From the NCBI GenBank assembly GCA_001458075.1, contig LN899469.1, positions 2,619,501 to 2,683,500 on the forward strand: a stretch of 64,000 nucleotides of DNA, read 5' to 3'. The DNA comes from Idiomarinaceae bacterium HL-53. Lineage in GTDB: Bacteria; Pseudomonadota; Gammaproteobacteria; Enterobacterales; Alteromonadaceae. The position numbers and the translations under genes were made by a program. Within the stretch, counting starts at the first letter, position 1. Every line of letters starts with the position of its first letter. Positions 1 to 64,000 of this stretch are shown here, in pieces. The notes under the pieces were generated by a model. It made no database searches. It saw only the letters and a list, made by a program, of their open reading frames with translations, and was not told the origin of the DNA.

Positions 1-372
1 GATCTTCAGAGAGTAATCTCCTCGCTTAACAAATCCGATTAGATTGCCCGTGTCGAGATTAAAATTTCTGGCATCCGTACCAGAGACACCGATGAAACCG
101 CCATCTGTATTGTGTTCGTAATCTTCATCATTGAAGAGTATTAAAGCATCGGAAATATTATCATTCAGCGTTTTTTCGACATCACGAGATACCGAATTCA
201 AAAAGTGCCAAATTGCAGACTCGTCGTTATGAGGATAGGTCCATTGTCCTTTTGATTTGGCACTAAGGGTTATCGACTTACCTAAACGTCTATTTGTCAA
301 AATGCCTTCGCTGACAAAATAGGACTGGTTATCGACCAGTGTGCCGTTCTTAATGATATCGAAAAGCCACAC
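1..372 (-). CDS. mcrC: McrC-like restriction subunit, 5' part only
   Basis: This is the N-terminal ~124 residues of a protein that runs off the left edge. The reading frame starts at a GTG two codons after the mcrB stop (same frame, TAA ACT GTG), so the two genes are tightly coupled. The visible end contains GLIGFVKRGDYSLKI-like sequence (here LIGFVKRGDYSLKI), the conserved N-terminal block of McrC/DUF2357-type partners that precedes the nuclease domain. By family knowledge McrC supplies the PD-(D/E)XK nuclease that acts with the McrB GTPase on modified DNA; the catalytic part is not in the window. The start codon is inferred because no ATG exists in this frame near the junction. Confidence 0.75.
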   Translation of the reverse strand, partial: MWLFDIIKNGTLVDNQSYFVSEGILTNRRLGKSITLSAKSKGQWTYPHNDESAIWHFLNSVSRDVEKTLNDNISDALILFNDEDYEHNTDGGFIGVSGTDARNFNLDTGNLIGFVKRGDYSLKI

Positions 373-375
373 AGT

Positions 376-2019
376 TTAAACCCCAAATGCCTTTCCGAAG
401 GAGCTAATCAGCTCAGTCTCCTTACCTGTTCCACGAAGATACTCCTGTAATAACGGACGAATACAATCATCCCATACACGCTCTCGCACCTCCGAAACTG
501 TAAGGCTGGTTGCATACTTTAAGTCCATCAAATAGGCATGACCAATTTGGTAATCATTACCAAGCAAAGGTTCTTTAGCTATCAATTCATTCAAGCGTTC
601 AAGGTTATCCACCAAGGGCAGCCAAGCTTTGCAAAATTGGTTCAAATGGTATTTCAATAGCGCCATATCAGGCACCACTTCTTCCCAACGGAATCTTCGA
701 CGCAAAGCAAAGTCAAAACTTTCGACACTTCTGTCTATCGTGTTCATCGTTCCAATAAGATAGATGTTTGTTGGAATGAAGAACAAATACCCTTGTGCCT
801 CCTTAAGCATACCAGTATGTTCATTGTTCAGATTGGAATATTGGGTTTTAACGCAACCTCTAGTACCTCGGTATTCCAGACAGTACATTAACTCACCAAA
901 AACGCGAGACAACTCAGCCCGGTTTACCTCATCAATTATGAAGAAAAATGGTGGTACTGCTTCCGATACAAGCTTGGATATATCTGATATTTCGAAAATA
1001 TCCTGCCAATGCTCGCCTGATAATTTTTCTCTAAACGGGAGAAGTTCCTTGATAGTAAGAGACTCCCACCTCTGAGTAAGTCCAAGCCCATATAAATCGA
1101 TTTCCCACTTACCAGCGCTTCGGCAAAACTCTTTAAAAACACCATTTTGCAACGTTAATTGAGAGTTCCCATCATTGTCCAAAACCGGACGTAGCCCTTC
1201 CATAAAGTCTTCATAACTGAAAGAAGGATGAAATTGAACCAACTCAATCTGACTTGCATGTGTGAGACGGCTGTAGGGAGCAAATTCCTCTTTCCAGATG
1301 TCAAACAAAAGCGAAGTTTGCAGGCGTGCTTGATAAGTTTTCCCTGTCCCCGGCGCACCGTATTTAACAATCTGCTTCTTTAAACTGAATGGGTTTGACA
1401 AATTCTCGTAAAGCACCCAAACAAACTGACTAAGATAAAACTCATCAGTTTTACCTTCCCTAAGCTCATTATCAAACTCGCTTTTGATGCTCTTTAATAG
1501 AAAAATGTTTTTAGCAAACCAGCTTTGATTTTCTTCTGCTGGGTATACTGGAATTATCCCTTCGCGTATAAGCCAACTAAAAACCTGATTGAATTTACCG
1601 GAATCAACCGTTGTGGAGACTTCGAGCGTACAAGCTGCTGCCACTCGATTAACGAGAACAGGGTTGTTGGATTTACCTTGGTTAGCCCACGTATCAGCAA
1701 AAACCGTGAAGTTTTCACTGTTTGGAATCAATATAAATTGTTCTAATGCGGATATGAAATCCTTGTTTTTAATGAATGACTGGAAATTGTCATTGCTCAA
1801 CACAGACTGTCCGCGAGAAGCGATACCGTTACTCTTCTCATAGATTAACTGCTTCAGAAAAGCTTCATCATTTTGAGACAAGCCTTCTCCAGATGTGATT
1901 CGCTCACGGATTTGAGCGACCTGACTGTAAAAGTCTCGATAGGCTTTGTGCCATCCATTGACTTCATGCTTCCTGTTCTCAATAAGATATTTATATAGGT
2001 TTTTCAGTCTACTTTTCAT
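376..2019 (-). CDS. mcrB: McrB-type AAA+ GTPase of modification-dependent restriction
   Basis: A 547-residue protein with an unrecognised N-terminal ~210 residues (probably the target-recognition part) and a C-terminal McrB AAA+ domain. Visible motifs are Walker A GAPGTGKT near residue 220, Walker B FFIIDEVNRAE near 357-366, the McrB-type TMNTIDRS near 422, and an arginine-rich ALRRRFRW segment. McrB forms GTP-driven hexamers that translocate DNA and recruit McrC for cleavage, usually of methylated or hypermodified DNA. mcrC follows immediately. It lies beyond the radC cluster where SXT/R391 elements carry variable cargo before traF. The substrate modification cannot be told from sequence. 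Confidence 0.85.
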   Translation of the reverse strand: MKSRLKNLYKYLIENRKHEVNGWHKAYRDFYSQVAQIRERITSGEGLSQNDEAFLKQLIYEKSNGIASRGQSVLSNDNFQSFIKNKDFISALEQFILIPNSENFTVFADTWANQGKSNNPVLVNRVAAACTLEVSTTVDSGKFNQVFSWLIREGIIPVYPAEENQSWFAKNIFLLKSIKSEFDNELREGKTDEFYLSQFVWVLYENLSNPFSLKKQIVKYGAPGTGKTYQARLQTSLLFDIWKEEFAPYSRLTHASQIELVQFHPSFSYEDFMEGLRPVLDNDGNSQLTLQNGVFKEFCRSAGKWEIDLYGLGLTQRWESLTIKELLPFREKLSGEHWQDIFEISDISKLVSEAVPPFFFIIDEVNRAELSRVFGELMYCLEYRGTRGCVKTQYSNLNNEHTGMLKEAQGYLFFIPTNIYLIGTMNTIDRSVESFDFALRRRFRWEEVVPDMALLKYHLNQFCKAWLPLVDNLERLNELIAKEPLLGNDYQIGHAYLMDLKYATSLTVSEVRERVWDDCIRPLLQEYLRGTGKETELISSFGKAFGV

Positions 2020-2074
2020 TTATTCCCTTGTTACTCGATTACCGGACACACATCTTGAATTCATTTTGAGCTTT

Positions 2075-2791
2075 TTAGAGAGACTTATTTAGTCTGAAAA
2101 CAGTAACCAAAGTCTTCATTGCTCCTGACGGAACGACTACAAAATGCAAATCACTGTTACTGTGCCGCCAAATATCAGCTTTGTTACTATATTTTTGGTT
2201 CTTATGAAGTGTTACCTTTTCAGGCAAAATTGCTTTTGTCAATGATGAGCTAAATAACTTTGAAATCAAAGCCTTCCAAGGATGCTTTGGCACACCATCA
2301 GAAAGCCGTTCCATGAATCTTTCAAGCGCGTGACGAGTCACCACGACAGGTCCAATGTTCGGAACATTTATTACTTCATCGATGTCTCTCACTGTAGCAT
2401 TATCGACGCTGTATTCTTCGAAGGAATGTGAGAGCCAATCGTCCCGCTTCTCTACCGAGATCTGTGCTTCCTGGTATCGAGTGAGCAAAAACCTAGTCAG
2501 GCTGTAAAGTGAATGCTGAGTTGAGCGTTGTTTCTGTAACTTTTTGATAGCTCCTTTACTGACCCGGATTTGAAGCCCATTACCGCTTCGGTTACTCCCC
2601 ATCACCTCTTTCACTGACAGTAGGTGATGAATCGCATAGAGCTCAGCTGCAATTGGCTTTTGCTGCTCAGCTAGCTTGTCGTATTGCTCACCTAAATTGA
2701 CCCTTAGTTCGCCTCCTCTTCGAAGGCCGGTCTTCCAGTAAACCGTAAACTCACCATCAATCTGCTTTGTTAACAGGGTTAATACCATCAT
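2075..2791 (-). CDS. RNase H-like fold backbone protein
   Basis: A 238-residue protein starting at tandem ATGs (2791/2788) behind an AGGAG site. The N-terminal half (DGEFTVYWKTG..., AAELYAIHHLL) looks like an RNase H-type fold with an early Asp and a later Glu; the motif GSNRSGNGLQIRVSKGAIKKL follows. The C-terminal ~100 residues, including VVTRHALERFMERL, are a second region I cannot name. It is the last gene of the recombination cluster before the McrBC cargo. Its leader shares a 31-nt element with the gene at 52055. Nuclease activity is inference; I would call it hypothetical with RNase H-like features. Confidence 0.6.
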   Translation of the reverse strand: MMVLTLLTKQIDGEFTVYWKTGLRRGGELRVNLGEQYDKLAEQQKPIAAELYAIHHLLSVKEVMGSNRSGNGLQIRVSKGAIKKLQKQRSTQHSLYSLTRFLLTRYQEAQISVEKRDDWLSHSFEEYSVDNATVRDIDEVINVPNIGPVVVTRHALERFMERLSDGVPKHPWKALISKLFSSSLTKAILPEKVTLHKNQKYSNKADIWRHSNSDLHFVVVPSGAMKTLVTVFRLNKSL

Positions 2792-2821
2792 GTTTGTTTC
2801 TCCTATTGGTTATCTATTTTT

Positions 2822-2852
2822 CATTCTCCAAGTTTTTTCAAATATGCAAGGC
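2822..2852 (-). promoter_or_regulatory. Leader element shared with the gene at 52055
   Basis: The segment matches 52396-52426 at 26 of 31 positions, with an identical 18-nt core TTTTCAAATATGCAAGGC (plus-strand reading). Both copies sit in the same position and orientation, about 30-70 nt upstream of a minus-strand start codon. This suggests a common promoter or operator. I cannot assign the binding protein. Confidence 0.4.
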
Positions 2853-2854
2853 GC

Positions 2855-2876
2855 AAAAAAGGGGCCGAAGCCCCTT
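2855..2876 (-). terminator. Rho-independent terminator of the primase-like gene
   Basis: On the minus strand the sequence is AAGGGGC-TTCG-GCCCCTT running into a T tract (TTTTTT), four bases after the stop of the gene at 2880. A UUCG-type loop with a uridine run is a classic intrinsic terminator. It separates that transcript from the gene at 2075, which needs its own promoter. Confidence 0.85.
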
Positions 2877-2879
2877 GGA

Positions 2880-3947
2880 TCAGATATGAACTTTCGGAAA
2901 GCCCATGGCACCGTAAACATTCAGCACATCATTCCAATCCCAACTTTTCACGCCGAGTGACGTTGGTATCGGAGGGATCAACACTTGTGTCAGAATGCCT
3001 TTCTGCCAGGCCTTTTTCTTGAGTTCATTCGCTGCATTCAGGCCTGTCTCAGAGAGATCGTGGTCTGCCCAGATGTACAGCATTTTCACATTACTTGGTG
3101 TTTCGAACCTAGCCAGTAGCGTTGCATTTACAACCGACCAACATGTTTGCCCCGTTGCTCTGGTAACCGCTAAAGCTGTTTCGATGCCTTCAGACACACC
3201 TAATACCTCACCAGGTTCACCTATCGGAATGGCACCACCAGTGATTGTTCTGTCACTGGGTATCGGCATCATCTTTTTAGGCTTTTCGACCGGTGCTTTG
3301 AATCCATCTTCACTTAGGTAGATCCGATGGAACGTGGCCGAACGCCCTTGCTGCGTGACGATTTTACCTAGCAGCGCTGGGTAGCTATCGATAAACAGAC
3401 CATCTTCATCATGGTAAGGCAAGTTTGGATGAAACCTCAGCACCGAATCCCATTCAGGACGAAGCCGCGTAACAATGCCACGACGATGCAAGTAGTTCCA
3501 AACAGGTTGCGCACGAGTATCAGCAAGGGATAACGTTTCTCCCCAGGTCTGATTCAAGCGATGGATAATCGCTTTGTCCTCGTCCTGCTTTCTAGCCCTC
3601 CAATCAACAGCGTTACTCGGTATTACCCGAGTTGGTACTTGTCCGGGTTGAATACCTAGAACTTGACCGATTGCTTCAATAGACTGAGCAAAGTTCCATC
3701 CATTAATCCAAGACAACAGTTCAAAACCATCATGAAAGATACCGCAGGTGTTACAAACGCCACCTCCGGTATATTCAGCATCTTTGAACAGCCTAAAGCC
3801 ATCACGACCGCCATGAACAGGACAAGCCACATGACGGCCTTTTCGAGCAATAGCGGCATCGAGTTCTGGCACCAATGCCGCCAAGACTTGAAGCCATTGG
3901 CCATTAAGATATGGCCTTACTGTTTCAATCTGTAAAGGTAACGCCAT
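2880..3947 (-). CDS. Primase-like protein with zinc finger and Toprim domain
   Basis: A 355-residue protein. The N-terminal ~95 residues carry a zinc-ribbon pattern (CPVHGG ... CNTCG), as in TraC/phage P4-type primase zinc-binding domains. Residues ~225-330 form a Toprim domain: VSEGIETALA (Toprim Glu) and YIWADHDLSETGLNAA (DxD). Such proteins synthesise or handle primers; in a conjugative element this would serve second-strand synthesis in recipients or element replication (inference). No separate helicase domain is visible. A strong AAGGAGG site precedes the ATG and a terminator follows the gene. Confidence 0.8.
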   Translation of the reverse strand: MALPLQIETVRPYLNGQWLQVLAALVPELDAAIARKGRHVACPVHGGRDGFRLFKDAEYTGGGVCNTCGIFHDGFELLSWINGWNFAQSIEAIGQVLGIQPGQVPTRVIPSNAVDWRARKQDEDKAIIHRLNQTWGETLSLADTRAQPVWNYLHRRGIVTRLRPEWDSVLRFHPNLPYHDEDGLFIDSYPALLGKIVTQQGRSATFHRIYLSEDGFKAPVEKPKKMMPIPSDRTITGGAIPIGEPGEVLGVSEGIETALAVTRATGQTCWSVVNATLLARFETPSNVKMLYIWADHDLSETGLNAANELKKKAWQKGILTQVLIPPIPTSLGVKSWDWNDVLNVYGAMGFPKVHI

Positions 3948-3970
3948 ATAACCTCCTTAAGTAAAATGCC

Positions 3971-4034
3971 GACTCCTACCACTGGTGGTAAAAGTCAGCT
4001 TGGGTCCTGCATTAGCCGTTCGGTTAATACAGGA
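3971..4034 (-). promoter_or_regulatory. Two-hairpin leader of the primase-like gene
   Basis: On the minus strand a bulged stem (4005-4034, arms TCCTG..ATTA / TAAT..CAGGA) is followed by a near-perfect 12-bp stem with two G:U pairs (3971-3996, arms GACTTTTACCAC / GTGGTAGGAGTC). Unlike the leaders further right, the downstream hairpin does not cover the Shine-Dalgarno sequence (AGGAGG at about 3951-3957). The layout, two hairpins just before the start, matches the rest of the cluster. Confidence 0.5.
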
Positions 4035-4037
4035 TCG

Positions 4038-4379
4038 TTAGTCAAGCTGGATACCGTGTCGTCTTAATAGCCACATGATGGAATCACGAAGCACATCAGG
4101 ATCGACAACCGCAGCCATTGCGCAAACACGAAAGCAAAATGGAGCCAATTCGTCATTTTGGATCCACGACAACACATCCTTTCGCAATCGAGTACTGACA
4201 CGACCGTCCAGCAATACTCGGATCGCATCCAATAGAATGCCTTCGCGTAACTGCCAGATTTCCGTGTCAGACCAAGTGACTGGGGCATCATCAAACTCAA
4301 ATAGAAATTCGAGCTGTGATGACGTGTGTTGATAGGACTGCTTTTGTGATGAAGGAGAATGGGCAATGCGCCCATTCAT
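4038..4379 (-). CDS. Small hypothetical protein coupled to radC
   Basis: A 113-residue protein whose ATG overlaps the radC stop by one base (TAATG), so it is almost certainly translated by re-initiation after radC. The sequence is acidic in the middle (FLFEFDDAPVTWSDTEIWQLREG) and helix-rich, with no signal peptide or membrane segment. I do not recognise the family. Its place between radC and the primase-like gene suggests a DNA-processing role for the backbone, which is inference only. Confidence 0.6.
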   Translation of the reverse strand: MNGRIAHSPSSQKQSYQHTSSQLEFLFEFDDAPVTWSDTEIWQLREGILLDAIRVLLDGRVSTRLRKDVLSWIQNDELAPFCFRVCAMAAVVDPDVLRDSIMWLLRRHGIQLD

Positions 4380-4876
4380 TAAAGATAACCGCGTTCGGCA
4401 AGCGAAACGCAGCCCTCGGATGCGACCACGACATGGTCAAGCGTTCGAATATCAACAAGTGACAAGGCGTCACGGAGTCGATGAGTTATGCGTTTATCAG
4501 CTTCACTGGGCTCAGGATCACCCGATGGATGGTTATGAACCAGTATCACTGCTGCCGCATTAAGCTCTAGCGCACGCTTTGTTACTTCCCTTGGATACAC
4601 GCTCGCCGCATCTAAAGTGCCTTTGAACAGCTCTTCAAATCGAATAACCCGATGCTTTGTATCAAGAAACAGCACTCCAAAGACTTCGTGCTCATACTCG
4701 TGCATCAGTGTTTGCAGGTATGAGAACGCCGACGATGGCTGTTCAATTTTGCGACCTTTACTCAATCGACCACGAGCAAGCTTGAGCGCCATATCCAATA
4801 TATCCGCTTCGGTCACCTGCTCAGGAACGATGTAAGTACCGGCTTCTTCGCCAGCTAAGAATTTTTTGTTTTTCAT
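4379..4876 (-). CDS. radC: RadC-family JAB/MPN protein
   Basis: The chosen ATG (MKNKKFLAGEE...) gives 165 residues and has GGAG six bases upstream; an in-frame TTG four codons earlier falls inside that site. The protein is the RadC core without the N-terminal helix-hairpin-helix of chromosomal RadC. The JAMM metal motif HNHPSGDPEPSEADKRIT is complete, so a metal-dependent hydrolase fold is likely. RadC-like proteins are common on mobile elements, but their biochemical role is unresolved. The leader has the GC-rich plus SD-sequestering double hairpin. The next gene overlaps the stop. Confidence 0.88.
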   Translation of the reverse strand: MKNKKFLAGEEAGTYIVPEQVTEADILDMALKLARGRLSKGRKIEQPSSAFSYLQTLMHEYEHEVFGVLFLDTKHRVIRFEELFKGTLDAASVYPREVTKRALELNAAAVILVHNHPSGDPEPSEADKRITHRLRDALSLVDIRTLDHVVVASEGCVSLAERGYL

Positions 4877-4880
4877 AGGA

Positions 4881-4940
4881 GTCTCCAAAAAAACGGAGAC
4901 GAACCCATGCCCTGACGGGGACGGAATCGTCCCCGCAGGG
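4881..4940 (-). promoter_or_regulatory. Double-hairpin leader of radC with sequestered RBS
   Basis: Minus-strand reading: hairpin 1 (4910-4940) has arms CCCTGCGGGGACG / CGTCCCCGTCAGGG around a short loop. Hairpin 2 (4881-4900) is GTCTCC-GTTTTTTT-GGAGAC, whose 3' arm is the Shine-Dalgarno sequence GGAG ending a few bases before the ATG at 4876. With hairpin 2 formed, ribosome access would be blocked. Hairpin 1 lacks a T tract, so it is not an obvious terminator. Confidence 0.65.
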
Positions 4941-4957
4941 TGGTAAAGTTGATGTGG

Positions 4958-6613
4958 TTACTGAATTAACAGTTGTTGTGTTACTTCGAATAACTCACGC
5001 TTCAGATCTTTGACGTCATTAATCACAATGCTTTGAGGAAAGAATTTCTCAACACTGCGTGTTTGAATCCCGATCCCCAGCAGCTCAAAGCCACTGCGTC
5101 TGCACCGGTCAACAATGTCATGCGTGGCAGCCCAATCATCTGGGTCACCATCCGTTAGCACTATCATTAGCTTTCGCTTCTGTTTTTGCGCTAACAAACT
5201 GTTTGCCGCAAACCACATTGCTTGTGCCATAGGGGTACAACCTCGTGGTTTTTGGTCAAAACAGGCGGCCCGATGTCTAACCGATTGCTTGGGCAATAAC
5301 GCGATAGAAACTTCCTGATGAATACCAGGAAAATAACTGACCGCAGGTACAACACCCGGTATGCCTTCCAGTGCCATGGCCAAAGCCAAAGCGGCTTCAT
5401 TGGCAACATGAAAGTACTTTCGATTACCTTCGCCAATGGGTTTACCCATTGAACCCGATATATCGACCAGCAAGTGCACAGCAGCATTAGGCGCAATGCG
5501 AGGTTGCCTTTGAATAAACAATCTCGATTCACCTGCTTGTGAGGCGGCAAGACGATGGGTTGCAACTCGAAGACCGTGCCGTTTGGCATGATTCCGATTG
5601 TCCTGACTGGACTGAACCATGCCCCTAAGTCGGGCTCGAATTTGAGCAGACTCCGACGCCGATAAGGTCAAGATGGCCTCATCACCCAACATAGCCTGCT
5701 CTGCTTGGGGCAAACTGAGTGGAGTGACGCCCTGATGTCCTTCAGCTTGTTCCGACAACACTTCTGCCACTTGTGCGAAGGTATCGGGTTCAAACTGAGC
5801 GGCACTGGCCTCTAAGGCTTGTCGCAAATTGTCAGCTTGATCAGAGTTATCTGAATCACCCGTTTCAGCAGCATCCCCCGTTGCAGACGAGTCTGTTTCT
5901 GGGGTTTGACTATCACTACTGTTATTGCTGTCATTACTCGCATCTTGTCCAATGTCATTACCGCTATCAGCATCCGACTCATCCTGTGGTGGACGAGATT
6001 CTTCTTCCAACATGGCAACGATGGCATCGACAAGTTTTAGCACTTCACCTGTAGACGCCAGGCTAGGCACTGCTGTCAGCATGGCGCTTAACCGGCTCAT
6101 CGCTGCGGCAGGAAAGAGTTGTCTCACTCTTTCATCAACTGTTTGATACAAAGGCGTCAGCGCTTTCTGACTCAGAAAGTGGCATCTCAAGCGGAACAAC
6201 AACCATGCTTGCAAGTTAGATGCAGGCTCAGGCTGTTCAGGTACACACATTTGCTGTGTGTCTACCATGTACTCAATCACTTGCGAAATACTGCGCCTGG
6301 TTCCGGGGTAATCCTTTGCCAATTCGTTTTCAATGCGAACATCCTCAATAATATTGAGAAGTGCCTTACGGATCGGTTTGGACGACGCCTTCTGCACCAT
6401 GTCAAAATTGGTATGCCGAATATGCGCCGCTTCATGAGCCAGGTAACCCCAAGCTATCTGTTGATAGTGTGGGTCGTCTGGGTTTGCTGTTGGGATCACA
6501 ATCCGCTCACCATCGGTAAACGCATCTTGTCCTTGAATAAGCACCTTCACACCAAACTTTTCGCCATAAGCGGCGGCAACGATTGGCAGTGCGTTTTTTA
6601 ATGGATGATTCAT
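4958..6613 (-). CDS. CobT-like VWA protein with N-terminal HExxH motif
   Basis: A 551-residue cytoplasmic protein. Near residues 56-62 it has AHEAAHIRHT, an HExxH zinc-peptidase-like motif. Residues ~205-270 are a low-complexity acidic Ser/Asp/Glu linker. The C-terminal ~200 residues form a von Willebrand A domain with MIDAS motif DISGSM and LTDGDPDD. This is the layout of CobT-like partners of CobS/MoxR AAA+ ATPases, and a CobS-like ATPase is encoded at 9004-9963. The pair probably forms a remodelling complex rather than a cobalt chelatase, since no cobalamin genes are nearby (inference). Whether the HEAAH motif is catalytic is unknown. Confidence 0.8.
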   Translation of the reverse strand: MNHPLKNALPIVAAAYGEKFGVKVLIQGQDAFTDGERIVIPTANPDDPHYQQIAWGYLAHEAAHIRHTNFDMVQKASSKPIRKALLNIIEDVRIENELAKDYPGTRRSISQVIEYMVDTQQMCVPEQPEPASNLQAWLLFRLRCHFLSQKALTPLYQTVDERVRQLFPAAAMSRLSAMLTAVPSLASTGEVLKLVDAIVAMLEEESRPPQDESDADSGNDIGQDASNDSNNSSDSQTPETDSSATGDAAETGDSDNSDQADNLRQALEASAAQFEPDTFAQVAEVLSEQAEGHQGVTPLSLPQAEQAMLGDEAILTLSASESAQIRARLRGMVQSSQDNRNHAKRHGLRVATHRLAASQAGESRLFIQRQPRIAPNAAVHLLVDISGSMGKPIGEGNRKYFHVANEAALALAMALEGIPGVVPAVSYFPGIHQEVSIALLPKQSVRHRAACFDQKPRGCTPMAQAMWFAANSLLAQKQKRKLMIVLTDGDPDDWAATHDIVDRCRRSGFELLGIGIQTRSVEKFFPQSIVINDVKDLKRELFEVTQQLLIQ

Positions 6614-6669
6614 GGGAGTCTCCTAATCATCAGGGGGAATACTCCCTCAGCGGGAGCGTTTCCCCGCTG
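6614..6669 (-). promoter_or_regulatory. Double-hairpin leader of the VWA gene
   Basis: Minus strand: hairpin 1 (6648-6669) is CAGCGGG / CCCGCTG around an 8-nt loop. Downstream, GGGAGT (6646-6641) can pair with ACTCCC (6619-6614) next to the ATG, enclosing AGGAGA, so the start region is folded. A smaller competing hairpin GGGAGTATTCCC shares the same upstream arm, leaving two alternative structures. Confidence 0.55.
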
Positions 6670-6682
6670 GAAATGTGAGTGT

Positions 6683-7123
6683 TTAAACCTGTGCTTTTAG
6701 CTTATCCAGGTCGTATTTTTGACCTAACAAAGCCACCAATTGAGCTGGACTCTCGTGCTGCTCAAATGACGTTTTAAGCTGGTCTAAACTCAGGATGTCA
6801 TCCAATGTCAGACCGTACTGGTCTTGTAACTGAGTAGACACCTCGTGTTGATATTGCAGCCAGGCCCGCTCATAAGCGGTTTGCTGCAATACCATGTTTG
6901 GAACAAATACCATGGCCGTTACCCAAGCTCCATGTGCGTCCGCATCTGCGATCAGCACAGGGTTCTTGGGGATCACGACACTATGTGTTGAGTACGACCG
7001 TTGTACTAACGTTCGACAACACGCCACTTCTGGTATCGATTCACTTTCAACCGCATCAGTCACACCACGAAAATGTGCTTCAAACTGCTTTAGTTGGCTG
7101 GGGTTATGGATGGTTGATTGCAT
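6683..7123 (-). CDS. Hypothetical backbone protein, 146 aa
   Basis: A soluble 146-residue protein, preceded by AAGAGG seven bases before its ATG. It has a hydrophobic core strand (PVLIADADAHGAWVTAMVFVPNMVL) and a helical, glutamine- and glutamate-rich C-terminal half. I do not recognise the family. It sits between the DUF3150 gene and the VWA gene in the cluster with the CobS-like ATPase, so it may belong to that complex (inference from neighbourhood only). Its leader has the double-hairpin arrangement. Confidence 0.6.
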   Translation of the reverse strand: MQSTIHNPSQLKQFEAHFRGVTDAVESESIPEVACCRTLVQRSYSTHSVVIPKNPVLIADADAHGAWVTAMVFVPNMVLQQTAYERAWLQYQHEVSTQLQDQYGLTLDDILSLDQLKTSFEQHESPAQLVALLGQKYDLDKLKAQV

Positions 7124-7128
7124 AATTT

Positions 7129-7172
7129 CCTCTTACATAGTTCAGAGGACATGCGCCCTTCAGGGCAACATG
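7129..7172 (-). promoter_or_regulatory. Double-hairpin leader, RBS in the downstream stem
   Basis: Minus strand: hairpin 1 (7150-7172) has arms CATG..GCCC / GGGC..CATG. Hairpin 2 (7129-7148) has arms CCTCT / AGAGG; the AGAGG arm is the Shine-Dalgarno sequence of the gene starting at 7123. The sequence is unrelated to the neighbouring leaders although the architecture is the same. Confidence 0.6.
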
Positions 7173-7184
7173 CCCCCAAGGACG

Positions 7185-8138
7185 TTAGAAATAAAATGAG
7201 TTTGGTACAGTCGAACCAAGGTTTGGTCTGACGGTTGGTTGTGGTATTGCACGTAAGTTATCTGCCTGAGCAGATACCGGCTGTGCGGGTTTAGGTTCAG
7301 GTTTGGGCATCAGTTGTCTGATATCCAATTGACCTTCACCGTGCATTCTCATCTTGTCTGGATCAGACAAAATTAAAATGGTCGCCATCAGTTCGTGATA
7401 GAGATTGTCTGTCACAGGGCCGGTCTTCGGCAGACGAACAAATAAATTGTCCATCGCTTCAACCATTGGCTGAACTCGATGATCCAGGAAGGACAAACCA
7501 TCCAACTTGTCTCTTAACCGTTTGAGAGGATTAAGGGCTCGCTGGCTGATTTGATTCTTACCTGCAACGGAACGCTCAAACAGTTCATTGGCATCACGAG
7601 CCACCTCCCTAAAGAGGGTGTGTCCCATACCATTGACCTTGTCATCTAAGCCACCAGCTTGGTCAGCCGGTTGCATTCGATAGATGGCATAATCGAACTG
7701 AAGACGTTGTTCCACGTCTTCGATGGGTGATAATGCACGTCGGATTGCATCTGCAAATTCCGGGTGTTTCGCAACCCAGTCAAACGTCACCTGATCATAG
7801 TTGTCCAAGAACAACTGCTTGCACTGCGCAAACTCCTGACCGATCCGGTCAAGCTCAGGAACAATCTGATCAATTCGATCTTCAGGGACGGCATAGCCAC
7901 CTAAAAACCGTACACCGACTTGCTCACACAAGCGCTGCGCTTCTTTCTTAAGCCTTTCAAAGTTCGCCAATGCCTCTGGGTCGCAAATTTTTTTACTCCC
8001 TAAGCTGGCAACATCCTTCGGAGGAAGTTGGCTGCCATTGGCTAATCTGAAATCTTCAGGCCTTAGCTTTTTTCTACCGCTCCAGATGGAACAGTCGATG
8101 TGACAAATCAAAAGTTTGTCGAGGGTTTGAATACTCAT
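7185..8138 (-). CDS. DUF3150 family protein
   Basis: A 317-residue soluble protein beginning MSIQTLDKLLICHIDCSIW, typical of DUF3150 proteins encoded beside CobS-type ATPases in ICEs and phages. It is largely helical, with a Pro/Gln-rich C-terminal linker (PKPEPKPAQPVSAQ) ending in the tail NSFYF. The linker plus aromatic tail looks like a flexible docking arm. Exo (10173) and the WGR-like protein (8237) end in similar tails. No enzymatic motif is visible. It probably works with the CobS-like ATPase and VWA protein (inference). Confidence 0.75.
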   Translation of the reverse strand: MSIQTLDKLLICHIDCSIWSGRKKLRPEDFRLANGSQLPPKDVASLGSKKICDPEALANFERLKKEAQRLCEQVGVRFLGGYAVPEDRIDQIVPELDRIGQEFAQCKQLFLDNYDQVTFDWVAKHPEFADAIRRALSPIEDVEQRLQFDYAIYRMQPADQAGGLDDKVNGMGHTLFREVARDANELFERSVAGKNQISQRALNPLKRLRDKLDGLSFLDHRVQPMVEAMDNLFVRLPKTGPVTDNLYHELMATILILSDPDKMRMHGEGQLDIRQLMPKPEPKPAQPVSAQADNLRAIPQPTVRPNLGSTVPNSFYF

Positions 8139-8139
8139 A

Positions 8140-8200
8140 GTGCATCCTCATGCGAGATGGGGACGCACCACTCCCAACAGGAGCAATGGCCCCCGTTTGG
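8140..8200 (-). promoter_or_regulatory. Double-hairpin leader of the DUF3150 gene
   Basis: Minus strand: an imperfect GC-rich hairpin (8172-8200, CCCAAAC.. / ..GTTGGG) is followed by an 8-bp stem GTGCGTCC / GGATGCAC (8140-8168, one G:U) that captures the GGA of the GAGG Shine-Dalgarno sequence just before the ATG at 8138. Confidence 0.6.
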
Positions 8201-8236
8201 GTGGTAGTAGTTGACGCGCTAATGGCAATACCACTA

Positions 8237-9004
8237 TCAGAAATAGTAATTTTGCGAATCAGGCGACGATTGGTTGAGATCAATTTTCACAGGCATTAAG
8301 TCCAGTGCTTCAGCTATCGGGCGAACCCGCTCTAAATCACTGCCTAGCAACCGCAATACATCTTTTTCCAACTTCAGTTGGTCGGATACTTCTATCCCTT
8401 CAGGACTCGCTACTGTGAGCGAACACAATGGTGGTAATTGACGCTTAAAGGCCAGTAACAGCAACAATGGCCACGGGCCATCATCCGTGTTAACAATGCC
8501 AGCGCCTTCACCTGACACCATGCTGATTTGATTGGTACTAGGTAATCCGCTTTTGCAAAAGCCTAATGACCATTCTCCAATCCTGACCTGCTTATCATCA
8601 ATCACAGCCAAGCCATAGGCTTCAAGCAGCTTTGCCATATCGAACAACGCTTTTTGCGCCAGCGAGATTTGGCCATTGACGTCCTTGCGAGTACGAAACT
8701 CCCAACTGACGTTCTTGGCGCACGCGACGCTATCTAGCGCATTTGAGAGTTCAAATGGCCGCCCTTGATGATCAATGCCGACTTGTCCAACCAATCGATA
8801 ACCCTTGTTGATTTTCTCATTGATTCGTCGGTCTGCTTCAGCGTTAGGATCAGTCGAGTCAATCAATCGCTGCTGCGACAGTTGACCTGCTTTTCCAAAT
8901 CGAACTTCAATCTCCTGGGTATCTGATCCAACGTAAATAGCCCATTCTTTGGCTGTCCCATCAGAATGACTGTAACGGTAAAGAGCAAAGCACTTTTCCA
9001 TCAT
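8237..9004 (-). CDS. WGR-like N-terminal domain protein
   Basis: About 255 residues, starting at an ATG overlapping the cobS stop (TGATG), with the cobS-terminal GGAGG as its binding site, so it is translationally coupled. An ATG one codon later is equally possible. Residues ~5-75 (CFALYRYSHSDGTAKEWAIYVG... VRFGKAG... ADRRINEKINKGYRLVG) resemble a WGR-type domain, a nucleic-acid-associated fold. The rest is unrecognised. It ends SQNYYF, echoing the -FYF tails of two neighbours. The role is probably as a DNA-linked partner of the CobS ATPase (inference). Confidence 0.65.
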   Translation of the reverse strand: MMEKCFALYRYSHSDGTAKEWAIYVGSDTQEIEVRFGKAGQLSQQRLIDSTDPNAEADRRINEKINKGYRLVGQVGIDHQGRPFELSNALDSVACAKNVSWEFRTRKDVNGQISLAQKALFDMAKLLEAYGLAVIDDKQVRIGEWSLGFCKSGLPSTNQISMVSGEGAGIVNTDDGPWPLLLLLAFKRQLPPLCSLTVASPEGIEVSDQLKLEKDVLRLLGSDLERVRPIAEALDLMPVKIDLNQSSPDSQNYYF

Positions 9005-9963
9005 CAATCCTCCCAGTGGTCACCGAAGACATCAGCGGCAATACGGTGAATGGCTTCACGTTGCTCCAATTCAGCACGAGCCGTCAAAGACCGAACCAGT
9101 GCATACTCCACTGCGTTAGGAGCGCCTTTAAAAGCAAGTGTTAACTTTGCCCAGCGCACCAAGGTCCGAGTGGACATGGTGATACTGAGTTCTGCACCGC
9201 CATCCGCGCCCCCAATAAAAAGACGACGAATGTCACCAGCCACCTTCACCATTTTTTGGCGAAAGACCTCTGGTAAGCCCGGCGCAACGTTCTCCAGAAT
9301 GGCTTCCTCTACAGATGGCTCTGCATAGGTCGCTTCAATGATTCTAAAGCGATCAAGAAAAGCCAAATTCTGTTGAAGCACACCTTGATACAAGCCCGTC
9401 TGGTCACCGCTGCCCGCACTGTTGCCGGTAGCGATAAAACGAAACTTGGTATGTGGCATGATGATCTCACCGCCATTTTGTGCGATGACCAACGGGGCAC
9501 CTTCCAAAATGTCATTGAGCCCAGCCAGTTCAGCAGGCTCAGCAAGATCCATTTCATTAATGATCAGCAAATGGCCATGCTTGACAGCCAGTGCCAGCGG
9601 TCCATACACAAAGGTCATGTTGCCATTAACCAGTGTGTGGTGACCGATAAGATCGGACAACTCCAATCGACCATGCGCAGTAATTTGCTGAACAGGCCAA
9701 TTCAATCGAGAAGCAACTTGGCAAATTAGCGAGGTCTTACCGCATCCCGTGGGGCCTGTAATATACAAACCGTCACCGTCGGGGTTAGACAAGAACGCCA
9801 ATACGTCACGTAAGTCTTCTTTTCTAAAAACATACTCGTCCTTGCGAACGGGAATGTTTGGATGGGTAGTGTCGGCACTAAATCCTTCCAGAACGAAAGC
9901 ATCAGGAGCCGGGACATTAAACGTTTGATTCACTTGAACCAAAAATGGGGATTGTTCAGTCAT
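9004..9963 (-). CDS. cobS: CobS/MoxR-type AAA+ ATPase
   Basis: The start at 9963 (MTEQSPFLVQ) is favoured by GAGG six bases upstream; upstream in-frame starts lie inside the hairpin leader. The 319-residue protein has Walker A GPTGCGKTS, a Walker B-type LLIINEMD (Asn-Glu rather than Asp-Glu), sensor 1 FIATGNSAGSG and an arginine-finger region (FLDRFRIIEATY). The family works as a ring ATPase with a VWA partner, present here at 4958. In SXT-type ICEs the cobS gene is a conserved backbone gene of unclear role; cobalt chelation is unlikely given the context. Confidence 0.85.
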   Translation of the reverse strand: MTEQSPFLVQVNQTFNVPAPDAFVLEGFSADTTHPNIPVRKDEYVFRKEDLRDVLAFLSNPDGDGLYITGPTGCGKTSLICQVASRLNWPVQQITAHGRLELSDLIGHHTLVNGNMTFVYGPLALAVKHGHLLIINEMDLAEPAELAGLNDILEGAPLVIAQNGGEIIMPHTKFRFIATGNSAGSGDQTGLYQGVLQQNLAFLDRFRIIEATYAEPSVEEAILENVAPGLPEVFRQKMVKVAGDIRRLFIGGADGGAELSITMSTRTLVRWAKLTLAFKGAPNAVEYALVRSLTARAELEQREAIHRIAADVFGDHWED

Positions 9964-9969
9964 GGTAAA

Positions 9970-10025
9970 CCTCATTTGTTTTAACGAGGCCCCATGCCCC
10001 AACAGGGAATGAAGTCCCCGTCGGG
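9970..10025 (-). promoter_or_regulatory. Double-hairpin leader of cobS
   Basis: Minus strand: hairpin 1 (9997-10025) pairs CCCGACGGGG with CCCTGTTGGG, including two G:U pairs. Hairpin 2 (9970-9989) pairs CCTCG with the TGAGG that is the Shine-Dalgarno sequence for the ATG at 9963. The segment 10026-10145 upstream must hold the promoter, since a hairpin terminator closes the exo transcript at 10146-10163. Confidence 0.6.
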
Positions 10026-10145
10026 TGGTGTGTTGATTTTGGTATGGCTGTGTATGTAAGAGTTCAGCTCGCTCTATCATTCGTACCCAGCATTGGCTAC
10101 GAGTGAAACTGCTTTCTGATGCACTCGATGTAAGCGCATGAGAAA

Positions 10146-10163
10146 GGAGCCGAAATCGGCTCC
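10146..10163 (-). terminator. Probable terminator after exo
   Basis: Minus strand GGAGCCGA-TT-TCGGCTCC, an 8-bp GC-rich stem ten bases after the exo stop, followed by TTTCT. The T tract is short, so termination may be partial. Confidence 0.55.
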
Positions 10164-10172
10164 AAGTGAACG

Positions 10173-11189
10173 TTAAAAATAAAATGAGCTCGGCGAGTCA
10201 CCTGGCAGAACCAAGTTCTCTGGCTCAAGGCTGATTTTGATTGGTGTTTCAACGGGCTGCTCTGGCTTATTGGTGCTGATACGCAACCGCTCTTGTGGCG
10301 CTTTTCGGTAAGCGGCTAAAACCTGTTCGTCCAGTTCGCCTAATTTATCGGTGGCCAATTGCTTATAGTCCACAGTGCCCGCCATCATGTAGCGGCTGAG
10401 TTTGACCCCAGCATAATCCGCATGAGCGTAATTACCCATCATAGCGACCAATTTTGACTGAGCGTCTCGCATTTCCTCTTTCAAAGATTTAATGTGATTT
10501 TCCAGTCGGACAACTTCGGAATGTGCTGAGCAATACTGGCGAGACAGCGATGTCCAGCGGTATTGGGCTTCACCCTTGGGAACAAAACAATCTTGTTCAG
10601 GGCATTTTGACGGTTCTTTTTTGGTCTGTACTAACTCCCAAAACTGAAGCGCTGTTTCTTGCAATTCAGTTAAGAACGCCGCGTCTCGTTGTATTTCAAA
10701 CTCAATCAGTTGATCCTCAAAATAGAATACCAACCAACCACGCGTGCTATTGGCGACCAGTATTTGATGCTGAACTTGCACCCAATACAACTGGTACGCC
10801 TCACTTTGTTCTCTGTGAGCTTGCACATCCTCAAAAACTGACTGGCAAGGACATTTCAGTTCAACGGGTTCGCCCGCATCGTTGATGCCATCAAAGCTGG
10901 CCCGAAAGATTGCGTTATGATCGGCTTCAGCACATAACGGCAGAAGAAAGTCATTGTGCGCATTCTCAAATGCTCGCCTTGCTTGAGGCTCCAACCGTAT
11001 ACCGCGAAGCACATTGGGATTATTCGACAGGTCTTCCGGTAATACGAATCCAGTTTTTTCTGCCCATAATCGCCAAGGTGTTTTGTAGGGTGAACGCCCC
11101 ATAATAATTGGGGCTTCAGATGCCGTAACCCCTGCAATGCGCCACTGGTGCCATGCAGGAGTACGTTGTGATAGGTCGATAACCTTCAT
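10173..11189 (-). CDS. exo: Lambda-Exo/YqaJ-type alkaline exonuclease
   Basis: A 338-residue protein. The start MKVIDLSQRTPAWHQWR is a typical YqaJ recombinase entry (QRTPAWHQWRIAGVTASEAP), and the catalytic region follows with VELKCPCQ (the ExK pair of the PD-(D/E)XK fold). It should degrade one strand of double-stranded ends to feed the Bet annealing protein at 11475. In SXT/R391 elements this exo-bet-ssb set drives recombination between co-resident ICEs (established for the family). The C-terminal half has a helical region, then a linker ending SPSSFYF, a tail shared with two neighbours. AAAGGAGG precedes the start. Confidence 0.9.
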   Translation of the reverse strand: MKVIDLSQRTPAWHQWRIAGVTASEAPIIMGRSPYKTPWRLWAEKTGFVLPEDLSNNPNVLRGIRLEPQARRAFENAHNDFLLPLCAEADHNAIFRASFDGINDAGEPVELKCPCQSVFEDVQAHREQSEAYQLYWVQVQHQILVANSTRGWLVFYFEDQLIEFEIQRDAAFLTELQETALQFWELVQTKKEPSKCPEQDCFVPKGEAQYRWTSLSRQYCSAHSEVVRLENHIKSLKEEMRDAQSKLVAMMGNYAHADYAGVKLSRYMMAGTVDYKQLATDKLGELDEQVLAAYRKAPQERLRISTNKPEQPVETPIKISLEPENLVLPGDSPSSFYF

Positions 11190-11192
11190 ATT

Positions 11193-11241
11193 GCCTCCTT
11201 TGAGGGGAGACTCCCCCGAAGGAGAGAACTCCCCTTCAGGG
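11193..11241 (-). promoter_or_regulatory. Double-hairpin leader of exo
   Basis: Minus strand: hairpin 1 (about 11215-11241) pairs CCTGAAGG with CCTTCGGG. A tight stem CCTC-AAA-GGAGG (11193-11204) includes the exo Shine-Dalgarno sequence; a longer alternative uses CTCCCC upstream. Confidence 0.5.
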
Positions 11242-11249
11242 TTAAGTGG

Positions 11250-11393
11250 TTACTTTGCAGCTTGTGCTAACGCTGTTTGGTGCTGAACAACACTTGCTTG
11301 AACCGAATCAATTGCCGCTATACCGGCTTGAATCGAACCTAAGACAAGGGCAACAACCAATACCAAGCGAAAAAGTGAGGCTGATTTAGTCAT
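11250..11393 (-). CDS. Small membrane or secreted protein, 47 aa
   Basis: An ATG at 11393 opens a 47-residue frame ending TAA at 11250. Residues ~7-30 (LFRLVLVVALVLGSIQAGIA) form one hydrophobic segment after a basic start (MTKSASLFR), followed by a short polar helix rich in Gln/Ala. It could be a single-span membrane peptide or have a signal sequence. Support for a real gene is strong: it has its own double-hairpin leader with a perfectly placed GGAG, and it occupies the exo-bet gap exactly. I do not recognise a homologue. Confidence 0.65.
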   Translation of the reverse strand: MTKSASLFRLVLVVALVLGSIQAGIAAIDSVQASVVQHQTALAQAAK

Positions 11394-11452
11394 GGAAGAT
11401 CTCCAAAAAAAGACGAGACCTTCCCCCTGACGGGAGAATAATCCCGCCAGGG
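11394..11452 (-). promoter_or_regulatory. Double-hairpin leader of the 47-aa gene
   Basis: Minus strand: hairpin 1 (11425-11452) pairs CCCTGGCGGGA with TCCCGTCAGGG. Hairpin 2 (11394-11424) pairs GGAAGGTCTC with GAGATCTTCC (ten pairs, one G:U), burying the GGAGA Shine-Dalgarno sequence directly before the ATG. This is one of the clearest copies. Confidence 0.65.
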
Positions 11453-11474
11453 TTAGTAAAATGAATGCGTGGCG

Positions 11475-12293
11475 CTAAGAAGCTAAAGGCTGTGTGAGCG
11501 CTTTGGCTGCTTGTTGCTGTGCATTAAATATTTCTTGTTTCGCAAACGTCAGTTCAACACCTTGAAAATGTTCATTGGCATATTCCAATGCACTATTCCA
11601 AGCGTTTGAAGCTTCCGCCCGCTCGATAAGCTTGTAAACAAGCCCTCGGGTTCGGGAGTCAACTTGCTCGGGTGGAATCACAGATGGCTCAACAACATGT
11701 GTTGCTTGGCCTTCGATAATTCGCTCCGCTTCGTCTTGATCGAAAATTCCCACAAAGCCAAACGCAATGCGGGAACACTGGATCATGGATTTATGTCTTA
11801 GCATTCGCTTAGTGTGCGTCTGCCATGGACCATCTACCCGGTAAGGGCCATTTTTGCCGTTACCTTCAAAAGGCGGTCGATAGACTTCATCCAGATACTC
11901 AGTGATTTTGACTGGGTGCGAACGATCGCGCCGATAGATGATGCATTCCATCCATTCAGGGCATTCTTTCGCGCCATCCAGTGAGACTTTGGTTTCTGAA
12001 GTCTTAAACTCCATGCCATCAAACTGGTCGTGTTGATTGATGATGCGAGACCATCCATCGACACCTACGACTGGGATAATCCCAGCTTGCTTATCAGGGA
12101 ACGCAAAAATCTCTTTGGTGAAAGGGTTCAAGCCGTACTGATCTGCAACCACCAAGAGCGCCATCATCTGCTCATTGGTCGGTGCACTACCGTCACGTTG
12201 CTTGAATGCTGTTGCTTTTAGGGTATCGAACAACTTGTTTGGATCGACACTAAAGCGCTCAGCAAAGCGTTGGATTAGCTTTGGTTTTTCCAT
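11475..12293 (-). CDS. bet: Bet/RecT-family single-strand annealing protein
   Basis: The start at 12293 (MEKPKLIQRFAERFSVDPNKL) is chosen because GGAG lies just upstream; an upstream in-frame TTG falls inside the leader hairpin. The 272-residue protein has the phage Bet signature: LKATAFKQRDGSAPTNEQMMALLVVADQYGLNPFTKEIFAFPDK, then VGVDGWSRIIN and the conserved KRMLRHKSMIQCSRIAFGF. Bet coats 3' tails made by Exo and anneals complementary strands. In SXT-type ICEs it makes hybrid elements. The Exo-47aa-Bet-SSB order shows an intact recombination module. Confidence 0.92.
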   Translation of the reverse strand: MEKPKLIQRFAERFSVDPNKLFDTLKATAFKQRDGSAPTNEQMMALLVVADQYGLNPFTKEIFAFPDKQAGIIPVVGVDGWSRIINQHDQFDGMEFKTSETKVSLDGAKECPEWMECIIYRRDRSHPVKITEYLDEVYRPPFEGNGKNGPYRVDGPWQTHTKRMLRHKSMIQCSRIAFGFVGIFDQDEAERIIEGQATHVVEPSVIPPEQVDSRTRGLVYKLIERAEASNAWNSALEYANEHFQGVELTFAKQEIFNAQQQAAKALTQPLAS

Positions 12294-12297
12294 TTTG

Positions 12298-12353
12298 GAC
12301 TCCGACAATCAAAGTGGGAGTCTGCCCCTGACGGGAAAGTACTCCCGGCTGGG
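12298..12353 (-). promoter_or_regulatory. Double-hairpin leader of bet
   Basis: Minus strand: hairpin 1 (12326-12353) pairs CCCAGCCGGGA with TCCCGTCAGGG with two mismatches. Hairpin 2 (12298-12322) is a perfect 6-bp stem GACTCC / GGAGTC, the GGAGTC arm being the bet Shine-Dalgarno sequence three bases from the ATG. Confidence 0.65.
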
Positions 12354-12372
12354 TTAAAGCGTTTTCGCTCGG

Positions 12373-12792
12373 TTAAAAATCTGGTTCAGGATAAGTTTGC
12401 GCCCAATTAGCTTGGGAGCCCGCATCATCCGCCGCTGATGGCTCAGATGTTTTGTTCACACTATCAAGAAGCAGAAACTCGTCCGCGTCCACTTCGGTCA
12501 ATCGATGCTTAATACCATCTTTCTCCCATGAGCGCGTGCGCTGAGGCCCTTGAACAAAAAGCTTCGCTCCTTTTTGGATTAAATCTTTTGCTCTTAGCCC
12601 TAACTTAAATCCACCACGATCTCGAAAAACGACCCGATGCCATTCCGTATGCTCTTTGAGCTCATTGGATTGACGGTCGCGCCATTTCTCAGAAGTGGCC
12701 AGCGAAATGCTGGTCACTAAATCACCTGATGGATAGGCTCGCGTCTCTGGCTCAGAGCCAACGTAGCCTATGAGTGTTACTTGGTTTTTCAT
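12373..12792 (-). CDS. ssb: Single-stranded DNA-binding protein
   Basis: A 139-residue OB-fold SSB: MKNQVTLIGYVGSEPETRAYPSGDLVTSISLATSEKW followed by LRAKDLIQKGAKLFVQGPQRTRSWEKDG. It ends TYPEPDF, a shortened version of the acidic -DDDIPF tip that binds DNA-processing partners in bacterial SSBs. It protects transferred or recombining single strands. The start has GAGGAG eight bases upstream. The gene follows 12808-13134 with a 15-nt gap and lacks its own hairpin leader, so it probably relies on that upstream gene for translation. Confidence 0.92.
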   Translation of the reverse strand: MKNQVTLIGYVGSEPETRAYPSGDLVTSISLATSEKWRDRQSNELKEHTEWHRVVFRDRGGFKLGLRAKDLIQKGAKLFVQGPQRTRSWEKDGIKHRLTEVDADEFLLLDSVNKTSEPSAADDAGSQANWAQTYPEPDF

Positions 12793-12807
12793 GATGTTCT
12801 CCTCGTC

Positions 12808-13134
12808 TTAGTTGAACTCTGTGCACACAGTCGTTTCTGCCCTGCTGGGCAAAGAAGGCTGACGGCGCAGATAGGTTGGTATTTCGAGTAAAGCCATATC
12901 GTACTGATGTGGCTCTTTGTAAAATGCAGATGTCAAACGGGGCATACCAGGAGCTTTAGGCACTGCCATTGGACGACGTTTTGGTGTTGGTGTGAGCAAA
13001 CGCTTGATTTGAGTAAGGACAAATCGAAACGGGCGCACGCTTTGACGGGCAACCAATCGCAAAAGCGACCAGCTCAGTTTTGCAAGCAACATAATGCCTG
13101 CGATTTGGATAATAAATCCGAAGATATATTCCAT
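12808..13134 (-). CDS. Small inner-membrane protein, first gene of the ssb operon
   Basis: A 108-residue protein with an N-terminal hydrophobic helix (residues ~4-22, IFGFIIQIAGIMLLAKLSW), then a very basic segment (RLVARQSVRPFRFVLTQIKRLLTPTPKRRP) suited to lie on the cytoplasmic face, and a proline-rich C terminus. I do not recognise the family. It is the promoter-proximal gene of the minus-strand cluster and has the most perfect SD-sequestering hairpin (11 bp). Function unknown. Confidence 0.65.
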   Translation of the reverse strand: MEYIFGFIIQIAGIMLLAKLSWSLLRLVARQSVRPFRFVLTQIKRLLTPTPKRRPMAVPKAPGMPRLTSAFYKEPHQYDMALLEIPTYLRRQPSLPSRAETTVCTEFN

Positions 13135-13135
13135 T

Positions 13136-13198
13136 GGTGACTCCTTAATTTAGTTTTGAAGGAGTCACCCCCAACTGGGGAAAACTCCCCCAGTTGGG
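13136..13198 (-). promoter_or_regulatory. Double-hairpin leader with perfect 11-bp stems
   Basis: Minus strand: hairpin 1 (13170-13198) has arms CCCAACTGGGG / CCCCAGTTGGG. Hairpin 2 (13136-13169) has arms GGTGACTCCTT / AAGGAGTCACC, fully complementary over 11 bp, with the Shine-Dalgarno AAGGAG inside the 3' arm. This is the strongest example of the leader type found through the cluster. Confidence 0.7.
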
Positions 13199-13204
13199 TG
13201 GTGA

Positions 13205-13501
13205 AAAGGCGAACCGCAAGGAACGCATGGTTGAGCATGTAAAAACATGCAGGCTATTTGTTTAAGGAGGCTAGCTACCTCTTAGTACCACTGAGAATAC
13301 TCAGCGGCGGGCTTCCTTTGAGCTCATGCTCTCAGGCGCAGATATCACTGAAACAGATCAGCAATATTTGATAGTCAGTGTAACCGTCTTATCCAGACAG
13401 GATAGTTAGAAAGATGCTCAATTCTTCCACCTAGCTGAAAGGCCATTACCTCACAGAGGATTAGGCTAGGGACTGATTATTGTCATATCAGGAGCAAACT
13501 T
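13205..13501 (+). promoter_or_regulatory. Structured divergent region upstream of the s063-type gene
   Basis: About 300 nt without a gene lie between divergently transcribed operons. It holds several small stems readable on the plus strand: GCATGT-AAAA-ACATGC (~13228-13243), CTGAG-AATA-CTCAG (~13291-13304), a GAGCTCATGCTC-type palindrome (~13320-13331), and CCTAG(~13430) with CTAGG(~13470) enclosing CCTC-ACA-GAGG. It probably contains both promoters and a long structured 5' leader of the gene at 13502. No coding capacity is evident. Confidence 0.45.
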
Positions 13502-14104
13502 ATGGCCCAAGCAAAACCCAATTACTCAAAACCCATCTTTGAACAATCATTCACAATTAACAGCTTACAGGCGCAACGTGTCGTTGACCGTGTTTTTAGA
13601 CGGACGGTCAGTGCGCTTTACGGAATCGATGTCATCCTGCGCATCATTGGCGATGAGAACGAAATTGATGAAGTGGAACAGATCATTAGCCAGTTGATCG
13701 AAGATTGCGCTAAGGCGGTGGACAACGAACAAGCTCGTTTGGACAAACTGATGGAGTCCAACGGCATCGATGAAGTACCTGACTACACCGACCCGATTAC
13801 CTTCAACGCCAAAATCAGCTCGCCTCAGGTTGGCCAGTTTGTCGGCTTAGTTCGCAAACTCGATGCGTTGATGATCTCAATGGACACACTCTGGTTATCT
13901 AGCGTGCTTAGCAACAAGCAACGTGTTGATGGCAACTACGCATGGCAACAGCGCATTATCAAACTTGCACGACGCATTATTGATATCGAAATTAGAGCAC
14001 GAAAATCAGCCCAAGCTAAGGGTAAAGAAGCAGAAGTTGAGCAAGCGGTGCCTTCAACCGATGACGATATCACTGAAGAGGAAACAGATACCCCCGCCAA
14101 CTAG
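13502..14104 (+). CDS. Conserved ICE backbone protein (s063-type, DUF1845-like)
   Basis: A 200-residue soluble protein, start MAQAKPNYSKPIFEQSFTINSLQAQRVVDRVFRRTVSALYGID, largely helical with an acidic C-terminal tail (DDDITEEETDTPAN). It matches the position of s063 in SXT, the plus-strand gene separating the recombination cluster from traN and bordering a cargo hotspot. The resemblance to DUF1845-type ICE proteins is from memory and moderate. AGGAG lies eight bases before the ATG and an intrinsic terminator follows. Function unknown, perhaps regulatory or DNA-binding. Confidence 0.7.
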   Translation: MAQAKPNYSKPIFEQSFTINSLQAQRVVDRVFRRTVSALYGIDVILRIIGDENEIDEVEQIISQLIEDCAKAVDNEQARLDKLMESNGIDEVPDYTDPITFNAKISSPQVGQFVGLVRKLDALMISMDTLWLSSVLSNKQRVDGNYAWQQRIIKLARRIIDIEIRARKSAQAKGKEAEVEQAVPSTDDDITEEETDTPAN

Positions 14105-14125
14105 ACAACTGGGCTCCCATCAACC

Positions 14126-14148
14126 AGCCCCTCTCGAAGGGGCTTTTT
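14126..14148 (+). terminator. Intrinsic terminator of the s063-type gene
   Basis: Plus strand AGCCCCT-CTCG-AAGGGGCT followed by TTTTT, 21 bases after the stop codon at 14104. Confidence 0.85.
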
Positions 14149-14196
14149 CAAGATACGACGCAAGGCTTGCGTTGCATATAACTATTCAAGCATTGG

Positions 14197-14859
14197 TTAT
14201 ACATGATTTTTGTAAGCGTGGTAGTTATCGAGTACTTGATGATAAAGCATTGCCGACTTTTTTCTTGCGGCAGGATGGAAGGCATTGATGAAGACAACCC
14301 CGTCATTAACATGCACTCGTTCGCTAACTTTTTTAAGCTCAGGGAATACGTAACGTTTAACTTGATTATATGTGCCGCAAAGTACAACAATGTCAGGGTT
14401 AATCAACTCAATTTGCCTTCTAACAAAAGGGGCAAATTCTCTGGCATGGGCGTCAAACGATTTTTGGTCGGTTCGCGCACTTCCCGATGTTTTCCTTATG
14501 TTTATGTATGCAATACTCTTAACGGCAATTTTTTCATTTAATTTAGCATCTCTCAGGGACGGCACAGCCCCATCATATTTTTGAAGTCCGTAAGCCCAAC
14601 GACCCACCCGACGGAGAACCTTTCCTCGCCACCATCCACTTGCCTTCACTTCAATAGCTCTATTAATAGCGTTGACAATATTTTGCTTTGCTTCATTTGT
14701 TTCCTTTAAAACAAACAAAACTTTTTTACCACAACTATCCCAGTCCTCAGTTGAAATCACTCCATCGTAGTTGAAATACCAATCCTTCGGGAATGCCTCT
14801 TCCCATGCAACCATCAACTTATCAAGACAGTCTATTTCTGAAACAGATTTATCATCCAT
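14197..14859 (-). CDS. Uracil-DNA glycosylase superfamily-like cargo protein
   Basis: A 220-residue soluble protein. Features resemble the uracil-DNA glycosylase fold: VLFVLKETNEAK as an early strand-loop, SIAYINIRKTSGSAR, a Rossmann-like strand INPDIVVLCGTYNQV, and a late HPAARKK (compare the His-Pro-Ser motif of UDGs). The classical water-activating motif is not clearly present. It lies in the traN/s063 cargo site with the 117-aa frame gene upstream (30-nt gap), so the pair may be an anti-phage or base-excision system (inference). The ribosome-binding site is weak. Confidence 0.55.
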   Translation of the reverse strand: MDDKSVSEIDCLDKLMVAWEEAFPKDWYFNYDGVISTEDWDSCGKKVLFVLKETNEAKQNIVNAINRAIEVKASGWWRGKVLRRVGRWAYGLQKYDGAVPSLRDAKLNEKIAVKSIAYINIRKTSGSARTDQKSFDAHAREFAPFVRRQIELINPDIVVLCGTYNQVKRYVFPELKKVSERVHVNDGVVFINAFHPAARKKSAMLYHQVLDNYHAYKNHV

Positions 14860-14889
14860 AGAAAAACTCAGGCAGGTTCTTATGAAACA

Positions 14890-15222
14890 TCATTTGGATA
14901 GATGGGTAGTTCCATTAGGTAGCCATTCAATATTTAAAGTGCCACCACCGAAACGTACAATCCCTTCCTTTTTCGGAAGCTCGTTACATTGACCTCGGTA
15001 TTCTATGAAATTATCCAGAAGCTCAAGCAAGTGTAGTTTGAAGCCTGATTCGGTAACCTGATCAAAAATGTCATCTTCAAGAGTCCAAGATGTTCCGCTT
15101 AGGCGGTCTTCATCATCTTCCGCACGAAACACTACCTCACCCGACACCTTCACAATGTCAGGGTGTTGTTTTGAAAGCATAGCCAAGCGAGTAGCTTCAA
15201 AGTTTTGATCGAAATTAGGCAT
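14890..15222 (-). CDS. Hypothetical protein paired with the UDG-like gene
   Basis: The ATG at 15222 (MPNFDQNFEATRLAML) has AAGGA nine bases upstream and is preferred over an upstream in-frame ATG at 15243. The 110-residue protein is acidic and probably mixed alpha/beta (HPDIVKVSGEVVFRAEDDEDRL ... GGGTLNIEWLPNGTTHLSK). No membrane segment or known motif is visible. It is the first gene of a two-gene cargo unit; it could be an immunity or sensor partner, but nothing in the sequence shows this. Confidence 0.5.
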   Translation of the reverse strand: MPNFDQNFEATRLAMLSKQHPDIVKVSGEVVFRAEDDEDRLSGTSWTLEDDIFDQVTESGFKLHLLELLDNFIEYRGQCNELPKKEGIVRFGGGTLNIEWLPNGTTHLSK

Positions 15223-15371
15223 TATTAATTTTCCTTTTATCATAAATTTGATATGTGCCAGACTATCAGCTTTTCCTTTTTGCAGCAGCCTCCTAAGTCT
15301 GAAAATAGTAAAAAATCAGAGCAAATTGCGCACACGCTGAACAGTAAGCATAAGAGGAACAAAGTACCAAA

Positions 15372-15412
15372 TTGGTTACCTTAAGGCACATTACGTTCTT
15401 TAAAGTAACCAA
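15372..15412 (-). terminator. Inverted repeat downstream of traN
   Basis: Arms TTGGTTAC / GTAACCAA (extendable by TTTAAAG / CTTAAGG with mismatches) lie 40 bases after the traN stop. They could form a weak terminator or processing hairpin for the long tra transcript. No clear T run follows on the minus strand. The remaining gap (15223-15452) shows no other structure; it should hold the promoter of the two cargo genes. Confidence 0.4.
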
Positions 15413-15452
15413 AAAGGAACATTATTGGCAAAGCTGTTTTAGAAGGACGTGC

Positions 15453-18400
15453 TCAATTATTCCCCGAAATTTCTTCCGTCGCGTCCTGACGCAGTTTCTG
15501 GGCATCCATTCCGTTTATCCTTTCAATAGCTCTGTCTGCGGCACTTTGACGGTTTCCATCAACGTTTAGCGTACTTCCTGAGCCAGTAAGTCTTTCCAGA
15601 TCCAGTGACGGTACTTCGGGTAAGTTGCCAGTTATCGACAAGATACCTATCCATTCATCCAGATTGACTTGGTTCCAGTCTACCTGGTTTAACTGACTCG
15701 CGGTCAAACCTTCACAGTTTGGTGACTTCGCACTGCCCCAACCAAGGCCCAATTGCGGACGCACTTGTTCTTGAATGATCCGTGAAAGTGGCGAAGTAAA
15801 GCAGCAATATGACTGCCGTTTTTCAACACAGGCACCTAAGAACTTAGACTTGCAGTAAGAGCCTACGTAGTGGCAACTCTTCAATACCCGCTTGGCGTTC
15901 ATTTCAAACTCACTCTGCTCACATTTCCAGATAAGCTGAATGAGGATCATGGTGACTGAATAAATCATGTAGGCCGTCATAACCGTACTCAGAACCGCGC
16001 CCGCAGCGCCTCCCAGTGCAAAGTTACCACCCGAAACAACACCATCGGCTCCAACCGCGCCACCAACGTTACTAAACAGTGCCGATTGCGCCCCCGAACC
16101 AAAGGTAGTACCTACCCATTCAGCCGTTTTGTTGGTCAACACCTGCATGAAGCCTGTCGCAGCTTGCTCCGCTCCAGCACCAGCAGCCGTTGATGGTCCA
16201 GCCCCCATGAGAGAGTCCCATGCAGACACAAAAGGCTCTTTAACCGCACTCCAAGTACTCGTGATTGGCTCCCTGAGCGTATTCCAAGAACCATAGATTG
16301 CCGAAGACGGATTCATGGCCATGACTGCCGTATCAAGCTTGTTAACCGCCACTATCATCGTGATGTAGTCCGATAACGACACGCCGCTTGGCTTTTCACA
16401 GCAATCCACTATGCCGCCAACGGCTTTTTTGCACTGGCCAGCATTACCTTTAAAAACCGTACACTCGACGTTATCTTGGCCATCAGCTCCCGTGCATGAC
16501 ATATCATTGGTCATAAACTGCGCCGCATTAAGCATCGCAGCGGCTTCTGCAAAGTTAGCCTGCTTGATTGACTCTGGCTCTAAACAATCTGTGCCCATAC
16601 AGCGAACTGGCCCCTCACAGTTGTATTGAGTTTCCATTCGTGCATTTTGCACTTCGACGCTTTGTCCGCAGTCATACACCAAACTTTGGATATAGCAGAA
16701 GCCTTCATGACCAGCCCCGCCTTCAGTGCATTCGGTTCTGACATACTGGCAGGCCGGGTTTTGCTCTAGCGCGGCACACGTATTGGTGGTCGTGTTTTGT
16801 CCGTTATTGACGATGGTTTGAGTATTACCATTGGCATCTACCCAGCTATCTGAGCTGCCCATATTGAACTCAGGATGAGCAGTCGAAGCATTGTAGGTTG
16901 CTCTTGCCCTCCAGCATGAGAGTCCCAGTCCATCAGAACTGCCGCGACTGGTTAAATGAGCAGGAGACGAAACAACCGCCGGATAAAGGCTTCCAAGATT
17001 GGCCAACTCGCCACTACCAACCGTTAACCCGTTGATTCGTTTTGTGCCCGTATCCAAACACTGCCACTGCACCGCAGTAAACTGATCCGTTTGCATCAAG
17101 CATTGGTCTATGCCCGGATCACTTGATTGATGAACAACGTCTTGCTCTAAGTATTTGCCAAAAAAGGTCAAGGAAGCGCTCAGTTTCGCAGGAGCCAAAC
17201 ACTTCTGAACTTCTCGGCTGCAAGTATCGAAATCGACTTTGTTCCAGCCGGATTCGCATCTGGAACGAGAGACTTCCTGAGGTTCATGCCACGAAATAAT
17301 CGACCCATTGACAACTTTACACAATGAACCAACCAAGGTTCCTTTTGGACAGGTCATTTCAGGGTATTTAATGGACGGTTTCGTCTCAATCACCGTTTCC
17401 TTATTGCCCGTCAGTGAGAGTGTCGTTTTCCAACCATTTGCCTTGGACGGCGACTCGGTGATTTTTATCTCAGTATTTTGATTATCAAAAATCCTCAGTG
17501 TCGCGTTTCCAGTTTGCATAGTACTGCTGTGCTGTGGAACAAAACTGAGCGTGTCAGAGCTAAAGCAACCGCGCTCAATGGACCAGCTTTGTTGATGGGT
17601 TTCAGCGGATACACGTCGCTCTAACAGACACTGAGTAAGCGTGCTGATCTTTTCGCACACCTGGTAATCCGGTACATGCTTGGTTTCCGTAAATGGCGTA
17701 ATCGTCTGAGTAGGCTCACAGGCCTCAAAACTACTCGGCATAAGATTGGATACCACGCACTTTGGATCGCTGGTTTGCAATCCACAGTCATAGGTATCGG
17801 TAAAACGAATGCATTCACCTTTATCATTGGTCTCGGCACATTCTGACGACATGAATCCACAGGAAGGATTCGCTTCAAGCACTTGGCAGGCCTGATTTTC
17901 AATCCCCTTATAGCTTTCGTCATCCACACTCACTTGTACACGCCGACACAAAGGCGATATGCCAGTCACAGGGCTTGGGGCAAAGTAGGATTCACAAACT
18001 GAAACACCATTGACCACCGTACATCCGTTGGTTGAAGAAGACTGATCCGTGCATTGAATGCTGTAGTCTGAAAACTTCGTCGGGATATCCGCTGCTTGTT
18101 CGATACAGGACTGTGGTGACCAACGATCATTCATCACCACCTTGGTTGGATCAAAGCGCACCTTGATGCGTGCATACCCCTCACCACTACCCGTAACCGA
18201 TACGCGAATTTTTACCGGCACTTCTAAACCGGGCTCTACCGCTTTTAGCTTGGCAGTGAGATCGGTATTTGGATTGCGCTCCCAACTGGTACTGAGCTCG
18301 CAGCGACCTGCCGTTTCTGGTGGAAAGTTATTGTTCGGCCCAGACCAGACTTTCTGATCGCCAAGCCAAACTTGCATGTAGTCATCCCATTTGGCGTACT

Positions 18401-19145
18401 CAAGAACGGCTGAGGTAATCGCATCGGGGTTCACGACTTTGAGTGTGATGGCCTGTTCGAACACTTTACAACGGCCACTCCAGTAGTTGTCACCAATTCG
18501 TCCGATCCAAACTTCAAGGCACCCTTCACCACAAGAGCGAAGGTTCATCGGCCCTGAAACATGCTCAATAATGCCTGCCGTGTAATCGTGAGTAATCGTG
18601 CAGCTGTTAACCGCTGTATTGAGCCTGTCGCATTGCTGGTAATTTGGGCTGCCTTCACCTTGAGACTCACAGCCGGGGAAGCTTTGCGTTAATAGATTTG
18701 GGTCAATTTGAACCGCATCGGTTAATGCCCAAAGCGGATCATTGACCATATCTGGCCGAGACCTGTCTTTGATTTGCTGGAGCGAACGAAATGCCTCACC
18801 CGTAGCGCTACTTTCGGATGCCATGCTCTCTTGGCGCTGCGTCCCCAATTGATTCATGCTGGCATCAGAGCCGTAAACGCCCGTTAAGACATCCAATGAG
18901 CCCTGATCCATACCAGGGAAAAGCTCTTGCAAGTTAATCGTCTCATTTCCACTGCCATTCGGCACCGACAATGTATTGCCATTGAGTGCGGGCATCGTCC
19001 AGTTTTGCAGTAATTGCTTACCTTCTTGTTGTCCGCTTAGGCCGGATTGGCGCTGCACATCAGCGGCCACAGCATGTAAGGGCAAGCACGCCATAGTGAT
19101 AGATAAAATACCCGCTAACACTCGGGTAAAAAATGTTGGTTTCAT
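15453..19145 (-). CDS. traN: TraN mating-pair stabilisation protein
   Basis: A 1230-residue, cysteine-rich secreted protein: an N-terminal signal peptide (FFTRVLAGILSITMACLPLHAVAADVQ), long extracellular region with dozens of Cys in repeated CxxxxxxCxY-type patterns, and a C-terminal Ala/Gly-rich stretch (AVGADGVVSGGNFALGGAAGAVL) with a hydrophobic helix (STVMTAYMIYSVTMILIQLIW). TraN is the outer-membrane adhesin that stabilises donor-recipient contact in F-type conjugation, and it is much larger here than in F, as usual in SXT/IncC elements. GGGAGG precedes the ATG and the traU stop is inside that site. Confidence 0.92.
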   Translation of the reverse strand: MKPTFFTRVLAGILSITMACLPLHAVAADVQRQSGLSGQQEGKQLLQNWTMPALNGNTLSVPNGSGNETINLQELFPGMDQGSLDVLTGVYGSDASMNQLGTQRQESMASESSATGEAFRSLQQIKDRSRPDMVNDPLWALTDAVQIDPNLLTQSFPGCESQGEGSPNYQQCDRLNTAVNSCTITHDYTAGIIEHVSGPMNLRSCGEGCLEVWIGRIGDNYWSGRCKVFEQAITLKVVNPDAITSAVLEYAKWDDYMQVWLGDQKVWSGPNNNFPPETAGRCELSTSWERNPNTDLTAKLKAVEPGLEVPVKIRVSVTGSGEGYARIKVRFDPTKVVMNDRWSPQSCIEQAADIPTKFSDYSIQCTDQSSSTNGCTVVNGVSVCESYFAPSPVTGISPLCRRVQVSVDDESYKGIENQACQVLEANPSCGFMSSECAETNDKGECIRFTDTYDCGLQTSDPKCVVSNLMPSSFEACEPTQTITPFTETKHVPDYQVCEKISTLTQCLLERRVSAETHQQSWSIERGCFSSDTLSFVPQHSSTMQTGNATLRIFDNQNTEIKITESPSKANGWKTTLSLTGNKETVIETKPSIKYPEMTCPKGTLVGSLCKVVNGSIISWHEPQEVSRSRCESGWNKVDFDTCSREVQKCLAPAKLSASLTFFGKYLEQDVVHQSSDPGIDQCLMQTDQFTAVQWQCLDTGTKRINGLTVGSGELANLGSLYPAVVSSPAHLTSRGSSDGLGLSCWRARATYNASTAHPEFNMGSSDSWVDANGNTQTIVNNGQNTTTNTCAALEQNPACQYVRTECTEGGAGHEGFCYIQSLVYDCGQSVEVQNARMETQYNCEGPVRCMGTDCLEPESIKQANFAEAAAMLNAAQFMTNDMSCTGADGQDNVECTVFKGNAGQCKKAVGGIVDCCEKPSGVSLSDYITMIVAVNKLDTAVMAMNPSSAIYGSWNTLREPITSTWSAVKEPFVSAWDSLMGAGPSTAAGAGAEQAATGFMQVLTNKTAEWVGTTFGSGAQSALFSNVGGAVGADGVVSGGNFALGGAAGAVLSTVMTAYMIYSVTMILIQLIWKCEQSEFEMNAKRVLKSCHYVGSYCKSKFLGACVEKRQSYCCFTSPLSRIIQEQVRPQLGLGWGSAKSPNCEGLTASQLNQVDWNQVNLDEWIGILSITGNLPEVPSLDLERLTGSGSTLNVDGNRQSAADRAIERINGMDAQKLRQDATEEISGNN

Positions 19146-19147
19146 AG

Positions 19148-20176
19148 TTAACCTCCCGAGTTACAGCAGTCTTGCCAGCGCCACAAAATGTAGAGCGCAT
19201 CTTCTCCGGCACCGGGGATCGTTCGCCACTCTCCCCATTTCATGGTGCTTTCACCGATGACATGCGCACTTTCAGTTTCCGGTACAGGGAAGAACATACT
19301 CATCTTGTATTGGGATTTCGGCAGCATGGGTTCGATAACAGGTCGGCATAGCGCACTGTTCCCCATTGTTCGCCTTGCAAGACCACGCCTGTGTTGAGCC
19401 GCGATTGCTCGCGCCGCTAAATGGCTGGTGTTTTCTGCTAATGAGCCGAAGGCTAGTGTGTGGCCAGATAACGGGTAGAGATGGCCCCAACTGCCAGCAC
19501 ACCAAAACAACTGATCGATGGGTTTACCAAGCGTTGATGAAGCAGCGTCAGCGGTACAAGCCGAAATAGCCAATGGATTGGCAACGGCAGCCGCTTCAGG
19601 CTGAGTAAAAAAGGCCAGTTCATCGTTCAGCCATGTTGGGTCCAATTCGGACAAATACATCAAGTCAAAGTCCATGTAACCATCGGCATTGCAATTGCCA
19701 TCCATGAACAAATCGAGCATGACCAAAAGCGGAAAGGCGTAATAATGGTAATGGTAGAAAGCAAGATCACCGGTATCGTATTCACCCTCACCATGACCAC
19801 CTTGCAATCGCCTATCACCTAACGGTAAGCGAATCCCTCCCAGTGAAGGCGAACAACCTGGCGTTCTGACCAGTTCAATCAAACGCGCTGGCTCCCACAT
19901 GCTGGTAACAATACCTGGCCTTGGCACACCTAAGTTGTCTTCACATAAGCAAAATGACTTGTTTGATGCGCCGCTTGGGACATTGCCAGAGCCAAGAGGA
20001 AGACCGGCAACCCGGATAGGAAAAATGCATGACCAGCAAACATCCGTCAGCAACTTGCCGGACAATAACCCCGCGTCTGGGCAGGTCAATTCGGCTTTTG
20101 CAGGAATAGATGCGCCCAGGACAAACATGACAACGAGAGTCCGTACCAGACGATACGTATTATTGAGCTTTTGCAT
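19148..20176 (-). CDS. traU: TraU, periplasmic F-type T4SS assembly protein
   Basis: The ATG at 20176 (MQKLNNTYRLVRTLVVMFVLG) has AAGGAG in front; 342 residues. A signal peptide ends at about IPAKA, followed by the TraU core with conserved cysteines (TCPDAG, DVCWSCIFP, CLCEDN, PGCSP) and the aromatic HYHYYAFPLL block. It acts in the periplasm in pilus/mating-channel assembly and depends on disulfide formation, which fits dsbC in the same transcript. The start overlaps the end of traW; its stop overlaps the traN binding site. Confidence 0.92.
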   Translation of the reverse strand: MQKLNNTYRLVRTLVVMFVLGASIPAKAELTCPDAGLLSGKLLTDVCWSCIFPIRVAGLPLGSGNVPSGASNKSFCLCEDNLGVPRPGIVTSMWEPARLIELVRTPGCSPSLGGIRLPLGDRRLQGGHGEGEYDTGDLAFYHYHYYAFPLLVMLDLFMDGNCNADGYMDFDLMYLSELDPTWLNDELAFFTQPEAAAVANPLAISACTADAASSTLGKPIDQLFWCAGSWGHLYPLSGHTLAFGSLAENTSHLAARAIAAQHRRGLARRTMGNSALCRPVIEPMLPKSQYKMSMFFPVPETESAHVIGESTMKWGEWRTIPGAGEDALYILWRWQDCCNSGG

Positions 20177-21284
20177 GAACAAGCTCCTTCGCTGGAATTT
20201 CTTCTATTTCAAACGCGAGTCCCTTTGCTTGAACAAACGATGGGGTGACTTGCAAATCAAAGCGCTGCTTTAGCGAGGCATTGAGAAGGTAAACCGGACT
20301 GTCCAATGTCTTTTCGAGCGCATTGAGGCGATTCCAGCCTTGAGCACGGTCGAGCTGCGTGGTGATAAGCGTAATGCGGCGCAGTGTCCTATCTTGCGTC
20401 TCAAGCCAATGTGCAACTGCGTCCACTTCGTCAGCGTTCGACGCATTAAACACCACAAGCTGCTGAGTAAACGGCAAGGCTTTTAGCGGGTTAATACGCG
20501 TTCCTGCTGGGATCAATGTTCGGCCATTGGCATCCAATAGTGGCCGCTGCATGACGATGGTTGGATCAACCGTTCTCATCCGATACTGCGTGGCTTTGGG
20601 TAACTCAGCAAATGTTTGGCGAGACCAGAAACGCTCAATGGCTTTTTTCTTTAACGCGCCCAAGTCAAGCGACTGTAAACGCTGCATCGCCACTTGCATC
20701 AAATCCGGTTCTAAAATCGAATGAATCGGACCGCGTTGACCCAATGAACCGCTATTGCCGGTTTCAATTTGGCGTTGCAACCAGTCCTTGCTGTAAACCC
20801 CTAGTGCACTTGCAGTCACCTTGTCATCGTCTATGCGAAAAATGGCAGGCACGCTAGTCACCCGCCAGTGCACAAAGGCTTTAGGATCGATTCGAACCTG
20901 AGGAACAGGATCAAGCCCTGTCATCAGCGTATGCCAATCACGGATAGCCGCCCCCAAGGTCTTTCCTTCAGGAATTCCCCGAAACAACACAATAGCGCCG
21001 GTAGCACTGGCCTCTTTAAATAGCTGCTTCAGTGAGGAATCCCCCAGTGAAGACGACGCAAATATCAACCATTCATCGTTGTGTTTGAGCGACGCAGGTT
21101 GTTCAATCGGTGAAAAAGGCTCGATAAATTCAGATGAACCATCCACAGCACTTTGTAAAATGCTGCGGCTCATTTCGACGATCTTTTTGTCTTCGTCAGA
21201 CAACGGAAAAGGCTCTTGTGCCCAGGAAACTTGCACCCAAGACAATGGAGCAACCAATAAAAATAAGAGACATAGTCTTTGCAT
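20160..21284 (-). CDS. traW: TraW fused to TrbC-like N-terminal half
   Basis: About 374 residues with a signal peptide (LCLLFLLVAPLSWVQVSWAQ). Residues ~65-190 (DEWLIFASSSLGDSSLKQLFKEASATGAIVLFRG) are TrbC-type; the C-terminal half (LDANGRTLIPAGTRINPLKALPFTQQLVVFNAS) is TraW-type. In F these are two proteins that interact in the periplasm; the fusion is the usual SXT/IncC form. It functions in pilus assembly. Tandem ATGs follow a strong TAGGAGG; the second has the better spacing. Confidence 0.88.
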   Translation of the reverse strand: MQRLCLLFLLVAPLSWVQVSWAQEPFPLSDEDKKIVEMSRSILQSAVDGSSEFIEPFSPIEQPASLKHNDEWLIFASSSLGDSSLKQLFKEASATGAIVLFRGIPEGKTLGAAIRDWHTLMTGLDPVPQVRIDPKAFVHWRVTSVPAIFRIDDDKVTASALGVYSKDWLQRQIETGNSGSLGQRGPIHSILEPDLMQVAMQRLQSLDLGALKKKAIERFWSRQTFAELPKATQYRMRTVDPTIVMQRPLLDANGRTLIPAGTRINPLKALPFTQQLVVFNASNADEVDAVAHWLETQDRTLRRITLITTQLDRAQGWNRLNALEKTLDSPVYLLNASLKQRFDLQVTPSFVQAKGLAFEIEEIPAKELVHAKAQ

Positions 21285-21294
21285 CATCTACCTC

Positions 21295-21807
21295 CTACCA
21301 AAGCGGCCAAGCGCGACCGACAATCTGCTCGCGCTTAACGGCATTCCAATAGCGGGAGTCGAAACTCGTTGCAGCCTCGCCGGAAAACCAATATTCGTTT
21401 TCTTGCAGCGTCAATGAACGGCTAAATTCTGTTTCAGCCACACCAAGACGCTGGGCTAATGCCATGCCGGTAGAGACTTCAGCACCGTTCACTAGCACAT
21501 GCTCAGGCGTCACATTGACTTCATCCCCAGGCATCCCTGTTAGGCGTTTCAGCATACGAGTACCGTCGTGATATAACGGAGCAAGTCCTTTTGAGTGGAA
21601 GGCATACAAACCATCCTTAACGGGCTCTTTATTCCATAGGTCAATCAGGTACACCGTGGTATCAGGCAGGCAGCGCTCTTGCTGGGTATCAATACCTATT
21701 CGGTAGCGCATCATGGCGTAGGTGCCTACCAAAGCCATGATTAACGCAAGAACGGTCAACCGGATAAGGTATGGCCGCCAAGGCATTCTTTTACGGAGTA
21801 TCTGCAT
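21295..21807 (-). CDS. trhF: TrhF/TraF-type S26 signal peptidase with Cys in the nucleophile position
   Basis: A 170-residue protein with one N-terminal membrane anchor (residues ~14-33) and an S26 leader-peptidase-like periplasmic domain. The general-base region MLKRLTGMPGDEV (Lys87) is intact. At the position where RP4 TraF/LepB have the nucleophile Ser before Met/Leu-Pro, this protein has RCLPD (Cys46). In SXT-type systems this protein is placed as the pilin-processing peptidase. The start has AAAGGAGGTG four bases away. Whether Cys46 acts as the nucleophile is open. Confidence 0.8.
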   Translation of the reverse strand: MQILRKRMPWRPYLIRLTVLALIMALVGTYAMMRYRIGIDTQQERCLPDTTVYLIDLWNKEPVKDGLYAFHSKGLAPLYHDGTRMLKRLTGMPGDEVNVTPEHVLVNGAEVSTGMALAQRLGVAETEFSRSLTLQENEYWFSGEAATSFDSRYWNAVKREQIVGRAWPLW

Positions 21808-22138
21808 GAGACACCTCCTTTGAGCCTACTGGCACAAATACAGAATCATCAGCACCCACCACCGCTTGGGCATCCAGCACGATAAAACCGGCTGCTTTTA
21901 GCTTTTCAATTTGCTGATTGGTCTGAAACAACCTGGATTCGATGTCTTGTTCGCTGGCATTGGGGCCCAGTGACAACACCGCCTCCCCAAAATCCACGAC
22001 TGCAATGGGCGTACTTAACGCCAACTGGCTGTGGATGGGTTCGAGTGTTTTCATTAAGAGCCAACTGGTCATTAACCCGCTACCAGCAATAGACAAAGTA
22101 ATAGAAGCCATAAATGGCCAAAGCGTGGTCTTATTCAT
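21791..22138 (-). CDS. TrbI-like small inner-membrane tra protein
   Basis: A 115-residue protein with an N-terminal transmembrane helix (WPFMASITLSIAGSGLMTSWLLM) and a periplasmic domain containing PIAVVDFGEAVLSLG and IEKLKAAGFIVLDAQAVV. The position between traC and the peptidase/traW, and the short membrane-anchored layout, match TrbI of F-type systems, which affects pilus retraction. The homology itself is weak to the eye, so the name is tentative. It overlaps the traC end by eight bases and the next gene by 17, so it is translationally coupled. Confidence 0.65.
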   Translation of the reverse strand: MNKTTLWPFMASITLSIAGSGLMTSWLLMKTLEPIHSQLALSTPIAVVDFGEAVLSLGPNASEQDIESRLFQTNQQIEKLKAAGFIVLDAQAVVGADDSVFVPVGSKEVSHADTP

Positions 22139-24530
22139 AGCCTCGCTCCTTCAACAACTGAGAGATGGCATCAGCAACAGAAAGGCCTTTGCGCGTTAAC
22201 TGCTTAATCGCGTTTACATCTTCTGCACGGGACGAGTACAACAGCTTGTGAAACGGATCGACGATGAGGCGGCCAATCCCGGTGCCCATCTCGGTAATAA
22301 AGAAAATTTCGGAATAGACACCAGTGACGGTATGAACGGTTTTCAGGTACTCATAACCGCCTTCACCTAGTGGCAAGCGGCCTTCTTTTTTGAGCGCGTT
22401 GATGGTTTCGGCTTTTTGGCCAAGCAGGTACATATTGGCCGAGTTTTCAGCGATGGCTTTACCTGTAGGGCTATCATACAAATCGTTGACCGACTGCGTT
22501 ACTGTTACAGCACTGCCGCCATATTTTCGAAATCGACGGTAACCCGTCTCGATAAACTTACCGACATCACCTTGAGTCAGCAGATCCCAGGCTTCGTCGA
22601 TGAACACAATCTTGCGACGATCCCGCTCACCTAAATACATCTCTTGTTGAATTTGGTAGATAAGCTGAAGCAACACCACTTGTTGTAGATGCTTACGCCC
22701 CTTGAGCTCTTCTAACTCCAGAACGGTGAAACGGTTTTTGAAGCGAATATTATTGTGGCCATTAAAGAAGCGGCCATATTCGCCCTGTGTCGTAAACGGA
22801 TAGAGCTGCTCACCCACGTCTTGCACACGTCGGTCTTCGTGATTTTTCAAGGCCTCTGCCACATCATCAACTAACATGGCACGACCTTTTTTCTCCCACA
22901 GTTCACGGGTCTGACGTTTTAAGTTGGCCATCTGAAAATCCGTTAATGACTGCGTAGGCGCGGCCATTGCGGCCAATAACCCAACCAGTACATCCGCTTC
23001 TTCGTCATAGTCCTCAACGATTTCAAACGGATTCAAGCAAATGCCACTGTCCCGCCCGAACTGTAAGAACTCACCGTCATAGACTTCACACAGCTTTTCA
23101 TAAGAGCGGCCAACATCAATCACCCAGCATTGCCCTCCTTCTGATAAGTAGGAGGAGATGATTTCGTTCACCAGGAAAGACTTGCCCGACCCCGATTGCG
23201 CCGCGATGCAACAGTTGTAATTACTGCCCGAGTCATAAAGGGACACACTCATGATCTGACCATTACGGGAAACAAAGTTAATCACCGGCGTGCCAGTGCC
23301 TTTCCAATCCGCAAACAAAGGCAACAGAGGGATGACATGCCGTGTCGCCATGGTCTTGAATCGAAACAAGTCGTTCATCGCCTGGCGGTCAGCACCAAAT
23401 GGCAAGGCATTCAGGAAAATGGGCAAACAGAAGTACTTGTCTTCCATCAGCTCAAATCCGAGTTCTTTGAAATAAGTTCGAGCATTTGAAACAGAACTGA
23501 TGGACGCCTCTTCCGTTGGTGAAAACAGCGTCAAAGTCATATTTGCCCGAATAGGACGATCACCTTCTTGCAAGGCTTCAAAAAGAACATCAAATCCCTT
23601 TTTCTTGGCTGCCAGCACCGGCACAAACTTGAGCATCGGGCCATAGGCCTGATTGACCGCCCATTGACGCTTCGTCTCTAAACGAGATCGCATGGCCTCG
23701 GCTGAGGGAAAGTGAATGGTGACATTCAGCAAAAAGCTTCCGCGTAAACCGCGACTGCCCGTCATCATATCGCCCGCAAAACTTGCGGCATGACCAAACC
23801 AGATCCGCTCAGGCAAGCGCTTAAATGATAAGGTTTTAACTTGGTAATCACCCAGCATCAGACCTTGACTATCCACTTTGATAGCTCGGTCATAGTCCAA
23901 CACTTGCTCTCGAAGTGGTTTATCTGCCTCACTACGGATTGGTGATGGATTACGCCAAGAAGCATCTTTTCCCCAGTTAAGCTGCGCACTTAATGCCGCG
24001 AGCCAGTTTCGGTCAGTCATCTCAGTGACGCGAAAACCAACCGTTGCCAGCGCTTGCGAGAAAGAAGCCCGAAGCGCGGATGCTCGACTCAACTCACGCT
24101 CCGTCGGTATAGGACTTTCCAAAGGCAATTTGCAGGTGACGATCAGTTGAAAGTTGCGTACCTGAGTCTGGGTCGATTCTTCTATCGGTTGAACCGTGCC
24201 CCCATCGAGGAAATCCGCACGTTTGCGTATCGACGCCCTGAGCAATGGATCGGATTGACGATGCCGTAAGCCCATCATGCGTTGAAGGTCGGTTTGAATA
24301 TCAGGCGAGGCGTACAGGCCAAATTGAAGCAAAGTGTCTTTTGGCCAGTCGTTGTTGAGTAGAACATTAACCCTGTCTGCAACAGACTCATCACCACCGG
24401 GCAATGGGTCACATAGAAAACCAAAGCCAACGCTCTGGTCTTCCATGAAAAACAGTTGCTCATCGTCGGAATAGGCCAATACTGGCAACAGCTCAGAAGC
24501 GCGTTGCCCTGAATACAAAGAGGCTTTCAT
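22131..24530 (-). CDS. traC: TraC, VirB4-type T4SS ATPase
   Basis: The start at 24530 overlaps the dsbC stop (TAATG) behind GGAGGGG; 799 residues. Walker A is AAQSGSGKSFLVNE (about residue 445) and Walker B RKIVFIDEAWDLL (about residue 640), with the VirB4/TraC C-terminal block SANMYLLGQK. It powers pilin assembly and retraction at the inner membrane. The N-terminal half is the typical TraC N domain. It lies in the order dsbC-traC-trbI-like-trhF-traW-traU-traN, each overlapping or nearly so, i.e. one operon. Confidence 0.95.
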   Translation of the reverse strand: MKASLYSGQRASELLPVLAYSDDEQLFFMEDQSVGFGFLCDPLPGGDESVADRVNVLLNNDWPKDTLLQFGLYASPDIQTDLQRMMGLRHRQSDPLLRASIRKRADFLDGGTVQPIEESTQTQVRNFQLIVTCKLPLESPIPTERELSRASALRASFSQALATVGFRVTEMTDRNWLAALSAQLNWGKDASWRNPSPIRSEADKPLREQVLDYDRAIKVDSQGLMLGDYQVKTLSFKRLPERIWFGHAASFAGDMMTGSRGLRGSFLLNVTIHFPSAEAMRSRLETKRQWAVNQAYGPMLKFVPVLAAKKKGFDVLFEALQEGDRPIRANMTLTLFSPTEEASISSVSNARTYFKELGFELMEDKYFCLPIFLNALPFGADRQAMNDLFRFKTMATRHVIPLLPLFADWKGTGTPVINFVSRNGQIMSVSLYDSGSNYNCCIAAQSGSGKSFLVNEIISSYLSEGGQCWVIDVGRSYEKLCEVYDGEFLQFGRDSGICLNPFEIVEDYDEEADVLVGLLAAMAAPTQSLTDFQMANLKRQTRELWEKKGRAMLVDDVAEALKNHEDRRVQDVGEQLYPFTTQGEYGRFFNGHNNIRFKNRFTVLELEELKGRKHLQQVVLLQLIYQIQQEMYLGERDRRKIVFIDEAWDLLTQGDVGKFIETGYRRFRKYGGSAVTVTQSVNDLYDSPTGKAIAENSANMYLLGQKAETINALKKEGRLPLGEGGYEYLKTVHTVTGVYSEIFFITEMGTGIGRLIVDPFHKLLYSSRAEDVNAIKQLTRKGLSVADAISQLLKERGYE

Positions 24531-25222
24531 TAACGCCCCTCCAACCAAGCAGAAAGGTCATAAGGACGGCCTCGGCTGATGCGACCATCATTGGCGACAA
24601 TGAAAGGCACACCTTGAATGCCCAGAATTTGAGCCGTCACCAAAGTACGCTGCATTGGTTCTAAGTTGCAGGCATCATCCTGTTCTAGGTTACCAATCCG
24701 GCCATTCAGCAATGCATCGGTGGCCGCTTTCTTGTCACGCGCACAGCCAAGCTGGCGAACCTGACGCTCTGAATCAGGACCAAGCACTGGTACAGGGAGT
24801 ATTTGGAAGGTGTATTCTTTGGTTAACGATAGGGCTTGTTTCAAAAGCTCATGGCAGTGCGGGCACCGGGGATCAACAAAGACCACCACTTTCTTTTTGC
24901 CTTCGCCCAGCGTCAGTGGATTCAAATCATCCATTTTTAAGCCAAGACGACTTAAATCCAGCGTGTTCCCAGCTTCACGAATTTCTTCAAGGCTAGTAAG
25001 CGGCTTTTTGGACCAGGCATCATAGAGCGTGCCATCAATGACGAACCGGCCACTGTCTGACATGAAAACAATGCGGCCATTGCTTTCGACCGCTTTCATA
25101 CCCGTGACCGGCAAAGAAACCATGCCGTCAATTTTGCCAACGGGCGACACTTCAGACACGGGTTCAGCTTGAACCAAAGGAGACAGCGCAAGCGCCAGAA
25201 TGATTGGAGATAGTTTTTGCAT
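24530..25222 (-). CDS. dsbC: DsbC-type periplasmic disulfide isomerase
   Basis: A 230-residue protein with signal peptide (LSPIILALALSPLVQA), an N-terminal dimerisation-like region, and a thioredoxin fold with CPHC active site (FVDPRCPHCHELL) and cis-Pro loop (IQGVPFIV). It corrects disulfides, here most likely in the Cys-rich TraU and TraN encoded in the same operon. It is the first gene of the traC-N operon and has an SD-sequestering hairpin leader like those of the recombination cluster. Confidence 0.92.
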   Translation of the reverse strand: MQKLSPIILALALSPLVQAEPVSEVSPVGKIDGMVSLPVTGMKAVESNGRIVFMSDSGRFVIDGTLYDAWSKKPLTSLEEIREAGNTLDLSRLGLKMDDLNPLTLGEGKKKVVVFVDPRCPHCHELLKQALSLTKEYTFQILPVPVLGPDSERQVRQLGCARDKKAATDALLNGRIGNLEQDDACNLEPMQRTLVTAQILGIQGVPFIVANDGRISRGRPYDLSAWLEGR

Positions 25223-25224
25223 GA

Positions 25225-25254
25225 GGAGTCCTCGTTAATGTAAATCGAGGCTCC
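25225..25254 (-). promoter_or_regulatory. SD-sequestering hairpin in the dsbC leader
   Basis: Minus strand: GGAG-C-CTCG pairs with CGAG-GA-CTCC across an 11-nt loop; the CGAGG arm is the Shine-Dalgarno sequence seven bases before the dsbC ATG. A small stem GTCC-ACATA-GGAC lies upstream (~25264-25276). This matches the two-hairpin layout of the 4.9-13.2 kb cluster. The gap 25255-25500 otherwise holds the operon promoter and no gene. Confidence 0.55.
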
Positions 25255-25499
25255 AGTCTATGCAGTTGTCCTATGTGGACTCGGTTAGATAGATTGAAGA
25301 ATTGGATGCCTTGCTAGGGTGCCACTTGTTGTTACGCACTATTAGTACAGGCATAGCTTTCATTCTGGCTGCCTTACAGACTTTCCCTAAGTCATCTAGT
25401 TTATCTAAACCCACTTTTTCACACTCTGGGTGTTAAAATTCTTCACCGTTCAAACTAACCAAGTCCTTTTAAGCCCCTCAGAAGTCAAGTCAACAAATT

Positions 25500-25577
25500 T
25501 GACATCTTTTAGTGTCATTATTGTAAACTTGTATCCTGCCAAAATTAAGTCTACACTTATGACATGTTTAAGTGTCA
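25500..25577 (+). promoter_or_regulatory. Paired operators upstream of mosA
   Basis: Two 18-bp palindromes, TGACATCTTTTAGTGTCA (25500-25517) and TGACATGTTTAAGTGTCA (25560-25577), are spaced 60 bp apart start to start, just before the mosA GTG at 25601. AbiEi-type antitoxins repress their own promoters by binding inverted repeats, so these are the probable MosA sites (inference from family). Confidence 0.7.
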
Positions 25578-25600
25578 TCCTTGCTAACTAGAGGCGTATT

Positions 25601-26137
25601 GTGAAAAAGGCTGAGGCAATTAAAAAGCTCTTAGAATATGACAAGCGTGGTCGCTGTGTTTTTACTAATTCAGATCTGGCGAAAATCTTTCATCAAGATA
25701 ATGAACGAGCATTGCGTGCGGGAATTAAACGTTTGCAAGATGATGGCTTACTCACCCGAATCATTAATGGTGTGTACTTATACAATTTAGCGCAGTCGAA
25801 AGGCAGCGACACGTTGGAGCAAATTGCTAAAACCATTCGACGTGGAGAATATAACTACATTAGCCTAGAGTCTGCACTTTCTGATTTTGGAGTTATTTCG
25901 CAAATTCCAGTAGATCGCTTAACTGTTATGACAACGGGACGTTCCGGTGAATTCAAAACACCTTTGGGTACAATTGAATTTACGCATACGAAACGAGAAC
26001 CAATCGATATTATAGAAAATACCAGTTTAGTCGGCAGACCACTTAGGTTAGCAACGAAACAAACTGCATACAGAGACTTAAAACGAGTTGGCCGAAATAC
26101 ACATTTAGTAAGCAAGGATGGGCTATATGAAAATTGA
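25601..26137 (+). CDS. mosA: MosA antitoxin, AbiEi family
   Basis: A 178-residue protein starting at GTG, with AGAGG six bases upstream. The N-terminal winged-helix (VFTNSDLAKIFHQDNERALRAGIKRLQDDGLLTRI) binds DNA; the C-terminal AbiEi domain (YISLESALSDFGVISQIP ... GTIEFTHTK) follows. In SXT, MosAT is a maintenance toxin-antitoxin pair that is induced when the element is excised, reducing loss (established for SXT). It is encoded opposite to the tra genes, between dsbC and traA, the known cargo position. It overlaps mosT. Confidence 0.9.
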   Translation: MKKAEAIKKLLEYDKRGRCVFTNSDLAKIFHQDNERALRAGIKRLQDDGLLTRIINGVYLYNLAQSKGSDTLEQIAKTIRRGEYNYISLESALSDFGVISQIPVDRLTVMTTGRSGEFKTPLGTIEFTHTKREPIDIIENTSLVGRPLRLATKQTAYRDLKRVGRNTHLVSKDGLYEN

Positions 26138-27047
26138 TCAAGAAAATTTCGCGCTATTGGTGAATAAAGCAATGCAGGTTGAAAATGTATCTCATATGCG
26201 TTCAGTGATAGAGAAAGAGCTCTTACACTACGATATTTTATTTGCGCTAGAGAAAGGTGGATTTCTAGACAAACTAACTTTTCAAGGTGGCACGTCGTTA
26301 CGACTTTGTTATGGAGGCAATCGTTTCAGCGAAGATCTGGATTTTGCTGGCGGGAAGGATTTCAGCTCAGCAATGTTGGCAGACATGAAACATTGTATAG
26401 AAAAGTACATTGGCGAACGATACGGGCTTGAAGTGACAGTAAAAGAACCAAAGGATCTAAAGCAAGATCCTAAATATTCTGAATTGAGCATTGATAAGTG
26501 GCAAATAGCGGTAGTGACTTCTCCTGAGAGAAAAGATCTGCCAAAACAAAAAATCAAAGTAGAAGTGGCAAACATTCCAGCCTATACAAGAGAGCCGCAA
26601 CCTCTTCAAATAAACTATGATTTTTTGCCTGATGGATACAGTGATACGCTAATTCTGACAGAAAGCTTGGATGAAGTCATGGCGGATAAAATCATTTCTT
26701 TGCCTGCCACTACAAGGTATGTCCGCCACCGAGATATATGGGATTTAGCTTGGTTACAGCAACAAGGCGCGACACTCAATATGGACTTGGTTAAAAACAA
26801 GGTGTCAGATTATAAACTTGAGCACTTCAACAAAATGTTGGAAAACTTTCTCGAACGACTTCCTGATATTGTGTCTAGTGAAGCGTTCATTGCAGAAATG
26901 AAACGTTTCTTACCAACAGATGTATTTGATAGAACCCTAGCTCAGGATAAGTTTCAAGTTTACCTGCAAAATACTTTGGCGAAACTATTTAAAACTGTGA
27001 GTAACGAATTTCTAGGCAACGTTACTAATAATGAGTTTAGAATGTAA
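26127..27047 (+). CDS. mosT: MosT toxin, AbiEii nucleotidyltransferase
   Basis: The ATG at 26127 (MKIDQENFALLVNK) follows a GGATGGG-like site and overlaps mosA by 11 bases; 306 residues. The nucleotidyltransferase motif is visible: LTFQGGTSLRLCYGGNRFSEDLDFAGG (GGTSL and DxD), plus LDEVMADKIISLP and YVRHRDIWDLAWL. AbiEii-type toxins modify cellular targets such as tRNAs by nucleotide transfer; MosA counteracts. A bidirectional terminator follows, facing traA. Confidence 0.9.
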   Translation: MKIDQENFALLVNKAMQVENVSHMRSVIEKELLHYDILFALEKGGFLDKLTFQGGTSLRLCYGGNRFSEDLDFAGGKDFSSAMLADMKHCIEKYIGERYGLEVTVKEPKDLKQDPKYSELSIDKWQIAVVTSPERKDLPKQKIKVEVANIPAYTREPQPLQINYDFLPDGYSDTLILTESLDEVMADKIISLPATTRYVRHRDIWDLAWLQQQGATLNMDLVKNKVSDYKLEHFNKMLENFLERLPDIVSSEAFIAEMKRFLPTDVFDRTLAQDKFQVYLQNTLAKLFKTVSNEFLGNVTNNEFRM

Positions 27048-27051
27048 AAAA

Positions 27052-27085
27052 TTGGGTCCACAAAGCAGTGACTTTGTAGACCCAA
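27052..27085. terminator. Bidirectional terminator between mosT and traA
   Basis: TTGGGTC.ACAAAG / CTTTGT.GACCCAA form a 13-bp stem with one mismatch between the convergent genes. The plus side continues ACCTTTT and the minus side TTTTTT, so it can serve both directions. Confidence 0.75.
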
Positions 27086-27112
27086 ACCTTTTAAAGGTCT
27101 CTATACAGTTTA

Positions 27113-27499
27113 TCAGGTGCCCAGTAACACGGCGCTGATTGCTGGAACGGTTGTGCCAATGACTTCTTGAGCGCTGGCAACAACAGGTAAGGTTGCAGAC
27201 ATAACACTTTCAACGACGGTTGGCGTATTGTAGAGACCCATACCGCCACCAATGCCCAAGGCAAAAGCCATCAAGCTTTGGCGAGCGATACCGCCCACAA
27301 TACCCACCAGAACCATGGCTCCCGCTACGATCCGTCCCAAAGTACCTTGGGTCCAATCTTTTAGGGTATCCCACACATCAGTGAAAGCATCACCACCGGT
27401 GCCCGCAAATGAGGGCTCCGAAATCATTAACGCCATCAAACCAAGCGCACCAATGGTCATTAGGCGCTGAGTTTGAATGGTGCGAACTGCATTTGTCAT
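27113..27499 (-). CDS. traA: TraA pilin precursor
   Basis: A 128-residue protein with a long leader (about 32 residues ending PSFAG) and two hydrophobic segments (TLGRIVAGAMVLVGIVGGIARQ and LMAFALGIGGGMGLYN), the TraA/TrhA conjugative pilin layout. The mature pilin inserts in the inner membrane and is assembled into the pilus by TraC. The gene overlaps the traV stop by four bases (ATGA). It ends the traLEKBVA operon, followed by a terminator. Confidence 0.88.
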   Translation of the reverse strand: MTNAVRTIQTQRLMTIGALGLMALMISEPSFAGTGGDAFTDVWDTLKDWTQGTLGRIVAGAMVLVGIVGGIARQSLMAFALGIGGGMGLYNTPTVVESVMSATLPVVASAQEVIGTTVPAISAVLLGT

Positions 27500-28068
27500 T
27501 CGTTAGTTTCTCCATAGATACTCAAGTTATCGCGCTTACCATCAGCTCCCGCTGAGGCTGAATCGCTTTGAGTCTGAAGTGGACGTAGCACTGGCGAAAC
27601 CGTTCGAGGTGCTGACACCCCAATATCCCACCGGCGCGGTTCAATTTCGGTAAACACGTAGCTGGATAAATTCAGATCCCCACGGTCATCCTCCCAAGGC
27701 GCAATCCAAATCCGCATTACCCTTGAAGGAATGCGAATAGGTGCAGATTGCTGCGTCTCGGGTAATGCTGGATGGCTCAGCAGTCCTGTCTCTAAATCAG
27801 ATTGTGAATACCCAGAGGGAGAACCAATTCGAGTCGCCACAGCATCAATCGTCTTGGGTGCAGCGCCATTACTGGTAAGCTCATAGACTTCACGAGCGGA
27901 TAAACAGCGCACACCGTCAGGCATACCTGGGCATCCATATTCACTACTCCCAAGACCCAATGAACTACAGCCAGACAATAAGGTTGAGCCGACTGCCAAT
28001 AAAAGTAATCCAGCTTTAGACCACTGTTTTGACTGGTGCTTTGGGTTGTTCTGCATTGATGTCGTCAT
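27496..28068 (-). CDS. traV: TraV outer-membrane lipoprotein
   Basis: The ATG at 28068 is preferred, with AGAGGAG eight bases upstream; it gives 190 residues, while a longer frame to 28146 would put ~26 extra residues before the signal peptide. The lipoprotein signal peptide ends at lipobox LLSGC (KAGLLLLAVGSTLLSGCSS). Mature TraV has CPGMPDGVRCLSAREVYEL. TraV anchors the TraK/TraB core complex in the outer membrane, the VirB7 role. Confidence 0.88.
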   Translation of the reverse strand: MTTSMQNNPKHQSKQWSKAGLLLLAVGSTLLSGCSSLGLGSSEYGCPGMPDGVRCLSAREVYELTSNGAAPKTIDAVATRIGSPSGYSQSDLETGLLSHPALPETQQSAPIRIPSRVMRIWIAPWEDDRGDLNLSSYVFTEIEPRRWDIGVSAPRTVSPVLRPLQTQSDSASAGADGKRDNLSIYGETNE

Positions 28069-28142
28069 GGTTAACTCTCCTCTGGATACACATCTTATTG
28101 TCTGAAACGGACTTCGATCGGTTAGCAACATGCAGGATTTTT

Positions 28143-29432
28143 TCATCTTCTTGCACCTACCCCTTGTGAAGTGGCCAATGACAACGAGGCCCCACGAGTG
28201 ACGATGACTTCAATTTTCCTTGCAGCGTCTACCTCTATGACTGGGAACATATTTTCAGCCATGTCCAAATAGAACTTGGCCACTCGATCCAATGCTTTAC
28301 CTGTGCCTTTAATCGCAGCGCCTTGTAATGCTTCTTGGCTCATGACTTGCTGGTACAGCTGAGTATCACCGGCATTACCCGTCTGAATCGTTGGTACAGG
28401 ATTCACATCAAATGCGCCAGCCAAGCCCTGAAGGAATCCGGCCATCATCGATTTGGCCACCAGCTGGCCTTGTTTCGACACTAATCGGCCACGAATACCG
28501 GCTTTGCCGTCTTCACCCACGGCATAAGAATCCAGTCGCGTTTCAATGACGCCACCATCTTCTCTCACACATGAAATGGTCTCGCCTCGCAAATAAGCAC
28601 GCTCAGAGCTCAAATCACCGTAACCTGCGGCGATCAAGAAACACTCTTTGATATCCGCTCTAAATCGGTTGGGTAAAATGGCTTCCTTTTGAATCCTCAG
28701 CAATGCAGGAAAAGGTTCACGTCTTGCAGACTCGTGAGTAGGTGCATCCAAACCTGTGATCAAAGTACCTGAGATGATGCTGCCCGCCGGTAAATACAAA
28801 GGCGGCGCTTCTTGCACAACAACTTCTGGTTCAGCAATCACTTCAGACTCAATCATACGAATCGTGATTGGCGGCAATGGAACATCTCGTGCTCGTGTAC
28901 CTTGGCCATTGGCTGGCTGCTGATAGAGCGGATCAGGCAGCGGCGCATTGGCAAAATAGTCGTCTGGGTTAGACGGCAGTGGCTTTTCTTCTTTAGGTAA
29001 TTCCATGGCAGATAAAGGCACTTCAAACCGGCTATTTGTGCCTTCAGCTACTGAATCACCTCCAGCGCGAACATCATCAAGCTCCGCTCGAAGGCGAGCC
29101 AACTCCGCATTAACCTCACTTGGTATTGAAGGCGAACCTGGGCTTAGCCGTCCTGAATCGACGTCACGACGCAAGCGCTCAACTTCACGACGTAACTGTT
29201 CATTGCGCTCACTGAGTAGTTTTACGTTCGCAGCCAAACTATCGACCCCAACATCACGAGTATTGGTATCCGTAAGAATGTGCCGGATCGTTTCCTGTCG
29301 GTTCCGACTGCTTGAGCCATCGTCAGGATTAGGTGAAAACACCATCACCATAAGAATGAGACCACCAGCAATACCAGCAACCGATAGGCCACGCTTCATG
29401 TTCGGGCTCATTTGTTCCCATTGTGCTTTCAT
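28143..29432 (-). CDS. traB: TraB, VirB10-type core protein
   Basis: A 429-residue protein with an N-terminal membrane anchor (LSVAGIAGGLILMVMVF), a coiled coil (~residues 55-90, LLSERNEQLRREVERLRRDV), a proline-rich periplasmic stretch, and a C-terminal VirB10-like beta-barrel (PAGSIISGTLITGLDAPT). It bridges inner and outer membranes in the conjugation channel. The start has GGAGG ten bases upstream, and it follows traK with only a two-base gap. Confidence 0.92.
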   Translation of the reverse strand: MKAQWEQMSPNMKRGLSVAGIAGGLILMVMVFSPNPDDGSSSRNRQETIRHILTDTNTRDVGVDSLAANVKLLSERNEQLRREVERLRRDVDSGRLSPGSPSIPSEVNAELARLRAELDDVRAGGDSVAEGTNSRFEVPLSAMELPKEEKPLPSNPDDYFANAPLPDPLYQQPANGQGTRARDVPLPPITIRMIESEVIAEPEVVVQEAPPLYLPAGSIISGTLITGLDAPTHESARREPFPALLRIQKEAILPNRFRADIKECFLIAAGYGDLSSERAYLRGETISCVREDGGVIETRLDSYAVGEDGKAGIRGRLVSKQGQLVAKSMMAGFLQGLAGAFDVNPVPTIQTGNAGDTQLYQQVMSQEALQGAAIKGTGKALDRVAKFYLDMAENMFPVIEVDAARKIEVIVTRGASLSLATSQGVGARR

Positions 29433-29434
29433 CG

Positions 29435-30331
29435 TTATTCACCTCCCACAAGAAGCGAAGGTCGCTGACTTTCCACCGCTTCTTCACGATGATTGCGAAC
29501 AACCACATACAACTCAGTCTTTTCACCCGGCAACAAGATATTGCGAGGCCAGTAGGCGCTTGCCACTATATCTGGTGCATGACAGGCTATTTCACTGGCT
29601 TCTATCGGCTCATCGGCAAAGCTTTCAACCAGTCCTACATAGACGGTGAAGTAATGCCCTGTCACAATTTGCCCCTGCTTAAAACCAAACTTTAAACCTG
29701 GCTGAAAACATTTCGGGCTTGTGTCAGTTTGGCCAGCTAAACGGATGTCATAGCCTTGTGGTAACTCATTTAGTGCAAGGCGTCTGAGTAAATCACGTAA
29801 GCTATCGACGTATGGCTGAGCCGTTTCCCAAGTGGCGGCTTTTCGGTTCACGACGCCCTTAATAGGCCACTGCTGACCATCAATAGCTAAGGTGATTTCA
29901 CGCGGTGGAATACGACGAGGTACTAAGGTGACAGATAATGCGGGCGCTTCCTGACCAGGCGGAGTGATGTAAAGTGAAACCGGTGATTCTTTGTCCGTGG
30001 CCACATATACAACATTCCCCTTGATTTGCGTCTGAGCATCACTGGTTGTTCTCACCTGAGGCGATTCAAACGGCGTCACAATCCGATTCAGATGACCAAG
30101 TGCTACAGGGATCAGTTCATTAACCCCCGGTGTCATCAGTAGCGTTGTTGGCGCATCCGCTGCAACCGTATTGCTTTGAACCGGTTGATTTACAGTAGCA
30201 GACTGCTTCATCACACTGGCTGGCACAATCGGCAATTCCACGTCTGCATACGACGCTTGAGATAACAGGACGCCACTCAAGCTCATTGCGATTAAGCTTG
30301 GCGTCATCCATCGACTAATTTTGGTTCGCAT
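29435..30331 (-). CDS. traK: TraK, VirB9-type secretin-like core protein
   Basis: About 298 residues with a signal peptide (LIAMSLSGVLLSQASYA) and a TraK domain (VNELIPVALGHLNRIVTPF ... KGNVVYVATDKESPVSLYITP). It forms the outer-membrane ring with TraV and TraB. The gene overlaps traE and begins at ATG-ATG behind CGGAGG; the second ATG is better spaced. Confidence 0.9.
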   Translation of the reverse strand: MRTKISRWMTPSLIAMSLSGVLLSQASYADVELPIVPASVMKQSATVNQPVQSNTVAADAPTTLLMTPGVNELIPVALGHLNRIVTPFESPQVRTTSDAQTQIKGNVVYVATDKESPVSLYITPPGQEAPALSVTLVPRRIPPREITLAIDGQQWPIKGVVNRKAATWETAQPYVDSLRDLLRRLALNELPQGYDIRLAGQTDTSPKCFQPGLKFGFKQGQIVTGHYFTVYVGLVESFADEPIEASEIACHAPDIVASAYWPRNILLPGEKTELYVVVRNHREEAVESQRPSLLVGGE

Positions 30332-30941
30332 CATTCACCCTCCGGTTTTGCTCTTGGGTCAACTTTTCACGAACTCGCTTCGTTCTAGCTTGCCCCTCAT
30401 ACGTATCCACCCAGCTAAGTTTTGGACGGTATTGCTCAATATCGATGTCAAACTCATAGGTGCGAGTTTGGCGCTGTTCATCTCCAGATGGTCCAGAGAC
30501 CAAGGAATAACCGGTCACAAAGACATGGCCGGTTTCATACTCATACTCCACTTGTCTGGGTTGGAATTTGAGCGTGACCCGGTCTTCACGGATTTGTCTT
30601 GCCTGAATCTCCAGTGCATCGACCACTTGCTGGTACACCGCCGGAGAAAGCAGCGGCTCAATAGCAACCCGGATAAAAGACACATTGCCCGGCGTCACGT
30701 TGCCCATAAGCTCAGCTAGGTAGAGCCCCCAGGATTCCAGGTAAGGCTGACTGGCTTGGTTTCGTGACACTTCAGCCGTTTCAGACAAGGTTGGCGGTTG
30801 AATAGCTACCACGGTATTGCGAGAAAGTGCTGCTACCGCAAGCAGTAAATTAGATAGCACCAGCACCGCTATCAAGAACCGTTGCCATCGGTTCTCTAAT
30901 TGCGTGCCTTGCCATGATTTTAAAAACACGTCGAACTTCAC
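30315..30941 (-). CDS. traE: TraE, VirB5/8-like inner-membrane core protein
   Basis: A 208-residue protein beginning at GTG, whose GTGA overlaps the traL stop. An N-terminal helix (LIAVLVLSNLLLAVAAL) anchors a periplasmic domain (ESWGLYLAELMGNVTPGNVSFIRVAIEPLLSP), the TraE family pattern. It is needed for pilus assembly. CAGGAG lies ten bases before the GTG. Confidence 0.9.
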   Translation of the reverse strand: MKFDVFLKSWQGTQLENRWQRFLIAVLVLSNLLLAVAALSRNTVVAIQPPTLSETAEVSRNQASQPYLESWGLYLAELMGNVTPGNVSFIRVAIEPLLSPAVYQQVVDALEIQARQIREDRVTLKFQPRQVEYEYETGHVFVTGYSLVSGPSGDEQRQTRTYEFDIDIEQYRPKLSWVDTYEGQARTKRVREKLTQEQNRRVNDANQN

Positions 30942-31219
30942 GGCAGATAGCTCCTGATAAATGGGTTTGGGATCGTCTTGGCCTTGGTTGGCAATAGTCC
31001 GGCCCAGTAGATGGCGTGAAGAATAAAACCATCTGGGCGACCATCACGAAAACGCCGATAGAGCTTGGTTGTTACCAACCCCAACAGGCATAAAACCAAG
31101 GCATTACCGGTAAAAATGCCGATCACTAGCCCCAACAGAATGGGAGCCATCTCATCGGCACTCCAAAGCAGGAAGTGCGGCGGGTCATCGATATAGGATG
31201 GAATATTTACAGGTTCCAT
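30938..31219 (-). CDS. traL: TraL, small T4SS membrane protein
   Basis: The ATG at 31219 (MEPVNIPSYIDDPPHFLLWSADE) has GAGGAG six bases upstream; 93 residues. The two hydrophobic helices (MAPILLGLVIGIFTGNALVLCLLGLV and a C-terminal segment) and the N-terminal IPSYIDDPP pattern are typical TraL (VirB3-like). It is the first gene of the traLEKBVA operon and carries an SD-sequestering leader. Confidence 0.9.
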   Translation of the reverse strand: MEPVNIPSYIDDPPHFLLWSADEMAPILLGLVIGIFTGNALVLCLLGLVTTKLYRRFRDGRPDGFILHAIYWAGLLPTKAKTIPNPFIRSYLP

Positions 31220-31222
31220 AGT

Positions 31223-31250
31223 CACTCCTCGTTGTTTGAATTGAGAAGTG
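31223..31250 (-). promoter_or_regulatory. SD-sequestering hairpin in the traL leader
   Basis: Minus strand CACTTCTC pairs with GAGGAGTG (8 bp, one G:U) across a 12-nt loop; the GAGGAG arm is the traL Shine-Dalgarno sequence. The segment 31251-31452 upstream holds the traL promoter and, in the other direction, the higA promoter; I see no gene in it. Confidence 0.55.
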
Positions 31251-31452
31251 AAGGATGCCTCGGGATTGGCAGATTCAGTGGTCAGCTAGATGCCGAATTC
31301 TTGAAGGTTTTGAAGTGGCTTTGCAATTCTGCTCTTACAATCAGATTGATATCGCAACCTTAAGGGTTACAATTAGTTCACAGCAATTGGCACGTTACAT
31401 TCAGATTCAATGAACGAGATGCTGAAATTGTTAACTACGAGGATTATCACTA

Positions 31453-31743
31453 ATGACTATGCATAATCCAGCTCACCCTGGTGAGATATTAAAAAAGTTG
31501 ATCATCGAGCCGTTTGAGTTGACGATTACCGATGTTGCAGAACACTTAAATGTAAGCCGTAAAACCCTATCCAATGTATTGAACGGACGAGGTGCAATAA
31601 CTCCGGAAATGGCCGTGCGCTTGGAGTTGGCTTTTGCTAAGCCCTCTGCTGACCACTGGTTGCGCCTGCAAAATGCTTATGATTTATCAGCTCTCAGAAA
31701 TCAAAAGACTACGCTGAAAGTCCAATCTCATGAACTAGCTTAG
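31453..31743 (+). CDS. higA: HigA/VapI-type antitoxin without an adjacent toxin
   Basis: A 96-residue HTH protein: [57 protein letters not shown], the HigA family signature. HigA normally lies right after a HigB RelE-type toxin, but the 230 bases upstream code for no such protein, and downstream there is only a truncated antitoxin-like frame. It may be an orphan regulator or a decoy antitoxin protecting against related toxins (inference). It sits in the cargo site between traL and the DUF4400 gene. Confidence 0.85.
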
Positions 31744-31754
31744 GGGTAAAATTG

Positions 31755-31886
31755 ATGTCTCTAAAAACATTGAAAGAAAAAGCACTTAAAAATCCTAGTG
31801 TTGCACGTGAATATCATAAACTAAGTCGAGAATTTGCACACATCGAACGGAAAATCACACGCAAAAACGCTCGAACACACACCTGA
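31755..31886 (+). pseudogene. Truncated XRE-antitoxin-like remnant
   Basis: A 43-residue frame MSLKTLKEKALKNPSVAREY... follows HigA by 11 bases. It resembles the N-terminal helices that precede the HTH of many XRE/HigA-type antitoxins (KALKNPEVKAEYDKL-type), but stops before any HTH, and the following bases continue an eroded relative in other frames. I read it as a decayed second antitoxin, though a functional micro-protein cannot be excluded. Confidence 0.45.
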
Positions 31887-31945
31887 AGCAGCTAGTTTAA
31901 AATTGTCTCTGGTTCTATCGGAGCACACCATCAATGTGCGTTTTT

Positions 31946-33052
31946 TTAACTCAAGTGCGCCAGCTTATACCGAGTACTCCTGCCCCCAGCATCACTTTTT
32001 ACCAAGCAACCAAGCTCGACCAACGCCGCTAAATGACGAGAAGCGGTTGGCTTACTCACTTTCGCCACTTTATGATATTGCGACGTATTAATGCCTTGGT
32101 CAAAATCCCCATCAAGCATTCGATTGAGCACTTTTACTTGCTCCGAGGACAGTCGAGTTTGATCGACATTTCGCCAGAAGTTTGTTTTAAAAACCGTTTG
32201 GTCGATTTCTTCGAGCACATTGGTGAATGTTTCACCTAAGGTGTTTAAAAACCACATAAGCCAAGCAGTAATATCAAGTTCACCTTTCTGGGATTGCTCT
32301 AATATTTCGTAGTAGCTTTTGCGGTTGGCTAGAATCGCCACTGACATTGCATAGAAACGGACAGATTGGCGCTCAGCCTGGGCAAGCGCCAAATCAGTGA
32401 GTAAGCGGGTGATCCTGCCATTGCCGTCATCTAAAGGATGGAGCGTCACAAACCAAAGATGTGTTATCGCCGCTCTAAGCAATGGATCTAAAGCTGGGTC
32501 CTCACGAGAGTCATTAAACCAGCGAATAAACACGTCTAGTTCGGACTCAAGCACATCTCGGCTCGGCGCTTCAAAATGCACCGTGGGTTTATCAATCCTA
32601 CCCGACACTACCTGCATAGGCTCTTCGCCGCGTAACTGTCCTCCTATAACGGGATTGAACAAGGTGTAGCCCTCAGGAAACAGTCGTTTATGCCATTGTA
32701 ATATTCTCTCAAGTGAGAGCGGCGAGTCTAAATTATCTACCGCATCTAGCATTATTTCTGCAAGGCCATCAGTGCGTTCAGTGGTTGGAAATGGTTTTTC
32801 TTCAGAAAGACCAAGTTTATTAGCCAACGACGAGCGAACAGAAAAAGCGTTGAGCTTCTCACCTTCAATGGCACTCGAATGAATAATGTTCGCCAATAGC
32901 GTGTCTAACATACTTTGTTTTTGGTCTTTAGGTTGGCTCGACATCTTGCCCAACAACATTCCTTGGTGAAAGCGAATGTCTCGTAACTTGGGGTCAATAA
33001 CCTTTTCATCCCAGATAAAGTTTGGCCAGTCAGCTTGTTGCCAGATCCACAT
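31946..33052 (-). CDS. Fic-family AMPylase with C-terminal winged helix
   Basis: The start at 33052 (MWIWQQADWPNFIWD) is typical for the family and follows AAAGG; 368 residues. The order is Fic_N domain (~1-110) with inhibitory-helix-like SSAIEGEKLN near residue 56, Fic core with HPLDDGNGRITR near residue 203 (His, Asn, Arg present; Leu replaces the usual Phe), and a C-terminal winged helix (YHKVAKVSKPTASRHLAALVELGCL). Fic enzymes AMPylate protein targets. The wHTH suggests self-regulation through the palindrome just upstream of the gene. Confidence 0.85.
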   Translation of the reverse strand: MWIWQQADWPNFIWDEKVIDPKLRDIRFHQGMLLGKMSSQPKDQKQSMLDTLLANIIHSSAIEGEKLNAFSVRSSLANKLGLSEEKPFPTTERTDGLAEIMLDAVDNLDSPLSLERILQWHKRLFPEGYTLFNPVIGGQLRGEEPMQVVSGRIDKPTVHFEAPSRDVLESELDVFIRWFNDSREDPALDPLLRAAITHLWFVTLHPLDDGNGRITRLLTDLALAQAERQSVRFYAMSVAILANRKSYYEILEQSQKGELDITAWLMWFLNTLGETFTNVLEEIDQTVFKTNFWRNVDQTRLSSEQVKVLNRMLDGDFDQGINTSQYHKVAKVSKPTASRHLAALVELGCLVKSDAGGRSTRYKLAHLS

Positions 33053-33082
33053 CTTGTCGCCTTTTGATTTAAATAATAGCAT

Positions 33083-33107
33083 ATTCAAATCATAGCATGA
33101 TTTGAAT
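33083..33107 (-). promoter_or_regulatory. Perfect 11-bp inverted repeat upstream of the Fic gene
   Basis: ATTCAAATCAT-AGC-ATGATTTGAAT lies about 30 bases upstream of the Fic start codon, overlapping the likely promoter or early leader. It is the obvious operator candidate for the protein's own winged helix. Confidence 0.6.
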
Positions 33108-33205
33108 GAAGCTCACAATCACATCTAATGATGATGTGAAAAACGCGAATATTCATATCATCTTTCGATGTTATCATCCTGTCTTAGTAGACATTAACCT
33201 AGGCC

Positions 33206-33841
33206 TCATATCTTCTTCTGCAAGTGGCTTAACGCCAACCCCGCCATCAACGCCAAGCCGATGATCATCGACGGTAGCACCACAGGTGGAATAGCCAGCG
33301 GAGCAAACAATCCCATAAACAGCAAGATGACGCCTGAGCCCAGGATAATCATGCTGTAGCGGTGAATGATAGGGCTCGAAAAATCAAAGGTTGTCTTCTT
33401 AATCTTCCAGGTCATCAAGCCGTCCCACAGCGCCGGTAACATGAGAATAAGCGCAAAGGGCAACCAGACCATCAGCAAAGCAAATCGAGTGACCACCTGG
33501 TACAACACATCAAAAAATGCCTGAATACGGTCTTCTACCCAGACAAACCAAAAGCCTCCCATGTTCTCCATCCCTTTAGAACGAAGTCGCTGTTCTTCAG
33601 TGGGGATTAGAAAATCACGTACAGATTGCTCCATCTGCGTATCCACAACCCATGATTGATACCAGCCATGGCTAGTTTGACCAATCCAATAGCTTGTTTG
33701 AGCGCCCAATTGATTTTGGATCATCTGCTTCTCTTTACTGATGACCCGGCCAGTCCAATCACCGGGCACTAACACGCCAATGGCAATAATCTCCAGCATC
33801 AGTGCCAGACACAGTAGCCAAACCGACTTATGCTTGCTCAT
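33206..33841 (-). CDS. DUF4400 / TIGR03747-type ICE membrane protein (s043-like)
   Basis: The start MSKHKSVWLLCLALMLEIIAIG at 33841 is preferred, with AGAGG eight bases upstream. The 211-residue protein has an N-terminal membrane helix, a periplasmic segment (QTSYWIGQTSHGWYQSWVVDTQ) and three C-terminal helices (ALLMVWLPFALILMLPAL, YSMIILGSGVILLFMGLF, VVLPSMIIGLALMAGLAL). This is the conserved membrane protein found beside traD in SXT-type elements, thought to contribute to transfer, without known activity. Its start overlaps the preceding gene. Confidence 0.8.
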   Translation of the reverse strand: MSKHKSVWLLCLALMLEIIAIGVLVPGDWTGRVISKEKQMIQNQLGAQTSYWIGQTSHGWYQSWVVDTQMEQSVRDFLIPTEEQRLRSKGMENMGGFWFVWVEDRIQAFFDVLYQVVTRFALLMVWLPFALILMLPALWDGLMTWKIKKTTFDFSSPIIHRYSMIILGSGVILLFMGLFAPLAIPPVVLPSMIIGLALMAGLALSHLQKKI

Positions 33842-34388
33842 GCCAAACATCCTCTTCTACTCGGGCCAGCATGGCTGCAACGGTTGGCGTCATAATCCGG
33901 GCTTTAATCACTTGTTGAAGCCGCTTTGTCGTCGTATGACCACTGACATAACGCACATCAATACGTCCTTCAGCCAAATACGCCATCCGATTTGGACGAT
34001 TACGAATCCAGGTGTGGAAATACACACCATCCACGGCGGCCCACTCGAAATGGTCAGGATCATGCAGGCGAATCCCCGTTAAAGCACTGGCGGCAGTCCA
34101 AGTCAGTGCCTCAATGAAATGCCAAAGGCGTACACTGTCATCATCACAACTGACTTCTTCATAACTGCCCAAGCCATTACACAGGCACAAATCAAAGATG
34201 GAATGGCCATCTAACGTGAGCGCATCCGTTAAATAGTCCGCCAAACAGTGCACTGAAGCCAAAGCATGAGGCCAATCGGTTTCAAGCAGTCTTAAAGCTT
34301 CCTTGAACTGAGGGTTATGTTGCTGCCACTGAGCGAGCATTTCCCTACTGGTAAGTGTTGTCATTTTCAGACAGACAGAATGATGCAT
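33828..34388 (-). CDS. Conserved transfer-region protein between traD and the DUF4400 gene
   Basis: A 186-residue soluble protein. The start at 34388 is set by AAGGAG formed at the traD stop (TAAGGAG). The middle is acidic and aromatic (FDLCLCNGLGSYEEVSCDDDSVRLWHFIEALTW; DPDHFEWAAVDGVYFHTWIRNRPNRM). No membrane segment is visible. The fixed position in the traI-traD unit of SXT/IncC elements suggests a transfer role; I do not recognise a domain. Confidence 0.7.
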   Translation of the reverse strand: MHHSVCLKMTTLTSREMLAQWQQHNPQFKEALRLLETDWPHALASVHCLADYLTDALTLDGHSIFDLCLCNGLGSYEEVSCDDDSVRLWHFIEALTWTAASALTGIRLHDPDHFEWAAVDGVYFHTWIRNRPNRMAYLAEGRIDVRYVSGHTTTKRLQQVIKARIMTPTVAAMLARVEEDVWHEQA

Positions 34389-34397
34389 ACAGACTCC

Positions 34398-36218
34398 TTA
34401 TGCTGCCTGTGTAGAGCTGGTTAAAATAGGAATGCGGCCTTTGATCACGCGGCCACCTGAAAGCTTGGCGATGTACTCCAGGTTGGGAAGCTGGCCTAAT
34501 AACTGCGGTGGAAACATATCGCCTTCTTCCTCCATCAAGCGTTCGCCATGATTGCCGGTAAACAACGCGGGGCTGTCCGAGTTAGACGACATACCTTGAG
34601 TTTGCATAATGTACTGCAACCGAGTCTTTGGCAGATTGTCGGTAATGTACTGCTGCGTTTCGGCATCCATCACCCGAAGAGCTATCAAGTTGTTGATGTT
34701 ACCTAACACCTGGCGAGCCTTAGCTTCACTGCCTGTACGAGCGGCAAAGTCAGCAAAGGTCTGAGTAGCAATCACACAACGCATTTTTGCGCCACGGCCT
34801 TTGTTGAGCAGTTGAATGAAGGGATCGTTGACGACTTCAGCCGCCTCATCGATGAAGATATTTACGGGACGATTTTCCACACCATAGTTATAGCGGTCAC
34901 CGGCCACGGCGGTGAGATCGGATAAAAGCAACGAACCAATGGCGCTGCCAACCATGGCGTCGGTCAATGAATCCAAGCCGATATACGCTACTTGGGCATT
35001 GTTGATAATACGGCCAGAATCCGTAATTAACCGACTGTCATCCACGTCGTTTGCTATCGGTGATAGCAATGGACCTAGTTCACTTGAAGTGAGCATATTG
35101 AGCACCGGCATCAATGAGGCCACCATCTTGGAATAGTGGGTTCTATCATGTTCAAACATGCTCAAAAGGCCTTCCAAATCGGTATTGGCGGCAACGGGCT
35201 GAATGCGTTCGAAGTAAAAAAGCAGCATCGCCATAGCTTGTTTAGCCAAGGTATTGGCCTTTTCGGTAAAGCGCTTAATCTCCACACTAAAGTTCGGATA
35301 CACCTGCTCCCCCCAGGCTGTGACGGCTTTTACTACCAAACCTTCTGGGCCACCTTCCAAGAATCGTCTCAGTGTTTTCAGATCAGGACGCTGTGAAGTA
35401 AGCAACAGACCTTGCACAATGTTATTCAGTGCCATTTGGCCAAAAGCTTTAAATGGATCAGCACCGGTTTCAGATGGGATTAATGCCGCAATTCGGCTGG
35501 CAATTTCAGTGCCCCGATTAAAGTTTCTCAGGGGATTAAGCCGTACAGAATGCTCTGGAAACCCCGGATGAAAATACACAAAGCGCTCTGGACTACCGGC
35601 GGCAATACAGGCTCGCTGTGCATTATCCTTAAGCTCTTTGTCTCCCTTGGGGTCAATAATAATCACGGCTTCATTGCGCAAAATGGCCTGGGTGATCATC
35701 GCATCAAAGCATCGGGTTTTCCCTGCACCGGTCGTACCGACAATTAAGGTGTGCCCCTCAGTATGACCAACTGGCTGGTAAACATCTTCTTCTTTGGGCT
35801 CGACACCATGAATCCAGGTCGAGCCCATTTGCTTGCCATGACCCTGGTTAAGTAAGGTTTGCTTATCCCTTTTTAGAATTTCATAAGCGCGTTGAGCATG
35901 ACGTTGGTCCCACTCAAAGCCATACCCTAACCACAATTCATCAGGATGTTTTGCCATCACTTTTTGCAAATGCGCCAGCTCCATAAAAGCCAATGGTTTG
36001 CCTTTTAGCCCCTTCTGCAACTGATAAAGACGATAAGCCTCAGGCAGGCGGTACAACGCCATGCCCGAGGAAATCCCTGTCATCCACCAAAATGGCTCAG
36101 GTGGTAGCTCAGTCAGCATTTCTGCGGCAATTGCCGCAGTTGCCCCAACCAGCCAACCTGCTGCTGCCATGGCTTCATAGTTCGTGCGCCAGGGCATCTC
36201 ATATGCGTTTTCTTTCAT
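34398..36218 (-). CDS. traD: TraD, type IV coupling protein ATPase
   Basis: A 606-residue protein with two N-terminal hydrophobic segments (~20-60), Walker A VGTTGAGKTRC near residue 160, Walker B VNIFIDEAAEVV near residue 450, and IATQTFADF. It is the VirD4/TraD coupling protein that brings the relaxosome to the channel and pumps DNA. It lies 48 bases downstream of traI on the same transcript. Confidence 0.93.
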   Translation of the reverse strand: MKENAYEMPWRTNYEAMAAAGWLVGATAAIAAEMLTELPPEPFWWMTGISSGMALYRLPEAYRLYQLQKGLKGKPLAFMELAHLQKVMAKHPDELWLGYGFEWDQRHAQRAYEILKRDKQTLLNQGHGKQMGSTWIHGVEPKEEDVYQPVGHTEGHTLIVGTTGAGKTRCFDAMITQAILRNEAVIIIDPKGDKELKDNAQRACIAAGSPERFVYFHPGFPEHSVRLNPLRNFNRGTEIASRIAALIPSETGADPFKAFGQMALNNIVQGLLLTSQRPDLKTLRRFLEGGPEGLVVKAVTAWGEQVYPNFSVEIKRFTEKANTLAKQAMAMLLFYFERIQPVAANTDLEGLLSMFEHDRTHYSKMVASLMPVLNMLTSSELGPLLSPIANDVDDSRLITDSGRIINNAQVAYIGLDSLTDAMVGSAIGSLLLSDLTAVAGDRYNYGVENRPVNIFIDEAAEVVNDPFIQLLNKGRGAKMRCVIATQTFADFAARTGSEAKARQVLGNINNLIALRVMDAETQQYITDNLPKTRLQYIMQTQGMSSNSDSPALFTGNHGERLMEEEGDMFPPQLLGQLPNLEYIAKLSGGRVIKGRIPILTSSTQAA

Positions 36219-36266
36219 TCATGCTCCGCAAAATAACCGTTTGCAATCCGCTCAACTTCAAATGGA

Positions 36267-38417
36267 TTAACGCTTAGCGTAAGCGGTAAACAGAACCGTT
36301 TCCCCCTCATCAAACTGGCATTCGTCACTGGCCGAGATCCCCCGAAGCAGCTGTCCGGCTGGAATGCCATGCGCATTGGCGACTTGGCGTAAGGTTTGAA
36401 TCGTGACACGAATACCATCGGCACTATGATCCACGTCTGGGTAATCGCCATCGGTCAGTAAGATGGGCAAATCTTTCACAAAATTAACCATCTGTTGGCG
36501 CTGCGCGTGTTTGGGGTCTGTACTTGAGTGCGCATTGGGCGCAATCGGCTTTTGCTTACGCTCCGCTCTTGTGGCGGGCTCCTTTGCTTGGGCATTGGTT
36601 GTCTCAGTTCGACTCGGACGCTGTGAAGCCTCATCGTTCTGAATTACTGACACTGATTCTGCGTCTTGATTGGAAAGGTCTATCAGTGCAGTAAGCCCTT
36701 TAGAAATTGATACGTTCAGCAGCAACCCTTGCTCCTGAACGCCATCTTTCGTAGTAACAGTTCTGGCCTTACGTGTCGGGTTTACAGGATCTAGTTCAAG
36801 CCAGTCTAATCGACTGAGTTCAGCAAGCAGTTTTCGTGGAGCACACCAGGGTCTTACTCCATCGGGATAGCGGATCAGTATCTGTTCACCAACCATAACC
36901 AACGTACTGCTGGCCTCTGGGAGCCACGCCAAAGATTCAGGCAGATTCAATGCTTCTTCATCGTGCTGGTTTACGTTATTTGAGATAGCGCCATCATATG
37001 AATTGTTAGGCTTTTCATATCCATCACCCGGAACGTTTTCATTTTCCTGAAGGTGATTAACATCACTGGCATGACGAAGTTCATCATCTTGCTCGGACGA
37101 GTTTGTCGATGGTGACTCATCCGATTTTCTATGTTCGATTGATGATGACGCTTCAGGCAAGTCTAAATGCTCACTGGAGCGACTCTGAGGCTCTGCTTCT
37201 GTTTGCTGTGTTGCTTCCCACTCAGATTTGTTAAACAGTGTCACACCACTTGGTACATTCGAGCTGAACAATAAATCGGCCTCAGATATATGCAGCATGG
37301 GTAGCCAGATTGGCTTGCCGTCTTTGATCAGTACTTCAGGGGCAAGGCTTTCATATCGCTCATTGGAGGCGGATTTAGTGGCCAATCCTCGCTCAATGAG
37401 GATGTCCGCAAGGGTATCGGGATCTCTTGGAATGCCAGGTATCTTGTCTTTGGCCAATAGCTGAATGATGTCCTTAGCCGCGCTTTTCCAAACCAGGTAA
37501 AGATTGGTTGATTGATTCGATTTTCGTATCCAAACTCTGGCATCTCGCTGATTGACCAACCACTGGGAACTGGCAAGCAATCGCCTCATGGCATCAAGTA
37601 GATAGCGTTCGACTGGGACACCAAGGGCATTGTCGTCAACGGAAATTCGTTGAGCTTTCAGGTCTCGCTGGACACTGGTTTGGTCAGCTTCAATAACCAA
37701 TTTAGACAGGACATGCTCGGGATCGGTATTGCCAATTGCTTCAAGCATGGCTTGCAAAATTTCAGGTCCCGGCTGGGTTAACCAGGCGAGCAACTCAGGT
37801 GTCATCACCCGGTTTAATACCAAAATTGAAAATTGCTCGTGCCGCTTGCACCGTCCGTCGCGCCAGCGAATGAAATAGCGTTCAATGCTGTTGTTACTGG
37901 TCCACTGGGATAAGGTTTCTAAAAAAGGGTTCCATTGATAGCGTCCATCTTCATCCGTGATGGACAAGTCTGAAACGGGCTTACCAATATCATGGAACAA
38001 ACCGCCAAGAGCCGCTGCAACACGCCACCTTGGCTCTAGCTCTTTTTTCTCAACCGGTGTGCCACTGGCAACAAAGATGATCCCTTCAGCTGCTTGTGCC
38101 GCCCAGAAAGCAACTTCCAGCGAATGACGTAATAAACCACCAGCACCACTGTGATGATGAAGCTCAGAAGCTGGCAGTAAGTGGACATAAGCAGCCAGAT
38201 GGTCAATGCAGGGCTGAATCAACCTTTGAAAATCACGCTGGTTAAAGCCAAGTACCTGGCGCAGTTTGGCAATTAGCTCGTCTTGTGTGGACTGCAAATC
38301 CTCAGGTGACGCAGCTGGCAACCCCTTCAGGAATGGCGGATAGCGTGGAATTTCCGCATCCAGTTGTGATGACAGCTCTGGTAGTGCTTTGGTTTGAAAA
38401 AATAGGTTTTTGAACAT
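36267..38417 (-). CDS. traI: TraI relaxase, MOBH type
   Basis: A 716-residue protein with the TraI_2/MOBH domain: ELHHHSGAGGLLRHSLEVAFWAA near residue 85 (HHH with downstream HD), GGLFHDIGKP near 138, and catalytic tyrosines expected in the same N-terminal half. The middle is acidic and low-complexity (~400-480); the C-terminal DUF1528-type region follows (SLAWLPEASSTLVMVGEQILIRYPDG). It nicks oriT (56189-56446 here) together with MobI and leads the strand into the recipient. The leader has two hairpins covering the ribosome site. Confidence 0.92.
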   Translation of the reverse strand: MFKNLFFQTKALPELSSQLDAEIPRYPPFLKGLPAASPEDLQSTQDELIAKLRQVLGFNQRDFQRLIQPCIDHLAAYVHLLPASELHHHSGAGGLLRHSLEVAFWAAQAAEGIIFVASGTPVEKKELEPRWRVAAALGGLFHDIGKPVSDLSITDEDGRYQWNPFLETLSQWTSNNSIERYFIRWRDGRCKRHEQFSILVLNRVMTPELLAWLTQPGPEILQAMLEAIGNTDPEHVLSKLVIEADQTSVQRDLKAQRISVDDNALGVPVERYLLDAMRRLLASSQWLVNQRDARVWIRKSNQSTNLYLVWKSAAKDIIQLLAKDKIPGIPRDPDTLADILIERGLATKSASNERYESLAPEVLIKDGKPIWLPMLHISEADLLFSSNVPSGVTLFNKSEWEATQQTEAEPQSRSSEHLDLPEASSSIEHRKSDESPSTNSSEQDDELRHASDVNHLQENENVPGDGYEKPNNSYDGAISNNVNQHDEEALNLPESLAWLPEASSTLVMVGEQILIRYPDGVRPWCAPRKLLAELSRLDWLELDPVNPTRKARTVTTKDGVQEQGLLLNVSISKGLTALIDLSNQDAESVSVIQNDEASQRPSRTETTNAQAKEPATRAERKQKPIAPNAHSSTDPKHAQRQQMVNFVKDLPILLTDGDYPDVDHSADGIRVTIQTLRQVANAHGIPAGQLLRGISASDECQFDEGETVLFTAYAKR

Positions 38418-38420
38418 AGT

Positions 38421-38449
38421 GAACCTCCGACACGATAGTGTGAAGGTTC
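38421..38449 (-). promoter_or_regulatory. SD-sequestering hairpin in the traI leader
   Basis: Minus strand GAACCT..CACAC pairs with GTGT..AGGTTC; the 3' arm contains the traI Shine-Dalgarno GGAGG three bases from the ATG. A stem CCAG-CAACA-CTGG (38452-38464) sits just upstream. This is the same architecture as the recombination-cluster leaders. 38465-38573 should contain the promoter. Confidence 0.55.
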
Positions 38450-38573
38450 AATCCAGTGTTGCTGGTTAATTAGATTCAAAGATTTAATACTTAAATGTGC
38501 AGACAATGTATTTAGGTCTTTTTGAACCCGATAAAATAAGCGCGTTGAAATACTAAAATTCAGGTTACGGGAA

Positions 38574-39755
38574 TCAGGATACCTCTGCCGGTTTGTTTTT
38601 TAGCGCTTCAGCCGCTTTTTGCAGCGGCCCTTTTAAAGCTTTTTCTAACTTAGTCATCTGCTCTAAGTGCCACGCAACCGCTTTGGGCCACGTATCTTTA
38701 TTGAAGCCATCAGCTTTGGTCGAAAACTGAATGCGACAAGATTTCTTTTCATCCAATCTCATCCATTCAAGCTCCGCACCAAATACTTGTTCAATTTCCT
38801 GTTTGGACTCAAGCAAGGAATCAAAGAGATATTTATTCTCTTCGGTAATCCCACGGCTAATCCAAAGCTCAACTCTAAGCTCTTTTTGCAGAAAAATCAG
38901 GTTATACGGACAACCACTCAGTCCAGAACCGGCTGATAGCCAATGATCTTTACTCGGGCTAATGTTGTTGTAGAGCTGGCACGGACTTTTCTGAAACGCC
39001 TCTAATGCTCGCTCCCAATATTCGCGACGCACCGTATGACGGTTTTTCAGTACCACTTCGGTCGTTTTTTCTTCCGCTTCTTTGGCATTAATACCGATCA
39101 TCAGCTCCTTCGCTTCGGGCGTGGGGATGATCTGGTCAATATTGATGAGTAGCTGCTCACCCAACGAATAAGGGGTAATTTTAAAGCATGCAATACTAAT
39201 ACCTTGCCCCAATAGCCAAAGTGCAGTACTGGTCACTTCTTTGCGAAAGTTTGCCGCAACTAACATAATACGCTGACTGTTACCTAGATTGAGCTTGACC
39301 TCATCCAGATCTGGCGCATCCAGAAATTCGCAAATTCTTTGACTGGCATTAAGTTCAGCAACTTGGGGGACATTTAATGGGTCAACTTCTCGTGTTACAG
39401 GTTGATAGCGGTCCAAGTACTGCTGGTAGATTTCAACTATTTGCGCCTTGGTCAAACTGGCGCAATAAGAGGCATATTTAAGTGCCTGCCAGACCACATC
39501 ACGACCGCTGTCATCCAGTTTATTTTCAATGATGACCAAGTTGCCATCTTTATCTAGCGCAAGTAAATCTAAGCGTTCGCGGGTATCATCAAAGCCATCG
39601 AACTCCTTTTGAATAATTAATAACTCTTCACCCAGCGCAGAAGGCTCATGCGCCAACCATTCCTGAAGGTGTTTTCGCTCAGAAAAGCCAAGCTCACTGA
39701 ACTTCTTTGCCCTAACAGGACTAATCCTGTTGGTTTGATGATTTACCGTGAACAT
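38574..39755 (-). CDS. PD-(D/E)XK nuclease with DUF4268-like C terminus
   Basis: A 393-residue protein. Residues ~40-80 have the nuclease core RLDLLALDKDGNLVIIENKL (Asp then Glu-x-Lys) with a following DVVWQALKYASYCASL helix. The C-terminal half (PCQLYNNISPSKDHWLSAGSGLSGCPYNLIFLQKELRVELWI ... EWMRLDEKKSCRIQF) is DUF4268-like. It is the last gene of the minus-strand defence island, 71 bases after the MID/PIWI-like gene. It is likely an effector or endonuclease of that unit; it could also be a stand-alone restriction-like enzyme. Confidence 0.7.
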   Translation of the reverse strand: MFTVNHQTNRISPVRAKKFSELGFSERKHLQEWLAHEPSALGEELLIIQKEFDGFDDTRERLDLLALDKDGNLVIIENKLDDSGRDVVWQALKYASYCASLTKAQIVEIYQQYLDRYQPVTREVDPLNVPQVAELNASQRICEFLDAPDLDEVKLNLGNSQRIMLVAANFRKEVTSTALWLLGQGISIACFKITPYSLGEQLLINIDQIIPTPEAKELMIGINAKEAEEKTTEVVLKNRHTVRREYWERALEAFQKSPCQLYNNISPSKDHWLSAGSGLSGCPYNLIFLQKELRVELWISRGITEENKYLFDSLLESKQEIEQVFGAELEWMRLDEKKSCRIQFSTKADGFNKDTWPKAVAWHLEQMTKLEKALKGPLQKAAEALKNKPAEVS

Positions 39756-39826
39756 GGTTATTTATCCTATTACTTAGCACTTTTTATCGCTTCAATTTCA
39801 TTTACAGAATTATTTAATAAAGCCAT

Positions 39827-42253
39827 TTAGCAACTGAGCAAAATCGCATCTCTAGAGTCGGGATTTATCTCTTTCCATCGCTTGATTAATGTTGTGACGC
39901 AGGGGTTACCCGCAAGCTGATTCATACGAACCCAATCAACATCTAGCAAATCAGCAAGTAATTCGATGTCCAATTCACCTTTCAAGGTGTGCCATTGCCG
40001 GATGCTTGGCTGTCTCATTAACTGAGCTTTTGGAGAGGTTAATCCACCGACAACAAAATACCCCTTTTCTTTGTCGTACCATATGCGTTGAATACCCGGT
40101 ATGTTACTCATCCAGCGTTTGATGTCGTTTAAAGGCTTATCGAAGAATCGAGATAACAAGGTATCTAAACTACCGCTGATTGATGTATCTTTTTTCTTTC
40201 CTCGCTTATCTAACCAACGCTGAATAACCTCTTTTTTTACCTGATAGTAAGTCACCTTCGTCTCATTTTGCTGATGAAGCGAAACTAATTGTTCTTGCCA
40301 TAATTCAACTAATTCGGGTAACTCACTTTCAAATCGCATTGTTGCCTTTTGGCTGGATAACACGCCATCATCACTCAACTCTTTGACAATATTGAGCAAT
40401 ACTTCACTATCTGGCAGAACCCAATCCGTCAACGGATAAGGCTTCTGTTTCTTGGTTAAATCCGAAAGCGCATCTTCCATACCCAGTGGCAATACATTCG
40501 TTTGGTCGTAAGATGGATCTTGCATCATGATTGATACTTGTTCGTCCTTATTCTTACTCAAAACAAGCGTAATTCTTGCCGCAAATCGTCGTTGTTTATC
40601 AACTTCAGTACCGTAGTAATCCATTACGACATTCTGACGATAACTATAGGGCCAATTCTCATTCATCAAAGTGAGCAAATCATCTACGGATGTTTCGAAA
40701 TTGGCCAGGTACTCATTTGTTTTCAAAGTCATACCAGAATCAGTGGGATCGAAGGGGATCAACACCGGTCTGTCGTTTGAAACCGTAAACAAATAACCAT
40801 CAGTAATGACAATAGTTGATTCATTTAAACAGGCGCGTTGCAATGGCAAGACTTGAGAAATAGCCCTATCAGAATCAATCAGTAAACGTTTGATCTCTAA
40901 TTCTTTAAGAACCACTTCAAGCTTTCTAATAATCGCTTCTTTGTATGCCTTGGTATCTAATAATTCGTAGTTGTAGGTGTAATATCCACCTTCAGACGCA
41001 ACGTATAGCTTTATCGGGTCATCGTCTCTTTTTGATTCAATTAAAAACCCTTTTTCGACTGGATCTCCCGTTACATCATGAGGATTAACGTTGATATGTT
41101 GAACTGCACACCGTCCAACTAACGACTTCGTTAGTGGATAACGATCATCTTCAATACCTTTTTCCTGATCTAGCAAAATCAAAACGCGGTCCGAACGTTC
41201 AAGTTTTATCCGTTCAAAGTCATTTTCCGCAGTTCCATCTAGTAAATTCCACGAAACATCGACGCCTTTCTGTGCAATGAGCGATTTAAATAGGTCTAAG
41301 ATTTCTTCACAAGCAACAACGGTATTAACTCTTAGGTCTAACACCTTGATTTCACCGGATATCTCGATGCTTGGGAAAGATGACTTAGCCTTATTGGCCT
41401 TATGCTTTGTTTTCAACGTCAGTGGTTGGAGATTTAATATTTTAGCTGAAAGTTCAAAACCATAGCCACGCGCAAAACGGATAAACGTATCTTGCACTGG
41501 TTTTAACACCATAGGCCAACTTTGCTCAAACCTCTTTGGCGTAGAAAGATCCAGAAACGGACGCTGTTTACGTGAATTTTTACTCTTTCCAATTTCTTTA
41601 AACAGCGTACCTCTCGGTTTTCTTTCATGGCCAGGATACCACCTGACGAGTACCTTATTTTTGTCATAGACCCATAGAGGCTTCTTAATGCGATCTATAT
41701 CATCGTCATTAGATAACGGTCTTAATGGAACATTGGTATAAAACAGAGCAATCTCAGTGGTATTTCCATCTTTTAACTGCTGAGTTCTACAATCTAGGCT
41801 GATCGCATTGACACCGCCAGCCCAGCTATCTACTTTCAATAACGGACAACCTAAGCTGTAAGCGCCTTTACAATGACCGCCAAAAGCCCGCAATGAACGC
41901 ATCATTAGTCGAATCCACACAGGATTTAACACCGGTGAATATTCAACTCGAACTGGTGTAATAGGTTGCAACTCAGCGTCTACAATAGACGGAGGAATAT
42001 CACTTGAGCTTTGTAAAGCCACATAGAGACCAAACTGATTACCATTTTTTTTCATTAAATAGGCAAACTGCCGACTGTCTAGTTCAGCATCGATACGTTC
42101 TTCCCAGGCTTTCTTCTCTTTCCACTGATAGTTGTTATTGAGAAGTGGATAGTGATAAACCACAAATTTGTTGGCTTTATCTGCATCAACCTCGCTATTC
42201 AAATAAACCAAATGAGACAGCGGCAACTTCCTCAAATCTATATTTTTATCCAT
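39827..42253 (-). CDS. Large protein with possible Argonaute MID/PIWI-like core
   Basis: The start MDKNIDLRKLPLSHLVYL at 42253 overlaps the helicase stop (TAATG); 808 residues. I do not recognise the family directly. Residues ~298-385 read as a Rossmann-like MID pattern: EIKVLDLRV, then SDRVLILLDQ (~351), DDRYPLTKSLV and AVQHINVNP (~381), which resembles the d-RVLIVL...Y..LK......QHI order of Argonaute MID domains. A region to ~620 could be a PIWI/RNase H fold (YVASEGGYYTYNYELL, RLLIDSDRAI), but catalytic residues are not obvious. The helicase before and nuclease after match the composition of pPIWI-RE loci. The assignment needs a profile search. Confidence 0.45.
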   Translation of the reverse strand: MDKNIDLRKLPLSHLVYLNSEVDADKANKFVVYHYPLLNNNYQWKEKKAWEERIDAELDSRQFAYLMKKNGNQFGLYVALQSSSDIPPSIVDAELQPITPVRVEYSPVLNPVWIRLMMRSLRAFGGHCKGAYSLGCPLLKVDSWAGGVNAISLDCRTQQLKDGNTTEIALFYTNVPLRPLSNDDDIDRIKKPLWVYDKNKVLVRWYPGHERKPRGTLFKEIGKSKNSRKQRPFLDLSTPKRFEQSWPMVLKPVQDTFIRFARGYGFELSAKILNLQPLTLKTKHKANKAKSSFPSIEISGEIKVLDLRVNTVVACEEILDLFKSLIAQKGVDVSWNLLDGTAENDFERIKLERSDRVLILLDQEKGIEDDRYPLTKSLVGRCAVQHINVNPHDVTGDPVEKGFLIESKRDDDPIKLYVASEGGYYTYNYELLDTKAYKEAIIRKLEVVLKELEIKRLLIDSDRAISQVLPLQRACLNESTIVITDGYLFTVSNDRPVLIPFDPTDSGMTLKTNEYLANFETSVDDLLTLMNENWPYSYRQNVVMDYYGTEVDKQRRFAARITLVLSKNKDEQVSIMMQDPSYDQTNVLPLGMEDALSDLTKKQKPYPLTDWVLPDSEVLLNIVKELSDDGVLSSQKATMRFESELPELVELWQEQLVSLHQQNETKVTYYQVKKEVIQRWLDKRGKKKDTSISGSLDTLLSRFFDKPLNDIKRWMSNIPGIQRIWYDKEKGYFVVGGLTSPKAQLMRQPSIRQWHTLKGELDIELLADLLDVDWVRMNQLAGNPCVTTLIKRWKEINPDSRDAILLSC

Positions 42254-45200
42254 TAACCTTGCTCCCTCATACGCTGCCAAACTATTTTCGAAAACCACTT
42301 AAAGCCAGACGTCATTTGATACTCATCGTTCACCAAACAACCTGGTAGAAACAGAATTGAAGCATTCTCAACTTTTACTGGCTCTAACATTTCAGAAAAG
42401 CCCGATAAGGAACAGTCTTCACCAGTTAATAGGTTCGCGATAACCAAAATGGCATTTTCACCACGGATTTGACGAATCTTCTCCAGCTTCTTGATTAATC
42501 CCAAAGGCGAAAATTCAGGACGTTTACCAGAGGCAAGCCATTGCTCAAAGCCCTCATCCGACTGTTCCAGAGCAGCTATCGACCAAAATTTCGCATCAAC
42601 AAAAACATCCGCATTTGCTATCTCAAAATCATATAATTCAAACAGCTCATAGTTGTAGACGTCTTGTTTAGTGGCTAGCTGCTTGTCACTCAGCAGTGCG
42701 CGAATACCTTCTTCACCAATACGCCCTTGTAAAATTCGCTGAATCACGACGGGATGAAATGAGAATTGCTCTTCAATATCGTTGGCAAACGGCTGAAACG
42801 ACGTTCGAAAACCTTTACGATTAAACCAATCCGAAATAGCAGGTTGCCGGTTAACAACCTCATAAAGCGTCTGGGGGTTATACTTAATCAATCCCGCAGC
42901 ACGCTTTGCAAAGAACTGCCAACTTTTTGGGTCGTACCATATTTCACCAGTAACATTTGATTCCTCGGGCCGTTCAAAGCACGCCCAACGACACAAAGGC
43001 TCAGTAATGCCAAACGTATTGTTATGCGGCATCCATTGGAGATCATGCTGTAATACAGCGCGGCCTAATTCATGCCAAAGTCCTGAAATATCTTCGATAC
43101 AACCCTTACCTTGTCGTGCATCTCGGATAGCGGAAACTAACTTATTATCAATAATATCTACCGCACCAGAGCCATCTTGGGAGCGCGTTTTCAACAGGGC
43201 AAGAAAGTTGGAAACCGATGCATCTTCGGAATGAGTAAGATCATCAATCAGCTGATTATTAAGGTTTGAAACCCAATTTCGGTTGTTAGTACAAACGGTT
43301 AATTGGCCGTAGTTGCGAAGATGGCCTGCTAAATCATCGCTTAAATGAATAGCGACATGGGGCACATACATCCAAGCACGTTCAATACGACCCACTTGCT
43401 GCTGCACGTCAGCGGCAAGATTCTTAACGTAGTCATTTGTCGCTTTGTAGAGCTTGTTTAGTTCCTGGATTTTAGCGACTGAGTTATTCATTAACGGCAT
43501 AATAAATTGCCGCTGCTGCTTACGTGAAAACTCTGAACGCCTGACTAATTTTTCTAAGTTTCTGAGCTGAAAGCCAGCATGAGACATTTCGTCATCATCG
43601 TCATTGCTATCCCATGGTGAAAAGTAAAAGTGCTTACTTTCAATAATAAACAGCGACGTCAGATCCATCTGCCCTTGAGAGTTAGGCAAGGAGTAATCCA
43701 AATTAATGCCATTGGTAGCGGATGCAGTTTGTGTCATTACCACCACGGTACGGCCAGAGTCGAACGCCGCTTGATAGGCGTGTTCAAATCCTTCTCGCTT
43801 TTGTGCTTCAGCATTGAGCAAGCAAATCATCATGGGCTTGCCGTTGACAGCCAAAGGAATAAACACATCGTCAAATGAAGACAATACGCCAGTGGTTAAA
43901 CGCTCCATTTCAAGCCAATCAGCGCTCATTCTGCTGTTCTCTGCGGTATCACTTATCAACCACTTCCGAAGGTATTTGACTGAGTTAACAAAGGCCAGGT
44001 GCCCTTTATGTTGTGGCTCATTCGCTGCAAAATGCAGAACGTGCAGTAATTTAAACAACACAGACTGCCGGTATTCATACTTGTAATCTGAGTGCTCAGC
44101 CTCAAAAAATGCAGCGTTCAAATGCAGTTTTGCCTCCTGAAAAACTGGGGCATTGATAGCATCATCAAAGTCGTGGATCGTGGTTTTTAGTGTCGAGCGA
44201 CGCTTTTCAGATTTATCTTTAACCAACGAGCGGATCACCGCCATTTGTAACTGCTTATCCTCGTCAGTTTGTAAATATGGAATCGGCTTCTTAAACCAAT
44301 CTTCGGGGCGCTGCTCAAAGCTATCGCCCAGAAAACTCTCGGTACATTGTGGATTGCGGGCCTGAGCCACGTAACGCAAAGCGCTTTCAATCCAGCGTAT
44401 ATCGAAATGACCAATCCCCCTTTCGATATAAGAGGTTGCGGATAGTGCAAAAACCAGGTTCCGACTCGATAACGAAACCATTAACCCTTCAGGCGTTGTC
44501 GGCAATAGTGCGCGTTTAATCTTGATCCTCAACGGGTCAATATCCGCCTCGGCTTCATCCGTGGTTAACAGCCAGGTTGTTAGGCCAAACATATTCGTCT
44601 GAGTATTAGGTAATAGGTTTGATCTACTGAGCGCTTCTAACTCAGGTAAGCTTGTGCGAGGTAATGAGAACAGCGATAAACTGGGTAACGCTGTGCTGTA
44701 GTAGGATGGTCGATAATCGTTCGCGGGATCGAACAGTAACCGGTTTAGCCGAACAAGATATTCATAAGCTTCGGACTCATCGGTCGCGAACTGTGACAAC
44801 AGCAAACTGAAGCGTCTGATATATTTCTCCATCACACGCAAAAAATCACCAACATCAACCGATACATCATCGCTTTGCTCATAACTTTTCACTTCAAAGC
44901 CATGAGGTTTTTGCTGTAATTGCAAAGGCTCACTGGTTACTAAGTGGTCTGAGCGAAACAGATATTTCTTTTCGAACGGAACACCGGATTCATACTGTTT
45001 TAAAGGCATTACCAGTGCCCTAGACTGATTCAGATCGACCCCTTTGCTGGTCAAATCCTCCTCTAGCTCCGCAATAAGCTGTTTAAGCTCACTGTAAAGC
45101 TCAGGTATAGGTTCAGCAGTAACAAACTGCATTCGCGCTAATAGGCGCTTACCGCCTTCAAGTAATTGACCAATACACTCAGGCGGCTCTTGCACCATTT

Positions 45201-46134
45201 GGGACTGGGCAAGTAATGTCTGTAGAATGTCCGCTTGGTAATCAAACTCGTCAACAAATACTACTTTTCCGGCCAGTTGGCCGCTCGACATTCTAACTTT
45301 CTGTTTACCGTCGTAAAAGGAAGCGAACAGCTTCTGCGTTGTTAACACCAGCAAATGTTGCTTATCATCGTGCCAGGCAATCGCCGGGAAAATTCGACGC
45401 ACCCATTTATTTTCTCTAAATAAACGAAGCTTTTCTTTTGCTTGCTCCGTGAGCTCATGCGCCTTGCCATGGTGCTTACTGGCATACTTCACTGCCTTCT
45501 CTAAGGACGACATACACCCAAGTAGCGTCCGTTCGACAAAGCCACACAGTTTTCTTAGTTCCTGCTCTTCTCGTTCGAGTAAGACGCCCATCGAATCAGG
45601 GTTTTTCTTTTTATACTCAACATTACGGGCAATGGCTGAAACGTTGTGGCAAGCACGAACGAGAGCCTCTTTATCAGCATTAGAACGAAACGCTCCTAAA
45701 CCGTGGATATCCTCAATGGCCTTATAAGGATCGGGCAAGTCAGATTTTTGAACACCTTGTTCATGTGGCAGTGCCCGTTGCGAAACCGCACTAACAACAG
45801 TTTCATCCTGAGCATAAAGAATACTAACGAGCAGTGGATTACCTGAGCTGTCTTTTGCACTCGTGGCACTTTCATAAATGTCATGCAGGATGTTCCAGCG
45901 ATGGGTGACCAAGATGGCCTGCAACCCTTTGGATTTTATAAATTCAAGGCTCGCAGGTATCTTCCCGTCCGGGCTACGATAAAGAGAACTACTTTTGCCA
46001 CCGCCTGTTGGGCCTTGCAACTGGCAAAAGCCAGCAATAGCATTTTCGTTCTTTGCATTAACCGATAGAGCAAGTGCTTGTTCAATCGTATGCGCAATGA
46101 TTTGATTATACGAAGTCGGTATTGGCTGACTCAT
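42253..46134 (-). CDS. Very large superfamily 2-type helicase of the defence island
   Basis: A 1293-residue protein with Walker A LQGPTGGGKSS near residue 40, a DEAD-type box VVFVDEFDY near 290, motif III-like ALSATSYIERG near 565, and motif VI QQVGRIERAW near 912, with long insertions between motifs. The C-terminal ~350 residues are unassigned. The overall plan (helicase with widely spaced motifs, translated in overlap with the MID/PIWI-like gene) suggests a DNA-unwinding or cleaving partner. It could be DinG- or Cas3-like, but no Fe-S cysteine cluster or HD motif was seen. Confidence 0.65.
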   Translation of the reverse strand: MSQPIPTSYNQIIAHTIEQALALSVNAKNENAIAGFCQLQGPTGGGKSSSLYRSPDGKIPASLEFIKSKGLQAILVTHRWNILHDIYESATSAKDSSGNPLLVSILYAQDETVVSAVSQRALPHEQGVQKSDLPDPYKAIEDIHGLGAFRSNADKEALVRACHNVSAIARNVEYKKKNPDSMGVLLEREEQELRKLCGFVERTLLGCMSSLEKAVKYASKHHGKAHELTEQAKEKLRLFRENKWVRRIFPAIAWHDDKQHLLVLTTQKLFASFYDGKQKVRMSSGQLAGKVVFVDEFDYQADILQTLLAQSQMVQEPPECIGQLLEGGKRLLARMQFVTAEPIPELYSELKQLIAELEEDLTSKGVDLNQSRALVMPLKQYESGVPFEKKYLFRSDHLVTSEPLQLQQKPHGFEVKSYEQSDDVSVDVGDFLRVMEKYIRRFSLLLSQFATDESEAYEYLVRLNRLLFDPANDYRPSYYSTALPSLSLFSLPRTSLPELEALSRSNLLPNTQTNMFGLTTWLLTTDEAEADIDPLRIKIKRALLPTTPEGLMVSLSSRNLVFALSATSYIERGIGHFDIRWIESALRYVAQARNPQCTESFLGDSFEQRPEDWFKKPIPYLQTDEDKQLQMAVIRSLVKDKSEKRRSTLKTTIHDFDDAINAPVFQEAKLHLNAAFFEAEHSDYKYEYRQSVLFKLLHVLHFAANEPQHKGHLAFVNSVKYLRKWLISDTAENSRMSADWLEMERLTTGVLSSFDDVFIPLAVNGKPMMICLLNAEAQKREGFEHAYQAAFDSGRTVVVMTQTASATNGINLDYSLPNSQGQMDLTSLFIIESKHFYFSPWDSNDDDDEMSHAGFQLRNLEKLVRRSEFSRKQQRQFIMPLMNNSVAKIQELNKLYKATNDYVKNLAADVQQQVGRIERAWMYVPHVAIHLSDDLAGHLRNYGQLTVCTNNRNWVSNLNNQLIDDLTHSEDASVSNFLALLKTRSQDGSGAVDIIDNKLVSAIRDARQGKGCIEDISGLWHELGRAVLQHDLQWMPHNNTFGITEPLCRWACFERPEESNVTGEIWYDPKSWQFFAKRAAGLIKYNPQTLYEVVNRQPAISDWFNRKGFRTSFQPFANDIEEQFSFHPVVIQRILQGRIGEEGIRALLSDKQLATKQDVYNYELFELYDFEIANADVFVDAKFWSIAALEQSDEGFEQWLASGKRPEFSPLGLIKKLEKIRQIRGENAILVIANLLTGEDCSLSGFSEMLEPVKVENASILFLPGCLVNDEYQMTSGFKWFSKIVWQRMREQG

Positions 46135-46168
46135 CTAAATCCTCGTTAACTTGATATTCCTTTTGAGT

Positions 46169-46192
46169 TTCGCCCCTTTTTTAGAAGGGGCG
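46169..46192. repeat. Hairpin between res and the helicase gene
   Basis: CGCCCCTT / AAGGGGCG form an 8-bp stem in the 96-bp gap. There is no T tract on either strand, so it is more likely an mRNA stabilising or processing element, or a weak attenuator, than a full terminator. Genes before and after probably share transcription. Confidence 0.45.
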
Positions 46193-46230
46193 ACAAGGTT
46201 GGAGACAACACAACACCAACAAATGACTCA

Positions 46231-48882
46231 TTAATTCAATTCAGGTACGATTTCCTGTGACCAACTGTCTTCCATCAGCATTCTGAACGACATCCCCCCC
46301 GATGCAGCTTCCAACGTAAGCTCACCAGCATCTACCGCCGTCTTGACGTGCTCAGTTAAAAGTTCAAACAAACGGCGTTTGTACACAGTGTCGTCATTCC
46401 CTTTTAAATGCTCGCCCTTGGTTTCCAACACTGAGAAGCGGTAACTGCCAGAGTTTGGCTGTTCGACACACACCAACAAGTCAGGGTAAACCTTTTGCTT
46501 TTGCCAGCCCTGTAGGCTGTACTCACGCTGATTTACCGCAATGCGATGCCACCAATACACAGACTCTTGTTTATCCAAATACCAAGCTGTGTCGCGCTCT
46601 AAATTGTTCAGCCCATTTTGATAGACCTTTTCGAACAGGCTTTTCTCAAGTTCAGATCCATCTTTTCGGCGAAGCACCTGATCATGCTCACTGACATTAA
46701 CCTCTAGGGTTTGCGCCAACTCCCAATTTAGCTTTTCGTTATCAGAAGCAAGTAGACGTAGGGAAATATCCCCCTTGTCCAACTTAGACCTGAAGATTTG
46801 CTCCGATAATTGCGCAACCTGCTGTTTAATATCGCGCTTCATTTCTTTGAGTAGCTCTAGGCGATTAGTAAACAGCGCTTCCTCTGTAACCCCATTGCTA
46901 CGTAAGGTGTCTAAGGTGTGCGTTAACACCCGCATGGCTTGCCAGGGGTTTGGAATAACATCGGTGAGTTGCCTTACCATAAACGAAATATCCAGGCCTG
47001 CACTGGGGTCAAACTCGATGTTTTCGTGGACCGGATCGGCCAAGTCCAATTCGCCTTGGTTATCCTTTGACATTTTGTAATCGATACGGGCAATCGTGCG
47101 CTGTAACTTGTCGTCCACTAGCTGGAAGTTCTCTGCATTCAAATAAGACAGCGATTCCCAATCTAGATCACCCAGCACATCCCGTTCATAGTCAAACAAA
47201 CGGTAGCCGTCTTTGTATCCAGCATCACGATGTAAAACCCGAGGCAAGAATATTTTAGGTAGGTTACGAAAACGCTCTCTACGCAATAAGGTTTCTTTGC
47301 TCACTACTGCGGCGGGTTTATTCGCTTCTGAGGCTTTAACCTGATTCGCCACATCCCCCATACCTTCTTCTTCTAAACCTTGCTTAACACCCGCGACGGC
47401 TTCCATCACATCCTGATCAAAGGTGTAGACATAACACTCATCTAAGCTTGGTTTTTGCGTCAATCGCGCATGTGGTTGACGTAGCACCCGGCCAATCATT
47501 TGGGTGATTGCCGTTTTTGCGGTCATTTTAGACAATACGGTTAACACATATGCAAAGGGGCAATCCCAACCTTCACGTAGCGCATCTTTTGTGATGATGT
47601 ATTTAACAGGGCACATTTCGCTGAGCAAATCATCATCACCCAACTCGTCTTTGTCAGACGTTTTCAGGCGAATTTCATTTTCATTCACGCCCAGTTTTTC
47701 CATCAAATACTCGCGGGCGTCTTCCGCATGCACAAAGGCTGAATCTCGTTGGTCTTTACCTGTGCGCTCAACACGGATCAGCATAATGGGGCGAATATAG
47801 CGACCGGTTTCGTTTTGTAGCTGTCCGGCATCCTGTTCAAGCTCTGCCAATTTAGCGTGCGCAAGCGACAAGGTATGCTTCCACTCGCTTTTATCTTCGT
47901 TGATTAAGTTGATGGGTAACTTAATCATTTGCTCATCTTTCAACGCTTGCCCAGACACATTCACCAGTACATTTGAGTGATGCTTACCGTTAGCGTTAGG
48001 CGTGGCCGAGAGCTCAAGAATAAACTTAGGGTTAAAGCCACACAGGGTTTCTCGTGCGGTTTCGCTATAAGCTTTATGCCCCTCATCCACAATAATCACA
48101 GGGCGAACCATGCGTAACACATTGCCTAAGCTTTGTTTAACTGACACTGAGCCTGGGATTATGCCTTCTTGCCAACCGTAATCTGAAAGATCGTTACAAT
48201 CTAAATTGCGAATACTGTTCAACAGCGCCTCGTTTTTCGTGCTGTCATCCTCAACGGGAAAAAAAGACGTAAATCGACCACTATCACGGAACATGCGCAA
48301 AGTTTGTTTGGATTGACGCGCACTGGATTGCAGCATCAACAACATAACGCACAGGTTTTCGTCGGTATCTCGCTTGGTAAAGGCATCGTTCTTTTCGAGC
48401 ACTTTTACCCGCCCACCCGAAGCTCGCTCTAACATTTGACGATACGGATGCTCACGATTTGCCAACTGTTTCCAGGTTTGCTTGTAAATGGCATCCGACG
48501 GCACTACCCAGAGCACCATACCAGTCTGTTGCGTAAACAAATCCGTTTGCAGGCGCTCAACCGCCGCAACGCCAAGTAAGGTTTTACCACCACCTGTCGG
48601 CACTTTCAGGCACACGTTTGGTATTGGCCGATCTAAGCCGTCAAATCTTGTGACATAAGGAGCAGGCACCAAGTGACCGCTTTTGTCTTTAAGTAGGTCA
48701 ATACGGCGCTCCTGTACCAGAGCTTCCCACGTATCTTTGGCGTAATCGGTTAAGCGGGCCTCTTTGCCTTTCATTTTCTGAAAAGCAACAAAGTCTTCCG
48801 CTTCTTCCTTGGTGTCGGCCAGCTTTTTCAGGTAATAGTCCAGCTTATCCAGCACACCATTTTGGTAGTCTTTTAACTCCAT
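46231..48882 (-). CDS. res: Type III restriction subunit (Res)
   Basis: The start MELKDYQNGVLDKLDYYLKK at 48882 lies one base after the mod stop; 883 residues. Motifs: KVPTGGGKTLLG (~93), IIVDEGHKAYS (~262), ELSATP (~288), QMIGRVLRQP (~463), and a C-terminal endonuclease site YPDLLVCVEQ...VLETKGEH (Asp then Glu-x-Lys, ~796-820). This is the full type III Res layout: SF2 translocase plus PD-(D/E)XK nuclease. With Mod it cleaves unmodified head-to-head sites. Both catalytic parts appear intact. Confidence 0.93.
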   Translation of the reverse strand: MELKDYQNGVLDKLDYYLKKLADTKEEAEDFVAFQKMKGKEARLTDYAKDTWEALVQERRIDLLKDKSGHLVPAPYVTRFDGLDRPIPNVCLKVPTGGGKTLLGVAAVERLQTDLFTQQTGMVLWVVPSDAIYKQTWKQLANREHPYRQMLERASGGRVKVLEKNDAFTKRDTDENLCVMLLMLQSSARQSKQTLRMFRDSGRFTSFFPVEDDSTKNEALLNSIRNLDCNDLSDYGWQEGIIPGSVSVKQSLGNVLRMVRPVIIVDEGHKAYSETARETLCGFNPKFILELSATPNANGKHHSNVLVNVSGQALKDEQMIKLPINLINEDKSEWKHTLSLAHAKLAELEQDAGQLQNETGRYIRPIMLIRVERTGKDQRDSAFVHAEDAREYLMEKLGVNENEIRLKTSDKDELGDDDLLSEMCPVKYIITKDALREGWDCPFAYVLTVLSKMTAKTAITQMIGRVLRQPHARLTQKPSLDECYVYTFDQDVMEAVAGVKQGLEEEGMGDVANQVKASEANKPAAVVSKETLLRRERFRNLPKIFLPRVLHRDAGYKDGYRLFDYERDVLGDLDWESLSYLNAENFQLVDDKLQRTIARIDYKMSKDNQGELDLADPVHENIEFDPSAGLDISFMVRQLTDVIPNPWQAMRVLTHTLDTLRSNGVTEEALFTNRLELLKEMKRDIKQQVAQLSEQIFRSKLDKGDISLRLLASDNEKLNWELAQTLEVNVSEHDQVLRRKDGSELEKSLFEKVYQNGLNNLERDTAWYLDKQESVYWWHRIAVNQREYSLQGWQKQKVYPDLLVCVEQPNSGSYRFSVLETKGEHLKGNDDTVYKRRLFELLTEHVKTAVDAGELTLEAASGGMSFRMLMEDSWSQEIVPELN

Positions 48883-48883
48883 G

Positions 48884-50734
48884 TTACGCCCCCATAATAC
48901 GATGGATAGCGTAAGGCAACTGGCAAAACTCAATGCGTTTTTCAGTTAAGTCCTTCTGGCTCATAAACTTCGCGACAGCAAATACAATGGTGCGCTTTTT
49001 CGTAGTATTGTTTTTAGCTATAGCCTCTACTTTGTCCGCGTTTAATGCCGCCTCATTCGAGCGCAGCCACTCGCTATCTGGACGATAGAACAGATGAATA
49101 CGGAACAAGTCTGTTTCACCGATAAAACCATCAGCAGAGGCTTTAGCGACCGTTTCTAACGACTGACCTGTGGCGGTATAGAACACATAACGTGCGAGTG
49201 CATCGTACGACGGCATGGCATCGCCAGTGAGCAAACTTTCAATTTGAATCGGTTCACCTAAGGTGCAATAGGTGAAACTGCCGCCAATGCCTGGGGCAAA
49301 GTCATCCACTTTGCGCTCCCCCGTGACTGTGAGCACGCCGTCTTTGAGCTCTTTTTTGATTTTGTCGAAATCTTTGCTGTGTTTTGCTTCAACTTTGGCG
49401 ATTTTTTCAAGCAGCTCAGCATGCTTCTTCTCAAAGACCGACCAAGTGATTTTTTCAGAAAGCAGTTCTTGCTTTTGGTTGCCTTTGAAGGGGTAGCCGT
49501 TGATAACACGGCGAACACGCTCAGCGGTCACCTTTTCCGCATAGTCCTCACATTCAATCAGGATGAATTTGCGATTGCCTTCATCACTTTTATTAGCCTC
49601 TAACACAGCGTGTGCCGTCGTACCTGAACCAGCAAAGGAGTCTAATACTATTGAGTCAGGGCTACTTGCTATTTCTAGAATACGTTTTATGAGTTTTACT
49701 GGTTTTGGAGTATCGAAACTAAGGTTGCCATGACTAAATATCTGATTTAATTCACGTCTTGACTCTTGGTTATCGCCAGCAAAATCTCTTGGCCACCATG
49801 TCGATGGTACGGAGCCTGCTTGAATTGTATCGGTTTCTATAAATTTTTTAATTCTGGGCTTCGACCTACTTACTGGCCACCAGATTAAATTGTCCTCTAC
49901 ATTTTTCTTGTGCGTAGATTCCTCAAATGCCCAAACTCTTGATTTACTTGGGTAGACCATCTCTCCAGTGTTGGGGTTCTCAATTGCATAATACAGATTC
50001 GGTCTTTGATCAGCTGATTTATTACACGTATAGTCTGAGTCAGTCCAAGGTCCCCGTTGATCGTTATCTGGATTCGAGTATCGTTCCTCTTGCCCTTCAC
50101 TTAATGCTACTAAGTTACGCTGCCAACCGTACTTGTCATTTTTATCTTGTTTAGCATTTTTAGCGTATACAATGACGTGGTCATGCATATCGGAAAAATT
50201 GGTTGCATCACTTTGAGGTGATTGTTTTTTCTGCCAGCTTATATTCGCAATAAAGTTGTTTTCATTGAATATTTCATCGCACAAAGCCCTTAATCGGTGG
50301 TGCTCTATATCACTTATTGATATGAAAATTGCGCCAGTATCACTTAATAGCTCTCTAAGAAGGACTAACCTCGGCCACATCATGCAAAGCCATTTGTCAT
50401 GACGCTCCAAATCTTCTTTATCAACAGGATTGGCAGACTTTTTCAGCCACTCCTGCATCAATGGTGAGCGTACATTGTCGTTATAACACCACCCCTCATT
50501 GCCTGTGTTGTAAGGCGGGTCGATAAAAATGCAGTCTACTTTACCGGCATGAGTCGGCAGTAACGCCTTGAGGGCTTCAAGGTTGTCGCCATGGATGATG
50601 AGGTTATCATCCAGTGATGCCGCATTGCCTTCCTGCGGCAACGATTTATCCGCAACCACTTTTAGTTCGCGAAACGGCACACTCAGGTGGTGTGAATAAA
50701 CAAACTGTTTACCTTTAAAATCCAACGTTGGCAT
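48884..50734 (-). CDS. mod: Type III DNA methyltransferase (Mod)
   Basis: A 616-residue beta-class adenine methyltransferase: catalytic motif DPPYNTG near residue 72 comes before the SAM motif DSFAGSGTTAHAVLEAN near 362, with a target-recognition region between. The C-terminal third (VNALSP-like coiled segment, LYFYRPDSEWLRS) is typical of type III Mod. It confers specificity and self-protection for Res at the same locus. It is 80 bases downstream of the WYL regulator. The recognition sequence cannot be read from the protein. Confidence 0.93.
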   Translation of the reverse strand: MPTLDFKGKQFVYSHHLSVPFRELKVVADKSLPQEGNAASLDDNLIIHGDNLEALKALLPTHAGKVDCIFIDPPYNTGNEGWCYNDNVRSPLMQEWLKKSANPVDKEDLERHDKWLCMMWPRLVLLRELLSDTGAIFISISDIEHHRLRALCDEIFNENNFIANISWQKKQSPQSDATNFSDMHDHVIVYAKNAKQDKNDKYGWQRNLVALSEGQEERYSNPDNDQRGPWTDSDYTCNKSADQRPNLYYAIENPNTGEMVYPSKSRVWAFEESTHKKNVEDNLIWWPVSRSKPRIKKFIETDTIQAGSVPSTWWPRDFAGDNQESRRELNQIFSHGNLSFDTPKPVKLIKRILEIASSPDSIVLDSFAGSGTTAHAVLEANKSDEGNRKFILIECEDYAEKVTAERVRRVINGYPFKGNQKQELLSEKITWSVFEKKHAELLEKIAKVEAKHSKDFDKIKKELKDGVLTVTGERKVDDFAPGIGGSFTYCTLGEPIQIESLLTGDAMPSYDALARYVFYTATGQSLETVAKASADGFIGETDLFRIHLFYRPDSEWLRSNEAALNADKVEAIAKNNTTKKRTIVFAVAKFMSQKDLTEKRIEFCQLPYAIHRIMGA

Positions 50735-50814
50735 CGGTATTCCTTAAATTCTTATTTAATTCTGATGATTAATCTTTAGTCACAAAAAGCGGTTGTCTGG
50801 GTTGTGCTCATCGT

Positions 50815-51738
50815 CTAAGTGACATAACCCGGTGCAATTGCGAGGTTTTGAACCCCATAAAGTGCGGCACGATTGTTCAATGCCAGTTGGCATTGACTGG
50901 TTGATAAGCAAGCACTCTCGGAACAATCGACATTCCAAAGCCTGAGCAAGTACCCCGCAGTTGCAGCTCTAATCTCAACCTTCATCACGCCCTCCGTCAT
51001 GCCATAGTCCAGCTCTATCGCTTCGCTGTGCTCTATGCGTGGGTGTGGCACTAACTCCAGCTCTACAAATCGGTTCCATTGCCGGTCTTGGGTTTCGAGC
51101 TCAGTTTCAGACAAAGTGGAACCTTCAAGCACAACCGCTGCTTTAATTCGGGTCAGTACAAAGTCACGAAACTCATTATGCTTGCGGTCAAAACCACGAA
51201 CGTGCCAACGCAGGCCATTGTCCACCAGCGTATGCGGCACAATTTCACGCGTGGTTTCACCGCTCGATAACGACACATAGGTGATGCTCAAGGCTTTGCC
51301 TTTGTGTATGGCCTCGGTGACTTTCGCTACTATCGATAAACTCGGCTTGTTAAGGTGATAAGGCGCTTCACACGCAAGAGGTGGTTTTACCTTTCCAGTA
51401 AAGCCATCACCGTACCCTTGGCTAATGGTTGCCAGTGTTCTCACGACGTCATAGTCGAACAAGGGTTCAAATGCTTCACCACGCTTATGCAACTTGAGCT
51501 TTTGGTCATACTCAATGTTGCTTGGTGCAAGCTCTCGGTACATTGTGAAGTCTTTCGTTGCCTGAGCAGCGGCTATACTGAAGCGATCGACTAAATCCGC
51601 TCGCACTGCTTCGCCCTTAAATAATAAGGTGAAATCGATGTGGGCAATGCGATCTCTGGTTGCTTGTGGCAACTGCGCTATCTGCGAAAGCCTATCTGGC
51701 TTCGCCACTACTGTTTGTCTCAGACCATCATTTGTCAT
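50815..51738 (-). CDS. WYL-domain regulator of the BrxR/CapW type
   Basis: A 307-residue protein with an N-terminal winged helix region (LPQATRDRIAHIDFTLLFKGEAVRADLVDRFSIAAAQATKDF), a central WYL domain (KALSITYVSLSSGETTREIVPHTLVDNGLRWHVRGFD) and a C-terminal WCX-like segment. BrxR/CapW-type repressors control BREX, CBASS and other defence operons, releasing upon a nucleic-acid signal. It is the first gene of the defence island, so it most likely represses its own operon and thus mod/res and the downstream genes. Confidence 0.82.
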   Translation of the reverse strand: MTNDGLRQTVVAKPDRLSQIAQLPQATRDRIAHIDFTLLFKGEAVRADLVDRFSIAAAQATKDFTMYRELAPSNIEYDQKLKLHKRGEAFEPLFDYDVVRTLATISQGYGDGFTGKVKPPLACEAPYHLNKPSLSIVAKVTEAIHKGKALSITYVSLSSGETTREIVPHTLVDNGLRWHVRGFDRKHNEFRDFVLTRIKAAVVLEGSTLSETELETQDRQWNRFVELELVPHPRIEHSEAIELDYGMTEGVMKVEIRAATAGYLLRLWNVDCSESACLSTSQCQLALNNRAALYGVQNLAIAPGYVT

Positions 51739-52054
51739 GCGTCTTGTTTATCCAATTCAACCAGTTTATTAAAACTCTGTTTATAAAGTACCGTCAGACA
51801 TCGCGTAATCACATTGAAAAGCATGGCATAAAGCTGCTCTTTATCCGCAATGACTAATCAATCTCTAGTGGTTGAAGCTGGACAGATGGCCATAAAACAC
51901 TGAATAGGCTTCAACCTAATTAATTTTATTAGGTATCATCCTATCACAAATTATTTTCTAGGGAAGACTAAGCGACCACTTTTGATCTGGATTGCAATTG
52001 CCGCTCAGGTATGGGCGTAAAGACATTGTTTTATGCCATTGCTGATAGCCGCTA
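51739..52054. promoter_or_regulatory. Promoter region of the defence island
   Basis: This AT-rich 316-bp gap has no gene. It contains a TAATTAATTTTATTAGG stretch (~51919-51935) that could hold the minus-strand promoter and a short inverted repeat GATAGC-CG-CTATC near 52046-52058, at the end of the next gene. No convincing operator repeat was recognised for the WYL protein. Confidence 0.35.
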
Positions 52055-52354
52055 TCAATGCGCTACCCGAACCAGTGGCACCACGATGTTGCCACGATGA
52101 GATACCCCTTTGTCCGACTCTGTAGACATCAGGGCTCGTTGCTCACTCTCCCGAATGCGCCTGGCAACTTCTGCCTGGGCTGGTAGCAATGGCAGCATCC
52201 CTTCTGCAATCGCGTCTGGTGCAGACTCTTGGCCACAGGACATCAAATGCTTCCATGGATCTTTAAGAAAGCGCTCGAACGTGATGCCAAATTCAATGAT
52301 GCGGGCAGAGACGAAGATTTCGCCCCAGTATTCAATGTAGGTGTCTTGGTACAT
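52055..52354 (-). CDS. Small conserved ICE protein, 99 aa
   Basis: MYQDTYIEYWGEIFVSARIIEFGITFERFLKDPWKHLM begins a 99-residue soluble protein with aromatic N-terminal half and a basic helix (AQAEVARRIRESEQRALM). AAGAGG lies seven bases upstream of the ATG. Phage- and ICE-borne proteins starting MYxDxYxEYW occur, but I know no function. It borders the defence island cargo, and its leader shares an element with the gene at 2075. Confidence 0.6.
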   Translation of the reverse strand: MYQDTYIEYWGEIFVSARIIEFGITFERFLKDPWKHLMSCGQESAPDAIAEGMLPLLPAQAEVARRIRESEQRALMSTESDKGVSHRGNIVVPLVRVAH

Positions 52355-52395
52355 GGAAAGATTCCTCTTGTTGGTTAAACCATGAGTTCACTTTC

Positions 52396-52426
52396 CATTT
52401 TCCAGAGGTTTTCAAATATGCAAGGC
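52396..52426 (-). promoter_or_regulatory. Leader element shared with the gene at 2075
   Basis: Second copy of the 31-bp element at 2822-2852 (26/31 matches, 18-nt identical core). It is 42-72 bases upstream of the minus-strand ATG at 52354. Confidence 0.4.
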
Positions 52427-52441
52427 CTACCTTGTAGAGAG

Positions 52442-53347
52442 CTACAAAGCTTTAAATCGATTGCGGGCATCTTTGTAGTCATAGTGGGCATGTTCTGAGC
52501 CACGATGGTACAAATCATCCAGGTAAGTTTGTTCCTGCGGCAACTCGTCTTCGCTGATTTCGCGCCACCAATGCTTGTTGGCACCTTTAACGCCGTCATG
52601 CCAACGGTAACCACGCTCTTTTAAATAGTCCTTTACGTCAAACGGCGCACCAAACGCACGAACTAACACAGTTCGCCTGTCTGCTTCAGACAACAAGTTT
52701 GCAACGGACTCGGGCAACAAATGAAACAACCAGGCCATCGCCAAACAATCGGTTGCAGCTCGGTGTCCTTCATAGAACCAACCTAAGCGAAGTAGCAGGT
52801 ACTCAAGCTTTCGACTTTCAAAACCCAGCGCCTTCCAATCTATGCCACTGGCTGAACAGGCCCAAGATAGATGGCCTAATGCGGCAAACCGCTTTTCAAA
52901 GAAAGGACGATCAAACTGAGCATTGTGTGCGACCACCAGCGGATCATCGGATAACCAACTCGCTACCAGTGCATCATCAATGCGCTGGCCTTGCACCATC
53001 TCATCGGTGATACCAGTTAACTCGGTAATCAGCTCGGGGATTGGCTTGCCGGGATCTTCATACAAGCTGATCACATCAACAATCGACACAATCCGCTTAG
53101 CCGAGGGGCTGTAAAGCACCTTAACCATACCAAGCTCAATAATGGACTCGTCATCGGCAGACAGTCCGGTTGTCTCTGTATCGAGCAGCACCATTGGCTG
53201 TTCATCACCGACCATAGCAGAAAGTTCAAGTGGCCAGGACTGCGGTTCACGCGTTAATGGAATGCGCTCCAACAATCTAAAATCTTCTGGTCTTTCTGGG
53301 ATATCCGCGAGGCGCTCTAGCGGAAATGGCGCAGGGGCTCTTGTCAT
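52442..53347 (-). CDS. DEDD-family 3'-5' exonuclease (DnaQ/epsilon-like)
   Basis: A 301-residue protein. Exo I is VLLDTETTGLSADDESIIELG (Asp, Glu), Exo II is VVAHNAQFDRPFFEKRF (His, Asp), and Exo III lies in the HRAATDCLAM segment (HxAxxD), so the DEDDh set is complete. The C-terminal ~90 residues (DVKDYLKERGYRWHDGVKGANKHWWREI) are an added domain seen with many mobile-element exonucleases. It likely trims 3' ends during transfer or repair. GAGG lies before the ATG at 53347. Confidence 0.88.
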   Translation of the reverse strand: MTRAPAPFPLERLADIPERPEDFRLLERIPLTREPQSWPLELSAMVGDEQPMVLLDTETTGLSADDESIIELGMVKVLYSPSAKRIVSIVDVISLYEDPGKPIPELITELTGITDEMVQGQRIDDALVASWLSDDPLVVAHNAQFDRPFFEKRFAALGHLSWACSASGIDWKALGFESRKLEYLLLRLGWFYEGHRAATDCLAMAWLFHLLPESVANLLSEADRRTVLVRAFGAPFDVKDYLKERGYRWHDGVKGANKHWWREISEDELPQEQTYLDDLYHRGSEHAHYDYKDARNRFKAL

Positions 53348-53489
53348 TGATGGTTCCTCTTCAATTCTATTGTTCGCTTTGAGTTATTTCACTGTGCCCT
53401 GTTCGTTTATAAACGCGTTTGTACAAAATGCACCTTGGATACCTCAGCGTTTTTTTAATCTTTCTACTGGGTGACCCATGTATGAAGGC

Positions 53490-53710
53490 TTTGGCTAAGC
53501 CTTTCAGAAAGTCTTAGCTAAACCGTTTAGGTAACCCTTACCGATACCCTTTACGTATGGCTTAGCCAACCCTTTTCAAACGGTTGCAAAAGGCTTGAAC
53601 TGAGTTCGACTGAGCATTTTAATGATGCTCCTGACTTCGCTTTAGGCCAGTAAATTCAATACGAAGCAGAATTTTACTAACTGTTTTGAAACCCTTTGCG
53701 AAGGGTTCAA
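53490..53710. repeat. Iteron-like AACCCTTT repeats and hairpin
   Basis: Between the exonuclease gene and rumA there is no coding sequence for 650 bp. From 53490 to 53572 imperfect copies of AACCCTTT occur at roughly 53496 (AAGCCTTT), 53520 (AAACCGTTT), 53533 (AACCCTTA), 53546 (TACCCTTT) and 53567 (AACCCTTTT), some preceded by TTAGC. At ~53686-53710 GAAACCCTT / AAGGGTTC forms a hairpin. Just after (53750-53800) comes a CAGTAACAG-rich low-complexity stretch. It could be an iteron region, operator cluster or leader; no initiator was identified. Confidence 0.35.
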
Positions 53711-53956
53711 CAAGCCTTGTCTGACGGTTACTCGACCCATGCGTTAACCAGTAGCAGTAACAGGATCAGTAACAGAAACAAGAGCAGTAGGCAGAAGCAG
53801 TATTGTCCAAGCCTTGCAGGCTTTGACGAGGGCGAGCGATCCCCCACATCTAGTTTTTCAACACAAAAAATAAATCACCGACAACACAACGTCTTACTCG
53901 AACAACTACAGTTTTACCTACAATTTTACTTGTAGAAATCAACATAGCATTAGATA

Positions 53957-53972
53957 CTGTATAAACAAACAG
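53957..53972 (+). promoter_or_regulatory. LexA (SOS) box upstream of rumA
   Basis: CTGTATAAACAAACAG fits CTGT-N8-ACAG exactly, in the context TACTGT...ACAGTG, 28 bp before the rumA start. It indicates SOS control of rumAB, as is known for this family. Confidence 0.85.
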
Positions 53973-54000
53973 TGTCAATTGTGATTTTTCGAGGTTCGTC

Positions 54001-54450
54001 ATGAGTGTCTCGCTGATAGGCCGTAGCGGCGCACTTGCCTTCATCAAAGCCAAGCGCCTTCGTATTCCATTGTTCATGGAACGTGTTTCTGCTGGTTTTC
54101 CCTCCCCAGCGCAGGATTATGTTGAGCAAACGCTCGACCTCAACGAGCTGTGCATCAAGCGACCAGCTGCAACGTTCTTTGTGCGTGTTGAAGGTGATTC
54201 AATGATTGATGCCGGGATTCACCCAGATGATATTTTGGTGGTTGATCGCTCTGTCCAAGCAGAACACGGTGACATTGTCATCGCTGGTATCCATGGTGAA
54301 CTCACGGTAAAGGAGCTTCAACTAAGGCCGTGCGTCATGCTGATCCCAAGAAACCAGGTGTATGAGCCCATTCATATTCCTGAAGGGACAGAGTTAGAGA
54401 TATTTGGTGTGGTCACCAATGTGGTGCGAAACATGCGCCGCAAGTCGTGA
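54001..54450 (+). CDS. rumA: RumA, UmuD-type polymerase V subunit
   Basis: A 149-residue protein. The self-cleavage site is SAGFPSPAQDYVE (Ala31-Gly32), with Ser of GDSMIDAG and Lys of LTVKEL forming the peptidase dyad. The processed form joins RumB as a DNA polymerase for translesion synthesis. A LexA box lies just upstream and the rumB ATG follows seven bases after the stop. Confidence 0.93.
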   Translation: MSVSLIGRSGALAFIKAKRLRIPLFMERVSAGFPSPAQDYVEQTLDLNELCIKRPAATFFVRVEGDSMIDAGIHPDDILVVDRSVQAEHGDIVIAGIHGELTVKELQLRPCVMLIPRNQVYEPIHIPEGTELEIFGVVTNVVRNMRRKS

Positions 54451-54457
54451 CTATCCC

Positions 54458-55726
54458 ATGCCTGTATTTGCCTTGGTGGACTGCAACAATTTTTACGCCA
54501 GTTGTGAGAAGCTGTTTCGGCCTGATTTAAAAGATACGCCGGTTGTGGTGCTGTCCAACAATGACGGCTGTGTGGTTGCACGCTCGCGTGAAGCCAAGTT
54601 ACTCGGTATTAAAATGGGCGTACCCGTCTTTCAGATCAAAGCTGAAATGCAGCGCCATGGCATTTTGGCTTTTTCATCCAACTATGCGCTGTATGCGGAT
54701 TTGAGCAGTCGAGTGATGCGCACTTTGGAAGAGATGGCACCACGAGTAGAGGTTTACTCCATTGACGAAGCGTTTTTGGATTTAACAGGTATTGAGTCGG
54801 CCATATCCCTTGTCGAGTTCGGACAACAAGTGCGAGAGCGCATAGGCCACTGGATTGGGATCACCGTTTGTGTCGGCATTGCACCGACTAAAACACTCGC
54901 CAAGCTGGCTAACCATGCTGCTAAGAAATACCCTGCCACTCAAGGGGTTGTAGACCTGACCAATCCAGATCGGCAACGTCGATTGCTCGCATTAGTCCCG
55001 GTTGATGATGTTTGGGGCGTTGGCAGACGGCTTTCTAAGCGTTTAAATGCGTTGGGCATCACCACAGCCTTAGATCTAGCCAATGCCTCTCCTAGAGCCA
55101 TCAGAGACCAGTTTTCGGTGGTTTTAGAAAGAACCGTCAGAGAGCTCAATGGTGAGTCGTGCATTGAACTTGAAGAGATCCCGCCAACTAAGAAACAAAT
55201 CGTCTGTAGCCGTTCATTTGGCGTAAAAGTAACGCAATTTGAATTGTTACGTGAAGCAGTCTGCGAATACGCAACCCGCGCCACTGAGAAGCTTCGCAAA
55301 GAACAGCAGCAAGCCAAAGTGCTGACCGTGTTTATACGTACCAGCCCCTTTAAGGACAACGAGCCGCAATACAGCAACTCTGCATCGGGTGAATTGCTAA
55401 TCCCCAGTTGCGATACGCGGGATTTTATCGAGCTGGCCAATCACTTACTCAAGCGGATTTGGAAGGATGGTTTTCGTTATGCCAAAGCGGGCGTCATGCT
55501 GTCTGACTTTTACGATCCTGGCATGTTTCAACCAGGACTATTCGATGACGTATCTACCCGCTCAAATAGCCAACAGTTAATGTCTGTATTGGACACCATT
55601 AATCAAAGCGGTGCCGGAAAAGTTTTCTTTGGTGGACAAGGTACGAAGAAAGATTGGTCGATGAAGCGAGAGCATTTATCTCCCGCTTATACAACACGCT
55701 GGGACCAATTACCGCGAGTGAAGTAG
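54458..55726 (+). CDS. rumB: RumB, UmuC-type Y-family polymerase, intact
   Basis: The ATG at 54458 (MPVFALVDCNNFYASCEKLF) is the expected UmuC start; 422 residues. The catalytic acidic residues are in LVDCNNF and SIDEAFLDLTG, and the finger/palm, little-finger (SRSFGVKVTQFELLREAV) and C-terminal RumA-binding regions are complete. In several well-known SXT elements rumB is split by a resistance-gene insertion; here the gene is whole. It provides mutagenic translesion synthesis. It ends ten bases before convergent mobI. Confidence 0.93.
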   Translation: MPVFALVDCNNFYASCEKLFRPDLKDTPVVVLSNNDGCVVARSREAKLLGIKMGVPVFQIKAEMQRHGILAFSSNYALYADLSSRVMRTLEEMAPRVEVYSIDEAFLDLTGIESAISLVEFGQQVRERIGHWIGITVCVGIAPTKTLAKLANHAAKKYPATQGVVDLTNPDRQRRLLALVPVDDVWGVGRRLSKRLNALGITTALDLANASPRAIRDQFSVVLERTVRELNGESCIELEEIPPTKKQIVCSRSFGVKVTQFELLREAVCEYATRATEKLRKEQQQAKVLTVFIRTSPFKDNEPQYSNSASGELLIPSCDTRDFIELANHLLKRIWKDGFRYAKAGVMLSDFYDPGMFQPGLFDDVSTRSNSQQLMSVLDTINQSGAGKVFFGGQGTKKDWSMKREHLSPAYTTRWDQLPRVK

Positions 55727-55736
55727 CGCCGATAAT

Positions 55737-56180
55737 TCAGTAGGCATTCACTCTGCGACGCAGCATGTTGAGCTTATCAACCTGGCGTCGAATATCACTG
55801 AAGAATTCTTCTTTCTCCATGGCCAGCGCTAACTCCCACTCTTTGGCCAAACCTTGGCAGTCCAAAAATGAGTATCTCAGCTTCGTCTTTGAAATACGCA
55901 GTCCCTTACTAAAGACTACGCGCTTGCCTCGTTGACCGTGAAAACTGTTGATGTACCACTCAATGCCAAAGCCATACTTAAAGTCTCTGATACGGACACC
56001 AAGCAGCCCCCAGTCTTTAAAGGGCTCATTCTCACGAACCTTGTAATGGGTAACCCAAAAGTCATCAACTTCAGCTCGTGCCAGCGCTTTTAGCCTGTCT
56101 GTTTCTTGCTGAAGTAAATCTGATACCTCTGCTTTCCATTGTTCATTGAAGATTACCACCAAACCAATTTCCCCATCCAA
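55737..56180 (-). CDS. mobI: MobI, auxiliary mobilisation protein
   Basis: A frame of up to 147 residues containing WKAEVSDLLQQETDRLKALARAEVDDFWVTHYKVRENEPFKDWGLLGVRIRDF and GFGIEWYINSF, matching MobI as remembered from SXT. The predicted start at 56180 is a TTG; another TTG or GTG a few codons later could be used, so the N terminus is uncertain. MobI acts with TraI at oriT and is required for SXT transfer. It is transcribed away from oriT, which lies directly upstream. Confidence 0.85.
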   Translation of the reverse strand: MDGEIGLVVIFNEQWKAEVSDLLQQETDRLKALARAEVDDFWVTHYKVRENEPFKDWGLLGVRIRDFKYGFGIEWYINSFHGQRGKRVVFSKGLRISKTKLRYSFLDCQGLAKEWELALAMEKEEFFSDIRRQVDKLNMLRRRVNAY

Positions 56181-56188
56181 TTAACCCC

Positions 56189-56446
56189 AAAAGCCAAAAC
56201 CACTATCCGTTTGGCTTTTGGATCGAAACGCCAAACGTAAAACTGCCGTCACAATCACTGTTTGGCGTCTCGATATAAATCAACTCGCGCAATCCCATAC
56301 CTGACAAGGGATACAGGCCGATTTCACTTAAAAATACCTAAAAAGACGTATTGCCATGAAAATACAAACCGTTTGGCAAGTTCAGGCCAGAATGCAAACG
56401 ACGTTTGGCGTCTCGATTTTTTTGGCTCAGTCATCCGCCGCCAAAC
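56189..56446. other. oriT: oriT region with CGTTTGGC repeats in both orientations
   Basis: The intergenic region next to mobI is where oriT lies in SXT. Here an inverted repeat AAAAGCCAAA (56189-56198) / TTTGGCTTTT (56210-56219) is followed by CGTTTGGC-type repeats: 56208 (forward), 56230 (reverse, within ATCGAAACGCCAAACG), 56260 (forward, GTTTGGCGTCTCGAT), 56370 (forward), 56402 (forward, CGTTTGGCGTCTCGAT) and 56440 (reverse). Such arrays are typical of relaxosome-binding and nic-proximal sequence. The nic base cannot be located by eye. Confidence 0.75.
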
Positions 56447-56518
56447 AGAGCCTATTCTCATACTTTTGCGAAAATGCAATAGGCAGATAGATGAAAGGAT
56501 TTGTCACCTTTCTGCCCA

Positions 56519-56633
56519 CCGCCAGTGCACCGAATCCTGATAATGACATTTGAGTGAACCGCCAGAGCACTTGGAAATGCCCAAGCGTGAACAGCGCGGT
56601 TGGTAGAAAACCGTTAGAGCACTTTGAGTGCAC
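56519..56633 (+). repeat. srpC: Centromere/operator repeats before srpM
   Basis: Three direct repeats CCGCCAGTGCAC (56519), CCGCCAGAGCACTT (56559) and CCGTTAGAGCACTT (56611), plus a GAGTGCAC at 56626, lie immediately upstream of the actin-like gene. ParR-type adaptors bind such repeats for partition and to repress their operon, so this is the likely srpC/operator region (inference by analogy). Confidence 0.55.
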
Positions 56634-56644
56634 AGGAGATAAGT

Positions 56645-57619
56645 ATGTTTGTACTAGGCGTAGATATCGGTTACTCGAACCTGAAGCTGGCAATTGGCCA
56701 ATCAGGCAGTGAACCGAAAACCATTATTCTGCCTGCGGGTGCCGGTCCTGCGGATCGCATGCCAGAGCGTATCGGTGGAGGCGATGATGACACTTGTTTG
56801 TATGTATCTGTCGATAATGAGCGTTGGGCCGCTGGTGTGCCTGCTGGACGCCTTCAAGGCTGGGAACGAGAGCTTCACCCGGAGTATCCCACCACAAAAA
56901 CCTATAAGGCACTTTTTCATGCCGCCTTGTTAATGGCTGAAACAGAATCCATCGATTTGGTTGTCACTGGATTACCGGTTTCCCAGTTTCATGAACCACA
57001 ACGTAAGTCTGACCTTGTGCAGCGTTTAAAAGGTGTCCATCAAGTGACGCCTAAGCGCAGCATCACTGTTCATGACGTCAAAGTGCTGCCGCAGCCTGCC
57101 GGTGCCTACATGGATCTGGTTCAAACAGGTGGTGATTTGGGCTTGATTGAAGAAGGTCGCGTCGTCGTCATCGATCCCGGCTTCTTTTCTGTTGACTGGG
57201 TTGCCCTTGAGGCCGGAGAAATTCGCTACAGCTCATCAGGAACCAGTCTTCAGGCAATGTCCGTGCTACTGGAAACGATTGATAAGCTGATTTCGGAAGA
57301 TCATGGTGCCAAAGTGGGTATGGATCGACTTGAAAAAGCCATGAGAACCGGCGACTTGCAGGTGCTGCTATTTGGAGAAAAAGTCGATATTTCACCTTAT
57401 CTGAATGCTGCCATGAAAAAGGTAGCGCCTGTTGCTCTTACAGCCATGCGCCAATCCATGCGTGACGAAAGCATTAATGCGGACTTGGTTTTGATCGCCG
57501 GAGGGGGAGCCTTGGCTTATAAGGAAGCGGCCAAGGAGATTTTTTCACGAAGCAAGATCATCGTGCCGGAACAGTCTGTTTTGGCGAACGTCCGAGGCTT
57601 CTGGTTTTATGGGGCCTGA
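56645..57619 (+). CDS. srpM: SrpM, actin-like ParM/StbA ATPase
   Basis: The ATG at 56645 (MFVLGVDIGYSNLKLAIG) follows AGGAGA; 324 residues. Actin-fold motifs: phosphate 1 VDIGYSNLK, phosphate 2 VVVIDPGFFSVDWV, and adenosine loop VLIAGGGALAYK. It should polymerise to move excised, replicating ICE copies apart, using SrpR as adaptor. In the family this partition system supports the extrachromosomal state. It overlaps closely with srpR (two-base gap). Confidence 0.88.
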   Translation: MFVLGVDIGYSNLKLAIGQSGSEPKTIILPAGAGPADRMPERIGGGDDDTCLYVSVDNERWAAGVPAGRLQGWERELHPEYPTTKTYKALFHAALLMAETESIDLVVTGLPVSQFHEPQRKSDLVQRLKGVHQVTPKRSITVHDVKVLPQPAGAYMDLVQTGGDLGLIEEGRVVVIDPGFFSVDWVALEAGEIRYSSSGTSLQAMSVLLETIDKLISEDHGAKVGMDRLEKAMRTGDLQVLLFGEKVDISPYLNAAMKKVAPVALTAMRQSMRDESINADLVLIAGGGALAYKEAAKEIFSRSKIIVPEQSVLANVRGFWFYGA

Positions 57620-57621
57620 TC

Positions 57622-57891
57622 ATGAGAGTTGTCGTCAACATTCCCCCAGGGAGCCACCCAGAACTGCTAAAAGAATTGGAAAAGACGCCGCCACGGGAAC
57701 GTGCTGAGCGTCTGAGGATGCTGGCCACCTTTGGCTTAATTCACATGAGCCAACCCAATCTATCAACGACTTCTGCACCGGTGGATGGCCATGCACCAGA
57801 TGGTGAAGTGACTTCTATGAGTACAGCGCCAGAACCCAAAGCAGAATCACGTAAACAATCATTAAAATCAAAACTAGGGCTGGGCTTATAA
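57622..57891 (+). CDS. srpR: SrpR, small partition adaptor
   Basis: An 89-residue protein (MRVVVNIPPGSHPELLKELEKTPPRERAERLRMLATFGLI) with a ribbon-helix-helix-like N-terminal half and a flexible C-terminal tail ending in a basic peptide (SRKQSLKSKLGLGL). The size, position after the actin-like gene and RHH-like start match a ParR-type protein that binds the centromere repeats and the filament. It ends one base before int. Confidence 0.8.
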   Translation: MRVVVNIPPGSHPELLKELEKTPPRERAERLRMLATFGLIHMSQPNLSTTSAPVDGHAPDGEVTSMSTAPEPKAESRKQSLKSKLGLGL

Positions 57892-57892
57892 C

Positions 57893-59134
57893 ATGGCGTT
57901 ATCAGTTAGCTGGCTCGATGCCAGGTTAAATAAAGAAGCAAAAGAAACCGTAGTAAAAGCTGACCGAGATGGACTAAGTGCTCGGGTATCGCCCAAGGGC
58001 AAAATTGTTTTTCAGTTTCGTTATCGGTTCGATGGTAAGCAACAGCGGGTAGACATAGGTACTTACCCACTTATGAAGCTTGCTGAAGCTAGGAATGAGC
58101 TGGATAGGTTAAGGGCGGTACTTGATCAAGGCCGAAACCCAAAGCTCTACCTACAGCAGGAACGGGCCAAGTATTCTGCCAATCAAAGCTTCGAATCGAT
58201 TTTTCGAGACTGGATAGACTCTGCCGGTAAGCAAGGGCTAAAGGAGAAAACGTGGCACTACCAAAAACGCAGCAGTGAAATATATTTGCTGCCCCGACTT
58301 GGTAAGTACCCATTAACTGACATCAATGAATTGTCCTTACGAAACTGTCTTCGTGAGGTTTCGGAGTCGTCCCCTTCAAACACAGAACGTCTGGTGTCTG
58401 TGCTGCACAAGTTTTATGACTGGCTGATTGATGAACAAATTTTGGAAATTAACGCTGCCGCTGGGATCACAGCAAAAAAGGTTGGCGGTAAGAAAGGCAA
58501 ACGAACTCGGGTGCTAAACGATAACGAGATCAGGATACTTTGGCGCTATTTACATGAGTCAAAAATTACTGAGAAGAACCGCATCTACATAAAATTGCTT
58601 CTGCTATTGGGCGGTCGCAAGGGCGAACTCATTCAAGCTGAAAAGCATCACTTTGACTTGCAATCTGCAATGTGGACAGTGCCCATAGAGATCCGCAAAC
58701 AAGGTGAGAAAATAGGAGCGCCGATCATGCGGCCATTAATCAAACCAGCTATCGAGCTGATTGAACTGGCGATGCAGATGAGTAAATCAACTTACTTGTT
58801 TCCTGCTAACGGACAAGAGGAACTTGCCACAAATGGCTTTGATACCACTATTCCTAACAATGTGAAAATCTGGGCTCGCAGGTCGCTTGGTATTGAGATG
58901 GAACACTGGTCTATGCATGATCTTCGAAGAACGATGCGAACGCGTATGTCGGCCATCACGACGCAAGAAGTTGCCGAGTTGATGATTGGCCACAGCAAAA
59001 AAGGGTTGGATGCTATCTACAACCAATATCAGTACCTGGATGAAATGCGTCATGCTTACGACGTTTGGTATCAACAGCTAGAAACCATCATCGAGCCGAC
59101 AGGCTTTCCATTCAACTGGCGTTTCGGACAGTAA
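57893..59134 (+). CDS. int: SXT/R391-type tyrosine integrase
   Basis: A 413-residue protein, the size of SXT Int. The N-terminal DUF4102-type domain (LSARVSPKGKIVFQFRYRFDGKQQRVDIGTYP) is followed by a core-binding domain and the catalytic domain: LGGRKGELI (Arg, ~241), HDLRRTMRTRM (His-x-x-Arg, ~342-345), IGHSKKGLDAIYNQY (His ~367, Tyr ~375). It integrates the element into the 5' part of prfC. It is transcribed with srpMR, facing xis with a bidirectional terminator between. Confidence 0.95.
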   Translation: MALSVSWLDARLNKEAKETVVKADRDGLSARVSPKGKIVFQFRYRFDGKQQRVDIGTYPLMKLAEARNELDRLRAVLDQGRNPKLYLQQERAKYSANQSFESIFRDWIDSAGKQGLKEKTWHYQKRSSEIYLLPRLGKYPLTDINELSLRNCLREVSESSPSNTERLVSVLHKFYDWLIDEQILEINAAAGITAKKVGGKKGKRTRVLNDNEIRILWRYLHESKITEKNRIYIKLLLLLGGRKGELIQAEKHHFDLQSAMWTVPIEIRKQGEKIGAPIMRPLIKPAIELIELAMQMSKSTYLFPANGQEELATNGFDTTIPNNVKIWARRSLGIEMEHWSMHDLRRTMRTRMSAITTQEVAELMIGHSKKGLDAIYNQYQYLDEMRHAYDVWYQQLETIIEPTGFPFNWRFGQ

Positions 59135-59160
59135 AAGAAAGAGGCTCAGTCCTCTTTCTT
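59135..59160. terminator. Bidirectional terminator between int and xis
   Basis: AAGAAAGAGG-CTCAGT-CCTCTTTCTT is a perfect 10-bp palindrome with T-rich tails on both strands, directly after the int stop and overlapping the end of convergent xis. Confidence 0.8.
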
Positions 59161-59340
59161 CTCATACTCTTCCAAGTCTTCAATGTGCCAAAGCTTGTTT
59201 CGTGTATTTCGGTTGATACGAGGTTGCGGCAAGCTGCCATCTTTTATTCTTCGCCAGAGCGTCGTATAGCTAATGTGGTAACGAGCCATCACTTCGTAAG
59301 ACGTGAGAAAAGGGGTTACTTGGTGCGCTACTGCTGTCAT
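59146..59340 (-). CDS. xis: Xis/AlpA-type excisionase
   Basis: A 64-residue protein from the ATG at 59340 (MTAVAHQ), which has AGGAG seven bases upstream; two earlier in-frame ATGs are too close to or before that site. The MerR/AlpA-type HTH is VTPFLTSYEVMARYHISYTTLWRRIKDGSLP. It should direct excision by binding near the att site, and is the recombination directionality factor in SXT. It is convergent with int. Confidence 0.9.
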   Translation of the reverse strand: MTAVAHQVTPFLTSYEVMARYHISYTTLWRRIKDGSLPQPRINRNTRNKLWHIEDLEEYEKKED

Positions 59341-59462
59341 CTGCATTCTCCTGAAAATCAATGTAAAGCTATCATCGCCTGATTCATCACTTGTTGATGG
59401 TCAGAAAGATGCATGATTTGTTCAGAAGATCAGCCTTATCAAAACACAAATGTTGCTATTAG

Positions 59463-59890
59463 GTACTTTTCAGCTCAAACCTATGAATAACAAGGGCTAC
59501 AAGGCGGTTTGTGTCATGAAAAGCAATCAACATACCTAACGAGAAAAATTTGTACACACTGTTTGTACACTCGCAACAATGACACATCAAAAACCACAAC
59601 GACGACCCCTTTAAATTCATAAACTTACAAACATAAAACTAGAGATAATCGCATTTATTCCGCTTTTGTAATGTCGAAACCATAGTACCAAAAGCCGGAA
59701 GTACTTTCTTCATCAAACCCAGTAGCCACAAGGCCTACAGCCAGATTTGTGTCATGGAATTTTCGCCAAAGGCCTCTAAAACGGAATTTGTACTCAAGTT
59801 TGTACACACTTTCCGAGGTTACGCTTGAACATCATTGAAAAGCAAAGAAACGAGAAAAAGACAAAAAGCCTTTAAATTCAGTACGTAGAG
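59463..59890. repeat. Duplicated arm-type region at the ICE end
   Basis: Two imperfect copies lie 238 bp apart: 59463-59521 and 59701-59759, sharing GTACTTT..CAAACC, GG.CTACA and TTTGTGTCATG.AA. They are followed in each by AATTTGTAC..CA with GTTTGTACAC (59547-59571 and 59785-59810), then CCTTTAAATTCA (59609 and 59871, spacing 262 bp). These repeats, in the ~580-bp gene-free segment between xis and the prfC junction, are the likely Int/Xis binding arms (inference). Confidence 0.6.
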
Positions 59891-59921
59891 ATGTGATTGT
59901 GGTGTGCAATGAAAGGTGATT

Positions 59922-60014
59922 TTAAGCGTTGAAAGGCTGGGCGGCATCAGGGTGCGAAATGATAGCGAAGGTGCGTCTTTTCTTGATTTCGTTTAGAAAA
60001 TCTTGGTTTGTCAT
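59922..60014 (-). pseudogene. prfC: Truncated 5' end of prfC at the ICE junction
   Basis: Minus strand ATG at 60014 opens MTNQDFLNEIKKRRTFAIISHPDA, the start of release factor 3, then AAQPFNA and a stop at 59922. Normal PrfC continues HPDAGKTT, so homology ends after codon 24 (59943-59945). This is the chromosome/ICE boundary: the integrated element replaces the rest of prfC here, and by family knowledge supplies a new start to the intact gene at the other end. The att core should lie in about 59940-59965. 60015-60185 holds the native prfC promoter and the divergent promoter of the next gene. Confidence 0.85.
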
Positions 60015-60185
60015 GTATCGATTCTTTTCGTTTATGCGCTAATTTATAAAGATTAACGGTTATTTTCGCTGATCTGAACTTTATAAACAATCAATGGTTC
60101 TGGAATCGGCTCTCCTTGAATGCTTTCAACTTATCAAATGCGCCTTGTTCAGTTAAACTGCATGCACTTTTAATAAGGAGTTGCG

Positions 60186-61070
60186 GTGAATATGAAAGAA
60201 TATCTCCAATGGGTCATTAAAGGCGCAGCGATGGGTATGGCCGATGTCGTTCCCGGCGTTTCCGGCGGTACCTTGGCATTTATTTTGGGGATTTATGAGC
60301 GTTTTATTAATGCGCTCACCTCTTTCAACCTGACCGCTGTGAAGCTTTTACTTCGCAGGGAGTTTGTTAAGGCCTGGCAACATATCGACGGGACATTCTT
60401 ACTTTGTGTATTTGCCGGAATCCTGAGTGCTATTTTTAGTTTAGCAACGCTCATTAGCTACCTACTAGAAACCAACCCTGTGCCTTTGTGGAGTTTTTTT
60501 AACGGGCTTATTGTCGCATCGTTTCCAATGCTCATAAAAAATGTGAATTGGAGTGCCTATCGCGGCTTCATTTTCAGCCTTGGTGTTGTGTTTGCTATTA
60601 TCATTACGTCTCTCACCCCAATGCATGCGACCCCTTCCGCATGGATGTTTTTCGGCGCTGGCTTTATCGCGATTTGTGCCATGATCTTACCCGGCATTTC
60701 AGGCAGTTTCTTGTTACTCATTATGGGGATGTATGCACCCATCACTGCGGCCGTTAGCGAACTTGAACTCGGCGTTCTCATGCTCTTTGCATTGGGTTGT
60801 ATAACTGGATTATTGCTATTCTCGCGCGTCTTGAAATGGAGCCTTGCGCGAGCACACGATGCAATGCTCGCATTTCTCTCGGGCATTGTGCTCGGCTCGC
60901 TATTCCGTATCTGGCCTTGGCAAATTGAATCGACCCTACTCACACCCGCGCAGTTCGCGGAACAGACAGGCGAGCATCATTTACTCGCCTCAATTGCTGC
61001 CTTTATTTTGGGTGCAGCACTCATTCAAACACTCCTGCACCTAGAAAAGCTCTTTAAGAGCAAAGACTAA
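60186..61070 (+). CDS. DUF368 membrane protein
   Basis: A 294-residue multi-pass membrane protein: GAAMGMADVVPGVSGGTLAFILGIYERFI near the start and a second GAGFIAICAMILPGISGSFLLLIMGMYAPI, the paired PGVSGGT/PGISGS motifs of DUF368. About eight hydrophobic segments follow. Members of this family (PopT-like) have been linked to undecaprenyl-phosphate translocation across the inner membrane. AAGGAG precedes a GTG (60186); an ATG two codons on is an alternative. It is chromosomal, divergent from the truncated prfC. Confidence 0.85.
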   Translation: MNMKEYLQWVIKGAAMGMADVVPGVSGGTLAFILGIYERFINALTSFNLTAVKLLLRREFVKAWQHIDGTFLLCVFAGILSAIFSLATLISYLLETNPVPLWSFFNGLIVASFPMLIKNVNWSAYRGFIFSLGVVFAIIITSLTPMHATPSAWMFFGAGFIAICAMILPGISGSFLLLIMGMYAPITAAVSELELGVLMLFALGCITGLLLFSRVLKWSLARAHDAMLAFLSGIVLGSLFRIWPWQIESTLLTPAQFAEQTGEHHLLASIAAFILGAALIQTLLHLEKLFKSKD

Positions 61071-61873
61071 GGGTTACACCAATCACAGAACCGAGGGTCG
61101 GCATGTGGCTTCGCCACGTTTTGTGATTGGCTAAAACCGCATTCAGCACAACTCAATATTTCGGCTTGTGGCTGTTTCGTTGGTAGCGAACACAGTTCAC
61201 AAGGTAGCCCTTGCTCAATTTCCTTCACCACAAAATTAGGTGCTTCGCACTCTGGACAGCACGCTTGCAAACGTCGCGCTAAGTCTTCTGCGGCTTCGCG
61301 AATCATTTCTTGCCGCTCAGGGCAATGCATCGCTCGCAAATCCGGTTGCACAGTTAACGGCCAAGTTAATTTCCCGAGCGACTTGGCAATGTCCAGCGCC
61401 TTCTCTACTTCCTCAAAAGTTAAGCCTTTGAGAATCTCATCGTCAATACGAAGTACCCAACGCTGCCCAGTTGCACTTGCCTCTTCGAGCTGAGCCAAGT
61501 CGGTAGCGCTTGCCAACGTCATCGCTTCACCATGAAACGGGCCACTTGCTCTGGCAAAAATAACACGTTCATACTGAGGTTGGTAATAACAAAGAATTTC
61601 TTCATTCCAATTCATAATGCCGGGCATCGGGCCACCCCCAAACGTTCCTTCGCTGCCCAAGCCAATTTCTAACCCGGTCATTTGAACCGCCTGCTTTGCT
61701 TTGGCAAGGGCACAGGCTTCAGGTGATTGCTTGCGCTCCACCTCACCGGCAAAAGTGCCTAATTGGTCGGTGTCCCAATTCGCATTTTCTACTACACGAA
61801 TTCCTAGTGAGCGCAAAGGAGGTGCGATCAATTTCCCTTTTTCATGCTGAGTGACTAGCACTGCAAATGGCAT
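61067..61873 (-). CDS. DUF6671-like protein with zinc-binding cysteines
   Basis: A 268-residue soluble protein. The N-terminal half (LGIRVVENANWDTDQLGTFAGEVERKQSPEACALAKAKQAV ... GLGSEGTFGGGPMPGIMNWNEEIL) matches DUF6671 as I recall it. The C-terminal ~75 residues have CxxC-type pairs (CCPECEAP, CELCSLP, CAECGF, CDWC), suggesting two zinc sites. Function unknown. It lies 11 bases downstream of dabA on the same strand, so it may be co-transcribed, and converges on the DUF368 gene with a four-base overlap. Confidence 0.7.
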   Translation of the reverse strand: MPFAVLVTQHEKGKLIAPPLRSLGIRVVENANWDTDQLGTFAGEVERKQSPEACALAKAKQAVQMTGLEIGLGSEGTFGGGPMPGIMNWNEEILCYYQPQYERVIFARASGPFHGEAMTLASATDLAQLEEASATGQRWVLRIDDEILKGLTFEEVEKALDIAKSLGKLTWPLTVQPDLRAMHCPERQEMIREAAEDLARRLQACCPECEAPNFVVKEIEQGLPCELCSLPTKQPQAEILSCAECGFSQSQNVAKPHADPRFCDWCNP

Positions 61874-61884
61874 TTTATCTCTCC

Positions 61885-64000
61885 TTACGGCTGACTATTA
61901 GGTTGCCACGCGCCTTGGTAGAAACGCATGAGAGGCTCGCCTTGCTGCCATTGCAGCAAGTGAATCCAGTCGTTATTAATGAGGCTTTCAAGATCTGGGT
62001 GCTGCTCAATAATTTTAGCAATCGCTGCTTGCGGTGCTGCAATCACAACCGTGAGACGCTGCGGTGTATGCAACCAACGCTCTCCATCGAACACCGATTG
62101 CTTCGCAAGGCCAATTCTTAGGTCGCCACCATTGCCTTCAAATACACCAATGCTGCCGCCTACCGCGTTATGCAGTACCTTGTTCCCACTCCCAAACTTC
62201 AAAGGCTCCGTAACAGAAAGGTTGTATTGCATATTAATCCAATGCCCAACCACCATAGGCGCTGTCATTAATAAGGTAAGTACGCTCCAGTTCTCGTCTT
62301 TCTCGGCATGATAGTCATGCAAAAAAGTACGCCCTTCTAGATTAATTCCTCGAGTCCAAGTGCGGGGCGCCATAATAAAAGCTGCATTGTCTGCCAACCC
62401 CCACTCTGGACGTTGTTGTGACCAATCATGCGCGCGCTTGCGCAGCAACTTGTCTAACGCTTCGGTATTCCAAGCAGACTTTTCTGGCTCGAAACGCACT
62501 AATCGTTCTCGTTGAGCAAGCGCACGCGCCTTCCCTAACACGTCTTTAATCGGCAGCGGAAAGTCGTGTTGCGGTAATTCGTCAAGTAATTCAATATCGT
62601 CGGTCGTGGTGTTATGAAGTGCCGGTACAAACCTTGTTTCTGCAGGCACTTGCATGCCTCGCTCACGCAGCAAGTGGCGAACCTCTACATTATTCAGAAT
62701 CTGAGCCAACACGCGAGAATTCACCTCACCACTCTGCCCACAACAAGCCCCGCAATCGAGTGCTGCGGCTTGCAAGTTGTTGCAAGACTGACTCCCATGC
62801 CCCACTAAAAGTACTAAAGGCGCAAAACGATCGAAGCTCATCGCGGTAATAACCGATACAGCGATATCTGCAAGCTCAGACGCAGCCAATGTGTCTTCAC
62901 TTCCGAGTACGCGCCAATTTTTCACATGGCTTAAATCATTCACCACGTGAGAAAGGGTCCGCCCGCGGAGTAATTTGGGCGCATATGCCAAGCCCATACT
63001 CTCAACCATTGAGAAGGCTGAGGGGGCGGCTTGCGCCCACGTTTGTATGCGCGCTTTCTTGTTTAAACGCTCAACTCGTGCTCGCACCTCATGGCGCTCC
63101 AAAGCTTCTTCCACTCGAAGTGCAGGGCTTAACAACCCTGGGGTTTGTGAGCGAACCATTGCGCTTCCCTGTGGCTGGTACGCGAGTGGCACACCAAAAA
63201 ATCCAGCAAAGCCTTTCGTTTCTATTCCTTCATGCTGGCTCTCGAGAGCACGACGAATCACTTCCGAGCGCACATCAATACAGAAAACAGCCTGTAACCA
63301 AGGTGAACGATCTTCATGCTCTGCAGGTTTTGCACCTTTAAAGGCACTTTCGAGTTGCAGTTGATATTCAATTTCTAATGCAAGTTGCCAAACTTGCACC
63401 ACCTGCAAATGCGCACGATTCGTTTCGACCACCTCATCAAACTTTAACCACTGCTTTTGCCAAGCTTGCACACTTCGCTCAAATAAAAGAACATCGAAAC
63501 GTTTAAGGTAAGTAAAAACGAGCCATTCCCAGGCCATACGAATTGCCAATAGCTCACGCATTTCACCTTGCTGAACATGGCTTGCGAAATAACTATCGCC
63601 AGTGGGCGTGTGATTTTGCCACTCACGGTAAGCAACCCAAGAAGCCCACCCATGAATGTCGTAGAGGCAGGAAAGCGCAAACGCTTCTTCGAAATCAGGC
63701 GCAATGTCGAGTTCCTGTTGCACCTTCGTAATTGTTTCTTCAGGATCGCTTGGCAGCTCATTCAAAAGTTTTCTCAGCTTAGGAGCGGAGAGTACAATAG
63801 AAAGACCGTAATCCACGCGAGTCACGTCTAACCAATGCGCATAGAGTGGTGCACCTTTTTCTAAGTCTGCCTTTCCCAGCATGGGCCGCAGCGATTGAAA
63901 ATGTGCAGCACAGAATTGACTAATCTGATGCACGATTTCTTCCTGCCAGCGCATGTAATGCACGTCGCGAAAGTTATCTACTTGTGCAGAGAAGAGAGTT
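61885..64000 (-). CDS. dabA: DabA-type inorganic-carbon transporter subunit (DUF2309), N terminus outside the window
   Basis: At least 692 residues. The frame is open to the right edge, and the start MHYMRWQEEIVHQISQFCAAHF lies inside what is usually the N-terminal region, so ~100 residues are probably missing. The carbonic-anhydrase-like zinc motifs are visible: VFCIDVRSEVIRRALES (Cys-x-Asp) and LVGHGSQSCNNLQAAALDCGACCG (His, Cys). DabA works with the membrane protein DabB to take up CO2/bicarbonate; dabB is expected beyond the window. Chromosomal, unrelated to the ICE. Confidence 0.85.
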   Translation of the reverse strand, partial: TLFSAQVDNFRDVHYMRWQEEIVHQISQFCAAHFQSLRPMLGKADLEKGAPLYAHWLDVTRVDYGLSIVLSAPKLRKLLNELPSDPEETITKVQQELDIAPDFEEAFALSCLYDIHGWASWVAYREWQNHTPTGDSYFASHVQQGEMRELLAIRMAWEWLVFTYLKRFDVLLFERSVQAWQKQWLKFDEVVETNRAHLQVVQVWQLALEIEYQLQLESAFKGAKPAEHEDRSPWLQAVFCIDVRSEVIRRALESQHEGIETKGFAGFFGVPLAYQPQGSAMVRSQTPGLLSPALRVEEALERHEVRARVERLNKKARIQTWAQAAPSAFSMVESMGLAYAPKLLRGRTLSHVVNDLSHVKNWRVLGSEDTLAASELADIAVSVITAMSFDRFAPLVLLVGHGSQSCNNLQAAALDCGACCGQSGEVNSRVLAQILNNVEVRHLLRERGMQVPAETRFVPALHNTTTDDIELLDELPQHDFPLPIKDVLGKARALAQRERLVRFEPEKSAWNTEALDKLLRKRAHDWSQQRPEWGLADNAAFIMAPRTWTRGINLEGRTFLHDYHAEKDENWSVLTLLMTAPMVVGHWINMQYNLSVTEPLKFGSGNKVLHNAVGGSIGVFEGNGGDLRIGLAKQSVFDGERWLHTPQRLTVVIAAPQAAIAKIIEQHPDLESLINNDWIHLLQWQQGEPLMRFYQGAWQPNSQP

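Follow-up and report, generated by a model that had tools for sequence, protein, structure and literature searches.

Putative bistable leaders sequestering the Shine-Dalgarno sequence in the recombination gene block of an SXT/R391-type ICE and related conjugative elements

The window analyzed here, a stretch of 64,000 nucleotides, is part of an SXT/R391-type ICE, as judged from its gene content and from 95-99% identity to ICE loci. SXT/R391 ICEs rank with IncC plasmids among the major vehicles of antibiotic resistance, and the recombination genes of the block described here (Table 1) make these elements mosaic. Leaders of a common plan precede nine of the 11 genes of the block, all on the minus strand and all present as an earlier note on this DNA had listed them; the remaining two, ssb at 12792 and another gene at 9001, start directly on the preceding stop codon, without a leader. 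The leaders are not element-wide, as had been proposed: in this window, in an IncC plasmid and in a Vibrio plasmid they are confined to one block (bet/exo/cobS/DUF3150/VWA and neighbors), and the tra genes of all three lack such leaders. The suggested choice between read-through and a gene's own promoter is not borne out either, given that a promoter scan of the block yields a single sigma-70-like site, on the opposite strand, vs 10.4 expected by chance, and that one long operon beginning at Ps089 has been described (PMC4344509).

Each leader is divided into consecutive segments 1-2-3-4, where 1 is the 5' arm and loop of the first hairpin (hp1), 3 is the 5', anti-Shine-Dalgarno arm of the second hairpin (hp2), and 4 holds the Shine-Dalgarno sequence (SD). 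Folding recovers the plan that the earlier note had read by eye, namely a GC-rich hp1 followed by an hp2 that holds or closes over the SD, in 9 of 9 leaders, and the second stems quoted there as the clearest are correct. The folding z-scores of the 75 nt upstream of the nine starts range from -2.7 to -7.6, with a median of -5.1 vs -0.3 for a comparison set of 36 gene starts elsewhere in the window (Mann-Whitney p 2e-5), and the median probability that the SD is unpaired is 0.08 in the leaders vs 0.39 elsewhere (p 2e-4). The excess of SD pairing over shuffled leaders, on which the earlier reading depended, is modest leader by leader, with 3, 12, 84, 18, 10, 13, 1, 25 and 5 of 100 shuffles of the leader's own upstream bases at least as buried. 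The CobT/VWA leader (start 6613) had been set apart as one whose closing stem encloses the SD instead of using it as an arm; the outer stem does so, but the exception is smaller than described, since most orthologous copies have the sequence CCTAATGATTAGGAG, in which part of the SD is paired through CCTAA/TTAGG. In a swap test, the 3:4 arms of a leader form better duplexes with each other than with arms taken from other leaders, a comparison that is biased because the arms were defined by folding; with fixed windows, the p values are 0.065 (this ICE), 0.01 (IncC), 1e-4 (Methylobacter) and 1e-4 (Vibrio). With this limit, the claim that pairing is kept though the bases differ is upheld.

Table 1. 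Features of the recombination gene block and its leaders (positions in the window; hp, hairpin; 1:3, alternative helix)
Feature	Positions	Strand	Sequence or remark
Recombination gene block	4379..13134	-	s089, ssb, bet, small ORF, exo (YqaJ), cobS (CbbQ/AAA), ORF, DUF3150, ORF, CobT/VWA, radC
s089 hp1 (gene 12808-13134)	13170..13198	-	CCCAACTGGGGGAGTTTTCCCCAGTTGGG; from fold
s089 hp2	13136..13169	-	GGTGACTCCTT / AAGGAGTCACC; SD AAGGAG (13141-13146) within 3' arm
s089 1:3		-	GGGGGAGT/ACTCCTTC
bet hp1 (gene 11475-12293)	12326..12353	-	CCCAGCCGGGAGTACTTTCCCGTCAGGG; site of attenuator reported upstream of bet (PMC4542580)
bet hp2	12298..12322	-	GACTCC / GGAGTC including SD
bet 1:3		-	GGGAGT/ACTCCC; occurs in MFE of reconstructed leader
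46-codon ORF hp1 (11253-11393)	11425..11452	-	from fold
46-codon ORF hp2	11394..11424	-	GGAAGGTCTC / GAGATCTTCC; SD GGAG at loop edge
46-codon ORF 1:3		-	GGCGGGA/TCTCGTC; read by eye
exo hp1 (gene 10173-11189)	11214..11241	-	from fold
exo hp2	11193..11211	-	GTCTCC / GGAGGC including SD
exo 1:3		-	AGGGGAG/CTCCCCT; read by eye
cobS-like AAA ATPase hp1 (gene 9004-9963)	9998..10025	-	from fold
cobS hp2	9961..9996	-	CATGGGGCCTCGTT / AATGAGGTTTACCATG; SD and ATG within 3' arm; 1:3 duplex -15.2 kcal/mol
DUF3150 hp1 (gene 7185-8138)	8173..8201	-	from fold
DUF3150 hp2	8137..8171	-	GTGGTGCGTCCCCAT / ATGAGGATGCACTAT; 1:3 duplex -14.5 kcal/mol
Gene 6683-7123 hp1	7154..7184	-	begins right after preceding stop codon
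Gene 6683-7123 hp2	7128..7149	-	TCCTCT / AGAGGA including SD
Gene 6683-7123 alternative		-	GGGGGCATG/CATGTCCTC; 9 pairs, 7 without G-U; read by eye
CobT/VWA hp1 (gene 4958-6613)	6648..6669	-	from fold
CobT/VWA hp2	6614..6646	-	outer GGGAGT/ACTCCC around CCT(A/G)A..TTAGG, the latter including part of SD
radC hp1 (start 4876)	4910..4940	-	from fold
radC hp2	4874..4909	-	CATGGGTTCGTCTCCG / TGGAGACTCCTATG
radC 1:3		-	GGGGACGA/TCGTCTCC, -15.1 kcal/mol

The most informative feature of the leaders, overlooked by the earlier reader, is a conserved alternative helix that results from the complementarity of segment 1 to segment 3. When the duplex energy of native 1:3 pairs is compared with that of pairs swapped between leaders of one element, the native pairs are stronger in the IncC plasmid (n = 26, -13.8 vs -9.6, z -8.3), the Vibrio plasmid (n = 15, -14.2 vs -8.3, z -7.6), Methylobacter (n = 11, -14.9 vs -9.2, z -6.1) and, with a weaker signal than in the plasmids, this ICE (n = 8, -10.2 vs -8.0, z -2.8, p 0.004). 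Starting from annotated gene starts, the signal extends to elements of Halomonas (z -6.6), Comamonas (z -3.6), V. gigantis (z -3.4) and Rhodanobacter (p 0.03), and it does not depend on the folds that define the segments. The control pairings 2:4 and 2:3 give no consistent signal in the swap tests (2:4 is marginal in the ICE, p 0.024) and were rejected as the alternative pairing on this ground. Of the segment 3 positions within the shared spans, 43 are paired exclusively in 1:3, compared with 13 exclusive to 3:4, so that the 1:3 helix is not a by-product of segment 1 resembling the SD arm; a 1:3 test restricted to the loop is significant just for Vibrio and is partly spoilt by empty duplexes. 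Double changes in 1:3 are found in the orthologous cobS and DUF3150 leaders, namely GGGCGCA/TGCGCC in IncC and GGGCACA/TGTGCC and GGGCACA/TGTGCT in Vibrio sinensis. The notion of an SD-sequestering family under selection for structure is supported, distant elements included.

Because native 1:3 pairs beat swapped ones while the controls give no consistent signal, we conclude that the leaders encode two exclusive folds: the closed fold (1:2 together with 3:4), in which the SD is hidden and which the full-length leader prefers, with a median advantage of 6.5 to 12.3 kcal/mol, and 1:3, in which the SD is more open, if still partly paired in some leaders. For 45 of 60 leaders, the minimum free energy (MFE) structure of the growing chain is first hp1, then 1:3 and finally the closed fold; in this ICE, just 5 of 8 leaders pass through 1:3. 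The barrier from hp1 to 1:3 is about 18-22 kcal/mol, counting nested moves only, and the switch would therefore not open fast on its own; blocking the outer 5' strand in silico flips 30 of 60 leaders.

In the IncC plasmid, one block of 39 genes has the same plan before 23 of them; it is also present before 15 genes of the Vibrio plasmid and, with different bases, in Methylobacter, Halomonas, Comamonas, Azomonas and further elements. In all, the analysis found more than 100 such leaders. A sequence alignment of the leaders does not respect the helices. Rfam, applied at the gathering score and by E-value, yields nothing relevant: no match in the window, and only intron-type matches, plus one weak snoRNA match in Methylobacter, on the IncC, Vibrio and Methylobacter loci. 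Judging by the gene content of the blocks, no candidate for a trans-acting gene is both common to the leader-bearing loci and missing from those without leaders. According to a review (PMC4542580, citing Garriss 2013, J Bacteriol 195:1991), a strong translational attenuator lies upstream of bet in SXT, despite high transcription, and has been noted in IncA/C plasmids as well. The bet leader (12294-12353) occupies the same place, between ssb and bet, and the reported attenuator inhibits translation of the highly transcribed bet and exo; however, the review has a single one, before bet, whereas the leaders described here number nine in the block, extend over many families of elements and share an alternative helix that is conserved. 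The earlier statement that no description was known is thus only partly right, the bet copy being the only one found described in the literature covered; the leader family, its spread and the conserved alternative helix are new.

The family most likely represents a default-off, bistable translational attenuator; given the conserved alternative helix, a leader appears to be a bistable switch, not a mere lock. Each leader is probably a small bistable RNA element that sets the translation of the one gene behind it. In the closed fold, pairing of 1 with 2 and of 3 with 4 would hide the SD, and translation would be low by default because no other fold of the complete leader is as stable, in line with the attenuator that has been reported before bet (PMC4542580). 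In the alternative fold, 1 would pair with 3 and 2 would fold on itself, freeing segment 4; the swap tests show that selection has kept this complementarity across many elements despite base changes. Preventing or opening hp1, by whatever means, would favor 1:3 and open the SD, and candidate triggers include a ribosome finishing the previous gene near hp1, a protein bound to the conserved AACCC with which hp1 starts, and the order of events during transcription. Since most non-overlapping genes of the operon block have a copy of the leader, gene-by-gene control would be possible atop the SetCD/AcaCD promoter. To our knowledge, it is unusual for bacteria to control a whole operon by giving each gene a leader of its own. 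We see about even chances that these leaders form a widespread, hitherto undescribed class of bistable RNA (R-R'-R leader), that is, a common gene-by-gene translational switch of conjugative elements that acts before most recombination-block genes in response to one shared signal. If so, they would add a new layer of control, over and above the known activators SetCD/AcaCD, to 9 to 26 genes in each element, would explain why bet and exo are highly transcribed yet poorly translated, and would offer dozens of natural variants for testing how one RNA design works.

Alternatively, the leaders could be static locks, in which hp2 fixes low translation and hp1 insulates the gene from upstream ribosomes or protects RNA ends, with no switching. 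This possibility accords with the far greater stability of the closed fold at full length, with the slow conversion of hp1 to 1:3 by nested moves, and with the description of the published bet attenuator as hindering expression (PMC4542580), but it leaves unexplained the complementarity of segment 1, loop included, to segment 3 across many elements with different bases, unlike the control pairings, and appears somewhat unlikely. If the leaders are bistable, a specific trigger could be coupling, whereby a ribosome ending the previous gene holds hp1 open and a gene is translated only if its predecessor is. In 43 of 58 leaders, the distance from the stop codon to hp1 is 0-57 nt, and the leaders that flip when their 5' strand is blocked point in the same direction; however, 15 of 58 leaders are >110 nt from an annotated stop (the annotation may be incomplete), s089 is the first gene, and only about one third of the stops are near enough for a ribosome to touch hp1. 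This trigger is rather unlikely. Transcription attenuation, with the 1:3 hairpin as an intrinsic terminator and hp1 as the antiterminator, is quite improbable: the helix is followed by a T run, as in intrinsic terminators, in 6 of 15 Vibrio and 6 of 11 Methylobacter leaders (both AT-rich elements), but in just 1 of 26 IncC and 2 of 8 ICE leaders, none of the nine is picked up when the window is scanned for terminators, and terminators at every gene of a long operon would leave its end silent. The terminator reading was rejected because the T run is not general and the scan calls no leader. The spread of dispersed palindromic repeats (REP or attC-like DNA) between genes, the RNA fold being incidental, would fit the many copies of one plan within a single block but is hardly credible, considering that no conserved sequence extends beyond short C and G runs, that the leaders stand strictly before start codons with the SD inside, that own-partner pairing is kept while bases differ, and that no additional near matches to the hp1 sequence occur in the host genome beyond this block.

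A bistable attenuator of this kind resembles, in part, several known systems. The leaders of the MS2 maturation gene and of hok mRNA are kinetically controlled, the folds of the growing chain differing from the final, start-hiding fold. The leaders described here also change their MFE fold with growth and end in a fold that hides the start; the difference is that here the MFE path does no more than suggest a kinetic role, and the barriers oppose fast spontaneous switching. The translational attenuators of erm and cat likewise hide the SD in a 3:4 hairpin, as found in the present leaders, and possess an exclusive alternative helix that frees it, to which 1:3 corresponds, only partly so in some leaders. 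The stalling leader peptide is a feature of erm and cat and not part of the likeness drawn here, and the alternative helix of the present leaders pairs segment 1, not segment 2, with segment 3 and occurs in one copy per gene along the operon.

The earlier note had described nine leaders before genes of the minus-strand recombination block (s089 to radC) of the SXT/R391-type ICE in the window. All nine were found, and their fold matches the description: a GC-rich hairpin, hp1 (segment 1, comprising the 5' arm and loop, and segment 2), is followed by hp2 (segments 3 and 4), which holds or encloses the Shine-Dalgarno sequence (SD). Compared with dinucleotide shuffles, the leader folding energy has a median z of -5.1, versus -0.3 for 36 other gene starts in the window. 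The SD is mostly paired in the predicted folds, as proposed, but burial alone is modest relative to shuffles of the same leader, so the strength of the case rests on the whole fold and its conservation. Two other starts in the window, 38417 and 25222 (minus strand), carry single strong SD-containing hairpins with no matching hp1 (z -3.8 and -3.6).

Segment 1 is also complementary to segment 3, and this alternative helix, 1:3, is exclusive with the closed fold (1:2 plus 3:4); in the Vibrio DUF3150 leader, for example, AAAGGGCATATC forms 12 pairs with GGTATGTCCTTT. A swap test combined segment 1 of a leader with segment 3 of a different leader from the same element; segments had been set from the 1:2 and 3:4 folds only and genes chosen blind to 1:3. 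Native partners were far better than swapped ones in all four elements (ICE, IncC, Vibrio and Methylobacter), under a permutation that assumes exchangeable leaders within an element, which is fair for gene-specific pairing and leaves ancestry outside the model. Neither control pairing, 2:3 or 2:4, showed a consistent signal across the four elements (2:4 in the ICE, p 0.024). With annotated starts, the 1:3 result was repeated in Halomonas, Comamonas and V. gigantis and, weakly, in Rhodanobacter; four further loci, having been selected on 1:3, were left out. The 1:3 helix does not simply mirror the SD arm: over the shared spans of segment 3, 43 positions are paired in 1:3 only and 13 in 3:4 only. 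Compensatory changes are few within more than 40 related ICEs because leader copies there are at least 95% alike. When the cobS and DUF3150 leaders of IncC are compared with those of Vibrio sinensis, 1:3 has G-C to A-U double changes, whereas in 3:4 the same substitution gives a wobble in cobS and a weaker helix in DUF3150.

Energies, folding paths and barriers were calculated with the short hp1-hp2 spacer set to A. For complete leaders, the closed fold leads by a median of 12.3 (ICE), 9.2 (IncC), 6.5 (Vibrio) and 7.8 (Methylobacter) kcal/mol. When the leader ends directly after segment 3, 1:3 is preferred in most cases, more often than in chimeras, and the MFE path runs from hp1 through 1:3 to the closed fold in 45 of 60 leaders. 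Barriers (nested moves) are high both ways, so the fold reached may depend on events during the making of hp1.

Sequence comparison establishes SD burial and an encoded alternative fold as conserved features of the leaders. Translation would be off by default, and a trigger interfering with hp1 would open the SD via 1:3. For part of the leaders, the trigger could plausibly be a ribosome that finishes translating the gene before: in 43 of 58 leaders, 0-57 nt separate that gene's stop codon from hp1; s089, however, has no preceding gene. A search of gene content for a protein partner found none. Termination as a common function was rejected: a terminator scan of the window called none of the nine leaders, and T runs are not general across leaders.

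Matching blocks occur in SXT/R391-type ICE loci of over 40 genomes from marine and enteric bacteria; SetCD controls transcription of the SXT operon, which begins at Ps089 (PMC4344509). Of the 15 leaderless genes in IncC, 6 overlap the previous gene or are at most 15 nt away from it. No family match was found for the 46-codon ORF. Elements of IncC, Azomonas, Vibrio and Halomonas carry s063 homologues close to the block, and there is a weak match in locus L103, which has an annotated AcaB-family regulator. The 209-nt gap between exo and the cobS-like gene contains a terminator-like hairpin, GGAGCCGATTTCGGCTCC-TTTCT.

Coordinates of the block, its associated features and the AT-rich leaders
Feature	Location	Strand	Description
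Block	window 13134 to 4379	minus	s089, Ssb, RecT-type Bet, 46-codon ORF, YqaJ-type Exo, CbbQ/CobS-like AAA ATPase, ORF, DUF3150, ORF, CobT/VWA protein, RadC
46-codon hydrophobic ORF	window 11253-11393	minus	between bet and exo; own full leader
Leaderless block genes (ssb, ORF at 9001)	window 12373-13134 and 8237-9963		start at most 16 nt from previous stop codon, or overlap it
Terminator-like hairpin	window 10163-10146	minus	
s063	window 13502-14104	plus	divergent from s089
AT-rich leader starts	L069 (Moellerella plasmid): 3590, 4570, 5348, 6951, 8881, 10037, 13280		

The double-hairpin plan is found again in IncC plasmid pS21, a Vibrio sp. dhg plasmid and a Methylobacter plasmid, each time ahead of many genes of the equivalent block. 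Annotated starts were scanned with a descriptor (background, 17 of 873 shuffled leaders). The IncC block at 53-82 kb gave 23 leaders, with one further match, in traC, that is likely false; the Vibrio block at 13-29 kb gave 15; Methylobacter gave 16 matches, of which 9972 was judged false and two are the same leader, lying in overlapping loci; and the ICE gave five at a strict 1:3 threshold. With false and duplicate matches dropped and four further ICE leaders added, 61 were kept. The same scan found the tra genes of these elements to be without leaders, so the suggestion of an element-wide set is not borne out. Other leader-bearing elements come from Marinobacterium, Azomonas, three Vibrio species, an uncultured proteobacterium, Halomonas and Vreelandella; further leaders occur in Halomonas, Comamonas, V. 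gigantis and Rhodanobacter plasmids and several other genomes, with counts in GC-rich loci approximate because ORF-based scans yield more chance matches there.

Rfam has no family matching the leaders of the window or of the IncC, Vibrio and Methylobacter loci. Literature searches turned up the bet attenuator alone, reported as a strong translational attenuation upstream of bet (PMC4542580, a review); the original article (Garriss 2013) may cover other genes more fully than that review. The plan is absent from the bet/exo/DUF3150 clusters of Moellerella, Citrobacter youngae and Proteus pPm60. The Moellerella plasmid has a different repeated leader at 7 of 15 starts, an AT-rich stretch such as AAATCTATTAA directly before the SD. 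In the related loci L103 and L102, which are without the double hairpin, similar AT-rich leaders are also present.

Follow-up and report, generated by a model that had tools for sequence, protein, structure and literature searches.

Three proteins encoded in a 64,000-nucleotide stretch of Idiomarinaceae bacterium HL-53 contig LN899469.1 (the window) share an aromatic C-terminal tail, and we confirm that this likeness is real. Comparison with related elements suggests that the tails are probably an element-specific C-terminal docking tag for one element-encoded receptor, for which the CobS-VWA machine is the most likely candidate.

Aromatic tails on three window proteins

The ORF translations of the three genes (Table 1) end with LPGDSPSSFYF for Exo, SSPDSQNYYF for the WGR-domain protein, and GSTVPNSFYF for the DUF3150 protein, and the ends given for them in the initial annotation (SPSSFYF, DSQNYYF and VPNSFYF, respectively) were read off in all three. 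No other window ORF of at least 50 aa ends in three aromatic residues, and among 59 non-overlapping gene-like ORFs only these three end in two or more. The binomial probability of finding 3 tailed ORFs in 59, with the per-ORF rate set to the aromatic residue frequency raised to the third power, is ~5e-6. Within a background of 836 unrelated genes, three terminal aromatics are seen in none and two in nine.

Table 1. Coordinates of the tagged proteins, their tags, and associated gene products within the window.
Feature	Coordinates	Strand	Basis
Exo, YqaJ/lambda-type exonuclease, 338 aa, tagged	10173..11189	-	PF09588, E 6e-22
Exo tag FYF, codons TTT TAT TTT	10176..10184	-	translation
WGR-domain protein, 256 aa, tagged	8237..9007	-	predicted fold, residues 2-95
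WGR protein tag YYF, codons TAC TAT TTC	8240..8248	-	translation
DUF3150 protein, 317 aa, tagged	7185..8138	-	PF11348, E 5e-104
DUF3150 disordered tail, residues 283-317, tag at end	7188..7292	-	AlphaFold2 pLDDT <50
DUF3150 tag FYF, codons TTT TAT TTC	7188..7196	-	translation
CobS-like MoxR AAA+ ATPase, untagged, candidate receptor	9004..10080	-	AAA_5 + CbbQ_C
VWA protein (CobT-like), untagged, candidate receptor	4958..6613	-	CobT/VWA match, MIDAS, HExxH
Bet (RecT family), untagged here, end LTQPLAS	11475..12308	-	PF03837
SSB, end YPEPDF, PF-like, not tag-like	12373..12792	-	PF00436

The WGR gene and the end of the CobS gene overlap by 4 bases. The Pfam match to a WGR domain falls below the cut-off, and the assignment is supported by the predicted fold, in which residues 2-95 resemble the WGR domains of PARP1 and PARP2 (Z 7-7.8 over ~76 residues) and 2ra8 (Z 9.8). 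The AlphaFold2 model of the DUF3150 protein has a folded core (residues 1-275) that precedes the low-confidence tail. A comparison of this core with the PDB gave nothing at E <= 0.001, and VIA-align returned matches, with Z 8.5 at best, that resemble helical bundles of a generic kind. The CobS-like protein matches AAA_5 (E 2e-18) and CbbQ_C (E 8e-18) and is close to the solved cobaltochelatase CobS (E 6e-56). The MIDAS of the VWA protein is complete, with the DxSxS, T and D positions invariant in 8/8 sequences.

Conservation of the tail and its co-variation within elements

Genome contigs were scanned with a five-sequence alignment, and tail statistics were collected from 41 non-redundant elements. 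The tail is kept at the extreme C-terminus in relatives of only 25-47% identity, with no conservation of the linkers in front of it, and the tag persists on Allochromatium, Azospirillum, Methylobacter, Methylomonas, IncC, and Pseudomonas plasmids whose linkers are unrelated and unalignable. The docking-peptide idea was followed into other ICEs and IncC plasmids, where a lack of conservation would have told against it; the tails are conserved there, and it survives. An aromatic residue closes 39/41 DUF3150 proteins, 25/30 Exo proteins and 15/16 WGR proteins, as compared to 0/40 CobS and 1/40 VWA proteins from the same elements. The consensus across relatives is hydrophobic-[FYW]-F-COOH, such that the three-aromatic tail described at the outset holds for the window trio but is not strictly the motif of the larger group. 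In the Allochromatium WGR protein the C-terminal part has been lost and a DDSFYF end retained.

Exceptions are Exo of Azospirillum, with AAAA as its end at four loci, the Xanthomonas DUF3150 protein, with QNI, and distant DUF3150 proteins, which terminate in GVVEF or ELVL. An untagged V. furnissii Exo was dropped as a counter-example, since this copy is frameshifted and its plasmid lacks VWA. Bet is tagged in IncC and in V. harveyi (a Vibrio relative), and further tags are present on one 91-aa IncC protein and on eight small proteins of a phage-like contig, L007. A SetR-like protein outside the window ends DFW and was set aside as a single match.

The tag is limited to elements bearing the CobS/DUF3150/VWA module, and on Exo it is restricted to the company of CobS: two of 52 Exo ends in IMG/VR are tagged, both on CobS-bearing contigs. 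A phage collection search returned one plasmid-like record for DUF3150 and none for the WGR protein. Most of the elements are conjugative and type IV secretion signals are often C-terminal, and the tail could be such a signal, sending the proteins into the recipient. We consider this very improbable, because the relaxase and all transfer proteins of IncC plasmid pVC1374 are untagged when the whole plasmid is checked, and because the tag is present both on pALVIN02, which is typed as non-mobilizable, and on L007.

Tags on non-homologous proteins of the same element are alike (e.g. SLYF three times in one element and GTFWF twice in another), and they fall into classes, with aliphatic-F in IncHI-like plasmids and a terminal Trp in another group of elements. 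The similarity of the last four residues of DUF3150 and Exo is 14.2 versus 6.8 ± 0.9 when shuffled (permutation, n = 30, p <= 5e-5), and this co-variation holds among elements less than 45% identical (n = 14, p <= 5e-5), as it does for the DUF3150-WGR and Exo-WGR pairs (each p <= 5e-5), in a sample that includes related and thus not fully independent elements. It persists under GC stratification (p <= 5e-4), which rules out GC content as the cause. The motif is short and any single case could be due to chance, but a convergent or compositional likeness without common function is hard to credit in light of both sets of permutations and the lack of three-aromatic ends in the background genes. 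Later cases fit the same pattern, with Exo and DUF3150 ending GTFWF and GTFWF in P. hygromyciniae, EWFF and DWFF in G480, and EFVF and PFIF in P. koreensis p3, where the two are ~27 kb apart.

The tag codons differ synonymously between genes, indicating selection on the peptide, and as the DNA after the genes is also different, a DNA-level motif at the gene ends is ruled out. Plasmids of the same enterobacteria bear different tags (FYW/YFF in IncC versus VVF/LLF in IncHI-like plasmids), and the receptor is therefore presumably encoded by the element and not by the host. Because the tag changes in step within each element, it probably serves as an address label for a partner that is element-encoded.

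A candidate receptor and its known counterparts

In the model we favor, a flexible linker would end in a short hydrophobic-aromatic-Phe tag with a free carboxylate, which would attach several unrelated proteins of one element to one common receptor of the same element. The putative clients are DUF3150 in every case, along with Exo, the WGR protein, Bet in some elements, and the extra small proteins. As the putative receptor, the CobS-VWA machine would bring the break-binding WGR protein, the exonuclease, and the annealing protein to DNA ends, or would remodel them there. Elimination points to CobS-VWA, as does the precedent of MIDAS-bearing MoxR partners, which hold their clients at that site through an acidic ligand (PMC13036017, PMC9976466); it is no more than a guess that the tag carboxylate might act as the sixth ligand of the MIDAS.

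DUF3150 is present in all sampled elements and CobS and VWA are each in 40/41, Exo, Bet, SSB and WGR are often missing, and whole records such as L007 have a tagged DUF3150 without Exo. Bet is an unlikely receptor, since it is itself tagged in some elements and absent from other tagged ones, and SSB is also unlikely. The initial annotation's docking peptide has good indirect support from conserved tails, diverged linkers and co-variation per element, but with Bet and SSB as improbable partners the best candidate appears to be CobS (or VWA). CobS, VWA, and DUF3150 are co-inherited, and the data cannot separate them as receptor. Counting against the model, SXT Exo and Bet promote recombination in E. 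coli, either purified or plasmid-borne, with no need for the module reported (PMC3118119).

Docking of the tag on the folded core of DUF3150 by homotypic tail exchange, with Exo and the WGR protein competing, is unlikely; DUF3150 is in every sampled element and its core is well folded with an unmatched fold, but a receptor bearing its own ligand would call for autoinhibition or oligomer exchange, and CobS and VWA are no less universal and lack the tag. Hydrophobic C-terminal tags are typical signals for AAA+ proteins and the HExxH of the VWA protein is invariant, both of which would suit a tail that acts as an ssrA-like signal for the AAA+ ring to engage or unfold clients, or that presents them to the zincin-like domain of the VWA protein, rather than as a stable tether. 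We assign this a similarly low probability, as DUF3150, a constant module member, is itself tagged, and the pore of NorQD, a MoxR-VWA pair, is filled by a VWA finger and not by a threaded client (PMC13036017).

The docking-tag model has a parallel in phage T4, where gp43, gp55, and gp33 dock on the sliding clamp gp45 through a C-terminus that they have in common (PMC2988020). As with the gp45 clients, unrelated proteins of one element end in a common short epitope, the flexible linker before it is divergent, and the hub is presumably element-encoded; the sequence differs, however, and the putative receptor here is probably an AAA+/VWA machine. There is no sliding clamp among the Pfam matches of the ten window proteins scanned.

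The SSB tip (DDDIPF), to which the tails had been compared, is a counterpart only as a type of mechanism. The tail, a putative docking peptide, resembles it in a terminal Phe with a free carboxylate after a disordered linker, and may in part share its acidic character (position -4 is acidic in 50% of WGR, 32% of DUF3150, and 20% of Exo tails), but most tags have an aromatic at -2, and the penultimate Pro that defines the SSB tip is found in 0/89 tags versus 8/23 SSBs of the same elements. Moreover, the tag is borne by many unrelated proteins, and the SSBs of these elements retain ends distinct from it. The tail could nonetheless mimic the SSB tip, docking in SSB-C-terminal pockets of host or element proteins, or be a host sliding-clamp motif; the acidic residues often preceding the aromatics (69% at position -5 in WGR proteins) and the SSB-like terminus fit such a role, but tags that differ between elements of the same host group and co-vary per element are not expected of a shared host receptor, and we regard it as decidedly improbable.

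By sequence, the cluster ATPase and VWA protein, with its complete MIDAS, group with the MoxR AAA+/VWA pairs CobS-CobT, NorQ-NorD, CbbQ-CbbO and RavA-ViaA, for which neither a shared C-terminal client tag nor DNA-break clients are described in the literature cited here (PMC13036017, PMC9976466). In lambda Red, the exonuclease and the annealing protein are physically coupled, Exo being held by Red beta through its C-terminal domain (PMC8303780), and a similar coupling is proposed here. In lambda the annealing protein thus supplies the adaptor as one of its own domains, whereas here Exo and (in IncC) Bet are both tagged, probably for a third party.

Implications for the mobile elements

No earlier description of the shared tag was found in the literature, and our searches gave no paper on DUF3150 and no published function for the MoxR-VWA-DUF3150 cluster, which is conserved in the resistance-carrying SXT/R391, IncC, IncH, IncT, and IncP-7 elements (PMC2642839 for part of this list). 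We tentatively suggest that SXT/R391, IncC, IncH-like, Pseudomonas, methanotroph, and phage-like elements may each have their own address code, in which a hydrophobic-aromatic-Phe C-terminal tag evolving in concert per element directs the proteins that act on DNA breaks (the WGR protein, the exonuclease, the annealing protein, and the extra small proteins) to a CobS-VWA-DUF3150 machine of the same element; the tag carboxylate might then supply the sixth ligand of the MIDAS. The tag would thereby tie the MoxR-VWA-DUF3150 machine to the recombination proteins of the element. The last few residues may also serve for finding more putative client genes, an approach illustrated by the eight small L007 proteins and the 91-aa protein of IncC, and the tag would be a simple experimental handle on the module.

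Aromatic C-termini in the window

The C-terminal ends that the initial annotation gave for Exo, the WGR protein, and the DUF3150 protein (SPSSFYF, DSQNYYF, and VPNSFYF, respectively) match the sequence exactly, and we refer to this type of end as the tag. No other window ORF of at least 50 aa ends in three aromatic residues, and in a set of 59 non-overlapping gene-like ORFs no other ends in two. In a background of 836 non-redundant unrelated genes, three terminal aromatics occur in 0/836 and two in 9/836, and the binomial chance of such ends in 3/59 genes is ~5e-6. The tagged genes lie within four adjacent genes (Exo, the untagged CobS, WGR, and DUF3150); the Pfam families found are DUF3150, YqaJ nuclease, AAA_5/CbbQ_C, CobT/VWA, RecT, and SSB. 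No additional protein with a tag-type end is present in the ICE portion outside the window, where a SetR-like protein ending in DFW was set aside. The ICE SSB ends in YPEPDF rather than the usual DDIPF, and the CobS ORF starts ~40 residues upstream of its relatives' starts, the true start probably being a later Met preceding TEQSPF.

Tag codons differ synonymously among genes and elements (TTT TAT TTC, TTT TAT TTT, and TAC TAT TTC in the window) and the DNA 3′ of the stop codons is unrelated, such that the peptide is the conserved entity. AlphaFold2 predicts that residues 1–275 of DUF3150 are well folded, with pLDDT below 50 for residues 283–317; the last four residues of the predicted WGR protein structure are likewise below 50.

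Coordinates of genes discussed here, in the window and in related elements
Feature	Record	Coordinates	Strand	Remark
VWA	window	4958-6613	-	
DUF3150	window	7185-8138	-	
WGR	window	8237-9007	-	
CobS	window	9004-10080	-	
Exo	window	10173-11189	-	
SSB	window	12373-12792		
CobS, DUF3150, VWA and small WF-tagged proteins	L007	1567-17895		phage-like contig
WP_000340223	L223	21918-22193		IncC, family unassigned
Exo	L207	12166-13275		V. furnissii plasmid
SSB	L005	7327-7857		
SSB	L006	16681-17217		
SSB	L234	13738-14244		
SSB	L198	3464-4045		

Conservation and co-variation of the tag

Absence of the tails from other ICEs and IncC plasmids had been named as grounds for abandoning the docking-peptide proposal; the terminal tag is kept in relatives, including those of IncC. 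It is retained at the extreme C-terminus at 25–47% identity, with unalignable linkers, as in Allochromatium (Exo PSFYF, WGR DDSFYF, DUF3150 RSFFF), Methylobacter (DFWF, DFYF, DFWF), and IncC (ETFYW, EDHFF, GDYFF). The Allochromatium WGR protein is shortened to 107 aa by loss of its C-terminal part and the tag is still terminal.

We collected 116 elements and reduced these to 41 with DUF3150 cores of <75% identity, recognizing proteins with models stripped of the last 8 residues. The last residue is aromatic in 39/41 DUF3150, 25/30 Exo, and 15/16 WGR proteins, and the last two in 30/41, 21/30, and 15/16, respectively; an aromatic last residue is present in 0/40 CobS, 1/40 VWA, and 2/28 Bet proteins, and none of the SSBs in this set has two terminal aromatics. 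The consensus is hydrophobic-[FYW]-F, preceded by acidic or small residues, with Trp last in one group. Untagged members include a Xanthomonas DUF3150 and the Exo of four Azospirillum loci, and some distant DUF3150 proteins have weaker ends. The Azospirillum Exo proteins (L002, L151, L152, L153) end in AAAA or similar, and the WGR and DUF3150 proteins of the same elements are tagged. The DUF3150 module occurs at least four times on the Methylomonas sp. LW13 chromosome (L161, L165, L166, L171). On the V. furnissii plasmid the module is in decay, with a frameshift close to the end of Exo and no VWA gene in the record.

The tagged proteins of an element share their type of tag. All three end in SLYF in element L195, Exo and DUF3150 both end in GTFWF in P. 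hygromyciniae, the ends of IncHI-like plasmids are VVF/MVF (L206), LLF/MMF (L214), and MIF/FLF (L215), and in elements L199 and L200 Exo, DUF3150, and the intervening protein all end in Trp. Similarity of the last four residues of DUF3150 and Exo from the same element is 14.2 versus 6.8 ± 0.9 when shuffled (p ≤ 5e-5, n = 30), and 14.0 versus 6.2 ± 1.2 for cores of <45% identity only (p ≤ 5e-5, n = 14), the permutation p-values being inexact because the elements are related. For DUF3150–WGR and Exo–WGR the full set yields p ≤ 5e-5 each, and six diverged elements yield p = 0.005 and 0.02, respectively; the IncC and L200 WGR entries were missed by the profile and assigned by gene position. At positions -9 to -6 co-variation is absent for WGR pairs and weak for DUF3150–Exo (p = 0.003). 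When elements are shuffled only inside GC strata, the co-variation of the tag keeps p = 1e-4 to 5e-4. A later check of P. koreensis plasmid p3 (Exo EFVF, DUF3150 PFIF, ~27 kb apart) agrees with this pattern.

Tagged proteins in other elements

Five of the 147 proteins examined in pVC1374 (IncC) are tagged, all in the bet-exo region, and its relaxase and transfer proteins are not among them. Four of these are Bet, Exo, DUF3150, and the protein at the WGR position; the fifth, of 91 aa (WP_000340223), ends in ELEDFYF and is likely an additional client. One more protein ends in ETFF after a hydrophobic stretch resembling a membrane segment. The phage-like IMG/VR contig L007 contains no Exo of this family in its whole 37.9 kb record, and has a WF tag on DUF3150 and eight small proteins, three of them mutually related and the rest alike only in the last dozen residues. 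Several of the eight small proteins have LPDSDxxWF, and one of the eight is SH3-like. Only two of 52 distinct IMG/VR Exo ends have two terminal aromatics, both on CobS-bearing contigs.

A candidate receptor and possible function

The closest mechanism known to us is that of T4 gp43, gp55, and gp33, whose common C-terminus docks on the gp45 clamp, with divergent flexible linkers and exchangeable ends (PMC2988020). The comparison drawn initially with the SSB tip holds in kind, but the Pro that defines that tip is absent from the tags. In four element SSBs (L005, L006, L234, L198) the DDDIPF tip is itself non-terminal, as 6–13 residues follow it. A literature search covering few subscription journals found no paper naming DUF3150 and no earlier description of the tag.

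Bet had been suggested as a common partner, but is itself tagged in IncC and V. harveyi and is thus a client there. Exo, Bet, SSB, and WGR are frequently missing from the 41 elements, and CobS and VWA are each present in 40, both untagged apart from one VWA with an aromatic last residue. In MoxR-VWA pairs the MIDAS holds clients, an acidic ligand occupying the sixth coordination position of the metal (PMC13036017, PMC9976466), and the MIDAS is invariant in the VWA proteins of these elements. We therefore rank the putative receptors as VWA first, CobS second, and the DUF3150 core third. Plasmids of the same enterobacterial hosts bear differing tags, favoring a receptor carried by the element itself. 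In addition to the complete MIDAS, the N-terminal half of the VWA protein contains an HExxH and, after it, N..ED, invariant among its relatives and resembling a zincin metalloprotease.

WGR domains of PARP1 and PARP2 bind DNA breaks, and the window WGR protein has a fold match to these domains. The tagged proteins (WGR, an exonuclease, and in some elements an annealing protein) fit work at DNA breaks, and SXT Exo is known to work together with Bet in recombination (PMC3118119). In the simplest model, the tag would be a tether concentrating WGR, Exo, and sometimes Bet on a CobS-VWA machine at DNA ends.
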